A stretch of DNA of 36,419 bases from Candidatus Peribacteria bacterium. GTDB lineage: Bacteria > Patescibacteriota > Gracilibacteria > UBA1369 > 2-02-FULL-48-14. The translations under genes and the position numbers were made by a program. The notes under the pieces are model-generated. The model saw nothing but the letters and a program-made list of their open reading frames with translations. It had not been told where the DNA came from and did not search any database. The stretch covers positions 1-36,419 of the forward strand of contig CALRGE010000004.1 in NCBI GenBank assembly GCA_943357175.1. Reading direction: 5' to 3'. This document shows positions 1 to 36,419 of the stretch, piece by piece. How positions within the stretch are numbered: the stretch's first letter is position 1; each line of letters begins with the position of its first letter.

Positions 1-46
1 ATTGAGGAGATGTTAGGCACAAAAGCAAGATTCTAAGACCGGATGG

Positions 47-61
47 CTCGACTTCGTCGAG
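47..61. other. Short perfect hairpin at the left edge
   Basis: CTCGAC (47-52), a 3-nt loop and GTCGAG (56-61) form a perfect 6-bp stem. It is followed by TAATTAAAA rather than a U tract, so it is not a canonical terminator. It may end a transcript entering from the left or belong to the RNA that starts just after it. I see no gene in bases 1-66. Confidence 0.3.
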
Positions 62-68
62 TAATTAA

Positions 69-435
69 AAACCGACCCTAATTCCTGTTTGTAGAGAATC
101 TATATATAGTTCAATCAAACTTTTATGGGAGTAGAGTCGGTTTCGTGAATGGCGACGAACTCATTCTGTTTTTGTTTTTTTCTGCCTTATTTTGGTCGGG
201 TTTATGGCCGGACCGGGGCTGCCCTTGGCGTGGAAGTGGCCGCTGTAACCGAAGTCAGGGAGCAGGAAACGCAAGTCCACAGAGCGATATGAGAGTCTGT
301 CTCTCATGGGTTCCCTTGTCTAGAGAACCATCACAAAGCGAGAAAGAAAATTGTCGATGTTTTATCGACCGCTTACCATCACGCTTAGTGCTGGGTAATC
401 CGCCTTTCAGCGGACTACTTTTTATTTTTGTTTTT
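69..435 (+). ncRNA. Candidate structured non-coding RNA of unknown family
   Basis: The 638 bases before the first gene contain a dense series of possible stems on the + strand. A long 5' hairpin pairs AAACCGAC (69-76) with GTCGGTTT (136-143), CTAATTCC (78-85) with GGGAGTAG (127-134, one mismatch and one G-U) and GTTTG (87-91) with CAAAC (116-120). Further on are ATGAGAG/CTCTCAT (289-295/301-307), GTTC/GAAC (310-313/325-328) and GTCGAT/ATCGAC (353-358/364-369), ending in an intrinsic terminator. Bases about 195-285 are clearly GC-richer than the surrounding genome, as expected for a structured RNA in an AT-rich chromosome. Size (about 350 nt) would suit RNase P RNA or tmRNA. However, I cannot find the conserved RNase P core words, the tmRNA TTCGAC start, a tag ORF or a T-loop. 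Family and exact ends are unknown. A 129-codon GTG ORF runs across it but does not look like a protein. Confidence 0.45.
399..435 (+). terminator. Intrinsic terminator of the candidate ncRNA
   Basis: TCCGC (399-403), a 6-nt loop and GCGGA (410-414) form a GC-rich stem. It is followed by CTAC and a long T-rich tract (about 419-435). This is the clearest Rho-independent terminator in the window and sets the strand of the RNA. Bases 436-590 beyond it are AT-rich and I see nothing in them. Confidence 0.65.
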
Positions 436-590
436 GTGTTTTCAATGTGCCTTGGTGAATTCAATGTTTGTCTTACTGAATTCATGTCATTATATCCCCC
501 TTTGATCTTTTTGCAAATAATATTACTCGACTAGTGGCGAAATATATTTTACAATGCTAGATTTTCAGGTAGAGCACGTATCGCTTTCTA

Positions 591-618
591 TGGACTTTTT
601 CTTTTTTAAAGCTATACT
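591..618 (+). promoter_or_regulatory. Possible promoter of the serine dehydratase genes
   Basis: TATACT at 613-618 is a reasonable -10 element. TGGACT at 591-596 is a weak -35 at 16-bp spacing. Transcription would start near 625, giving a leader of about 13 nt before the ATG at 639 with no Shine-Dalgarno. This is a prediction from spacing and consensus only. Confidence 0.35.
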
Positions 619-638
619 TTGGGCGATTAAATCCCCAA

Positions 639-1325
639 ATGACTAGCTTTTCAGTCTTCGACATTGCGGGTCCGGTAATGGTTGGGCCATCGAGCTCACA
701 TACTGCAGGTGCGGCAAGAATTGGTCAGTTTGCGAGAGCTATTTTTGATGCGACTCCAACTAAGGTGCATTTTTTGCTACACGGTTCTTTTGGCGAAGTA
801 TATAAAGGCCATTCAACAGATAAAGCGCTCCTTGGCGGAATCATGAAATTTCCACCAAATGATGAAAGAATTAAGATTGCATTCGATGTAGCGAAAGAGA
901 AGAATATTGAATATGAATTTGAACCTGGAGATTTGGGCGGTGGATACCATCCTAACAGCGTTAAAGTTACGCTTGAAAATGCAGAGAGAAAGATGACTTT
1001 AATTGGGTCATCTATAGGCGGTGGAAATATTGAAATTTGTCAGATTGATGGTTTTGATATTTACCTGACCGGGAGTAGCGCGGAACAATATTTTACGCTT
1101 GTTGTTGAGAATGAAAATATGCCGGGAATGCTTGCAAAAACAACGACTTTTCTCGGAGACAAAGGCATTAGAATCGTGAATATGCAAAGTTCTTATCTTG
1201 CGGGTGAAAATAAGGTTTTGAGCGTTTTAAGTATAGATCAAAGTTTATCACTTGATGAAATTCTCACTCTTGAAATGGAGCCGGGAATTCTATTCGTTAG
1301 ATCACTTAACAAAATTGAACAATGA
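639..1325 (+). CDS. sdaAB: L-serine dehydratase (ammonia-lyase), beta subunit
   Basis: This is the small subunit of the two-part, iron-sulfur-dependent L-serine dehydratase, which deaminates serine to pyruvate and ammonia in the cytoplasm. The 228-residue length fits the family. The N-terminus carries the signature GPSSSHTAGAARIG (about residues 16-29). The C-terminal third, from about residue 150 (FTLVVENENMPGMLAKTT), is an ACT domain, which in this family is linked to serine sensing. The ATG at 639 is the only start that keeps the N-terminal motif, and there is no Shine-Dalgarno before it. The stop overlaps the start of the alpha subunit (ATGA), implying translational coupling. The products would form the complete enzyme and could feed pyruvate to the oxidoreductase encoded downstream. 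Confidence 0.93.
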   Translation: MTSFSVFDIAGPVMVGPSSSHTAGAARIGQFARAIFDATPTKVHFLLHGSFGEVYKGHSTDKALLGGIMKFPPNDERIKIAFDVAKEKNIEYEFEPGDLGGGYHPNSVKVTLENAERKMTLIGSSIGGGNIEICQIDGFDIYLTGSSAEQYFTLVVENENMPGMLAKTTTFLGDKGIRIVNMQSSYLAGENKVLSVLSIDQSLSLDEILTLEMEPGILFVRSLNKIEQ

Positions 1326-2251
1326 CAGCTTCATATGTTTTTAGAAACGGCAGTGAATTATTAGCAAGATGTGCAGAACATAAAATGACAATTTGGGAGG
1401 TAGTTTTAAATTATGAAATCCAGATGTCTGGAAGTACAAAAGAAGAAATTTACAAAAAACTTTCTGATAGATTACATGTCATCTTCAGAGGAATTGATGC
1501 CGCGATTGAAAATCCTGAGCTTTCTCCTAGTGGAATGGTTGGGAAATCGACTCCTTTATTGGCGACTGCTGTGAAAAACTGGAAAGAAGTTGCAGATGGA
1601 TTGCTATTAAATGAGACTGCGGTGCGTGGAATGCTCGGAGCGATTGCAACGGGAGAAAATAATGCGAGAATGGGAGTTATTTTGGCATTCCCAACTGCCG
1701 GTGCCGCTGGAGTTATTCCGGGTGCAATTTACGGTGCGATGGAGAAATTTAAATTGAGCGAAGAGAAATTGGTAGAAATGATGTTAACCGCTTCTGGAGT
1801 TGGAATTATTATTGCAAATACTGCGACTCTTTCAGGTGCGGCAGGTGGATGTCAGGCTGAAGTTGGTAGCGCAACTGCAATGGCGGCGGCGGCTTTAACT
1901 GAAGTTAGAGGCAAATCTCCTGAAACAACATTACACGGCGCTTCATTGGCTTTGAAAAATATGCTTGGCTTGGCATGTGATCCGATTGGTGGACTTGTGG
2001 AAGTTCCTTGTATTAAACGAAATGGAATTGGTGCAGTTTTCTCGATGGCGGCTTCAGATATGGCTTGCTTGGGAATCGAAAGTTTCGTTCCATTTGATGA
2101 AATTGTTTCAGCAATGCGCTCAATCGGAGACATGATGAGCCCAAAAATTCGTGAAACCGCTTTGGGCGGATTAGCCGTTACTCCAACAGGTCAAAAAGTT
2201 GCAAAAAAAATGGGCTTGATACAGTTGGGGAGTAATCCTTGTTCTAAGTAG
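1322..2251 (+). CDS. sdaAA: L-serine dehydratase, alpha (catalytic) subunit
   Basis: This 309-residue large subunit of the iron-sulfur serine dehydratase starts inside the sdaAB stop codon with a 4-bp overlap. The three cysteines expected to hold the catalytic 4Fe-4S cluster are visible in GGCQAEVGSA, LACDPIGG and VPCIKRNGIGA (about residues 177-240). Between the N-terminal helical part and this core lies the family's GENNARMG and TAGAAGVIPGA glycine-rich stretch. The partner subunit lies directly upstream and the GAR transformylase gene starts 2 bp after the stop, so all three are probably one transcript. The protein is close to the usual length, and I see no missing key residue. Confidence 0.93.
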   Translation: MTASYVFRNGSELLARCAEHKMTIWEVVLNYEIQMSGSTKEEIYKKLSDRLHVIFRGIDAAIENPELSPSGMVGKSTPLLATAVKNWKEVADGLLLNETAVRGMLGAIATGENNARMGVILAFPTAGAAGVIPGAIYGAMEKFKLSEEKLVEMMLTASGVGIIIANTATLSGAAGGCQAEVGSATAMAAAALTEVRGKSPETTLHGASLALKNMLGLACDPIGGLVEVPCIKRNGIGAVFSMAASDMACLGIESFVPFDEIVSAMRSIGDMMSPKIRETALGGLAVTPTGQKVAKKMGLIQLGSNPCSK

Positions 2252-2252
2252 A

Positions 2253-2837
2253 ATGTTTAAAATTGCAGTTCTAGCATCAACTCGTGGTACAGATTTACAG
2301 GCTATTTTTGATGAAATTGATGCAGGACTTTTACCGGATGTAGAAGTTGCGGTTGTCGTGAGTAATGTTGAGAATTGTGGAGCGCTTGAGAAGGCAAAAG
2401 CGCACAATGTGAAGGCGGTTTTTGTAGATCCAACAGGTAAAAGTAAGGAAGAATATGATGAAGAGCTCGCTTCGCAAGTCGGCGAAGTAGACTTACTTTG
2501 TTTGGTGGGCTACATGAAGATTTTGACTGAGGGTTTTGTGAAAAAATATGAAGGAAAAATTATAAATGTGCATCCGGCTTTGCTTCCAAAATATGGAGGG
2601 AAAGGATTTTATGGACAAAATGTGCATGAAGCGGTGATTGCTGCAGGCGAAAAAGAAAGTGGTATGACGATTCATTTTGTAACAGCTGATGTGGATGGTG
2701 GTGAGATTTTAATTCAAGAAAAAGTGGCGATTGAGGAGGGAGAAACTGCGGAAAGTTTAAAAGAGAAAGTTCAAACACTTGAGAAAAAGTATTATCCTGA
2801 AGCGATAAGGTTGCTATCGAGGAAAAGGCATTTATAA
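2253..2837 (+). CDS. purN: Phosphoribosylglycinamide formyltransferase (GAR transformylase)
   Basis: This enzyme transfers a formyl group from 10-formyl-tetrahydrofolate to GAR, the third step of de novo purine synthesis. At 194 residues it is normal length. The active-site Asn and His are in INVHPALLP (about residues 104-112) and the catalytic Asp is in VDGGEILIQ (about 148-156). The phosphate-binding loop near residue 8 reads ASTRGTDLQAI in place of the more common GxGSNxQAI, a variant form that should still bind phosphate. It sits 2 bp after sdaAA, apart from the window's other purine genes at 18-22 kb. The odd position suggests co-transcription for convenience rather than a shared pathway. 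Confidence 0.92.
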   Translation: MFKIAVLASTRGTDLQAIFDEIDAGLLPDVEVAVVVSNVENCGALEKAKAHNVKAVFVDPTGKSKEEYDEELASQVGEVDLLCLVGYMKILTEGFVKKYEGKIINVHPALLPKYGGKGFYGQNVHEAVIAAGEKESGMTIHFVTADVDGGEILIQEKVAIEEGETAESLKEKVQTLEKKYYPEAIRLLSRKRHL

Positions 2838-2838
2838 T
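2811..2838 (+). promoter_or_regulatory. Internal promoter for the ferredoxin/oxidoreductase genes, giving a leaderless mRNA
   Basis: TTGCTA (2811-2816) and a perfect TATAAT (2833-2838) are 16 bp apart inside the last codons of purN. Transcription starting about 7 nt after the -10 would begin at or next to the ferredoxin ATG at 2846. The oxidoreductase genes could therefore be expressed independently of serine dehydratase. Confidence 0.5.
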
Positions 2839-2845
2839 ATGCCCG

Positions 2846-3097
2846 ATGTATAAAATTAGACATGACAGGCCGAATTGCATTGGCTGTAACGCCTGCGCTA
2901 ACATTGCGCCGAATTTTTGGACAATGAGTGCAATGGACGGAAAATCTGATATAATAGGTTCTCAATTGGGTGAAGATGGCTGGGAGGAGTTAGATATTTC
3001 AGATGCTGACTTCGATCTAAATCTTGCATCTGCGGAATCCTGCCCGGTAAACGTTATACATTTGATTCAAATTGGCACTGGAAAACAATTAATATGA
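2846..3097 (+). CDS. 4Fe-4S ferredoxin
   Basis: A small 83-residue electron carrier with one iron-sulfur site. Three cysteines lie in CIGCNACANIAPNFW (about residues 11-25) and a fourth in ESCPVNVIHL near the C-terminus (about residues 66-75), the pattern of single-cluster bacterial and archaeal ferredoxins. An ATG at 2839 is closed by a stop after four codons, so 2846 is the start. The stop overlaps the start of the oxidoreductase alpha gene. This strongly suggests that the ferredoxin is the direct acceptor of electrons from 2-oxoacid oxidation. Confidence 0.88.
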   Translation: MYKIRHDRPNCIGCNACANIAPNFWTMSAMDGKSDIIGSQLGEDGWEELDISDADFDLNLASAESCPVNVIHLIQIGTGKQLI

Positions 3098-4857
3098 CAA
3101 CAAAACATAATCATTTCACTTGGATGGTGGGTGGTGAAGCCGGATACGGAATCACTACGATGGGACAAATGTTCTCTCGTGCTTGCACGCAAAGCGGCTT
3201 ATATGCATTTGGTTATGTTGAATATCCGTCTTTAATTCGTGGTGGACACAATACTGCGATGGTTCGTGTTGGTAGCAATCCAGTTCATTCTCACAGCGAT
3301 AAAGTTGATATGCTTTTGGCATTGAATAAAGAAACTGTTGATTTACATGTACATGAAATGAGCGTTGGTGGAGTGATTATTTATGATGGAGAAAATGTGA
3401 TTTTGAGTGAGAAACGTGAGGATGTTTTGTATGCTTCAATTCCGCTTGGAAAAATTACAAAGGAATTGGGTGCGCAGGCACTAATGAGAAATACTGTGGC
3501 GCTTGGTGCTTCATTTGGAATGATGAAATATGATTTTAAATATTTGGAAAAAGTTTTAGCTGATACTTTTGGAAGGAAGGGCCAGGAAGTTGTGGATTAT
3601 AATGTGAAAGTTGCTAGGACAGGTTACGATTATGCAATTGCGAACTTTGGTGACAAAGTGAAAATTGGCGAAAATATTCAACCAATTGAAGGAGCTGCCA
3701 CGAAAATTGTGCTTTCAGGAAATGAGGCGATTGCGATTGGAGCGATTAAAGCCGGCGTGAAATTTATGGCTGCTTATCCAATGACTCCAATCACAACTGT
3801 AATGTTAATGATTGCGAAATATGGAGTGAAATATGGAATTGTGATGAAGCATAGTGAAGATGAAATTGCTGCTGTGAATATGGCTATTGGTGCCGCACAC
3901 ATGGGAGTTCGTTCGATGACTGCGACTTCAGGTGGAGGTTTTGCATTGATGACCGAAGCTTTGGGAATGGCTGGAATTACCGAGACTCCTTTGGTTGTTA
4001 TTGAAGGAATGCGTCCAGGGCCATCAACAGGTTTGCCAACATGGACAGATCAAGCAGATTTGCGATTTGTGATGCATGCTTCACAAGGTGAATTTCCACG
4101 AGTTTTATTTGCCCCGGGTGATGTTGATGAATGCTATAATATGACAATAAAAGCTTTCGATTTAGCTGAAAAATATCAAATGCTTTGCATGATTATTACT
4201 GATAAATATTTAGGTGAATCTGTAATGACAACAGTTCCATTCGATCACAAAAATTATAAGCCAGATCGAGGACAATTAATTAGCCGAGCTGAAGCGGAAA
4301 AAATGGAAGATGGAAAATATAAACGATTCGAATTTACTGAAAGCGGAGTTTCAAAACGAGCTGTTCCCGGTACTCCAAATTGTGTTTATGCAGTTTCAAC
4401 TGATGAACACAATGAAACGGGTGATTTGGATGAGGGTGCAGATAATAGAAATAAAATGGTTGAAAAAAGAGATCGTAAATTGCAAACATTGAAAAAAGAA
4501 TCTTTGAAGGAAATTGATATGCTTCAGTTACACGGTGCTATTGATGCGGATCTGACAATTGTGAGCTGGGGTTCAACAAAAGGTCCAATTTTGGAGGCAT
4601 TGGATTTAGCGGAAGAACAGGGTAAAAAAGTGAATTTCTTGCAGATAAAATGTGTATTGCCATTCCCTACTGAAGAAGTTAAAAAAGTTTTGACCGGAGC
4701 GAAAAAATTGCTAATGTTGGAGACTAATTTCGAATCACAAATGTCTGGTGTGATTGCTCAAAACACGGGTATTTTAATTCAAGATAAGTTGTTACGTTAC
4801 GACGGTCGTCCAATTCATCCTGCACAAATTTTAGAAAAAATATGTCAAACAATTTAA
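3094..4857 (+). CDS. korA: 2-oxoacid:ferredoxin oxidoreductase, fused gamma-alpha subunit
   Basis: This 587-residue subunit belongs to an enzyme that oxidatively decarboxylates a 2-oxoacid with coenzyme A, making acyl-CoA and reduced ferredoxin. Residues about 1-190 are the gamma domain (GGEAGYGITTMGQMF, then YPSLIRGGHNTAMVRVG). The alpha domain follows, with GNEAIAIGAIKAG and the substrate-binding AYPMTPITT (about residue 226), TSGGGFALMTEALGMAG and GPSTGLPTWTDQADL. The C-terminal part holds SWGSTKGPILEAL and LETNFESQMSGVI. The gamma-alpha order is that of the KorA/OorA-type two-subunit enzymes. The substrate cannot be fixed from sequence. Pyruvate is plausible because serine dehydratase is encoded just upstream; 2-oxoglutarate and branched 2-oxoacids are alternatives. 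Confidence 0.92.
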   Translation: MTTKHNHFTWMVGGEAGYGITTMGQMFSRACTQSGLYAFGYVEYPSLIRGGHNTAMVRVGSNPVHSHSDKVDMLLALNKETVDLHVHEMSVGGVIIYDGENVILSEKREDVLYASIPLGKITKELGAQALMRNTVALGASFGMMKYDFKYLEKVLADTFGRKGQEVVDYNVKVARTGYDYAIANFGDKVKIGENIQPIEGAATKIVLSGNEAIAIGAIKAGVKFMAAYPMTPITTVMLMIAKYGVKYGIVMKHSEDEIAAVNMAIGAAHMGVRSMTATSGGGFALMTEALGMAGITETPLVVIEGMRPGPSTGLPTWTDQADLRFVMHASQGEFPRVLFAPGDVDECYNMTIKAFDLAEKYQMLCMIITDKYLGESVMTTVPFDHKNYKPDRGQLISRAEAEKMEDGKYKRFEFTESGVSKRAVPGTPNCVYAVSTDEHNETGDLDEGADNRNKMVEKRDRKLQTLKKESLKEIDMLQLHGAIDADLTIVSWGSTKGPILEALDLAEEQGKKVNFLQIKCVLPFPTEEVKKVLTGAKKLLMLETNFESQMSGVIAQNTGILIQDKLLRYDGRPIHPAQILEKICQTI

Positions 4858-5711
4858 AGTTATTAACAGATCTAGACACTGGCTCCAAATGTAATTGGTG
4901 CCCAGGTTGTGGTGATTTTGGAATTCTTGTTGCTCTTAAACAAGCGTTGTTTGAACTAAAAATAAATCCTGAAGAAACAATGATTGTTTCAGGAATAGGT
5001 TGTGGCTCACAGACTCCGCATTTGGTGAAAGTTTACGGTTTTCACTCACTGCATGGTCGCGCTTTGCCAGTGGCAACTGCGATGAAAATGGCAAATCACA
5101 AAATGAACGTGATAATTATCGGTGGTGATGGTGATGGATATGGAATTGGAATTGCACATTTAATCCATTCTTCACGTAGAAATTATAATGTGACTTATAT
5201 TGTGCAAAATAATCAAGTTTACGGCCTCACAAAAGGTCAAACTTCGCCAACCAGCGATCATGGTTATGTATCGAAATCGACGCCAGAAGGAGTAATTGAA
5301 GTGCCAATTCGTCCGCTTTCAATTGCGCTTTCAGCAGGGGCAACTTTTATTGCTCGTGGATACGCCGGAGACATAATGTATTTGAAAAAATTAATAATGG
5401 ATGGAATTCAGCATAAAGGATTTTCTTTGATTGATATTTTGCAACCTTGTGTGACTTTCAATAAAATTAATACTTATCAGTGGTATCAACAACGAATTCA
5501 TAAATTGGACACTGAAAATCATGATCCGACAGACCGAATGGCGGCATTTAAATTAACTGAAGAATGGGGGGAGAAAATTCCAGTTGGTATTTATTACAAA
5601 GAAGATCGTTGGCTTTATGAAGATGAACTTTTGATGTTAAAAGATAAAGCACTTGTTGACCATTCCATCGAGAATATCGATATCGATCCAATTATCAATT
5701 CATACCTATAA
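4842..5711 (+). CDS. korB: 2-oxoacid:ferredoxin oxidoreductase, beta subunit (TPP-binding)
   Basis: The 289-residue beta subunit carries thiamine diphosphate and a 4Fe-4S cluster. Cluster cysteines are in CNWCPGCGDFG (residues about 17-27). The TPP/Mg motif is GGDGDGYGIG followed about 30 residues later by NNQVYGLTKGQTSPTS (about 92-137). GIGCGSQTPHLVKVYGFHSLHGRALP is the usual intervening core. The start overlaps the korA end by 16 bp, indicating coupling. The length is that of stand-alone KorB proteins, which lack their own ferredoxin domain and depend on separate ferredoxins, here encoded on both sides of the gene pair. Confidence 0.92.
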   Translation: MSNNLKLLTDLDTGSKCNWCPGCGDFGILVALKQALFELKINPEETMIVSGIGCGSQTPHLVKVYGFHSLHGRALPVATAMKMANHKMNVIIIGGDGDGYGIGIAHLIHSSRRNYNVTYIVQNNQVYGLTKGQTSPTSDHGYVSKSTPEGVIEVPIRPLSIALSAGATFIARGYAGDIMYLKKLIMDGIQHKGFSLIDILQPCVTFNKINTYQWYQQRIHKLDTENHDPTDRMAAFKLTEEWGEKIPVGIYYKEDRWLYEDELLMLKDKALVDHSIENIDIDPIINSYL

Positions 5712-5712
5712 T

Positions 5713-5988
5713 ATGCCAAAAGTTACAAATAAAAGTCTATCAATGACAGTTGAATGTGAGGGCGGTGCCAAGTTAAGAGAAGTGGCCATGCAAAATAATC
5801 TTGGAATTCCTTTTGGTTGTGAAAATGGAATTTGCTCAACTTGTTTGATTCAAATAAATACCGGCATGGAAAATATTACAGAGAGAACTGAACAAGAAGA
5901 AGCGACACTTTCAATTAGAAGCGCTGCACCAGAGCAAAGGCTAGCATGCCAGTGCAAGATTAATGGTGACGTAGAATTTGAATTCTAA
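5713..5988 (+). CDS. 2Fe-2S (plant-type) ferredoxin
   Basis: A 91-residue ferredoxin with the 2Fe-2S signature CENGICSTC (about residues 36-44) and a final cysteine in RLACQCKINGD near the C-terminus. I chose the ATG at 5713, directly after the korB stop. The same frame is open further upstream into korB, but those 20 extra residues are low-complexity and overlap real coding sequence. It is the last gene of the oxidoreductase cluster and probably serves a redox partner other than the upstream 4Fe-4S protein. Its 3' end overlaps a convergent lipoprotein gene by 4 bp. Confidence 0.85.
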   Translation: MPKVTNKSLSMTVECEGGAKLREVAMQNNLGIPFGCENGICSTCLIQINTGMENITERTEQEEATLSIRSAAPEQRLACQCKINGDVEFEF

Positions 5989-6662
5989 ACGGTTTCACCG
6001 GTTCCTGAAGGGGCTGTTTTAATCTGCTCGAGTTCTTTTTGCTTTTCAGCCGCAGCATTTTGCTTCTTTATCTCCTCAAGATTAAGTAAAATTGTCTTCA
6101 ATTCTTCAGGTGTGCCCTCATAGTGATCAAAAGTATAAGTACCAATTAATTGCTGATAATCGTTGTAACATTGAGCTTGGTCTTGCCCATCTGTTGGCAA
6201 ATGTAATTCAAATAATGAAGCTGGCATTCCTTCTCCATTACTTGATGTTTCAAAAACACGCATTTCAATAATTCCCGTTACAGGATTCATGAATTCATAA
6301 TCAATACCAGAAGTCCTATCACTTCTAAATGCCCATTGAGAGACTGTATATTCCTTTTCTAGCTCATAACCCTTCATTCCAGGTAGAACTATACAAGTAC
6401 CATCTTCATAGCCGACGTGATCAAAATAAAAATTTGTAATATAATCACCTTTTGATTCTTTTATTTCCCAAAAAGTAGGGTCGAAACGCAATTTGAAATA
6501 TAAGTTTTCAGTTAAAACTGAATTCATTTTTACTACTGTCCATCCTGTTGTATCATCAGCAGGAAGAAGTTCATAATTTTGACCACTTGTTGCAAATTTT
6601 TGCCCTCCACAAGATGTAAGTAGAAGTGCCAATAGTGAGATAACTGTTATAGATTTTTTCAT
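5985..6662 (-). CDS. Putative lipoprotein, function unknown
   Basis: A 225-residue protein with an N-terminal lipoprotein signal: MKKS, a hydrophobic stretch (ISLLALLLTS) and a lipobox cysteine at about residue 18 (LLTSCGGQ). The mature part is mixed alpha/beta with a single internal cysteine in EDGTCIVLPG. The C-terminal 35 residues are rich in Glu, Lys and Gln (LEEIKKQNAAAEKQKELEQI), probably a helix. I recognise no domain. It follows the nucleotidyltransferase gene by 5 bp on the same strand and may share its transcript. Confidence 0.75.
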   Translation of the reverse strand: MKKSITVISLLALLLTSCGGQKFATSGQNYELLPADDTTGWTVVKMNSVLTENLYFKLRFDPTFWEIKESKGDYITNFYFDHVGYEDGTCIVLPGMKGYELEKEYTVSQWAFRSDRTSGIDYEFMNPVTGIIEMRVFETSSNGEGMPASLFELHLPTDGQDQAQCYNDYQQLIGTYTFDHYEGTPEELKTILLNLEEIKKQNAAAEKQKELEQIKTAPSGTGETV

Positions 6663-6667
6663 AAGTT

Positions 6668-7930
6668 TTATTTAAGCTTGAGCATCATAGCGTTTCTGGC
6701 TTCCGGGTCAATAGTGGCTTTATTGTCATCAATTTTGAGTTCAATTTTTCCACTTACATATTTTCCGGCCTCAATATCCTGAGCGACAACAAGTCCGGAA
6801 GTAATCATGGTGTTAGAACCAATTTTCACACCTGGCATTAAACTTGTATTTACACCAATTCGTATATTGTCACCCAAAATTGCTCCGAGTTTATTTGTTT
6901 CTTCAATTTTCTTTTCATCTAAACGTAGATTTGCACAGATTGCACCTGCTCCAAATCCACAATTATTTCCGATAATACTATCTCCAATATAATTGGAATG
7001 GAACCAAGTATCATCTCCAACATATGAGCGAGCAACTTCTGTGTTAAAACCAATTACTGAGCGTTTTCCAATTGATGATTCTCTGACCAATGCATTATTT
7101 CCCACGATAGAATTCTTTCCAATATATGCTGGCCCTTGAATGACTGCATGATCAAAAATCTTTACACCACTTTCAATTACAACGTTTCCATTTATCACAG
7201 CAGTTTTAGAAATCTGAGCATCTTCAGCAATACTTTTTTCTAATTTAGACAAGAAAAAATTGTTCAAATTTAAAACATGCTGAGGAAATTTTAATGCCTG
7301 CCAGAAGCCATTATATGGCACTGCTTGAAATGTTCTCTCTTTCATTAAAATATCGAGAGCAATTTCATAACGATCATCTTTTTCAGAGGATACTTCTTTC
7401 AAGATTTCAAATAATCTTTTCGGGTTTTTATGTAAATGTAAAACTAAATTTATTAAATTTGATGGCTCATTTCCCGCCCCGGGTTTTTCAATAATTCCAG
7501 TAATTTTCTCAGCTTCAATTTTTAAATAACCGCCGGGAAAATATTCAGAAACTTCACGTGCTAAAAGATAAGAATCCGCACCGGAAAGATTTTTCATTGC
7601 ATCATACGCGCTTGAATCAACAACATCATTTCCGCTTACAATAAATAAATCTTCAGCACCGACTAAATCTTCTACAGATAGAACAGCTCCTGCCATTCCT
7701 TCATCCAAGTTTTTTTGTTCAACAACTTTTGCATCATATTTTTGGGCAACTTTTCTAAGTTTTTCTAAATTATGTACTCCACCAACAATAATAATGTCTT
7801 CAAAACCAGCCGATTTTAAAGCTTCAATTTGATGCTTAATTAAATATTTGCCACAGAATCTTAAGAAATTTTTATCTTCTATTGGTTTTGCCCTTTTACT
7901 TCTACCAGCGGCTAACAGTAAAACTTTCAT
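6668..7930 (-). CDS. GlmU-like sugar-phosphate nucleotidyltransferase with C-terminal left-handed beta-helix
   Basis: A two-domain cytoplasmic enzyme. The N-terminal half is a nucleotidyltransferase (LLLAAGRSKRAKP at the start, then IIVGGVHNLEKL and FIVSGNDVVDS). The second half, from about residue 240, is a hexapeptide-repeat beta-helix of the acyltransferase/UDP-GlcNAc type (for example AVIQGPAYIGKNSIVGNNALV). The architecture matches bifunctional GlmU and archaeal sugar-1-phosphate nucleotidylyltransferases. The nucleotide-binding loop departs from the usual GxGTRMxPLT. It probably activates a sugar phosphate for cell-surface polymers, but neither substrate nor acetyltransferase activity can be claimed. 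I chose the ATG at 7930 over an upstream TTG at 7939, because MKVLLLAAG is the family-typical start. Confidence 0.82.
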   Translation of the reverse strand: MKVLLLAAGRSKRAKPIEDKNFLRFCGKYLIKHQIEALKSAGFEDIIIVGGVHNLEKLRKVAQKYDAKVVEQKNLDEGMAGAVLSVEDLVGAEDLFIVSGNDVVDSSAYDAMKNLSGADSYLLAREVSEYFPGGYLKIEAEKITGIIEKPGAGNEPSNLINLVLHLHKNPKRLFEILKEVSSEKDDRYEIALDILMKERTFQAVPYNGFWQALKFPQHVLNLNNFFLSKLEKSIAEDAQISKTAVINGNVVIESGVKIFDHAVIQGPAYIGKNSIVGNNALVRESSIGKRSVIGFNTEVARSYVGDDTWFHSNYIGDSIIGNNCGFGAGAICANLRLDEKKIEETNKLGAILGDNIRIGVNTSLMPGVKIGSNTMITSGLVVAQDIEAGKYVSGKIELKIDDNKATIDPEARNAMMLKLK

Positions 7931-7951
7931 AAATATCAATAAAGTGCTGGA

Positions 7952-7985
7952 ATTTTACAGGTAAAAGGCTTTTCTTGCAATCTGA
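7952..7985 (-). promoter_or_regulatory. Promoter with possible operator before the nucleotidyltransferase
   Basis: On the - strand, TTGCAA (7980-7975) and TAAAAT (7957-7952) are 17 bp apart and 22 bp from the ATG at 7930. The -35 lies inside TCAGATTGCAAG (7985-7974), whose perfect 12-bp inverted copy occurs at 8820-8831, upstream of the regulator gene. This could be a binding site for the neighbouring TrmB-type regulator. Confidence 0.4.
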
Positions 7986-7993
7986 CAGAATTA

Positions 7994-8773
7994 CTATTTG
8001 TAATCGGGCAAAAAAGTCCAAAAAGACTGATGAATATTTCTCAAAGATTCGGCAATGTGCGGCTCTTCAATAATAATTCCAACAATGTCTCGATAAATTG
8101 AAACTATGGCAACCTTGTCACCATAGATATTTATTTCGACAGGAATATGTACATTATTTAACATCTTCAAAACCCGATTTTGTTCTTTACGATGCTTATA
8201 TGCCATGTCTGAAGACTCAGATTTATTTAAAATTCCAAAATATTTAATTTTCTTTTTAGCTCGACGAATTGTGTAATCCCAAAGCCAATTATTAAAATCT
8301 TTTTGACTTGATACCGGAAAAAAATATTGAAAATCACCCATGCCATATATATTTACTCCCGGAGTTTTCAACGTATCTTCATAAATTTCTTTCATTCCCT
8401 CAAGCCCCTGGAAAAAGTGAATTTTTGGTTGAGCAAGAAGAGGATTTCTAATCTTTTCAAGATCCGGCAATATGCTGAGGAGTTTTTGTTTTTGGTTTTC
8501 TATTTCTTCTTTTCGATGATCTAAAATTGAAAGAATCGACTTGGGAGGGCGCGAATTAAAATATCTAACACTTCCCTTTGTGTATTCTTGCATTATTCTT
8601 TTTTCAATCAATGTACTTAAAATATTGTAAGAATGACTTCTTTTAAGTCCACTTTTTTTGGCTAGTATTGATGCCGGCTGAGCACCTAATTCGAGACAAG
8701 CCAGATAAAGTTTTGCTTCGAGGTCGCTGAGACCGAACTCAGTTAAAATGGAATTAATATCAAAATCTGCCAT
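7994..8773 (-). CDS. TrmB-family transcriptional regulator
   Basis: A 259-residue DNA-binding protein. The N-terminal winged helix-turn-helix (about residues 8-75: LTEFGLSDLEAKLYLACLEL, then ASILAKKSGLKRSHSYNIL) is the TrmB signature. A short coiled segment (about 83-105) leads to a C-terminal effector domain with the PKIHFFQGLEGMKEIYEDTL start seen in this family. TrmB proteins, best known in archaea, sense sugars or related metabolites. Here the adjacent downstream gene on the same strand encodes a sugar nucleotidyltransferase, a likely target. A shared 12-bp motif lies 44 bp upstream of that gene and 47 bp upstream of this one, consistent with auto-regulation plus control of the neighbour. 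The effector is unknown. Confidence 0.85.
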   Translation of the reverse strand: MADFDINSILTEFGLSDLEAKLYLACLELGAQPASILAKKSGLKRSHSYNILSTLIEKRIMQEYTKGSVRYFNSRPPKSILSILDHRKEEIENQKQKLLSILPDLEKIRNPLLAQPKIHFFQGLEGMKEIYEDTLKTPGVNIYGMGDFQYFFPVSSQKDFNNWLWDYTIRRAKKKIKYFGILNKSESSDMAYKHRKEQNRVLKMLNNVHIPVEINIYGDKVAIVSIYRDIVGIIIEEPHIAESLRNIHQSFWTFLPDYK

Positions 8774-8819
8774 TATAAATAGCTATGAGAATTGAAAGAA
8801 TATGAAATCATTTTTTAAA

Positions 8820-8831
8820 TCAGATTGCAAG
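8820..8831. repeat. 12-bp motif, inverted copy of 7974-7985
   Basis: TCAGATTGCAAG here is the exact reverse complement of CTTGCAATCTGA at 7974-7985. The two copies lie at nearly equal distances (47 and 44 bp) upstream of the TrmB-type regulator and of the nucleotidyltransferase. A shared operator is the simplest reading; chance is possible in AT-rich DNA. Confidence 0.4.
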
Positions 8832-8849
8832 GCTTTTGTTGCAGGTATA

Positions 8850-8885
8850 AATATATTGACATGAACTACATAATCAATATATTAT
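8850..8885 (+). promoter_or_regulatory. Promoter overlapped by a perfect inverted repeat (probable operator) before the RHH/zinc-ribbon genes
   Basis: TTGACA (8856-8861) is a perfect -35 and TATTAT (8880-8885), 18 bp on, a good -10. A perfect 10-bp inverted repeat, AATATATTGA (8850-8859) and TCAATATATT (8874-8883), covers part of both elements. A protein bound there would block RNA polymerase. The small RHH protein encoded 29 bp downstream is the obvious candidate. The divergent TrmB regulator is the alternative. Confidence 0.6.
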
Positions 8886-8913
8886 CTATGTAATATACAT
8901 ATCGTTTCCATAT

Positions 8914-9072
8914 ATGCCCATTGTGAACTTTTCAATTCCAAAAAATCTTGATCTGCGAATTCAAGCAACAATTAAAGAAAAAGGCTTTGCTAGTAAGGCC
9001 GAATTTTTTCGTTACTGCGCTGTTCGATATATTGACAGCGACAAAGATAGAAAGAATAATCTAGCAGGATGA
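8914..9072 (+). CDS. Small ribbon-helix-helix (CopG/Arc-type) DNA-binding protein
   Basis: A 52-residue ORF with the plan of an RHH repressor: a short N-terminal strand (VNFSIPKNL, residues 4-12), helix 1 (DLRIQATIKEKG, 13-24), a turn with a small and a charged residue (FASKAEF), then helix 2 (FFRYCAVRYIDS). The C-terminus is charged (DKDRKNN). The ATG at 8914 follows the promoter's predicted start site by about 22 nt with no Shine-Dalgarno. The stop is 13 bp before the first zinc-ribbon gene, so the two are almost certainly co-transcribed. RHH proteins bind inverted repeats as paired dimers, and such a repeat overlaps the promoter. I infer auto-repression of the whole four-gene unit. No toxin-like partner is present. 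Confidence 0.75.
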   Translation: MPIVNFSIPKNLDLRIQATIKEKGFASKAEFFRYCAVRYIDSDKDRKNNLAG

Positions 9073-9085
9073 TCTCCCCAAACGG

Positions 9086-10747
9086 ATGATAAAAAACTGT
9101 AGTGCATGTGGTCAAAACTTCAACATTGAAGATCAAGATTTTGAGTTCTTGAAAAAGTTTGATGTTCCAGCTCCCAGCCACTGCCCGGATTGTAGAAATC
9201 AAAGACGATATTCTTTTCGTTGTGATAGAAATTTTTATCTTCGCAATTGTGACATGTGCCAAAAAGCTATCGTGTCTATTATTTCGACCGATAAACCGCT
9301 GAAAGTTTTCTGCAATGAGTGTTATATGAGTGATAAATATGATCCATTGGATTATGGAATTGATTTTGATTTTAACAGATCATTTTTTGAACAATTTGCA
9401 GAGATGAGAGCGAAAATTCCACGAATTTCTATTTATAATACACAGAACGAAAACTCAGATTTTACGGGGCACGGATCTAAGAATAAAAATTGTTATATGT
9501 CGACATCGCTAATAAATTCGGAAGATGTTTATTACACGGATTGGGGACATTCATGTAAAGATTCTATGGATTTATACATCTGCCAAAGAATGGAAAAATC
9601 GTATTTTTGTTGTGGTAGCGAAGACTGCTATCATTCTGCGTATTTGGAAAATTGTATGACGGTTAATTTTTCTTATTTATGTTTCGACTGCAGAACTTCA
9701 AATAATCTAATTGGCTGTGTTGGACTGCGAAGAAAGGAGTTTATGGTTTTGAATGAATCCGTGAGCAAAGAAGAGTTTGAAAATACTTTAAGCAAATTGA
9801 ATACCGATCCTATTTTTAACGGGGAATTTAGAAGGAGGTATGAACTGTTAAGGCTTTCCGTTCCGGTCAAAAATTATTTTGAAATGAATACTGAAAATTG
9901 CTCCGGCGATTATATTTATAATTCAAAAAATGCATCTAATTGTTTCAATGTGAAAGATGTTGAAGATGGTCGATATTCATATGAAGTTGGAAAATTAAAA
10001 GATGCAATGGACTGCACTCGTGTTGCAGATGGTGAATTTCTTTATGAATGTAAGGCAATAATTGATCTGAAATTTAGCAAATTTTGTAATCTTTGTTATC
10101 AATCCAGCAATTTAGAATATTGTGACAGTTGCCAAAGTTCACATGACTCTTTTGGATGCATGGGATTAAAATCAAATCGTTACTGCATTTTAAATAAACA
10201 GTATTCGAAAGAGGATTATGAAAGTTTGAAAGCGCGGATTATTGAACATATGCGAGCCTCAGCGAGTGCCGACGGAGGCCGGAAAACTGGCGAATACGGT
10301 GAGTTTTTCCCAATGAATTTGAGTATTTACGGCTACAATGAAACGAAGGCACAGGAATTTTACTCACTTACAAAAGATGAAGTTTTAGCGAAAGGTTTGA
10401 AGTGGAAAGATATTGATCCAAGGCAATATCAGCCTCAAAGTTACAAAATTCCGGATACAATTAAAGAAGTTCCTGATTCGGTTGTGGGCGAAATTTTAGG
10501 GTGCGAAATTTGTGGGAAAAATTACAAAATCATTCCACAAGAATTGAAATTCTATCGTGAAGGCGGGTATCCAATTCCTAAAAAATGCCAGGATTGCAGG
10601 CATAAATATAGAATGTCACTTCAAAACCCACGAAAACTTTGGGATAGGAATTGCATGAAATGTGGAGTTACGATGAAATCGACTTATGGACCAGAGCGTA
10701 AAGAAAAAGTATATTGTGAAAGTTGTTATTTAGCTGAGATACAATGA
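9086..10747 (+). CDS. Cysteine-rich multi-zinc-ribbon protein, paralogue 1
   Basis: 553 residues with about 37 cysteines, mostly as CxxC pairs. An N-terminal ribbon (CSAC, then CPDC, residues 5-35) is followed by a second (CDMC ... CNEC, about 55-79) and a block ending FDFNRSFFEQF shared with the paralogues. The Cys/Asn/Tyr-rich centre has two copies of a GCxGL...SKEEYE-type unit (about residues 210-230 and 350-375). The C-terminus holds two more ribbons (CEIC ... CQDC and CMKC ... CESC). There is no signal peptide or membrane segment, so it should be cytoplasmic. I know this only as a CPR-type zinc-ribbon family without assigned function. Metal storage, redox buffering or nucleic-acid binding are all open. 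It is first of three tandem paralogues and carries a GC-rich insertion at residues 391-399. Confidence 0.8.
   Translation: MIKNCSACGQNFNIEDQDFEFLKKFDVPAPSHCPDCRNQRRYSFRCDRNFYLRNCDMCQKAIVSIISTDKPLKVFCNECYMSDKYDPLDYGIDFDFNRSFFEQFAEMRAKIPRISIYNTQNENSDFTGHGSKNKNCYMSTSLINSEDVYYTDWGHSCKDSMDLYICQRMEKSYFCCGSEDCYHSAYLENCMTVNFSYLCFDCRTSNNLIGCVGLRRKEFMVLNESVSKEEFENTLSKLNTDPIFNGEFRRRYELLRLSVPVKNYFEMNTENCSGDYIYNSKNASNCFNVKDVEDGRYSYEVGKLKDAMDCTRVADGEFLYECKAIIDLKFSKFCNLCYQSSNLEYCDSCQSSHDSFGCMGLKSNRYCILNKQYSKEDYESLKARIIEHMRASASADGGRKTGEYGEFFPMNLSIYGYNETKAQEFYSLTKDEVLAKGLKWKDIDPRQYQPQSYKIPDTIKEVPDSVVGEILGCEICGKNYKIIPQELKFYREGGYPIPKKCQDCRHKYRMSLQNPRKLWDRNCMKCGVTMKSTYGPERKEKVYCESCYLAEIQ
10256..10282 (+). other. 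27-bp GC-rich in-frame insertion in paralogue 1
   Basis: This stretch encodes ASASADGGR between HMR and KTGE, where paralogue 3 reads HMKKTGE without interruption. It is 21/27 G+C inside an AT-rich gene and has a GCCTC/GAGGC inverted repeat near its ends. It looks like a small palindromic insertion tolerated in a loop. Confidence 0.5.
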
Positions 10748-12324
10748 TAAAAACTTGCAAAAACTGTTCTGAGAATTTTGAAATTACGGATGATGATTTA
10801 AAGTTTTATGAGGATATTGGGCCTGATTTTAATGGGAAAAAATATCCTATTTCAGCTCCGAATTTATGTCCAAAGTGTAGAGAAATAAATCGTTTGCAGT
10901 TTCGTAATTTGAAAAATCTTTACAAACGTAAGTGTGACTTTTCCGGCAAAGAAATTATTTCCGGTTACAGTGAAAAAATAATATCACCTATATATCATGC
11001 TTCAATATGGTGGTCGGACAAATGGGATCCGATGGATCATGGAATGGATTTAGATTTAAATAGATCATTTTTTGAGCAATTTAAAGAATTATTTGAAAAA
11101 GTACCACTACTACATTTGTATTGGGTAAATAATGAAAATTGTGAATATATAAATGGGGCAGCAAATTGCAAAAACTGTTACCTTTCCTTTAATATCGACC
11201 AATGTGAAAGCATGTATTACGTTACAAATGCGCAAAAATCACAATTCTGTTTCGACTGTTATTCAATATTTGGCTGCGAACTTTGCTTTCAGTGTGTTGA
11301 TTGTGAAAATTGCTACAATTTATTTTACTCCGAGCGCTCTAGCTCTTGTTCTGACAGTTATTTTTTAATTGACTGTAAGCGTTGCAAAGACTGTATTGGC
11401 TGCGTAAATTTGATAGACAAACAATATTGTATTTTCAACGAACAATTTTCAAAAGATGAGTATGAAAAAAAGAAAAATCAAATCTTAAATGAGAGAAATT
11501 ATGAGGAAATTCATATAGATATATTAAAAAAAAGCTTGGCATTTCCAAAGAAATATTATTACGGACATTCAAATGAATCTTTTTCAGGAAATAATATTAG
11601 AAATGCTAAGAATAGTTATGCCTGTTTTGAATCTTATGAGATTGAGAACTGTAAATATTGTGACTACATTTTTCATGCAAAAAATTGTATGGATTATAAT
11701 ATTTTCGGTAATCACTCCGAGTGGATCTACAACAGTATTGCTACCGGAATAAACTGCTCAAATAATATTTGTTGCATGGGCTGTTGGCAAAGTTCCAGCA
11801 ATAATTTTTATTGCAACATGATAAATGGCTGCACAAATTGTTTCGGATGCAGTGGTTTAAAAAAGAAAAATTATTGTATTTTGAACAAACAATACACGAA
11901 GGAAGAGTATGAGATTCTAGTTCCAAAGATCATACAAAAAATGATTGAAAATGACGAGTGGGGAGAATTTTTTCCAAAAGAATTATCACCATTTAGTTTC
12001 GAAGAATCAATCGCCAGCGACTACTATCCTGAACAGAAAAATGAACATATTGTTAAAGCTGGGAAAGAAACTGATGGTTGTATTGAATGTGGAAAACATT
12101 TTAAAGTGATTCAACAGGAAGAAAATTTCTATAATAAGAACAATTTATCACTTCCAAAAAAATGTCCAAAATGTCGAGATAAAGCTAGAATGAAGTTACG
12201 AAATCCTAAAAAATTATGGACGCGTGCGTGTTCAAAATGTGGAACTGGAATTCAAACCAGCTATTCCTCCGACAGACCTGAGACTGTATACTGCGAAGCG
12301 TGTTATTTGGCTTCTGTATACTAA
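10744..12324 (+). CDS. Cysteine-rich multi-zinc-ribbon protein, paralogue 2
   Basis: 526 residues with about 43 cysteines, the most of the three. Its start overlaps the paralogue 1 stop (ATGA). The N-terminal ribbon (CKNC ... CPKC) and both C-terminal ribbons (CIEC ... CPKC and CSKC ... CEAC) are intact. The second N-terminal ribbon is degenerate: CDMC is replaced by CDFSG and the distal CxxC is lost around SIWWSDKWD. The centre is especially rich in Cys-Asn-Cys-Tyr words (such as NCKNCYLSF and CVDCENCYNL) at roughly 20-residue intervals. That could suggest a repetitive, possibly beta-helical, cysteine-ladder fold; this is inference. Two GCxGL/NLxxKxYCIxN units repeat the architecture of the paralogues. 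Confidence 0.8.
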   Translation: MIKTCKNCSENFEITDDDLKFYEDIGPDFNGKKYPISAPNLCPKCREINRLQFRNLKNLYKRKCDFSGKEIISGYSEKIISPIYHASIWWSDKWDPMDHGMDLDLNRSFFEQFKELFEKVPLLHLYWVNNENCEYINGAANCKNCYLSFNIDQCESMYYVTNAQKSQFCFDCYSIFGCELCFQCVDCENCYNLFYSERSSSCSDSYFLIDCKRCKDCIGCVNLIDKQYCIFNEQFSKDEYEKKKNQILNERNYEEIHIDILKKSLAFPKKYYYGHSNESFSGNNIRNAKNSYACFESYEIENCKYCDYIFHAKNCMDYNIFGNHSEWIYNSIATGINCSNNICCMGCWQSSSNNFYCNMINGCTNCFGCSGLKKKNYCILNKQYTKEEYEILVPKIIQKMIENDEWGEFFPKELSPFSFEESIASDYYPEQKNEHIVKAGKETDGCIECGKHFKVIQQEENFYNKNNLSLPKKCPKCRDKARMKLRNPKKLWTRACSKCGTGIQTSYSSDRPETVYCEACYLASVY

Positions 12325-13977
12325 ATGTCTGAAATCAAACAAAACTGTCGTATCTGCTCAAAAGAATTCGTTGTGAATGAATGGGAGCAAGCACATTTGC
12401 AAAAAATGGGTGGGTTTCCACTGCCAACTTTGTGTATTGATCACAGACATCAAAGAAGATTTGCTTATAGAAATGAGAGAAAATTATACAAAGATAACTG
12501 TGATTTTAGCGGAAAAGATATTATTTCAATTTATTCGCCTGATAAAAATTTAAAAGTTTATTCACAAGAAATTTGGTGGAGTGACAAATGGGATGGACGC
12601 GATTACGGAAGAGATTTTGACTTTAATCGTCCATTTTTTGATCAATTCCAAGAGCTAAGATTGGCTGTTCCAAGAATGTCTCTTTTGAATTCGAATGGTG
12701 AAAATAGTGAATATTGTAATTTAACAACAGACAATAAAAACTGCTATTTAGTTTTCGGTGGGGACTTTAATCAAGATGCTCTTTATTCAATATTTTGTTT
12801 TTATTCACGAGATGTTGCGGATCTTTATTGGGTTAATAAATCGGAACTTATTTATGACTCAATTGATTGTGCAAATTGCTATAATATCAAGCATGCTCAA
12901 AATACTTATAACTGTCGTGATGGCTCCTTTTTGTTTGATTGTAGAAATTGTGAATATTGCGTTGGATGCGTAGGTTTACGTGCGAAGAAATATCATATTT
13001 TCAATCAAGCATATTCACCGGAAGATTATGCAAAAAAAGTGCGAGAATTAAGGTTGGATACTTGGAGCGGAGTACAAAAATTTAAGATCGAATTTGATAA
13101 ATTTAAATTGAATTTTCCTATGCTTTTTGCGAGCATTGTGAATTGCGAAAACTGCAGTGGTGATAAAATTAAAGATGCTAAAAATTGTGAAAATTGTTTT
13201 GATATTTATGGGCCAGTTGAAGACTGCAAAGATGTATTCTTGGGCGGATGGAGTTTAAAAGATGCACTTAGTTCAAGTCATATTGGGCATAAATCAGAAA
13301 TTGCATATGAATCCATTGGAATTCCTGGGGTTAATGTCACAGCATTCTCATCATTTGTTTGGTTTGGAAGTAATGTTTATTATTCAGATACGGTTGCTTA
13401 CTGTAATAATATTTTTGGCTGTACTAACCTACACCATGCTGAATACTGCATTTTAAATAAACAATACTCTAAAGAGGAGTATGAAAATTTGCGTGCCAAA
13501 ATTATTGAGCACATGAAAAAAACCGGTGAGTGGGGTGAGTTTATGCCAATGAAAAATTCACTTTTTGCATATAATGAGACTGTCGCTCAAGATTTCTTTC
13601 CTAAAAGCAAAGATGCTGCTTTATCCGAATGCATTAAATGGCTTGATGAAGAAGTTCGAGAGATAAAAACTCAAGATATTCCAGACTCAATTCAAGATGT
13701 AAAAGATGATATTACACAAGCAACCTTCACTTGTGAAAAAACGGGAAGGCCTTATCGAATTGTTCCCGCGGAACTAAAATTATATCGTCAAATGGGAATT
13801 CCAATCCCACATTTTGCTCCTGAAACTCGAAATGAAATGAGAATTAACTCACGAAATCCTCATAAAACTTGGAGTCGTAATTGTATGAAGTGTTCCAAAC
13901 CAATCAAGACAAGTTACTCTACTGATCGGCCGGAAAAAGTATACTGTGAAGAATGTTATTTAGCTGAAGTCTACTGA
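12325..13977 (+). CDS. Cysteine-rich multi-zinc-ribbon protein, paralogue 3
   Basis: 550 residues, starting at the very next base after the paralogue 2 stop. It has the shared plan: N-terminal ribbon (CRIC ... CIDH, where His replaces the last Cys), RDFDFNRPFFDQF block, Cys/Asn-rich centre with two GCVGL/GCTNL...SPEDYA/SKEEYE units, and the C-terminal CMKC ... CEECYLAEVY ribbon. The penultimate ribbon has lost most ligands (CEKTG and FAPETR in place of CxxC pairs), and the second N-terminal ribbon is degenerate as in paralogue 2. Loss of different ligands in different copies suggests specialisation, perhaps subunits of one complex. The gene converges with the DUF1003 gene, overlapping it by 7 bp. 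Confidence 0.8.
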   Translation: MSEIKQNCRICSKEFVVNEWEQAHLQKMGGFPLPTLCIDHRHQRRFAYRNERKLYKDNCDFSGKDIISIYSPDKNLKVYSQEIWWSDKWDGRDYGRDFDFNRPFFDQFQELRLAVPRMSLLNSNGENSEYCNLTTDNKNCYLVFGGDFNQDALYSIFCFYSRDVADLYWVNKSELIYDSIDCANCYNIKHAQNTYNCRDGSFLFDCRNCEYCVGCVGLRAKKYHIFNQAYSPEDYAKKVRELRLDTWSGVQKFKIEFDKFKLNFPMLFASIVNCENCSGDKIKDAKNCENCFDIYGPVEDCKDVFLGGWSLKDALSSSHIGHKSEIAYESIGIPGVNVTAFSSFVWFGSNVYYSDTVAYCNNIFGCTNLHHAEYCILNKQYSKEEYENLRAKIIEHMKKTGEWGEFMPMKNSLFAYNETVAQDFFPKSKDAALSECIKWLDEEVREIKTQDIPDSIQDVKDDITQATFTCEKTGRPYRIVPAELKLYRQMGIPIPHFAPETRNEMRINSRNPHKTWSRNCMKCSKPIKTSYSTDRPEKVYCEECYLAEVY

Positions 13978-14555
13978 TCAACTTCTTTGCTAAGTGCCTT
14001 CTCTATTTCGTCTGTATTAATTGGAGTTAACATTTCCTTCAACTGCTTATCTTTTTCAACATCTATTCCATTTTGTTTTAGAAGCAAAAGTAAAAGTTGT
14101 ATGATTTTTGTAATTTCACCTTCTGATATTAGGTCAACTTGGAGGCCAGTTTCATCACGAAGATCATTCACTTTTCCAGCACGATTTTGTGAAATCAAAA
14201 CAACAATTGCCAAAATAATTGCCTCAAGAGAAACTACTGTGGTTAAAAGGCCAAATGGGAATGGATCGAACGCTGCGATTGATGGAACCATACCGGTATT
14301 AATCAAAATCCATGTACTAAACCAAGCTAGATTTAAAAATAAAAACGTATTACTTCCAAATATTTTGGTTAATGAATCTGCAATTTTCTCCCCGAATCTT
14401 CTGTTTCTGTCACTCTTTGCTTTTATTGTTCGTAAAATTTGCCTTCTGCTCTTAAAACTTTTGTCAAAATTAGTAAGAAAATTTAGACTACTGAGCAACG
14501 AATGAAGTTGCACCGAGCCAAGAAAGGTCGAAGATTGCTTTTTGCGTACGCGCAT
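13971..14555 (-). CDS. DUF1003 family membrane protein
   Basis: A 194-residue inner-membrane protein with the DUF1003 core: FGSNTFLFLNLAWFSTWILIN (first membrane segment, about residues 67-87), FDPFPFGLLTTVVSLEAIILAIVVLISQNR (second, about 96-125). The N-terminal 60 residues are basic and the C-terminal 65 are soluble and charged. The function is unknown in the family. It faces the zinc-ribbon operon tail to tail, with a 7-bp overlap of the 3' ends, and nothing suggests a shared role. An ATG further in would also leave a complete DUF1003 core, so the first 30-40 residues are uncertain. Confidence 0.83.
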   Translation of the reverse strand: MRVRKKQSSTFLGSVQLHSLLSSLNFLTNFDKSFKSRRQILRTIKAKSDRNRRFGEKIADSLTKIFGSNTFLFLNLAWFSTWILINTGMVPSIAAFDPFPFGLLTTVVSLEAIILAIVVLISQNRAGKVNDLRDETGLQVDLISEGEITKIIQLLLLLLKQNGIDVEKDKQLKEMLTPINTDEIEKALSKEVDQ

Positions 14556-14663
14556 AAACGGCTGATTCCATTAGAACCCCCATTAATTCGTCGGGGTTCA
14601 GGGACATTATAGCAACAAAGTTATCATAAATAGAAATCTGATTTTCAAATGACCCCTAACAGG

Positions 14664-14692
14664 TTGACGGAGCCCCTATAATAAGGTATAAT
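14664..14692 (+). promoter_or_regulatory. Near-consensus promoter giving a leaderless transcript
   Basis: TTGACG (14664-14669) and TATAAT (14687-14692) are exactly 17 bp apart. The ATG of the VirD4-like gene begins 7 bp after the -10, exactly where transcription should start. The mRNA would have no 5' leader. Confidence 0.7.
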
Positions 14693-14698
14693 TACTCT

Positions 14699-16942
14699 AT
14701 GGATTTTTTACATGTAATAGTCCCACAGGGAACCGCTGAAAATCCGAAAAAAGAAGGGCTTTTCCTTCAGTTTTTGCAGAATTTACATAAAACAGCGCAT
14801 CACAAACATTTGTCTTTTGAGCTTTTTGGTTACAATCAATACACATATTTTTTCATTGGTTGTGAGCCGGATATCACAAAACTTGTGGAGGGTTTGATTT
14901 ATTCAAGCTATCCAGATGCAGAAATTAGACCTGTAAAAGACTATACAACCGTCTATGATCCTAAAAAACATATTTTATTGGGAACGAGCGCGAGGTTTGC
15001 AATGAGCGATATTTATCCCTTCAAAGCTTACGATGAATTTGAGGTGGATTCTCTATCTTCGATTTTTTCAGTAATTTCGAAATTGGGAAGAAATGATCAT
15101 GCTTGGGTACAAATTTTGACGGTACCGATTGATGAAGATTGGAAGTATCATTTTTTGAGAAAATTCAGAATGCGACTTAATAGATTTTTGCGAAGATTCC
15201 GTTTGAAGAATTATGTTCGAATGAAAGAAAAATCAGAATATTACAAAGAAGAAGAGGCACTTTTTATTCATAAATCAGAGCATGAACCATTTAAAGTTCA
15301 AATTCGATTTGGAGCAGTGTCTGACAAAGAAGATGAAGCACAGAAAAATTTATTAGCGCTTTCGAAGGCATTTTTTCAGTTTAATAAAACAGATGCAAAT
15401 CATTTTGAATTGGAAAAAGTTAAAAAGGGCGCTGCATTTTTGCGAGAATATCAGAGCCGACATATTGATAACGGCGCGATTGTTAGTGATCATGAATTGG
15501 CTACATTTTTCCATATTCCAAATGCAGATCACGTTCCACACGTTGTGCACGTGATGGCAAAAAAACACGAGCCTCCAAAAGATTTACCAACCGGTGGTCA
15601 AGATGTTTGTATGTTTGGAATGACGAATTACCATAATAATTTTCAGCACTTTGGAATTAAGCGTGATGATAGACGAAGACATCTTTATCTTGTTGGAAAG
15701 AGTGGTACCGGTAAATCAAAAATGCTTGAGCTTTTGATTCAGGCCGACATTAATGCCGGAAAAGGAATTGGCGTTTTAGACCCGCACGGTGACCTAGTGG
15801 ATAACATTTTGCGAATGATTCCTGAATCGCGAATGAAGGATGTAATTTTGTTTGATCCTTCAGATACTGAGTTCCCTATTGCATTTAATCCGCTCGAAAA
15901 AGTTGATGAAAAATTCAAGATGCAAATCACAATCGGTTTCATTGATATCTTCAAAAAATTATTCGGTGGAAACTGGTCTGACCGCTTGGAACACGTTTTG
16001 CGATATACAACTTTAGCGCTTTTGGATTCTCCAAATACAACTGTGCTTTCGATTTTGAAAATGCTTTCCGATAAAAATTATAGACAGAAAATTGTTGCTA
16101 GAATTGAAGATTCCGTTGTTAAAAATTTCTGGGTGAATGAATTTGCCGGATGGAGTGAGAAGTTTGATAGTGAGGCAATTACTCCACTTTTGAATAAAGT
16201 TGGGCAGTTGGTTTCAACAAATATGATTCGAAATATTATCGGGCAGCCGGTTAATACTTTCAATATTCGCGATATAATGGACAACAAAAAAATCCTATTG
16301 ATGAAGGTGTCGAAAGGGCTTCTTGGAGAGGAAAATTCACAGTTAGTTGGAGCAATGATTATCACGAAAATTTATCAGGCTGCGATGGCAAGAGCAGACA
16401 TGCGTGAAGATGATAGAAGTGATTTTTATTTCTATGTGGATGAGTTCCAAAACTTTGCCACAAATACATTTTCTGAAATTTTGTCTGAGGCCAGAAAATA
16501 TAGATTGAACATGACTATTGCGCACCAATATATTGGACAGCTTTCAGACCTCGTTAGAAAAACCGTTTTCGGTAACGTTGGTACAATCGTGAACTTTCGA
16601 GTGGGTGCCGAAGATGCCGTGATTTTGGCAGAAGAATATACTCCGATTTTCAATGTTCGAGATATTATTAATCTTGGTGTTCGAGAATTTTATACAAAGA
16701 TGTCTGTTCAAGGTGAACTTTCAGAAGCCTTTTCAGGCCGAACTTTAGACATTAAATATAATCCGGTTGATAAAACTCGTGAGATTATTGAACTTTCACG
16801 TGCGGCATATTGTCACCCTCGTGAAGAAGTCGAAGAAATGTTAAAGAAATGGGATGAAGGAAAAATTGAAGAACCCGGTGCTATTGCTCCGAAAAACGAA
16901 GTGATTGAAGAAGCGGCGGAGTTTGAGATGCCTTTGATTTAA
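14699..16942 (+). CDS. VirD4/TraD-like (type IV secretion coupling-type) ATPase
   Basis: A 747-residue P-loop ATPase. The N-terminal 310 residues are an alpha/beta region without a clear membrane segment. The motor domain begins with LVGKSGTGKSKM (Walker A, about residues 330-341) and LDPHGDLVDNI (about 360-370). Walker B is YFYVDEFQNFATNTF (about 576-590), followed by SEARKYRLNMTIAHQYIGQL, the conserved sensor region of the VirD4/TraD group. The C-terminal 50 residues are acidic. Proteins of this type are widespread in CPR genomes without a full conjugation system. No relaxase, VirB4 or pilin gene is in the window, so DNA transfer cannot be claimed. The MFS gene follows after 3 bp. Confidence 0.85.
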   Translation: MDFLHVIVPQGTAENPKKEGLFLQFLQNLHKTAHHKHLSFELFGYNQYTYFFIGCEPDITKLVEGLIYSSYPDAEIRPVKDYTTVYDPKKHILLGTSARFAMSDIYPFKAYDEFEVDSLSSIFSVISKLGRNDHAWVQILTVPIDEDWKYHFLRKFRMRLNRFLRRFRLKNYVRMKEKSEYYKEEEALFIHKSEHEPFKVQIRFGAVSDKEDEAQKNLLALSKAFFQFNKTDANHFELEKVKKGAAFLREYQSRHIDNGAIVSDHELATFFHIPNADHVPHVVHVMAKKHEPPKDLPTGGQDVCMFGMTNYHNNFQHFGIKRDDRRRHLYLVGKSGTGKSKMLELLIQADINAGKGIGVLDPHGDLVDNILRMIPESRMKDVILFDPSDTEFPIAFNPLEKVDEKFKMQITIGFIDIFKKLFGGNWSDRLEHVLRYTTLALLDSPNTTVLSILKMLSDKNYRQKIVARIEDSVVKNFWVNEFAGWSEKFDSEAITPLLNKVGQLVSTNMIRNIIGQPVNTFNIRDIMDNKKILLMKVSKGLLGEENSQLVGAMIITKIYQAAMARADMREDDRSDFYFYVDEFQNFATNTFSEILSEARKYRLNMTIAHQYIGQLSDLVRKTVFGNVGTIVNFRVGAEDAVILAEEYTPIFNVRDIINLGVREFYTKMSVQGELSEAFSGRTLDIKYNPVDKTREIIELSRAAYCHPREEVEEMLKKWDEGKIEEPGAIAPKNEVIEEAAEFEMPLI

Positions 16943-16945
16943 AGA

Positions 16946-18118
16946 ATGAAATCCAAAATCCTTCAGAACATTCCGAAACTATATTTAATGCAGTTTTTTT
17001 CGGAGCTAATTTTCTTTATTCCGATAATGATCCCGTTTTTTGGAGGGTTAGGATTTTCGATGAAAGAGATTTTGATGCTGGAAGGTGCTTTTGCGGCGAT
17101 GTTGGTACTTTTTGAAATTCCATCAGGTTATTTTTCGGATAGAGTTGGCAGAAAAAAGACTTTGATACTCGGTACATTAATTCAGCTAATTGGACTAATA
17201 TTATTTGTTTTCTCTAATGAATATTTGTGGTTTTTTATTGGCGAATTAATAATTGGTATTGGAAGTAGTTTGGTTTCCGGTACTGTTGAGGCTTTGATTT
17301 TTGAAAGTCTTGCTGAGGCAAAACAAAGTTCAAAATATAAAGAAATTCAAGGAAATATTTTTTCTTTTGCAAGAATCGGTTCGCTTTTCAGCAATATTTT
17401 AGGAGCAATTTTGGCAATTATTTCAATCAGACTTCCTTTTCACTTAACACTAATTACATGGACAATTTGGTTCTTAATTAATTTAACTTTAATTGAGCCA
17501 GAAAAACATGAGATGGAATCTGAGAAGTGGCAGCACTTTAAACGTATTTTTAGAGAAACTTTCGGCGGTGATAAAAAATTGGGATTATTCATTATTTACT
17601 CATCAATTCCATATGGTTTTTTCTTTATAACTTTCTGGCTTTATCAGAGATATATGGAGTTTATAGAGTTGCCAATTTTCTATTTTGGATTCGTGATTGC
17701 AGCAATGAATATTGCGTCAATTATAGGTTCAAAATATGGCAAAGAAATTGAGAGTTTTATCGGCCAAAAACTTTGCATGATCTTACTACCTCTCGTTGCA
17801 GTTTTAGATTGGATTTTACTCGCGAATATTCAAACATTTTGGGCGATTCCTTTTTTAACAATTACAAGCCTGCTCTGGGGATTAACGATGCCACTATTTT
17901 ATGACTACATTCAACAAACAATAAGTAATGATAGACGAGCTACTGTTCTTTCAATTCGAAGCTTTTTCTCACGCGGGATTTATTTTGTATTCTCTCCACT
18001 CTTAGGAATCGTGACGGATTTATGGGGAATACAAGATGCACTACTGGCTTCCGCCATTTTGCTGTTTATTTTTAGTGGGGCGAGTTTAATTGGCTTAAGA
18101 AAAGTTGGAGTTTTATAA
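16946..18118 (+). CDS. Major facilitator superfamily transporter
   Basis: A 390-residue, very hydrophobic protein compatible with the 12-helix MFS fold. The loop between helices 2 and 3 carries the MFS signature GYFSDRVGRKKTL (about residues 62-74). A second charged loop near the middle (EPEKHEMESEKWQHFKRIF) separates the two halves. The substrate cannot be predicted; the overall look resembles drug/sugar efflux members. It begins 3 bp after the VirD4-like gene and should share its transcript, though a functional link is not evident. Confidence 0.85.
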   Translation: MKSKILQNIPKLYLMQFFSELIFFIPIMIPFFGGLGFSMKEILMLEGAFAAMLVLFEIPSGYFSDRVGRKKTLILGTLIQLIGLILFVFSNEYLWFFIGELIIGIGSSLVSGTVEALIFESLAEAKQSSKYKEIQGNIFSFARIGSLFSNILGAILAIISIRLPFHLTLITWTIWFLINLTLIEPEKHEMESEKWQHFKRIFRETFGGDKKLGLFIIYSSIPYGFFFITFWLYQRYMEFIELPIFYFGFVIAAMNIASIIGSKYGKEIESFIGQKLCMILLPLVAVLDWILLANIQTFWAIPFLTITSLLWGLTMPLFYDYIQQTISNDRRATVLSIRSFFSRGIYFVFSPLLGIVTDLWGIQDALLASAILLFIFSGASLIGLRKVGVL

Positions 18119-18189
18119 GTTGGCATATCTAAAAATCTGCTTGACTCATCGCAGAGTACATTAAACTATTTGCCAAAAATGAACCTGTA

Positions 18190-18211
18190 AATTTACCGCC
18201 GTCGGTAAATT
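18190..18211. terminator. Perfect 9-bp hairpin between convergent genes (terminator-like)
   Basis: AATTTACCG (18190-18198), loop CCGT, CGGTAAATT (18203-18211) make a flawless stem. It is centred in the 148-bp gap between the ends of the MFS gene (+) and the purP paralogue (-). No U tract follows on either strand, so it may be a bidirectional pause/terminator or a protein site rather than a textbook terminator. Confidence 0.4.
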
Positions 18212-18266
18212 CTTACCTGTGGAATTATACAATATTTATTGATAATAAATGCTTATTTCAATCATT

Positions 18267-19349
18267 TTATGTCAAAACTAGATCCAACTTCTTCTCCTTA
18301 ATCGCAGCTTTAATTTCGATTGCGATTCTTTCGCCGTAGCTCATTGGCTCACCCCAGAGGTAACTTGTATATGGAGTGAATTTTGTGCCAGGAGAACCGG
18401 GAATTCGCATTGAAACGTCAAATATTACTAATTCTTCGCGGCCATTTTCAGAGGCAACAGCGCCTTGTAATGCGAAAGGACCGATTATGCCGGGCTTTGA
18501 GTGTTTCTGAGTTGCTGCGACGAATCTTTCGCCAATTTCGTAGGCTTTTTCAACTAGTGACTCTTTGATTGTCACCGCGAAATGGCCTGTTTCAATCATT
18601 GTTGGGTTGTAGCCTGCATTTAGAAGTTCTGATTGAACATTTGAGTTGAGTCGAAGAAATCCATCAAGACTAGTTTGGCGTCGAGCATCAGTACCCATTA
18701 ATTCGAGGCGTTTTGAAAGTGGAGAATAGAAAAAATTGAAGTTAACTTGAGCGCCGATTATAAATTCTTCGATTACTGCTTTTTCTAGCCCAGCTTTTGT
18801 GATTTGACCTTTTTTGATCATGGCAGATGATTTTTCTTCGTAATCTTTTTGGCTAACTGCAACAAAGAATGCGCGCTCGTATGAACGAGTTGCTTCATTA
18901 ACTTTTACGATTACTGGGCGATCAATTTTCGATGGTGCACTTATCATTTTTGGAATTCGTATCCCGGCTTGTTCGAGCAACCAGTACTGATTTTTCTCAA
19001 CATCACGTTCTTCAAGACGAACCATATGGCGAGTGCCGAAAATTGGGATGTCGAAGTTTTTTTCGATTTCGTCAAAGTCGCAATAAACCCAGAAATAACG
19101 ATTATGAATGAAAATTACATTTCGTTTTTTTAGTTCTTTTTGAACTTCTGGTTTTGTAATATCAGAAAATTTGTCCACTAAAATCACTTCATCAATGCAG
19201 CCGAGACCATCGCGAGTTTTGTAATATTCCGCGTAAGTTTTTTCACGACCTTTTTGGCAAACAGCGAGTGTTTTGAAACCATGTTTTTTTGCTCCTGCGC
19301 AAACGTCAAGTGCGCTGTGTCCTCCGAGAACTGCAATAGTATATTTCAT
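18267..19349 (-). CDS. PurP-like ATP-grasp protein (diverged paralogue)
   Basis: A 360-residue paralogue of the PurP encoded directly upstream, with the same start (VLGGHSALDVCAGAKKHGF) and end plan (IIGPFALQGAV, FDVSMRIPGSPGTKFTPYTSYLW, ERIAIEIKAAI). PurP makes FAICAR from AICAR, formate and ATP in archaeal purine synthesis. In this copy the glycine-rich ATP loop (FHGAKGGFGYF in the neighbour) has become VNEATRSYERAFF, and the substrate-loop HGSFVSYLG has become HNRYFWVYC. It may have a different substrate or act as a partner subunit. It overlaps purP by 4 bp, so the two are translationally coupled. Archaea also often carry two PurP-type genes, with the role of the second unclear. Confidence 0.8.
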   Translation of the reverse strand: MKYTIAVLGGHSALDVCAGAKKHGFKTLAVCQKGREKTYAEYYKTRDGLGCIDEVILVDKFSDITKPEVQKELKKRNVIFIHNRYFWVYCDFDEIEKNFDIPIFGTRHMVRLEERDVEKNQYWLLEQAGIRIPKMISAPSKIDRPVIVKVNEATRSYERAFFVAVSQKDYEEKSSAMIKKGQITKAGLEKAVIEEFIIGAQVNFNFFYSPLSKRLELMGTDARRQTSLDGFLRLNSNVQSELLNAGYNPTMIETGHFAVTIKESLVEKAYEIGERFVAATQKHSKPGIIGPFALQGAVASENGREELVIFDVSMRIPGSPGTKFTPYTSYLWGEPMSYGERIAIEIKAAIKEKKLDLVLT

Positions 19350-20374
19350 CCTAGAATATCTTGTAAACGGCCAGATTGAATTGCTGTTTTAATTTCGCGA
19401 GCTACACGACGACCGGTAGACATTGGCTCGTTATATTTTAACCAAGTATATGGCGAACCGTTTGTGTAAGGATTTGTTCCTGCGACAATTCTTGCTGAAA
19501 TTTCGAAAACACGGAAATTTAAATTTGGATCTATAATTCCTTCTAGACAGAATGGTCCGTAAAGACCTTTTGGAGCTCCTTCGAGTTTTTTTGATGCTGC
19601 TACTACATCTTCACCTATTTTGAAAAACATCGGCAACATTGATTCACGCACAACAATTGGAATGTTTCCTGTGATTGTATAACTGGTTTGGATTCCTGCG
19701 TCGAGTTGGTCTTTTGCGGCGATACGTCCAATTGAATCGGCATTTGATTCGTAACGTTTGTCGAAGCTCATAATTTCAAGTTCGCCTGTAAGTGCCGATT
19801 GGAAATAATGAACATACATCGGTACACCAACAATATATTCTTGAATAACGTAATCATCAGGATCTTTGAATTTTTTAATTCTTTCATAGAATTCTTGAGT
19901 TGAATTTGCAATAAAATAACCGAAGCCACCTTTTGCTCCATGGAATTTTATTATGACAGGACCATCAATTTCCTCAGGTGTTTGGTAGATTCGTGGTAAG
20001 TTTAAACCAGCATCTTGAAGCCAAACTCTTTCCATTGAACGGTCTGATTCCCAGATCAAAATTCCTTTTGATCCGTAGTGCATTGCTTTCAAATTATCTT
20101 TAATTTTCTGCGGCCCAAGATAACTGACAAAACTTCCATGCGGAATCACGATTGCATTTTTTTCCATCAAAATTTTCTCGATTTCAAAAAAGTTTTCGAA
20201 AGAATCTATTTCGATTATTTCATCAGCGACACCGAAACTGTCATATGGTTTTCTAGTTTCCTTTGTACAAATCGCAATGGCTTTTATTCCCTCTTCTTTT
20301 GCGCCCTTGAGGATTTGGAGAGCCGTGTGGCTCCCTAGTGTGGCTATCGCAAAATCATTAATATCGTTGCTCAT
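19346..20374 (-). CDS. purP: 5-formaminoimidazole-4-carboxamide ribonucleotide synthetase (formate-dependent)
   Basis: A 342-residue ATP-grasp enzyme that formylates AICAR with free formate and ATP, the folate-independent route to FAICAR known from archaea. It matches what I recall of the Methanocaldococcus enzyme along its length: ATLGSHTALQILKGAKEEG (about residues 11-29), HGSFVSYLG, WESDRSMERVWLQDAGL, GPVIIKFHGAKGGFGYFIA (ATP loop), FDKRYESNADSIGRIAAKDQ, GLYGPFCLEGI and EISARIVAGTNPYTNGSPY. Conservation of the glycine loop and acidic metal ligands suggests it is active. It lies between purH and a diverged paralogue. The gene was probably gained from archaea or shared among CPR and archaea; that is inference. 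Confidence 0.88.
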   Translation of the reverse strand: MSNDINDFAIATLGSHTALQILKGAKEEGIKAIAICTKETRKPYDSFGVADEIIEIDSFENFFEIEKILMEKNAIVIPHGSFVSYLGPQKIKDNLKAMHYGSKGILIWESDRSMERVWLQDAGLNLPRIYQTPEEIDGPVIIKFHGAKGGFGYFIANSTQEFYERIKKFKDPDDYVIQEYIVGVPMYVHYFQSALTGELEIMSFDKRYESNADSIGRIAAKDQLDAGIQTSYTITGNIPIVVRESMLPMFFKIGEDVVAASKKLEGAPKGLYGPFCLEGIIDPNLNFRVFEISARIVAGTNPYTNGSPYTWLKYNEPMSTGRRVAREIKTAIQSGRLQDILG

Positions 20375-20418
20375 TTGAGCTATCTTATCAACTTTTTGAG
20401 TTTTGTCGAGGGGAAATT

Positions 20419-22005
20419 TTAATGTCTGAAGCTTCTTATCCCTGTTACAAGCATCGCCATACCGAGTTCATCTGCTTTTGAAATTACTTCCGCGTCACGA
20501 ATTGAGCCGCCTGGTTGAATTATTGCAGAGATACCTGCGCTGTGGGCCTCTTCAACACTGTCTGCAAATGGGAAAAATGCATCAGAAGACATAACTGAGC
20601 CAGGAATTCGATCTCCACCTTTCATTCGTGCGAGCATAACAGCGTCAACTCGGGACATTTGGCCGGCACCGATTCCGGTAGCAACACAACCGCCTTTTTC
20701 ATGAGTTTTTGCAAATACAACTGAGTTTGATTTAACATGTTTTACAAGAACTCGAGCAAAGAGCATTGCCTCAATTTGATCTGCAGTTGCTTCCTTTTTT
20801 GTGACCGTTTTTAGATCTTTTTCAGTAACAATATATTGATCTGCAGTTTGAACAAGAATACCACCACTAACCGTCTTGATATTCCGTTGGTTTGGATTTT
20901 TTCTAAGTTCGCCGGTTTCAAGAAGTCGTAAGTTTTCTTTTTTTGATAGAATTTCTAGAGCGCCTTTTTCAAATTTTGTTGCCACAATTATTTCCACAAA
21001 AAGTTTGTGTTCCTGAATATATTCCGCAATTTCTTTTGTACATTCACGGTTCAAAGCAATCACACAACCGAAGGCTGATTTTGGATCAACTTCAAAGGCC
21101 AATGTGAATGCGTCGTTGATTTTTTCTGCAGTGGCACAACCACAAGGATTTGTATGTTTTATTACAGCAGCGGCGGCTTTATCAAAATCTTTCACAAGTT
21201 CTAATGCGGCATCAGTATCAATTATATTGTTATAAGAAAGTTGTTTTCCCTGAAGAACTTTTGCATTAGTAACATTTGGAAAATGATCTGTTGGATCACG
21301 GAAAAATGCAGCTTTTTGATGAGGATTTTCGCCGTAACGCAGGCTCATTACTTTTTCGTAATGAAGGTCGAGTAGTTCAACCGGCTCGCCTTTGTATCTC
21401 AAATATTCCGCAATTGCTGCATCATAGTTTGAAGTTTTATCAAAGACTTCAATTGCTAGTTTTCTTCGTGTTGCCAAAGTTATTCCATCAAATTTTTCGA
21501 GCTCTTCAATAATTAATTTGTAATCATTTATTGCGGTGAGTGCGGTAACAAATTTGAAATTTTTCGCAGCAGAACGAAGCATTGCAGGACCGCCAATATC
21601 GATTTGTTCAATTGCTTCATCTTCAGTTACACCTTCTTTTGCAATTGTTTCTCGGAATGGGTAAAGATTTATAACCACCATGTCGATTGGCTTGATGCCA
21701 TTTTTCTCTGCTTCGACTTCGTCAATACCACGGCGTTGTAAAATCCCTCCGTGAATTTTTGGGTGTAGTGTTTTTAATCGCCCACCCATCATTTCAGGAA
21801 ATTCTGTGTAGTCAGAAACATCTGTCACTTCAAATCCGGCTTCTTTCAAGAATTTAGCAGTTCCACCGGTAGATAAAATTTCTGCTCCGTGCGCTCGAAG
21901 TGCCTCGGCTAAAACACTAAGCTCAGATTTATCAGACACGCTGATTAAAACTCTAGCGATTTTTCTTGTATCTTCAGTCATAATTTTGGGAAACCCGGGA
22001 GACAT
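20419..22005 (-). CDS. purH: Bifunctional AICAR formyltransferase / IMP cyclohydrolase
   Basis: A 528-residue enzyme for the last two steps of IMP synthesis. The N-terminal IMP cyclohydrolase domain has ISVSDKSEL, STGGTAKFL and MMGGRLKTLHPKIHGGIL. The C-terminal formyltransferase domain has the catalytic Lys-His in IKHTNPCGCA (about residues 285-294), then DPKSAFGCVIALNR and IPGSVMSSDAFFPF. Both domains are complete. The first ATG (22005) would add a 9-residue tail; an internal ATG at 21981 (MTEDTRKIARVLISVSD) is equally likely to be the true start. The AICAR formylation it performs with 10-formyl-THF duplicates the PurP reaction encoded 45 bp downstream. Together they might allow use of either formyl donor. 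Confidence 0.94.
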   Translation of the reverse strand: MSPGFPKIMTEDTRKIARVLISVSDKSELSVLAEALRAHGAEILSTGGTAKFLKEAGFEVTDVSDYTEFPEMMGGRLKTLHPKIHGGILQRRGIDEVEAEKNGIKPIDMVVINLYPFRETIAKEGVTEDEAIEQIDIGGPAMLRSAAKNFKFVTALTAINDYKLIIEELEKFDGITLATRRKLAIEVFDKTSNYDAAIAEYLRYKGEPVELLDLHYEKVMSLRYGENPHQKAAFFRDPTDHFPNVTNAKVLQGKQLSYNNIIDTDAALELVKDFDKAAAAVIKHTNPCGCATAEKINDAFTLAFEVDPKSAFGCVIALNRECTKEIAEYIQEHKLFVEIIVATKFEKGALEILSKKENLRLLETGELRKNPNQRNIKTVSGGILVQTADQYIVTEKDLKTVTKKEATADQIEAMLFARVLVKHVKSNSVVFAKTHEKGGCVATGIGAGQMSRVDAVMLARMKGGDRIPGSVMSSDAFFPFADSVEEAHSAGISAIIQPGGSIRDAEVISKADELGMAMLVTGIRSFRH

Positions 22006-22016
22006 TACACCTTATC

Positions 22017-22238
22017 TCATGGCAAATCAATACCTCCACGAGACCAAGGATTACAACGAATAACTCTCCAAATTCCCATTAAAATGCCCTTTATATTTCC
22101 GTGTTTTGTAATGGCTTCGTGAGTATATGCACTACAACTTGGTGTGAACTTGCAAAAACCACCTGGAAAATAATGCCGAAGCCAAGAATGGTCGGGAGAA
22201 ATTGTCTTTTGATAAATGCGAATTAAGAGTCTTACCAT
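22017..22238 (-). CDS. yidD: YidD-family membrane protein insertion factor
   Basis: A 73-residue protein with the whole YidD signature: LIRIYQKTISPDHSWLRHYF, CKFTPSCSAYTHEAI, then GIWRVIRCNPWSRGGIDLP. Conserved cysteines and the amphipathic N-terminus are present. YidD assists YidC in inserting inner-membrane proteins. It is commonly found next to rnpA and yidC, but here it lies between a peptidase gene (7-bp overlap) and purH (11-bp gap), an unusual location. Confidence 0.92.
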   Translation of the reverse strand: MVRLLIRIYQKTISPDHSWLRHYFPGGFCKFTPSCSAYTHEAITKHGNIKGILMGIWRVIRCNPWSRGGIDLP

Positions 22239-23428
22239 TTTGTTCCGTAACCTGTAAAGTTTGACCCGAGAGCACTAACTGGGAGCTTTTGTCCTTTGTA
22301 TGAAACTTCAAAGTGAAGATGTATTCCTGTTGCACCGCGAACACGCCCAGATCTACCCATTTTTGCAATTACTTGGCCTTGTTTCACTGTATCTCCCACA
22401 TTCACATAAATCGCCTCCGCATGAGCATAAAGTGTGGTGTAACCATTGCCGTGATCAATAATAATATGATTTCCATAACCACCACCATAATCACCTGAAT
22501 GTGATTTAACAATTGTACCTGCAGCCACTGCAACAATTGCCGGCTGAGAACGATCCGCAATATCATATGCATAATGCCCGGTGTGAAAAATCTGGGTTAC
22601 CAAACCACGAGTTGGTAGAATCCAGCCATCTTCATTTGCTGGAATATCATATTGTAAAACAGTTGGTCTAACTGAAGCGCCTCCTGAAGACTTGCCTGGT
22701 GTATTTGCTATGTAAGTAATTTCAGGTATTCCATCTACAATTAATATCTCTGCATCGGCAATTACTTCTCCATCAACAGCATTAAATTCTTTTGTTTTAT
22801 CAATATTTCCTTTGTATTTCTCTGTAAGTTTTGCAATTGAATCTCCCGCCTTTGCCTTAACATAATAACCATCCTCCGCAGGTATGATTAGCTTTTGACC
22901 AATCTTTAAATAATCACCACTGCCGATGGTTGGGTTTGCATATTTGATTGTGCTGCTTTTCAAACCATATCTATACGCAATTACTGAAAGGGTATCCCCT
23001 GGTTGAACCTCATGCTCAACTTTATCAGTACGATTTTGACTAAATAGTGCTTCGCCCTCCAGTGGAGATGATTTAACGATATAGCCCTCTTCATCTGTTA
23101 TCACATCAAATCCTTCTTGAAGACCAAGTTCTTCATCAATAAAGGCAACACCTTCGTCATAATTGGCACTACTAATATTTACTGAAGTCATCAACAAGAT
23201 CAGCATGCTCCAAGCCGTTACAGTCATGTAAAGCCTTTTTGGTGCAGGCATTCCATCAAGAGGATGCCGAAAAGTCGGCAGGATTTTCCGTGAAGGAGTG
23301 AGAAAATCAAAAACTTTTTTTAGAGCTCTCGTTATTAGAAACCAGATGTGCCCTAGTCGGCTTTGATAATGCCCTTCGAAGAGTTTTTTGTGTCTCTCTT
23401 TTTTTGCATCTGAATTTATTTTGCTCAC
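22232..23428 (-). CDS. Membrane-anchored LysM / M23 family murein peptidase
   Basis: A 398-residue envelope protein. Residues 1-65 are basic and cytoplasmic, residues about 66-86 (LYMTVTAWSMLILLMTSVNI) span the membrane. Outside are a LysM domain (about 138-183, VQPGDTLSVIAYRYG), a second weaker LysM (about 188-233) and a C-terminal M23 zinc peptidase (about 276-380). Metal ligands are His285 and Asp289 (GHYAYD) and His372 (HLHFE); His336 in YAHAE is the usual extra catalytic His. All are present, so it should cleave peptidoglycan cross-links. The start is GTG, and its first base is the end of a hairpin (23428-23454). It heads the yidD-purH-purP run. Confidence 0.9.
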   Translation of the reverse strand: MSKINSDAKKERHKKLFEGHYQSRLGHIWFLITRALKKVFDFLTPSRKILPTFRHPLDGMPAPKRLYMTVTAWSMLILLMTSVNISSANYDEGVAFIDEELGLQEGFDVITDEEGYIVKSSPLEGEALFSQNRTDKVEHEVQPGDTLSVIAYRYGLKSSTIKYANPTIGSGDYLKIGQKLIIPAEDGYYVKAKAGDSIAKLTEKYKGNIDKTKEFNAVDGEVIADAEILIVDGIPEITYIANTPGKSSGGASVRPTVLQYDIPANEDGWILPTRGLVTQIFHTGHYAYDIADRSQPAIVAVAAGTIVKSHSGDYGGGYGNHIIIDHGNGYTTLYAHAEAIYVNVGDTVKQGQVIAKMGRSGRVRGATGIHLHFEVSYKGQKLPVSALGSNFTGYGTKW

Positions 23429-23454
23429 CGAGTTATTTTACTACTTTAACTCGG
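23428..23454 (-). promoter_or_regulatory. Hairpin abutting the GTG start of the M23 peptidase gene
   Basis: On the - strand, CCGAGTTA (23454-23447), an 11-nt loop and TAACTCGG (23435-23428) form a perfect 8-bp stem. Its last G is the first base of the GTG start. The stem would hide the start codon in the mRNA, or it may be a processing or termination signal for the upstream surface-protein gene. There is no U tract. Confidence 0.4.
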
Positions 23455-23471
23455 ATGGTCAAGCATCTGTA

Positions 23472-26171
23472 TTAGGCCTGTGGTTTTCTTCTTTTAAATA
23501 TTGCGAGTGCAATCAGAGATAGAAGAACAAGTGCGCTTCCACCAATTGTTATAAGTGGTGAAACCCCTTCAGTTTGGCCTCCGGCGAAACCTGTTGTTGT
23601 TAATGTGAATTGTACTTGTACAGGTGCGCTCTGTGAATTATTAATGTTACTTACAGAGTAAACTGTGGCTGTGTGCTCTCCTGCTTCCAAGCCACTAGGT
23701 GCAGCTAGTTTAAAGTTCTGATCTGCAACGATTGTATTTGTTAGTACAAGACTTCTCCATGTTACAACTATGCTTGTGTCTTCACTTTGAGTTAGACCGT
23801 CGATTGTTGCGTTATTACCATCTACTTTTATCGCAATTTCTGGAGATTTAACCGTCACTGTCTTTGCAACACTTAACTCTTGAGGATGTGAAACAGAGAT
23901 TGTTTTATTATCTTTGCTCAATACCGCCGCAACTGTGTATTTTCCCTCTCCAAGTTCAGATGTGCTTAATGAATATAGTCCTTTTGCATCTGTTTTTGTT
24001 GTTCCGATTGTTGTTTGCTTACCGTCAGCATCAATTAGATAAATACTTACATCTGTATCTGGTGAATTTGTTCCACCCATCATGTATTGTTTACCAACTG
24101 AATTCTCTTGTCCCTTCTTAATATTACCTATGCTTATTGAATCAACTTTCGATGCTTTTGCAGGGTTAGTATCGTAAAGTAGTACTTCTGTTCCATCTGT
24201 TAATCCATCTGAATCAGAATCGTCATTTCTTGGATCAGTTCCCATTTGCAATTCCTGTTGATCAGACAAACCGTCTTTATCTGAATCAACTGTTCCTAAT
24301 GTCTCCCCTGCTTCTTTATTCAAAACTACATTGTTTTCAGCGATGTATGCAGCTGTAATTTTTGCATCTACAACTTTTGGATTGAACTTAGAAACTTCTC
24401 CAGATTTTTCCTTTTCATCTGCAATACCGTCACCGTCTGTATCGTAACTTGCCGGATTGCTTCCGTTTGTTAACTCTTCTGTATCTGCAACACCGTCTTT
24501 ATCTGAATCGTTCGATTTTGGATCTGTACCATATAAGAACTCTTTAATATCAGGCAGACCATCTTTATCTGTATCTGTTTCTGCAGTTAATAAATCGTCG
24601 CTTCCAAAATTCTGTTCCTTCCACCAAAGTGGAATTTCATCTGCACCTTTCTCTCCCATGAAATCTGATTTTAATAATGCAGGTGAGAAGCTTGGTGCTG
24701 ATTGTGGCACATATACTTCTAAAGGTGCATCTTGAACTTCTTGAGATTCTTCTTTTACATCAGCTACAGATGGTTCTGCACTAGGCTCTGGTGCATATAA
24801 ATTTGTATATGTCTCCTTAGTTTCTTTGCTTTCTACTTCTTTAACTTCTACTACTGCTTCAGGTTCTGGAGTTACTACTGGTGGCAGATTTACCTCCGGT
24901 TGAGTAGCTACAGATTCTTCTCCTGGTTCTGTTTCTGGTTCTCCGGCCATACTCTGACCTTCATCTTCAACTTCAGTTACGCCTGGGATATATGTAGGTA
25001 GGCCGCTGTTTTGTGTACCACTTGTTCCACCTGATGGCGCGATTGTTGCAGTTACAGTGCTTGATGTTCGCGCAAAAGCATCTACAGCCCTAATCTTAAA
25101 TATGTTTACCCCAACTATTGTTGGTACCGATAGAGTGAATGTACCGTCTCCTGCAACAGTTGTTGTGTATACATCATTAACATAAATTAGTGCGGCCACT
25201 TCACCTGAACCACTTATAAGTGATGATGAGCTACCGTATATTGGATCATACACAAGTGTTGGGGTTGTTGGTGCAGTTGTGTCTAGAGTTACATAATATG
25301 TACCTGTTGTTGAAACGTTGTTTGATAAATCTCTTGAATCCAAGATGAATGTATTTAAACCTTCTGACAGTGTGACTGGGTTACCAGTCCAACCTGTTGA
25401 TGGATCAGTTGCAATCACCAAATTACCTGATGCATACACCGCAGAATAAGCGTCCTTTGTTCCGGCAGGTATATACGTTGGATTTATTGTTGTGCCTGTT
25501 GCTGAAGTCATTATTGGCTCACTTGGCGGCGTCAAATCTGCCACAAGTGTTCCTGTACCTGTTGTTGCTGAGCTTCTTTTATTAGTTGTGTCATAGCTAT
25601 ATACCCAGTAATTATCATCAGTAACACCCTGACCAGCTACAACGAAACTAAGATCCATATCTATGTTATTGTAGTTTTTAAACATGGCGAGGCTGCCAGT
25701 ACCTGATAGAAGGAAAATTTCTGTTGGAGCTGGTGTACCATAAGTTCCGGCAATACCTGAAGTATTTGCAGTTGTAATAGTAACATCTGGTACTTTCCCG
25801 GCATTTGGGCTATTTGTGAAGGTTATTGGAGCAAGTCCATTACCAGGCAAATTATTTTCTAAAATCGCAATTCTATCTGTTGATGCTCCATCAACTGTGA
25901 TACCTGATAAGCCATTTCCTGCAATTGTCTGTGCAGGTCCATTGTGAGCACCGATGTATACATCAGTGACACCGGCATTAACTAAAATTCCGGATAGGCC
26001 ATTACCTCTTGGAGATTGATCAGGCAGAGTGCCGATTTCATTAAATTCTACTACTGAGTTTGAAGCTCCTGTTCCACTTATTACAATTCCGTTTCCAAGG
26101 TTTGAACCAATTATATTTTTATCTCCATCTACGTCAGCCGTACCTATTTTAACCGTACCCAAGGCATTCAC
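23472..26171 (-). CDS. Large surface protein, C-terminal part (beta-helix end, Ig-like, TSP3 repeats, membrane anchor)
   Basis: This ORF is 899 residues from a GTG at 26171, but the frame stays open back to 26397 and continues the beta-helix of the upstream ORF. It is almost certainly the second part of one gene. Order: end of the right-handed beta-helix (GDKNIIGSNLGNGIVISG, GNGLSGILVNAG), Ig-like repeats (about residues 215-380), a Pro/Glu/Val-rich linker, then calcium-binding thrombospondin type 3 repeats in two blocks (DTDKDGLPDIKEFLYGTDP, DTDGDGIADEKE, DSDKDGLSDQQELQMGTDP, DSDSDGLTDGTEVLLYDTNP). Two further beta-sandwich regions follow. The tail is a hydrophobic segment ending IALAIFKRRKPQA, a C-terminal membrane anchor. 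It is a cell-surface adhesin or stalk-like protein by architecture; its ligand is unknown. Confidence 0.8.
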   Translation of the reverse strand: MNALGTVKIGTADVDGDKNIIGSNLGNGIVISGTGASNSVVEFNEIGTLPDQSPRGNGLSGILVNAGVTDVYIGAHNGPAQTIAGNGLSGITVDGASTDRIAILENNLPGNGLAPITFTNSPNAGKVPDVTITTANTSGIAGTYGTPAPTEIFLLSGTGSLAMFKNYNNIDMDLSFVVAGQGVTDDNYWVYSYDTTNKRSSATTGTGTLVADLTPPSEPIMTSATGTTINPTYIPAGTKDAYSAVYASGNLVIATDPSTGWTGNPVTLSEGLNTFILDSRDLSNNVSTTGTYYVTLDTTAPTTPTLVYDPIYGSSSSLISGSGEVAALIYVNDVYTTTVAGDGTFTLSVPTIVGVNIFKIRAVDAFARTSSTVTATIAPSGGTSGTQNSGLPTYIPGVTEVEDEGQSMAGEPETEPGEESVATQPEVNLPPVVTPEPEAVVEVKEVESKETKETYTNLYAPEPSAEPSVADVKEESQEVQDAPLEVYVPQSAPSFSPALLKSDFMGEKGADEIPLWWKEQNFGSDDLLTAETDTDKDGLPDIKEFLYGTDPKSNDSDKDGVADTEELTNGSNPASYDTDGDGIADEKEKSGEVSKFNPKVVDAKITAAYIAENNVVLNKEAGETLGTVDSDKDGLSDQQELQMGTDPRNDDSDSDGLTDGTEVLLYDTNPAKASKVDSISIGNIKKGQENSVGKQYMMGGTNSPDTDVSIYLIDADGKQTTIGTTKTDAKGLYSLSTSELGEGKYTVAAVLSKDNKTISVSHPQELSVAKTVTVKSPEIAIKVDGNNATIDGLTQSEDTSIVVTWRSLVLTNTIVADQNFKLAAPSGLEAGEHTATVYSVSNINNSQSAPVQVQFTLTTTGFAGGQTEGVSPLITIGGSALVLLSLIALAIFKRRKPQA

Positions 26172-26356
26172 ACCCGACGCAGAATTTCCAAGTGCTGCAA
26201 GAGTTGATCCGACACCAATTGAGTTGTGATAAATTGTCGTTCCGGTTGAAGTATTTGCTGTATAAATACCAGCCTGAGTATTTCCGGAAATAACATTGTC
26301 TCGAATTTGAGTACCTGGTACCCATTCATCAATCTTAATTCCGTTTTGAGTATTTG

Positions 26357-27469
26357 CTACAGCGACTGTTCCCGATCCATCTGTACCGATATAGTTTTTT
26401 TAATCAAATTATCCATGGCACTTGGCCCGCTTAACAAAATACCGTTCTGGCCATTTCCTGAAATATAATTTCTTTGATTAGATGTATTCCCTCCAATTGT
26501 ATTTAGTCCACTAGTCATGCTAATTCCATTTTGAGCATTACCGGCAAGCCCTACCGTTGCAGTAATACCAATATAGTTACGTTTGATTGTAACCATCTGG
26601 GTTGTGCTACCAATCAATATTCCATTCGCGGCATTATTTACGATTATGTTAGATGTAAGATCGCTACCGCCTAGCAATGTATTCACCGAAGAGCCTGTTT
26701 GAACGTTAATACCGTTTTGACCGTTTCCAAGAGGTGCACCACCAAACATCATACCGATTGCATTTGCTCTAATATTTACACCTGTACCACTAATTACATC
26801 TATTCCATGTGCAGTACTTGATACGATTTCATTTCCGTTTAGTGCTCCATCTCCACCGATATTTATATTATCACCTCCTGAAATTGACACTCCAACATTA
26901 TTAGCTCCAAGTGTACCAATATAGTTATTATGAACATTAATACCATTTCCAGCTTCAATTGAAATTCCTGAGGAAGTTGAACCATAAATATAATTATTTT
27001 GTCTAATGGAGGTTCCACCAATTTGTGCGTTTGAAACGCCTTGATTGTTAATCACAATCCCCTTTCTACACCCGGAAAATCCGATCCCGTAAATTGTAGT
27101 ACCGTCCCCGGCACTTAGAGTAAAACAATCAATTGATGAACTACCCGCTAAAATTATATCAGCTGACCCCGGAATATCATCCGGAGCGGTTGTACCATCA
27201 ATTATGGCAGCTTGTATAATATCAATAGTTGACAATAGCGTAATTGTTCCTGTGGCTGTAAAGCTTACGGTATCCGTACCTGGATTTCCATTCGCGTCAA
27301 GAACGGCTTGCCTAAGTGAACCTGCTCCTGAGTCTGCTGTGTTTGTAACCGAATATGTTGCCGCTTTTGTGAGCGGAATATTCGAAAGATAAGTTGATGG
27401 AACAACTATACCTAGAGACAGGATTAATGTTACTAATCCTGAAATATATTTTTTGAATAGATTTGCCAT
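26357..27469 (-). CDS. Large surface protein, N-terminal part (signal peptide and beta-helix), ended by a frameshift
   Basis: 370 residues from an ATG. An N-terminal signal peptide (FKKYISGLVTLILSLGIVV, cleavage probably near KAATYS) precedes SLRQAVLDANGNPGTDTV, the usual opening of bacterial parallel beta-helix surface proteins, then many helix turns of NGI/NYIG type. The frame is lost at the A7 run 26401-26395 (- strand): after DNLIKK it reads 13 unrelated residues to TAG at 26359-26357. With one extra A the text becomes IKKNYIGTDGSGTVAVANTQ and joins the downstream ORF without a break, giving 1332 residues for 23472-27469. Earlier turns in this gene read IKRNYIG, which supports the reconstruction. 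It could be a sequencing or assembly error, a phase-variable tract or a real mutation. Confidence 0.8.
   Translation of the reverse strand: MANLFKKYISGLVTLILSLGIVVPSTYLSNIPLTKAATYSVTNTADSGAGSLRQAVLDANGNPGTDTVSFTATGTITLLSTIDIIQAAIIDGTTAPDDIPGSADIILAGSSSIDCFTLSAGDGTTIYGIGFSGCRKGIVINNQGVSNAQIGGTSIRQNNYIYGSTSSGISIEAGNGINVHNNYIGTLGANNVGVSISGGDNINIGGDGALNGNEIVSSTAHGIDVISGTGVNIRANAIGMMFGGAPLGNGQNGINVQTGSSVNTLLGGSDLTSNIIVNNAANGILIGSTTQMVTIKRNYIGITATVGLAGNAQNGISMTSGLNTIGGNTSNQRNYISGNGQNGILLSGPSAMDNLIKKTISVQMDREQSL
26395..26401 (-). other. A7 homopolymer where the surface-protein frame shifts
   Basis: Seven A residues (- strand) follow ATT. Eight would keep frame with the 23472-26397 ORF. A single -1 slip of the Lys-tRNA on AAA would also enter that frame (AAA then AAC). 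Confidence 0.6.
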
Positions 27470-27500
27470 ACTCGCGGTATAAATTTTTATTTATCCCGAT

Positions 27501-27506
27501 ATTATA
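27501..27506 (-). promoter_or_regulatory. -10 element for the surface-protein gene
   Basis: TATAAT (27506-27501 on the - strand) lies 31 bp before the ATG at 27469. TAGATA at 27529-27524 is a weak -35 at 17-bp spacing. It sits in the 53-bp gap after the hydrolase gene, so the surface protein probably has its own promoter. Confidence 0.45.
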
Positions 27507-27522
27507 GCAAAATTCCTGGACT

Positions 27523-28425
27523 TTATCTAGTGCTTGGTTTCAGAAGAGTATGAATATGATCTGCAACAGTCTGCATTAGATTCATATCAAAGGAGTCAGC
27601 CAACATTTTTGGCAGATTGTTTTCATCAAGTGCAGATTTAATTTTTTCTTCATTTAAATAAATCTTCCGCAGTCCACCGGAAAGTGCTGAGTTTATCATA
27701 AGAACAGTATGCTTATAATCAGGTTGTGCGTGATCTTTTTCAGTTTGAATTCTCCAATATGGAACTTTAATTTTTGCTATAAAAGTTGAAGCCTCACGTT
27801 CAGCCCAAAAAGTTTCATCATCACAATCTGCAACTTCATCTAAATGACCAAGGCCTGAGCCATCACAACCGGCAGTGTCATCTCTATTTGCAGGCCCTTC
27901 AAAATCAGATAGAAATTTAATTGGGAGATCAGGATATCGAGATAAAACACCTGAGGCCATAGTGACTCCAAAAGAGAACGATGCAATTCCCATCTGATCT
28001 GAATCCACTTCCGGTAATTTTGATGCATATTCAATAATTGCATTTAAACCATCTTGTTGAATAAATCCTCCATTATCTTCTTCGCCTTCACTTGCCCCTC
28101 TACCATCAGGATCAAAAATTACTACAGTAAAACCTTCATCAGCCAAATCTTGGGCCGATTTTTTTCGGCTTAAGAATTCGGAACTGTCTCCTGAACCGCC
28201 AGGCACTAAAAACACAGTCGGTAGTTTTTCATTATTCCAATCTGTTGGATGTATAATTTTTACATATAATTTTGCTGAATTAGATGGGTTTTCAATATAA
28301 TAAGTATCTTTTATTTCGTGTTTCGACTTTGTATCACTTGTAGAATTAGCATTTGAACATGCCGAAAGAAATATGAAACAAACAAGTAAAATTATATTCT
28401 TATTGAGCTTTTGCCTAATTTTCAT
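27523..28425 (-). CDS. Alpha/beta-hydrolase lipoprotein
   Basis: A 300-residue exported protein. The signal peptide ends in a lipobox (FIFLSACSNANS, Cys at about residue 23). The fold is that of dienelactone hydrolase-like or prolyl-oligopeptidase-like hydrolases: VFLVPGGSGDSSEF (oxyanion region), FDPDGRGASEG, then the nucleophile elbow GIASFSFGVTMASG, in which the usual GxSxG reads SFSFG. A candidate catalytic His is in VADHIHTLL at the C-terminus, and an Asp may come from the EKDHAQPDY region. It likely hydrolyses an ester or peptide outside the membrane; the substrate is unknown. It precedes the surface-protein gene but that gene seems to have its own promoter. Confidence 0.78.
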   Translation of the reverse strand: MKIRQKLNKNIILLVCFIFLSACSNANSTSDTKSKHEIKDTYYIENPSNSAKLYVKIIHPTDWNNEKLPTVFLVPGGSGDSSEFLSRKKSAQDLADEGFTVVIFDPDGRGASEGEEDNGGFIQQDGLNAIIEYASKLPEVDSDQMGIASFSFGVTMASGVLSRYPDLPIKFLSDFEGPANRDDTAGCDGSGLGHLDEVADCDDETFWAEREASTFIAKIKVPYWRIQTEKDHAQPDYKHTVLMINSALSGGLRKIYLNEEKIKSALDENNLPKMLADSFDMNLMQTVADHIHTLLKPSTR

Positions 28426-28530
28426 CTTTGGATTTCAGGAAGTAGTAGGTAATTGTACCGATTGTAGAAACATCATTCCTAATATGTCCATGATTTTATT
28501 TTAGTCATAATTATGCTTAAATCAATGTGT

Positions 28531-30237
28531 ATGCAAAAAATAGTTGTACTAAGCGAGGAATTGATAAGCCAAATCGCCGCCGGTGAGGTTATTGAAAGGC
28601 CTGCGTCTGCTTTGAAAGAACTTTTAGAAAATAGTATTGATGCCGGTGCAGATAAAATCTCAGTTGAGATTGAGGAGGGCGGATTGAAGAAAATTCGTGT
28701 TAGCGACAACGGGAGTGGCATGAATGCAGATGATGCGCGCTTGTGCTTCAAGAAACATGCGACTAGTAAAATTAAATCGATTGAAGATTTATTTTGCGTG
28801 AAAAGTTTGGGCTTTCGCGGAGAAGCACTTGCCAGTATTGCAAGCATTGCTCGTGTTGTTTTGGAAACTAACGAATCGCGCGTGGGAACTTTGGTGGAAA
28901 TTGATGGTGGAAAAGAAATTAGATTTGAAGAGAGTGCTTGTTCAAAAGGAACAGATATTTCAATATTAGGACTTTTTCAACACACGCCTGTGAGAAAAAA
29001 ATATATGAAACAGGAAAGAACGGAGTACGGTCATATTTTTGACGTACTTTCGAATGTGGCGTTGTCTCACCCAGAAATTTCTTTCAAATTGAAAAATAAT
29101 AATGAAGAAGTTTTTGATTTACCTGGTCGACAGTCTTTGAAAGAAAGAATTCGCTCTTTATATGGGGATGCAGCAAATTCGTTGATTCCAATCAATTATC
29201 AACAGTCAAATTTAATGTTGAGCGGATTTGTGGGTAAACCGGAACTTTCAAGATCAAGTAAAAAATATCAATTTTTGTTTGTAAACGGTCGGCCAATTGA
29301 GGATAGAATGATTTCACATGCGGTTAAAGATGCCTTCCATTCACTTCTGATGCATGAGAAATTTCCTTGGTATTTGATAGATATGCAAATTGATCCGAAT
29401 TTGATTGATGTGAATGTTCACCCACGAAAACTTGAAATCAGATTCCTCAATCAGCAGGAAGTTTTTAGAGTTGTGATGTCGACGATTCATCATGCACTGG
29501 AGGCTAATGTTTTGGCACCGATAATTGGTCAACAGAAGGTTGAGTTTTCACGGGAGCCGGAATCAGGATTTGTACCTGTATTTGAACTAAATGCTGACCT
29601 TCGGCCTAGTTTTGAGCGACAGCCACAATCAATCCGCGAAGCTGCGCCACAGAAACTTATTGAATTTGAAAAAGTTTACATGCGTCCGATTGCACAAGTT
29701 GCCAACTCTTATATTGTTGCAGAAAGTGAAGAAGGGCTGATTTTGATTGATCAACATGCAGCACATGAAAGAGTGCGATATGCAAGATTGATTGAGAATT
29801 TGGAGAGTAAAAAAATTGAAAAACAGGCACTTTTAGTTCCGTTAGAACTGGAATTAGGCAAGGATGGTTATCGAATTGTTAAGGATCATTTGGCAGATTT
29901 TGAAGTTTTAGGATTTGAGCTTGAGGAATTTGGTGGACGAACTTTTTTGCTAAGGGCGACACCTTTTGGCGTGCGGAATCCGGATGCTTTTTTGAACGAA
30001 ATTATTAGTGATTTAAATGCGAATCCTGTGAAGGATTTTAGAGAAACTTTGCTGACTTATACGGCTTGTCGAGGTGCGATAAAATTTGGTGATAATTTGA
30101 CGATTAGCGAAATGGAGGGGCTGATTCGTGACATGGAAAAAACCAAACATTGTAGTCATTGTCCACATGGCAGGCCAGCATTTGTTACTTTGACTTTTGA
30201 TGGTCTTGAGACGATGTTTAAAAGGAAGAATTTTTAG
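28531..30237 (+). CDS. mutL: DNA mismatch repair protein MutL
   Basis: The matchmaker ATPase of mismatch repair, 568 residues from the chosen ATG. GHKL ATPase motifs are complete: ELLENSIDAGA, VSDNGSGM, KHATSKI, LGFRGEALASIASIA. The C-terminal dimer domain has DQHAAHERVRY, ACRGAIKFGD and CPHGRPAF, as in MutL proteins with nicking activity. The motif DQHA(X)2E(X)4E lacks its last Glu (Ala instead). I prefer the ATG at 28531 over those at 28513 and 28525. From it there are 14 residues before IAAGEV, as in other MutL proteins, and a possible -10 (CATAAT, 28506-28511) would start transcription after 28513. mutS is not in the window. Confidence 0.93.
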   Translation: MQKIVVLSEELISQIAAGEVIERPASALKELLENSIDAGADKISVEIEEGGLKKIRVSDNGSGMNADDARLCFKKHATSKIKSIEDLFCVKSLGFRGEALASIASIARVVLETNESRVGTLVEIDGGKEIRFEESACSKGTDISILGLFQHTPVRKKYMKQERTEYGHIFDVLSNVALSHPEISFKLKNNNEEVFDLPGRQSLKERIRSLYGDAANSLIPINYQQSNLMLSGFVGKPELSRSSKKYQFLFVNGRPIEDRMISHAVKDAFHSLLMHEKFPWYLIDMQIDPNLIDVNVHPRKLEIRFLNQQEVFRVVMSTIHHALEANVLAPIIGQQKVEFSREPESGFVPVFELNADLRPSFERQPQSIREAAPQKLIEFEKVYMRPIAQVANSYIVAESEEGLILIDQHAAHERVRYARLIENLESKKIEKQALLVPLELELGKDGYRIVKDHLADFEVLGFELEEFGGRTFLLRATPFGVRNPDAFLNEIISDLNANPVKDFRETLLTYTACRGAIKFGDNLTISEMEGLIRDMEKTKHCSHCPHGRPAFVTLTFDGLETMFKRKNF

Positions 30238-30271
30238 AGGTAAAGGTTTGTGAGAGGAGGATTTGTCGGGC

Positions 30272-30299
30272 TTGACTTTCTAGGAATTTGATGTAGAAT
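30272..30299 (+). promoter_or_regulatory. Promoter of the small lipoprotein gene
   Basis: TTGACT (30272-30277) and TAGAAT (30294-30299) are 16 bp apart. The start site would be near 30306, leaving a leader of about 16 nt before the ATG at 30322, with no Shine-Dalgarno. Confidence 0.5.
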
Positions 30300-30321
30300 A
30301 TCGACCTATTAACAAAAAAAT

Positions 30322-30738
30322 ATGTCAAAAATGAACCTGAAAACATTAGCTTTAGCAGGAGCACTAGCAGGATGTTCTGAAAAACCTGTGGCGCCTAGCA
30401 TGGCACCTGAGTTTGCACCTGAAGACACGGAAATTGCTGAAACAGCGAAAGATGTGAAAAACGAAATAGATTGGACCTGTGATGCGTATTTATCCTTCAA
30501 ATCATGGGGTGAATATATTGCGGCAATTAAAGACTGCAGAGTAAACATTGATGTTACTCGAGAAATTAGAGGAATTGATCCGAGTTTAGCTGAAGGTGAC
30601 ATAAATATTGCCGGCTACGAACCAGATACTGATGAACTTTATGTTAGCAGTGGAAAAAATACTTGGATCGTTTCAGGCTTGAGCGATATTGTTCAAGAAT
30701 TACCAAGCGCAAAAGTAACAGGCAAAAAAATTCAGTAA
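30322..30738 (+). CDS. Small putative lipoprotein
   Basis: 138 residues with a short lipoprotein signal (LKTLALAGALAGCSEKP, lipobox Cys at about residue 18). The mature part begins with a Pro/Glu/Ala-rich linker (APSMAPEFAPEDTE). Its globular part has two cysteines (WTCDAY and KDCRVN) that could form a disulfide. It is not recognisable as any family I know. It starts from its own promoter 84 bp after mutL and ends at the base before the convergent DUF4012 gene. Confidence 0.72.
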   Translation: MSKMNLKTLALAGALAGCSEKPVAPSMAPEFAPEDTEIAETAKDVKNEIDWTCDAYLSFKSWGEYIAAIKDCRVNIDVTREIRGIDPSLAEGDINIAGYEPDTDELYVSSGKNTWIVSGLSDIVQELPSAKVTGKKIQ

Positions 30739-32823
30739 CTAACGATAAAGCAGCTTTATATCTAAATCAGATTCGAAGCTGTTTTTTAGTATGTAATCAA
30801 AAGGTTCCTCTGGTGGATTTGGAAGCGGATAACTAGAAAGTAAGCTGCGTTCTGAAGTGAAGGTTTTTGTGAAATCGATGTTTTTGAGCCCCGGCTGTTT
30901 GTAGACATGGAAATTATATTCTGTGAAATTTCCGTTGAAAGATTTAGGAAGTGCGTATTGTATTGAAAATGATTTTGATTCACCTGGATTTACGATTGAT
31001 TCAGCATAGAAATATGAAACTTCTTCGAGTGGATCATAGTAAAATTGAAGATCATCGCGAAGCACTCCGGAAGTAGATAGTATTCTTGAGCCTTCTGGCA
31101 AGTAGATTCGAATTCCTGTTTTATTAGCTGCGTTTCCAAGGATTTTTTCAAGATCGGGATTCCATTTTGTGAAGCCATATTCTTCTGTGATTTTTTTAAT
31201 CCATGAAAGTGTTGAGGCGTTAAAAGTGTGAGTTCTAGAAATTGATACTGTGCCCACAACGCCCCCATCAGTAAGAATTTGAGTATCGTGATTTATTGAA
31301 GTTTGCATGTAACGATCACTTTTATTAGCCCCGATATTTGTGAAAATCGGCATAAAATAATCGTCGCTTAGAGTGAATGCACCGTCTAAGTGAAGTTGAG
31401 TAATGAGGCTCTGTACTTCCGGGAATTTATGGTAAGCAAGAATTTGTTTTTTACCCGCCTCAAGCATCACTCGCGCAGCGAGCTTCCTATCTATTTCAGT
31501 ATTTTTTAGCTTCTCCAAGAATGATTTTACGAGCTCGTTTAGAATTTGTTTTGGTGAACCGACTCCATAATATTTTGATTCAACAAGTGTGCTTAAAAGT
31601 GTTGGCAGAGTTTCTGCAGAAATTGCTTTGCCAAGTGATGGAACCGTTAAAGGACCAGTTTCTTCTAGCATTGCCTGCATTGCTGATAGATTTACACCGA
31701 TTACTCCGTCAACTCCTGGGCCCCCTTCTTGTTCAAGAAACCAAGCTGCTTTTTGTGCGGAATATGTGAAATCAGGAGAGATGTTGCTATCACGCATTCG
31801 CCAAAATCTGCTTAATGCTTTTAGTTCATGAATTGGCACTTCGATTGGATTTTGATAGATTCCATCATATTCATAAACATCATGGAATTCGTAATTTGTG
31901 AGACGTCCGTCGTTTAAATCTACTAAAACGAAACTACCAATGAAGCCTCCACCCGGGCGCATTTCATCATTGTTCATGAGAAGTACAAGATATCGTTGAG
32001 GATAGCGATTTCCGAGCATCGTCAAAACCGCATCTTTATTTTCAACCCACATTTGAAACATAACTGAAATTGCTTTAACTTTTTCACGAAAATCGATAAA
32101 TTTTGTTTCATAGTCAGTCGTGCTCAGATCAACTTTTGCAAGAAGAGCATTTATTTCTTCAAGTTTTGCTGACGCAGGTTCAAGATCATTTATAGAAATT
32201 TGATTTAGATATTCTGTTAATGAGCCTTCTTTTGGTAGATTTTCAAAAGATGTTTTTGCACTTGCAAGGTGTTGGCCAACTTCAGCAATTAAAGTTCCTG
32301 AATCAAGAATATTTCTTAGACTTTTTACCTCTGCAGGTTCAGCCAACCACTCAGACTGATGAACAAGTAGAAACTTACTTTTTTCTTCCGCTTCTGCAAA
32401 AAGTTGTTGAGCTTCATCAAATAGAATCATTTCTGAGCCATTCTCACCAGATATTACAGATTGGCCTGCACCCTTAAGTGATGTGAAAGCTTCCGCTGCT
32501 GATGCCAGTGCCTCCTTACCTTTAGTTTTACCCAAAAATAAAACCTGGCCGAGGTTCAAAAGTACTATTAAAAATACTGCCGACGCAATCATTCCAATTC
32601 TGCCCAAGCCTTGTTTATCAGGTGAAATTTCTCCTACAATGCAAATTCTACCGGAGGGAGTTCTTTGCGATTTAATTTCTTCTTTTGTGTTGATTGTGAC
32701 GTTTTCATGTGCCTTAGTTTTTTTTATTCCATCTACAGATTTTAAATTCAACAAATGCTCAGAGGCGATTGGGAGCTCTTCTTCGGCCAAAATCTCCGGT
32801 CCTATGTCTAATTTGAGATTCAT
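30739..32823 (-). CDS. DUF4012 family membrane-anchored envelope protein
   Basis: A 694-residue protein with a cytoplasmic N-terminus (about residues 1-73), one membrane segment (about 75-97, IGMIASAVFLIVLLNLGQVLF) and a long outside domain. A helical stretch (about 100-270) precedes the DUF4012 core, seen in MNNDEMRPGGGFIGSFVLVD (about 278-297) and WFLEQEGGPGVDGVIGVNL. The family is common in CPR and Gram-positive bacteria; it is related to LytR-CpsA-Psr-like surface-assembly proteins in some annotations, but its reaction is not established. It overlaps the start of the upstream gene's stop by 4 bp, forming a two-gene envelope unit. Confidence 0.87.
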   Translation of the reverse strand: MNLKLDIGPEILAEEELPIASEHLLNLKSVDGIKKTKAHENVTINTKEEIKSQRTPSGRICIVGEISPDKQGLGRIGMIASAVFLIVLLNLGQVLFLGKTKGKEALASAAEAFTSLKGAGQSVISGENGSEMILFDEAQQLFAEAEEKSKFLLVHQSEWLAEPAEVKSLRNILDSGTLIAEVGQHLASAKTSFENLPKEGSLTEYLNQISINDLEPASAKLEEINALLAKVDLSTTDYETKFIDFREKVKAISVMFQMWVENKDAVLTMLGNRYPQRYLVLLMNNDEMRPGGGFIGSFVLVDLNDGRLTNYEFHDVYEYDGIYQNPIEVPIHELKALSRFWRMRDSNISPDFTYSAQKAAWFLEQEGGPGVDGVIGVNLSAMQAMLEETGPLTVPSLGKAISAETLPTLLSTLVESKYYGVGSPKQILNELVKSFLEKLKNTEIDRKLAARVMLEAGKKQILAYHKFPEVQSLITQLHLDGAFTLSDDYFMPIFTNIGANKSDRYMQTSINHDTQILTDGGVVGTVSISRTHTFNASTLSWIKKITEEYGFTKWNPDLEKILGNAANKTGIRIYLPEGSRILSTSGVLRDDLQFYYDPLEEVSYFYAESIVNPGESKSFSIQYALPKSFNGNFTEYNFHVYKQPGLKNIDFTKTFTSERSLLSSYPLPNPPEEPFDYILKNSFESDLDIKLLYR

Positions 32824-34418
32824 TTGAACTGAAGTGAGTGTCTAGTGAATATACCGTCATCAAACACTTTACGTGTTGTTGCGAAATTTTTAAAGCCTTT
32901 TAACAGGTCTTTTAATATATTCCCATCAGGAAGAAGTTCCGTGTGCAGAATTGAAATCTCATCAGAGCCCGATAAAAGCTGACCGTAGTCACGAAGTGAC
33001 CTCTTTTCGGCACGTCCGTCCATCTTGTCTAAAATGTCAAAAAGATCTTTCTCGTTCGTGGCAAAAATAGCCTTATCATCTAAAATTGCGATGCTGGCAA
33101 AAGATTTATCTTCAGCTTTCCATTCAACATATGAGTGGCCTTCATAATTTTTTTCTACCTGTGTTAATGGCACAAGTGTTGCTTGAGTTTCAATAACTTT
33201 ATTTCCATCTACTTCAACTTCAACCTGCCTTTCATTTTCGTACTGATAGGTTCGAGCAAAAAGATCACGAAGCTTAAAAACTTCTTCCTGCTCTTCAGTA
33301 TTCAGTTCCAAAATTAGAACTCCACTATCAGGGCTCATTGCAAAAAGATATTCACCATCTAGAATTGGGTAAATTTCTTTTTCAAGATCGATTCCTTTAC
33401 CTAAATACTGAAGTGCGGTTGCCTTAATTGAAGATTCAAAAATAAGTGCTGCACTTGAGTGAAGAGTATTTAAGAGATCAATCATTCTAAAAACCTGGGC
33501 TTTCACGTTATGACCACCCCATTCAAACAAAAAATTCTCTGGTAAATATGCTAAAAACTTCTGCTCATATTTGGTGTCATATCTGAAAAATGCCTCGTTT
33601 TCGATTCTACTTTTATCTACCGCAGTAAAAGTTTCCATATTCCAACCTGAATCGCTCATAGTTATTGTGCCTCCAAAAGACGAGAAAATTTGAAAAAGTG
33701 ATTCCATAAAACCCGGCTCATTTATTCCAATTTTTGCGAATGCTTGTGCAATGTACAATCTTGTTTTTGGTAGATTCGAGTAGAAAAATCCTGATGAAAA
33801 ATACTGCAGACGTGAACGTAGATTTTGATAATTTTCAGTGTCTATTATCTTCTGCTTATCAGATAAAATTTCAAGTAAAATCTCCGATTTTGTAGAAAAA
33901 GCTAAAAGATTTCCAGCGAAAGTAAAAGAAAAAGGATGAGAAAGAGGATAGGAATAAATATCATTTTCTTCTGTTAATTCTTCATCAGGTATGAGAAGTG
34001 TTTTCAGATATTTAAGCGCCTTTTTTTTAGATTTAATTTTAAAAAATATCACAGGTTCTTCAGACACAAATGCGATTCCAATTTTGTCATCAATAAAATC
34101 AAGTTTTTCTGGGCTTGAACCAAGATAATATTCGAATGGAATTTGTAATTTCGAAGCTGCAAAAGGGCTTTCTTCAGGCAATTTATCTGCCGAAGCCAAA
34201 TAGTCTTCAATTGAAAAAACCGCAAAAGCAAATGTGTCTTCAGCTGGTAAAATCGCTGCAAGATCAGGGAGTTTTTGCGAACGTACGTAAATAAAAAATA
34301 CGAAAATTAAAGCAGCCAACAAAACACTGGCAATTAATAAACTTTCAGAAACGTAAAGCTGCATTTGATAGACAACTCTAACAAGTTTCTCCTTAAAATT
34401 TGGTTTTTTCTCTTCCAT
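32820..34418 (-). CDS. Single-pass membrane protein, DUF3352-like
   Basis: 532 residues with one membrane segment near the N-terminus (about residues 26-46, LLIASVLLAALIFVFFIYV) and a large outside region. That region resembles DUF3352: LPAEDTFAFAVFSIEDYL, then paired stretches where a value is calculated and compared (FTFAGNLLAFSTKSEILLEIL and ASIAILDDKAIFATNEKDLFDIL), suggesting a duplicated domain. The assignment to DUF3352 is from memory of its pattern and moderate. It is translationally coupled to the DUF4012 gene (4-bp overlap), which suggests the two act together at the cell surface. Confidence 0.7.
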   Translation of the reverse strand: MEEKKPNFKEKLVRVVYQMQLYVSESLLIASVLLAALIFVFFIYVRSQKLPDLAAILPAEDTFAFAVFSIEDYLASADKLPEESPFAASKLQIPFEYYLGSSPEKLDFIDDKIGIAFVSEEPVIFFKIKSKKKALKYLKTLLIPDEELTEENDIYSYPLSHPFSFTFAGNLLAFSTKSEILLEILSDKQKIIDTENYQNLRSRLQYFSSGFFYSNLPKTRLYIAQAFAKIGINEPGFMESLFQIFSSFGGTITMSDSGWNMETFTAVDKSRIENEAFFRYDTKYEQKFLAYLPENFLFEWGGHNVKAQVFRMIDLLNTLHSSAALIFESSIKATALQYLGKGIDLEKEIYPILDGEYLFAMSPDSGVLILELNTEEQEEVFKLRDLFARTYQYENERQVEVEVDGNKVIETQATLVPLTQVEKNYEGHSYVEWKAEDKSFASIAILDDKAIFATNEKDLFDILDKMDGRAEKRSLRDYGQLLSGSDEISILHTELLPDGNILKDLLKGFKNFATTRKVFDDGIFTRHSLQFK

Positions 34419-34437
34419 AAGCGTTTATTGCCGCGCA

Positions 34438-34443
34438 ATTATA
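34438..34443 (-). promoter_or_regulatory. -10 element in a 30-bp divergent gap
   Basis: TATAAT on the - strand (34443-34438) would start transcription near 34431, 13 nt before the ATG at 34418. On the + strand the same bases give TTATAC/TATACC, a weaker -10 just before the MOSC gene ATG at 34449. The two genes may share one overlapping promoter. I see no clear -35 for either. Confidence 0.4.
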
Positions 34444-34448
34444 CCTGA

Positions 34449-35612
34449 ATGTCTAGACAAAGAAAACCGCAGGTGATAGGTTTGAGTACTCTAATTTTAT
34501 TTATGTCACTTGAATACAGAAAATCGCTCGTTGAGTCTCGAGAAAAATTGCATGGTTTTAGAGAAATTGTGGAAAATTTTCCACCATATTTAGATGAAAT
34601 AAGAGCTCGTGTTGCTGCTTTGAAAATTTACCCAATCAAGACGCTAAGCGCATTTCCTGATATGAATTTCAGTGTTGGCAAAGACGGCTTAACAAGTGAA
34701 GGTGGTTTTAAAGATAGAATGGCAATGATTGTGCAAAGAAAACCTGGGAAATGCGACGAGGGTGCCTTTGATTATGTGCGCTTTAGTCAAAGAACTGCGC
34801 CTCAATTTTCTCAGATATATACCGCTGCAACTACAGACTCAACAATGGACTATGAAGCTCCAGACTTCGAAACTTTTACATTGAATGTGAGTGATTTAGC
34901 CCCAAAAGGAGGAGAGACTGTTGTTACAAGAATATTTGATAATGGCGAGTTGGCCGCGGGTGTTTTGGAAAATGGACCTGTGACAGAATGGATTCGTAGA
35001 TTTTTAAGTAAATTTCCAGGTCGTGGCACTTTGGATTTGAATGATGTTCATGTTGTAGTTCAAACTTCTGACTTTGAAAGAAAAGTAGAAGAACTACACA
35101 GGAGAGGCATTGATTCTCGAATACTTTATAGCGATGGTGGACAAATTTTAGTCACTTCACAATCAACACTTGATTGGCTTAATGATGGTTTACAGCGTGA
35201 ATATGGAGATCATCGAGAAATTCTAATGAATGCTTTCAGACCGAATATTGTGCTGGATAAAGTGCCAGCTTGTGCATCAAGTGTGAATGAACTACCTGCA
35301 AATATTGAGGATTTAATTGATACGGCAGAGTTTAAACCTGGACATTTGAATGAGAGTGCTCAAAAAGAAGTAGATGGGGTAAGAATGAAATTTGGGAAAA
35401 TGTGTACACGTTGCGCCGTTCCAAATATAGATCCTAAGACTGCTAAGGTTACAGCCGAACCGGGTAAATGGCTTATTGGGAATAGACCAAGAAGACCGGA
35501 TACTCCTAAAGCAACTTTTGGAGTGAATGCTGAGTTTAAAGTTGGTGAAGAAAAAAATGTAATTGCCGATGGAGACTCTTTCATAATCACTGGAGAAAAA
35601 ACTTCATTATGA
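34449..35612 (+). CDS. MOSC domain protein (YcbX/mARC-like)
   Basis: 387 residues. The MOSC N-terminal barrel begins at about residue 58 (LKIYPIKTLSAF, typical IYPIKS motif) with GGFKDRMAMIV. The MOSC domain holds AFRPNIVLDK (about 272), the cysteine motif MCTRCAVPNIDPKTAK (about 317-332), then KATFGVNAEFKVGE and ADGDSFIITG. In mARC and YcbX the Cys of this motif ligates the molybdenum cofactor. Family members reduce N-hydroxylated compounds or transfer sulfur. The N-terminal 55 residues are extra relative to YcbX, with a short hydrophobic stretch (VIGLSTLILFM). A later start such as Met19 is possible. No cofactor-synthesis genes are in the window. Confidence 0.82.
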   Translation: MSRQRKPQVIGLSTLILFMSLEYRKSLVESREKLHGFREIVENFPPYLDEIRARVAALKIYPIKTLSAFPDMNFSVGKDGLTSEGGFKDRMAMIVQRKPGKCDEGAFDYVRFSQRTAPQFSQIYTAATTDSTMDYEAPDFETFTLNVSDLAPKGGETVVTRIFDNGELAAGVLENGPVTEWIRRFLSKFPGRGTLDLNDVHVVVQTSDFERKVEELHRRGIDSRILYSDGGQILVTSQSTLDWLNDGLQREYGDHREILMNAFRPNIVLDKVPACASSVNELPANIEDLIDTAEFKPGHLNESAQKEVDGVRMKFGKMCTRCAVPNIDPKTAKVTAEPGKWLIGNRPRRPDTPKATFGVNAEFKVGEEKNVIADGDSFIITGEKTSL

Positions 35613-35613
35613 T
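35608..35613 (+). promoter_or_regulatory. Possible -10 element of alaS
   Basis: TATGAT (35608-35613) overlaps the TGA stop of the MOSC gene and lies 11 bp before the alaS ATG at 35625, so an alaS mRNA would have a leader of only about 5 nt. The -35 region is poor. Read-through from the MOSC gene is the alternative. Confidence 0.3.
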
Positions 35614-35624
35614 AAAATCGCCAC

Positions 35625-36419
35625 ATGAAAGCTTCTGAAGTAAGACAAAAATTCATCAAATTCTTCGTTGAGAAACACGAACACAAAGAGATTAAAGGCT
35701 CTAGTTTGATTCCTGAAAATGATCCGACCGTTTTATTTACAACTGCGGGAATGCATCCGCTTGTTCCTTATTTATTAGGTGAAACACACCCGGAAGGACG
35801 AAGACTGGTTGATGTGCAAAAATGTATAAGAACCGGTGACGTTGATGAAGTTGGAGATGATTCTCATCTGACTTTTTTTGAAATGTTGGGAAACTGGTCA
35901 CTTGGTGATTATTTTAAAAAAGAGGCCATAAATTTTTCATATGAATTTTTAACGAGCGAGTTGGGAATCGACCCTGCGCGAATTTTGGTTACTTGTTTTG
36001 AAGGTGATGAAAATGCTCCGAGAGATGAAGAAGCTGCGGAAATTTGGCGTGGATTAGGAATGACTGTTTTCTTTTATGAAAAGAAAAAAAACTGGTGGGG
36101 TCCTGCTGGTTTAACTGGGCCATGCGGGCCAGATACTGAGATGTTTTATGATAAATGTCCGGAGCTTGCAGCAGGTGAACATAAAGTGGGTGCGAGCGAG
36201 GAGCTCATCAAGAAATATCCGATTGCTAGTGGCGAATGCCACCCAAATTGTGAATGTGGAAGATATGTGGAGATTTGGAATGACGTTTTCATGCAATATA
36301 ATAAAAATGAAGATGGAACTTTCACGCCACTTGTTCAACAGAATGTTGATACCGGAATGGGTCTTGAACGAGTTGCAGCACTTTTACAGGAGAAAAAAAC
36401 CCCTTTTGAAACTGAACTT
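35625..36419 (+). CDS. alaS: Alanyl-tRNA synthetase, N-terminal part (cut by window end)
   Basis: 265 codons with no stop before the window ends. This is the class II catalytic domain that charges tRNA-Ala: [35 protein letters not shown] (motif 1 area), [33 protein letters not shown] (motif 2), [19 protein letters not shown] and [12 protein letters not shown] ... [15 protein letters not shown] (motif 3). Cysteines in [15 protein letters not shown], just before motif 3, may bind zinc. The ATG at 35625 gives the family-typical start ([14 protein letters not shown]). Start and family are secure; the tRNA-recognition and editing domains lie outside the window. Confidence 0.95.

Follow-up and report, generated by a model that had tools for sequence, protein, structure and literature searches.

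The start of the window (the whole stretch of 36,419 nt that was analysed, from a Candidatus Peribacteria bacterium) is, judged from sequence comparisons, a standalone noncoding RNA gene of ~420 nt on the minus strand, running from ~482 to ~67. It was delimited by its promoter, its fold (z −4.5), and a covariance-model match at 117–347, with both ends inferred (the 5′ end ~7 nt past the −10 box, and the 3′ end at the U-run). We rate the RNA as a new class, and its biological role may in time group it with an already known kind of RNA.

A predicted sigma70-type promoter lies at 489–517 (minus), and can be read as TTTGCA-17-TATAAT or as TTGCAA-16-TATAAT (−35 box at ~516–511, −10 box at 494–489; 10/12 consensus matches). 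In many copies, e.g., L102, L103, L079, and L100, the −35 box is abutted upstream by a TGTCYA-NNN-TARWATT element, which is only weakly kept in the window copy and could function as an UP element, or as a regulator site serving both the RNA and the divergent gene. The 3′ terminator was predicted from the fold as a long hairpin at 67–143 (minus), in which 143–136 pair with 76–69, with an inner stem and a U5 run at 71–67; this long, interrupted terminator escaped both the simple hairpin/T-run finder and the pattern scan. A conserved UGAUAGA segment appears as a bulge within the terminator stem of many homologs, and the stem carrying this bulge may have a role beyond termination. Across minus 489–65, 0/100 shuffles reached the folding energy of the native sequence. 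A protein-coding reading was dropped, the core containing no long conserved ORF (median of the longest ORF across it: 45 codons on the RNA strand versus 46.5 on the other).

The RNA was assigned to the minus strand because G·U wobbles outnumber A·C at paired positions when the homologs are read on this strand (447 versus 153, or 364 versus 108 in non-seed rows alone), the plus strand swapping these roles. Three further features were compared between the strands. A hairpin followed by a T-run was present 3′ of the core in 72/93 copies; the equivalent position for the opposite strand, beyond the far end of the core, had one in 36/93. Sigma70-like sites scoring at least 10.5 were located upstream on the RNA strand in 53/91 homologs versus 12/91 on the other strand. 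The motif AAAA[CT]AAAA was found 3′ of the core in 69/100 homologs on the RNA strand versus 1/100 on the other, and 5′ of the core in 58/100 versus 2/100. Wobbles, promoters, terminators, and A-rich linkers across the homologs thus all indicate that the transcript is the minus-strand one. The original prediction had described a structured RNA of ~350 nt at 69–435 with a strong terminator on the same (plus) strand. Its reality and approximate size were borne out by z-scores, conservation, and covariation, and its strand and ends had to be corrected. The supposed plus-strand terminator at 399–424, where a T-rich run comes after a hairpin of 5 bp, consists of this hairpin and the A/C-rich linker 1 of the RNA read backwards, and the run has the same orientation in most homologs. 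Strand errors arising from a reading of raw sequence can hence be settled by wobble statistics of homologs.

From 5′ to 3′, the RNA is predicted to consist of a 5′ hairpin, an A/C-rich tether, the core, a second A/C-rich tether, hairpin H6, and the terminator hairpin, the core being formed by helix H1, which would close a multibranch loop with H3, H4, H5, and an H-type pseudoknot (all coordinates in this paragraph refer to the minus strand). The 5′ hairpin (GAAUUCAGU...AUUGAAUUC, 456–484) was taken from the MFE fold, and its outermost bases either coincide with the estimated start or lie just upstream of it. Linker 1 (GAAAACACAAAAACAAAAAUAAAAA, 419–443) is A/C-rich and single-stranded, with AAAA[CT]AAAA kept 5′ of the core, and is adjoined by a variable hairpin of the MFE fold (GUAGUCCGCUGAAAGGCGGAUUAC, 395–418), which on the plus strand is the “terminator-like” site. 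The 5′ strand of H1 was located at 333–342 and its 3′ strand at 181–190 (AUAAGGCAGA in the window copy; consensus GCAAGGCAG), and helices 1 and 2 were paired in 87.5% and 91.7% of the alignment cells. Inside the multibranch loop, compensatory changes were recorded for 6/6 pairs of hairpin H3 (309–329), for 5/5 pairs of hairpin H4 (UGAGAG...CUCUCA, 290–306; 71.3% paired), and for 5/5 outer pairs of H5 (221–285; 85.2% paired), which comprises an internal loop and an apical hairpin. The pseudoknot (194–220) was derived from the alignment rows and is made up of stem S1 (220–217 with 209–206), stem S2 (214–211 with 197–194), and an A-rich loop (205–198); S2 is absent from the models and yet covaries. 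Linker 2 (AAAAAAACAAAAACA, 166–180), also A/C-rich and single-stranded, is found in 69/100 homologs and leads to H6 (GAAUGAGUUCGUCGCCAUUC, 147–166), i.e., helix 10 of the 93-row alignment, whose loop GUC can pair with the loop GAC of H3 in many homologs. Read on the RNA strand, the core has the approximate consensus CAGRCGGUC-GUGG-NN-CGACU-GAAAAYA-NNCC-AAAGCAAGGCAG. The window copy is atypical in that its outer S1 pair is A·C on the RNA strand (G·U on plus); its H3–H6 loop pairing comprises 3–4 bp only.

The secondary structure of the core, as deduced from aligned homologs, is well supported. For the seed, 17 copies were aligned with MAFFT (alignment A3) and the structure was obtained by inspection of those same sequences, yielding model R2; 30/48 pairs were compensatory, a number that 0/500 shuffles reached, and 78.5% of the cells paired, compared to 39–46% for slid structures. 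Among 93 copies aligned with R2 (alignment A4), 41/43 pairs had changes on both sides, 79.6% of the cells paired (35–47% in the slid controls), and the covariation score was 0.419 (at most 0.103 for slid structures), whereby pairing is inflated by the fitting of alignments A4 and A7 to the models. The 93 rows include L143, L146, and L147, which look like chance matches and were not counted as members. The test of stem S2 is more independent, because S2 cannot form part of a covariance model: 84.7% of its 419 cells paired, changes on both sides occurred in 37 cells versus 16 when shuffled, and its covariation score was 0.235 versus 0.130 (0/500 shuffles), while the counts of pairs and of pair types, two of five measures, were not above the shuffles. 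In many copies, the H3 loop (UGACYAA) is complementary to the H6 loop (UURGUCA). Contiguous H3–H6 pairs averaged 5.43 between own partners versus 5.04 between permuted ones, with 1/2000 permutations as good, in a test that took in 54 of the 87 loops, namely those with GAY. RNAalifold applied to the seven closest copies placed the pseudoknot region in either of two conflicting registers, a choice that was resolved only with the wider set.

BLASTn searches against 59 genomes (the host’s own and relatives) recovered clear copies within the window’s family (f1), two of whose genomes, G002 and G005, carry two copies each. In G005 (L023), the whole RNA is duplicated in tandem, ~516 bp apart; the whole-RNA duplicates of G002 (L006, L022) are ~2.5 kb apart and have genes in between. 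Matches beyond f1 mostly covered the T-rich linker alone (A-rich on the RNA strand) and were set aside; the one in G053 (L011) corresponds to linker 1 of a true copy. A first model on the plus strand (R1) served only to find distant homologs in the order and was superseded by R2 and R3. At an E-value of ≤ 0.01, R2 matched 78/353 genomes of the class, 67 of them in the window’s order and 11, weakly, elsewhere; 76 of its 93 matches lay outside its own seed. R3 was built from 23 diverse, shorter copies, because alignment A5, with its 40 matches, had too great a width for a model to be built from it. With R3 (E ≤ 0.001), the RNA was detected in 68/89 genomes of the window’s order (Candidatus Peregrinibacteria), or 48/62 when restricted to good-quality genomes, and 33 of the 68 positive genomes contained two matches. 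The 21/89 order genomes without an R3 match include all eight of family f13, in which either loss or strong divergence could have occurred. This family comprises G017, G028, G035, G042, G047, G052, G057, and G082, of which G047 alone has a weak R2 match.

Beyond the order, a phylum sample of 379 genomes contained 15 with an R3 match; 14 of these belong to the order, and the remaining match is weak. Lowering the stringency to E ≤ 0.05 gave matches in 8/38 genomes of the order of G276 and in 3/9 of the order of G217; several of these weak class-level matches share the pseudoknot block, and they were kept apart from the members. The window copy (117–347, minus) scored 177.6 bits with R2 and 129.7 bits with R3, values that are not independent, as it belongs to both training sets. 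It possesses the features by which the new family is recognised, namely an H1 multibranch in which H3, H5, and the H-type pseudoknot covary, and, after the pseudoknot, a 3′ strand of H1 resembling GCAAGGCAG. A degenerate pattern of the pseudoknot retrieved 21 loci from named genomes, 12 of them with a strong R3 match, and the remaining loci, which lie in other bacteria, seem to have been hit by chance. By title, the 12 strong loci belong to Candidatus Peregrinibacteria (seven), and one each to Candidatus Gracilibacteria, Patescibacteria group, “bacterium,” Nitrospirota, and Nitrospirae. The loci with Nitrospirota and Nitrospirae titles (L214, L220) bear the RNA at 83–85 bits with scores and coordinates equal to those of G065 and G063, and these titles look mislabelled. 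A phage origin was rejected, there being no phage match and 0 viral contigs with the pseudoknot pattern.

Comparison with known RNA families was based on Rfam 15. No family reached its gathering score in the whole window, relaxed searches with the window copy returned chance-level matches only, and searches with nine divergent homologs gave nothing at E ≤ 1 except one sub-threshold miRNA match at the edge of the core (31.1 bits versus a cut-off of 90). The RNA matched neither the RNase P RNA model (RF00010) nor, with its tRNA-like domain, the tmRNA model (RF00023), and it gave no match to the model of small SRP RNA (RF00169) including the Ffh-binding S domain; the 6S, GOLLD, ROOL, and OLE models likewise matched neither the window copy nor the nine homologs. 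Within the window, ARAGORN predicted neither a tRNA nor a tmRNA gene. In the open-licence PMC subset, no paper on the RNA was found. The host genome (G000; 1.23 Mb, 20 contigs) encodes RNase P RNA (contig C1, 162 bits) and tmRNA (contig C17, 114 bits) elsewhere, in agreement with the original prediction, which had recognised neither in the region. Having considered both a diverged form of a class already known and a new class, that prediction had proposed an Rfam search and a covariation analysis with homologs as checks. The former produced no good match and the latter strong covariation, neither of which refutes the prediction of a structured RNA that may be a new class; the chance-level Rfam matches, together with the single sub-threshold hit among nine homologs, speak against a divergent known class.

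Regarding gene neighbourhood, the nearest upstream ORF was divergent in 78/96 copies. In the window, this side is occupied by SdaAB (L-serine dehydratase beta chain, Pfam PF03315; 639–1325, plus), which is divergent and lies outside the RNA. The nearest downstream ORF was convergent in 71/95 copies, an arrangement differing from that of a riboswitch or leader, which precedes its target gene and shares that gene’s strand. Neighbours were labelled with reference proteins for 101 matches from 99 hand-chosen sources; relative to the 91 R2 sources, 19 were added and 11 left out (L117, L132, L134, L137, L141–L144, and L146–L148). An upstream label was obtained for 69/101 copies (DnaQ-like 29, SdaAB 19, CofE-like 16, DUF881 5) and a downstream label for 41/101 (MscS 22, CarA 19). 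Every labelled neighbour at both ends lies on the strand opposite the RNA, which was therefore considered an independent gene. Many copies fall into one of two arrangements, and in a FastTree phylogeny of the core, locus type and tree position largely agreed, with several weak nodes, and the overall pattern is suggestive of two old loci, A (carA / RNA / dnaQ) and B (mscS / RNA / sdaAB or cofE). In the window’s family, the RNA is situated between eno and sdaAB. Bases 1–149 of the window exactly repeat the terminal 149 bases of the eno-bearing contig C6 (L002, 1442–1590); the assembly break falls inside the RNA locus, and the window contig starts between eno and sdaAB.

We consider it probable that this standalone minus-strand RNA of a new family acts in trans, with the core as its functional part and the A/C-rich tethers holding proteins. 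The RNA would be stable and well transcribed, its folded core would constitute the functional unit, and, going by the layout of the molecule, the two unstructured tethers may each be occupied by protein. The AAN triplet repeats of the tethers would presumably favour a protein that binds single strands, for example Hfq (through its distal face), a cold-shock protein, or ribosomal protein S1. Such an RNA could serve as an RNP scaffold or could regulate by sequestering protein, and would then be broadly comparable to 6S or CsrB RNA. Because the RNA is kept across most of an order, its job is probably basic, and the presence of a second copy in roughly half of the carrier genomes, together with order-wide retention, makes an important role likely. 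More tentatively, and with somewhat less than even confidence, it may be a housekeeping-like, order-wide RNA present as two old paralogues, which forms an RNP or RNA-only particle and takes over a job done elsewhere by another RNA or protein, in an order in which SRP RNA is undetectable.

Some alternatives would tie the locus to its neighbours. An RNA on the plus strand, e.g., a 5′ leader or riboswitch of sdaAB, is scarcely credible: plus 60–440 does fold better than shuffles (z −2.7; 1/100 as good) and offers the hairpin and T-run at 399–424, but wobbles, promoters, terminators, and linkers favour the minus strand, SdaAB is the labelled neighbour in 19/101 copies only, and the neighbours at both ends are on the opposite strand. 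A cis-acting antisense or divergent-promoter element for the neighbouring genes (the 3′ end of eno, sdaAB, dnaQ, cofE) would account for the divergent promoters and for neighbour pairs being kept per locus type; it is nevertheless improbable, as the same fold occurs beside different genes and some copies, e.g., L006 in f1, have no labelled neighbour at all.

Other alternatives grant a trans-acting RNA and differ in its kind. That it is a strongly diverged 6S-like RNA binding RNA polymerase is about as doubtful as the cis-acting element: a standalone gene with its own sigma70-type promoter and often two copies per genome would agree with it, whereas neither the window copy nor the nine homologs match 6S RNA in Rfam, and a multibranch core with a pseudoknot departs from the single long stem with an open bubble that defines 6S RNA. 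A replacement for SRP RNA is very improbable. It would fit the finding that RF00169 matched 0/89 order genomes at E ≤ 1, the host’s own included, while 12/14 control genomes matched, but the RNA itself shows no SRP-like match at E ≤ 10, and the whole pathway may be gone, a Vampirococcus paper (PMC8080830) reporting two SRP subunits as absent from many CPR bacteria; because of this absence and the dissimilarity to SRP RNA, such a replacement is not claimed. A homo-oligomeric “ornate” RNA, held together by loop–loop contact between molecules, is unlikely, although by analogy an RNA-only oligomer would be a serious rival, since the RNA is large, its H3 and H6 loops are capable of kissing, and PMC12286853 describes homo-oligomers with kissing loops for ROOL, GOLLD, and OLE. 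Pairing of H3 with H6 within one molecule is, against this, equally possible. The RNA is also smaller than ROOL, GOLLD, and OLE.

As a class, the RNA contributes a secondary structure with good support, a pseudoknot that covaries, and a covariance model ready for use, and it provides a handle on the biology of Peregrinibacteria, whose genomes are small and in whose order SRP RNA is also undetectable. Among known RNAs, class A RNase P RNA likewise has a compact multihelix fold of comparable length, tmRNA is of comparable length and contains H-type pseudoknots, and small bacterial SRP RNA shares the housekeeping-type distribution. 6S RNA likewise has a gene of its own, frequently present more than once per genome, but forms one long stem with an open bubble in place of the multibranch, H-type pseudoknot, and A-rich tethers described here. 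GOLLD, ROOL, and OLE are likewise large standalone structured bacterial RNAs with loop–loop contacts and little-known or unknown function; these families are larger than the ~420-nt RNA, which differs from them in its helices and which, in the searches made, was seen only in Peregrinibacteria and their relatives.

Follow-up and report, generated by a model that had tools for sequence, protein, structure and literature searches.

A toxin-less RHH gene with a candidate tandem 11-bp operator in front of a putative Cys-rich protein operon of a Candidatus Peribacteria bacterium

The nickel regulator NikR binds inverted repeats whose arms are separated by a long spacer, an arrangement that resembles the one put forward for the present locus in a preliminary description. 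In Escherichia coli, autorepression by the ribbon-helix-helix (RHH) antitoxin RelB has been proven; the operator reaches from the −10 element into the leader and contains four repeats between −10 and +17 (PMC2812701). This operator, relO, is composed of four hexads ([A/T]TGT[A/C]A), two per strand, and the dimers bound to it lie on a single face of the helix. In the absence of its partner toxin RelE, RelB binds the operator weakly (PMC4803016). TrcR of Anabaena is a small stand-alone RHH repressor that has no toxin, it binds a site over its own −10 element and controls a regulon of further genes via one 8-bp consensus (PMC10272220).

We analyzed 36,419 nucleotides of a Candidatus Peribacteria genome (assembly GCA_943357175.1, contig CALRGE010000004.1, positions 1–36,419), hereafter the window. 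The locus is built around a short RHH gene, which shares its intergenic region with one leftward TrmB-family gene and is followed by genes for Cys-rich (zinc) proteins; the TrmB-family gene was absent from the preliminary description. The main features are as follows.

7994–8773, minus strand: divergent TrmB-family regulator of 259 aa (Pfam TrmB, 34.5 bits, cut-off 25.6)
8850–8883, no strand: reported inverted repeat AATATATTGA-N14-TCAATATATT, with perfect arms, the left one unconserved
8856–8885, plus strand: promoter of the RHH gene, TTGACA (8856–8861), 18 bp, TATTAT (8880–8885), matching the consensus at 11 of 12 positions
8914–9072, plus strand: RHH protein of 52 aa, by sequence comparison an antitoxin DNA-binding domain that lacks the toxin-binding tail
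9086–13977, plus strand: three paralogous Cys-rich proteins in a putative operon behind the RHH gene (open reading frames; Pfam zf_Tbcl)

The predicted RHH monomer contains two helices (residues 10–23 and 28–51), corresponding to the two helices of the fold; the strand forms only in the dimer. Its PDB structure matches are mostly RHH proteins (NikR, Arc, ParD and CopG), all of them weak (E of at least 0.56), which can be expected for a query of 52 residues. The protein has no Pfam family match, two members of its family scanned against Pfam and NCBIfam gave no family match, and a sequence profile search of the PDB returned no RHH relative. The closest curated profile is that of NikR (E 0.023, residues 4–41, 14.7 bits against a cut-off of 111). 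Like the top structure matches, this similarity is confined to the RHH domain; different from NikR, the window protein has no metal-binding domain.

Few close homologues of the RHH protein emerged from a search across the class and a scan covering 84,980 genomes. We examined 11 homologous loci. In all 11, an RHH antitoxin of 82–87 aa with the same core is followed by a RelE-like toxin gene (truncated in L177, where the contig stops); the toxin has a Pfam RelE match that stays below the cut-off. The window protein is 50–56% identical to its closest antitoxins, and its core retains 11 of the 12 residues that do not vary in an alignment of the ten complete antitoxins. The mean core identity between the window protein and the complete antitoxins is 55%, the antitoxins themselves share 48–58%. 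Judged by these core residues, the window protein belongs to the RHH antitoxin lineage of the 11 loci. However, it can be aligned only up to residue 44 of about 83, where it stops, and the C-terminal toxin-binding tail of the antitoxins is absent. No toxin gene was found directly downstream, four toxins of the homologous loci used as queries giving a best E of 0.55 in the window, and no remnant of the toxin or of the tail is detectable in the window. The gene next to the RHH gene encodes a Cys-rich protein, not a toxin. With both toxin and tail missing, the locus is not a complete RelE-type toxin–antitoxin operon, in which it differs from RelBE.

The preliminary description had assigned one strong promoter (TTGACA, 18 bp, TATTAT) to this region, and our scan bears it out. 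Positions reaching 11 of 12 consensus matches are rare in the 36 kb (only 8856, 9032 and 14664); at 8856, an alternative −10 element, TATATT at a spacing of 16, scores equally. The promoters of L177 and L178, the two closest homologues within the order, resemble that of the window from the −35 element to the ATG: TTGACAT, 9–10 bp, ATCAATATA, and AT-rich repeats. Related promoters, with a conserved operator-like array, also precede the RHH homologues of other lineages; the comparison supports the view that the RHH protein and the promoter before its gene belong together.

In the homologue promoters, direct repeats of 11 bp (about AATCMATAT) follow one another in tandem as far as the start codon; L184, for instance, has AATCAATAT-AT-AATCCATAT, and L190 has four copies. 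We trained a 9-position motif on nine homologue promoters, leaving out the window, L177 and L178. In the window it identified four candidate units, all on the plus strand.

8872–8880, plus strand: candidate operator unit 1, AATCAATAT, 7.3 bits, at −42 from the start codon
8883–8891, plus strand: candidate operator unit 2, TATCTATGT, 4.7 bits, at −31, 11 bp after unit 1
8894–8902, plus strand: candidate operator unit 3, TATACATAT, 7.8 bits, at −20, 11 bp after unit 2
8905–8913, plus strand: candidate operator unit 4, TTTCCATAT, 7.4 bits, at −9, 11 bp after unit 3 and ending at the start codon

The four in-phase units (8872–8913) sum to 27.3, with P of 0.0005 against first-order shuffles, a value to be read with the small homologue set and the AT-rich sites in mind. 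Across the 36 kb and on both strands, the next independent array reaches 9.7. In a leave-one-out analysis of 11 promoters, the mean z is highest at period 11 (2.91) and near 0 at periods 10 and 12; periods 9 and 13 also score, raised by the self-overlap of ATAT words. For the window alone, three units at period 11 have P of 0.013. As far as sequence can tell, the window thus carries a candidate antitoxin operator of tandem 11-bp units, in phase from the −10 region to the ATG. Like relO, it comprises four repeats over the −10 element and the leader; different from relO, the repeats are direct.

The same comparison bears on the inverted repeat, which the preliminary description took for the operator: two RHH dimers, bound to the two 10-bp arms, would repress the promoter. 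The repeat is there, with perfect 10-bp arms (8850–8859 and 8874–8883) 14 bp apart, and the arms cover the −35 and −10 elements. In shuffles of the intergenic region, at least one perfect 10-bp repeat with a spacer of 0–30 occurred in 3.1% of cases (P of about 0.03), and one with a spacer of exactly 14 in 0.2%; in dinucleotide shuffles of the whole window, the mean number at spacers of 0–30 was 2.8, compared to the single one observed. The repeat is weak evidence of marginal significance, unremarkable in an AT-rich window. No second copy was found in the 1.23-Mb genome with up to three mismatches allowed, and the few matches in 38 relatives each carry two or three mismatches, showing no conservation. 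The half-sites, said to lie 24 bp apart on one face of the helix, are in fact 2.3 turns apart (24/10.5). Among the homologous promoters compared, the left arm is not conserved; the closest, those of L177 and L178, have CGAATCTTGA and CAAATCTTGA in its place and retain the −35 TTGACAT and ATCAATATA. The preliminary description had itself named half-sites lost from a conserved promoter as evidence against its proposal, and for the left arm this is the pattern found. The pattern that is conserved is direct, not inverted. We therefore regard the inverted repeat as a highly improbable RHH operator. An operator of the NikR type on this repeat was likewise rejected, since the protein has no metal domain and the arms are out of phase; the conserved sites of the window, different from those of NikR, are direct repeats.

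The right arm overlaps units 1 and 2 of the 11-bp array. The repeat is mostly the promoter itself, and by its sequence it is most likely composed of operator unit 1, the −35 region and one unconserved left flank. The comparison across lineages thus corrects a tempting misreading of a perfect inverted repeat, and points to a different operator, which is probably the four direct repeats 11 bp apart. Four sites at this distance fit the helical phase, whereas two dimers 24 bp apart do not.

The explanation that we favor, and consider probable, is that an RHH protein derived from the antitoxin of a RelE-type system binds four tandem 11-bp sites and represses its own gene, perhaps together with the zinc operon. 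The RHH gene would have descended, along with its promoter, from a RelE-type toxin–antitoxin operon. By analogy with RelB, its dimers would line up along a single face of the DNA, with one site for each helical turn; they would span the region from the −10 element through the expected start site and the leader to the ATG, and would thereby repress transcription. Having lost the toxin and the toxin-binding tail, the protein would simply repress its own gene, and the zinc operon, which begins 13 bp after the RHH gene, may be repressed too, by read-through. Autorepression by the RHH protein, as the preliminary description had proposed it, gains partial support in this form from the array and the homologous promoters. 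All homologues are antitoxins of RelE-like toxins, like RelB a class with proven RHH autorepression in E. coli; the operator that had been named for autorepression, the inverted repeat, does not hold. Among the points against the explanation, RelE is missing here, while E. coli RelB alone binds weakly, and the RHH protein has no Pfam match. TrcR would be a parallel as a toxin-free repressor with its site over its own −10 element; in contrast to TrcR and its regulon, the window shows a single local array, and its RHH protein clearly derives from an antitoxin.

The loss of tail and toxin, neither of which is detectable, would also suit a decaying remnant of a toxin–antitoxin operon that plays no present role. 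However, the four repeats have all been preserved, as have nearly all invariant residues of the core, and the core shows no excess divergence, which makes such a remnant distinctly unlikely. A more specific version of the repressor explanation is that promoter, tandem operator and antitoxin DNA-binding domain were captured without toxin and tail and now serve as the dedicated switch of a Cys-rich operon in a candidate-phyla bacterium; we put it forward tentatively, as a possibility on the weaker side. If true, it would show how a mobile toxin–antitoxin module can leave a working repressor and its operator in a reduced genome, where the two then take control of a host operon. It would also provide one RHH antitoxin family of candidate-phyla bacteria with a testable operator.

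Two further promoter-like sites were observed around the RHH gene.

9032–9060, plus strand: additional promoter-like site, lying within the RHH gene, TTGACA, 17 bp, AATAAT, 11 of 12 matches
8850–8877, minus strand: weak leftward promoter-like site formed by bases of the inverted repeat and facing the TrmB-family gene, TTGATT, 16 bp, TATATT, 9 of 12 matches

The start predicted for the first site lies some 20 bp upstream of the first zinc gene; this promoter could drive the zinc genes independently, which would count against a simple control by the RHH protein. The RHH gene also contains one terminator-like hairpin (8983–9000), which together with a T-run lies within 8983–9010 and is of a kind expected 1.8 times by chance in 3 kb. 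It may be a chance occurrence, or else restrict read-through into the zinc genes, in which case it too would count against such a simple control.

From the second site, the inverted repeat may supply a weak leftward promoter for trmB. The symmetry of the repeat would then stem from two promoters that overlap and point in opposite directions (rightward TTGACA/TATATT, leftward TTGATT/TATATT) and not from a repressor site. The scan does match both orientations on the same bases, the related antitoxin promoters do without the left arm, and bacteria commonly have bidirectional promoters that are pseudo-symmetric (PMC12825309). Those promoters share one −10 element, whereas here each −35 element abuts the −10 element of the other; the leftward match is 9 of 12 only, and would place the start some 70 bp away from the TrmB ATG. 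Opposed promoters therefore appear somewhat unlikely as the source of the symmetry, though they would be compatible with the tandem RHH operator.

The divergent TrmB-family protein might itself bind the inverted repeat and control both directions. TrmB-like genes are repeatedly divergent to the Cys-rich family, and dyads lie just upstream of trmB paralogues and orthologues. Close orthologues of the window TrmB (49–53%) are present in ten genomes (L161–L168, L147, L148), eight of which contain exactly one copy each of the dyad TGTCAY-N6-RTGACA, located upstream of trmB. The window genome contains no exact copy of it, and within the intergenic region no match to the motif of these orthologues exceeds shuffles, so the conserved TrmB operator is missing here, and the inverted repeat is no recognizable version of it. 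The recognition segment differs little (KRSHSYN and KRGHTYN), which makes a wholly new TrmB site unlikely. Taken together, these observations render TrmB a very unlikely ligand of the repeat. The TrmB orthologues look like a single-target autoregulator whose site has changed in the window genome. One scan of the genome contigs with the TrmB protein gave no match. The second-best match to the orthologue motif, the dyad TGCAA-N8-TTGCA (8826–8843), was not above shuffles and was rejected.

Both TrmB-like regulators and Cys-rich proteins of about 550 aa are expanded in the order, with about 15 direct divergent pairs in the 39 genomes examined (window 7994–10747; L057–L073). Most trmB paralogues have one candidate dyad near TTGTCGAA-N3/4-TTCTACAA upstream, often near the gene start (L083–L111 and others); in some pairs it also lies over the −35 element of the divergent Cys-rich gene.

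The three Cys-rich genes of the window (9086–10747, 10744–12324 and 12325–13977) encode proteins with a weak treble-clef match, mostly below the cut-off of Pfam zf_Tbcl. Before the closest relative of the first one (60%, G002), we noticed by eye one small antitoxin-like gene with a PIN-like toxin, which is of a different type (L075, 10000–10750); toxin–antitoxin genes may settle repeatedly before the Cys-rich family.
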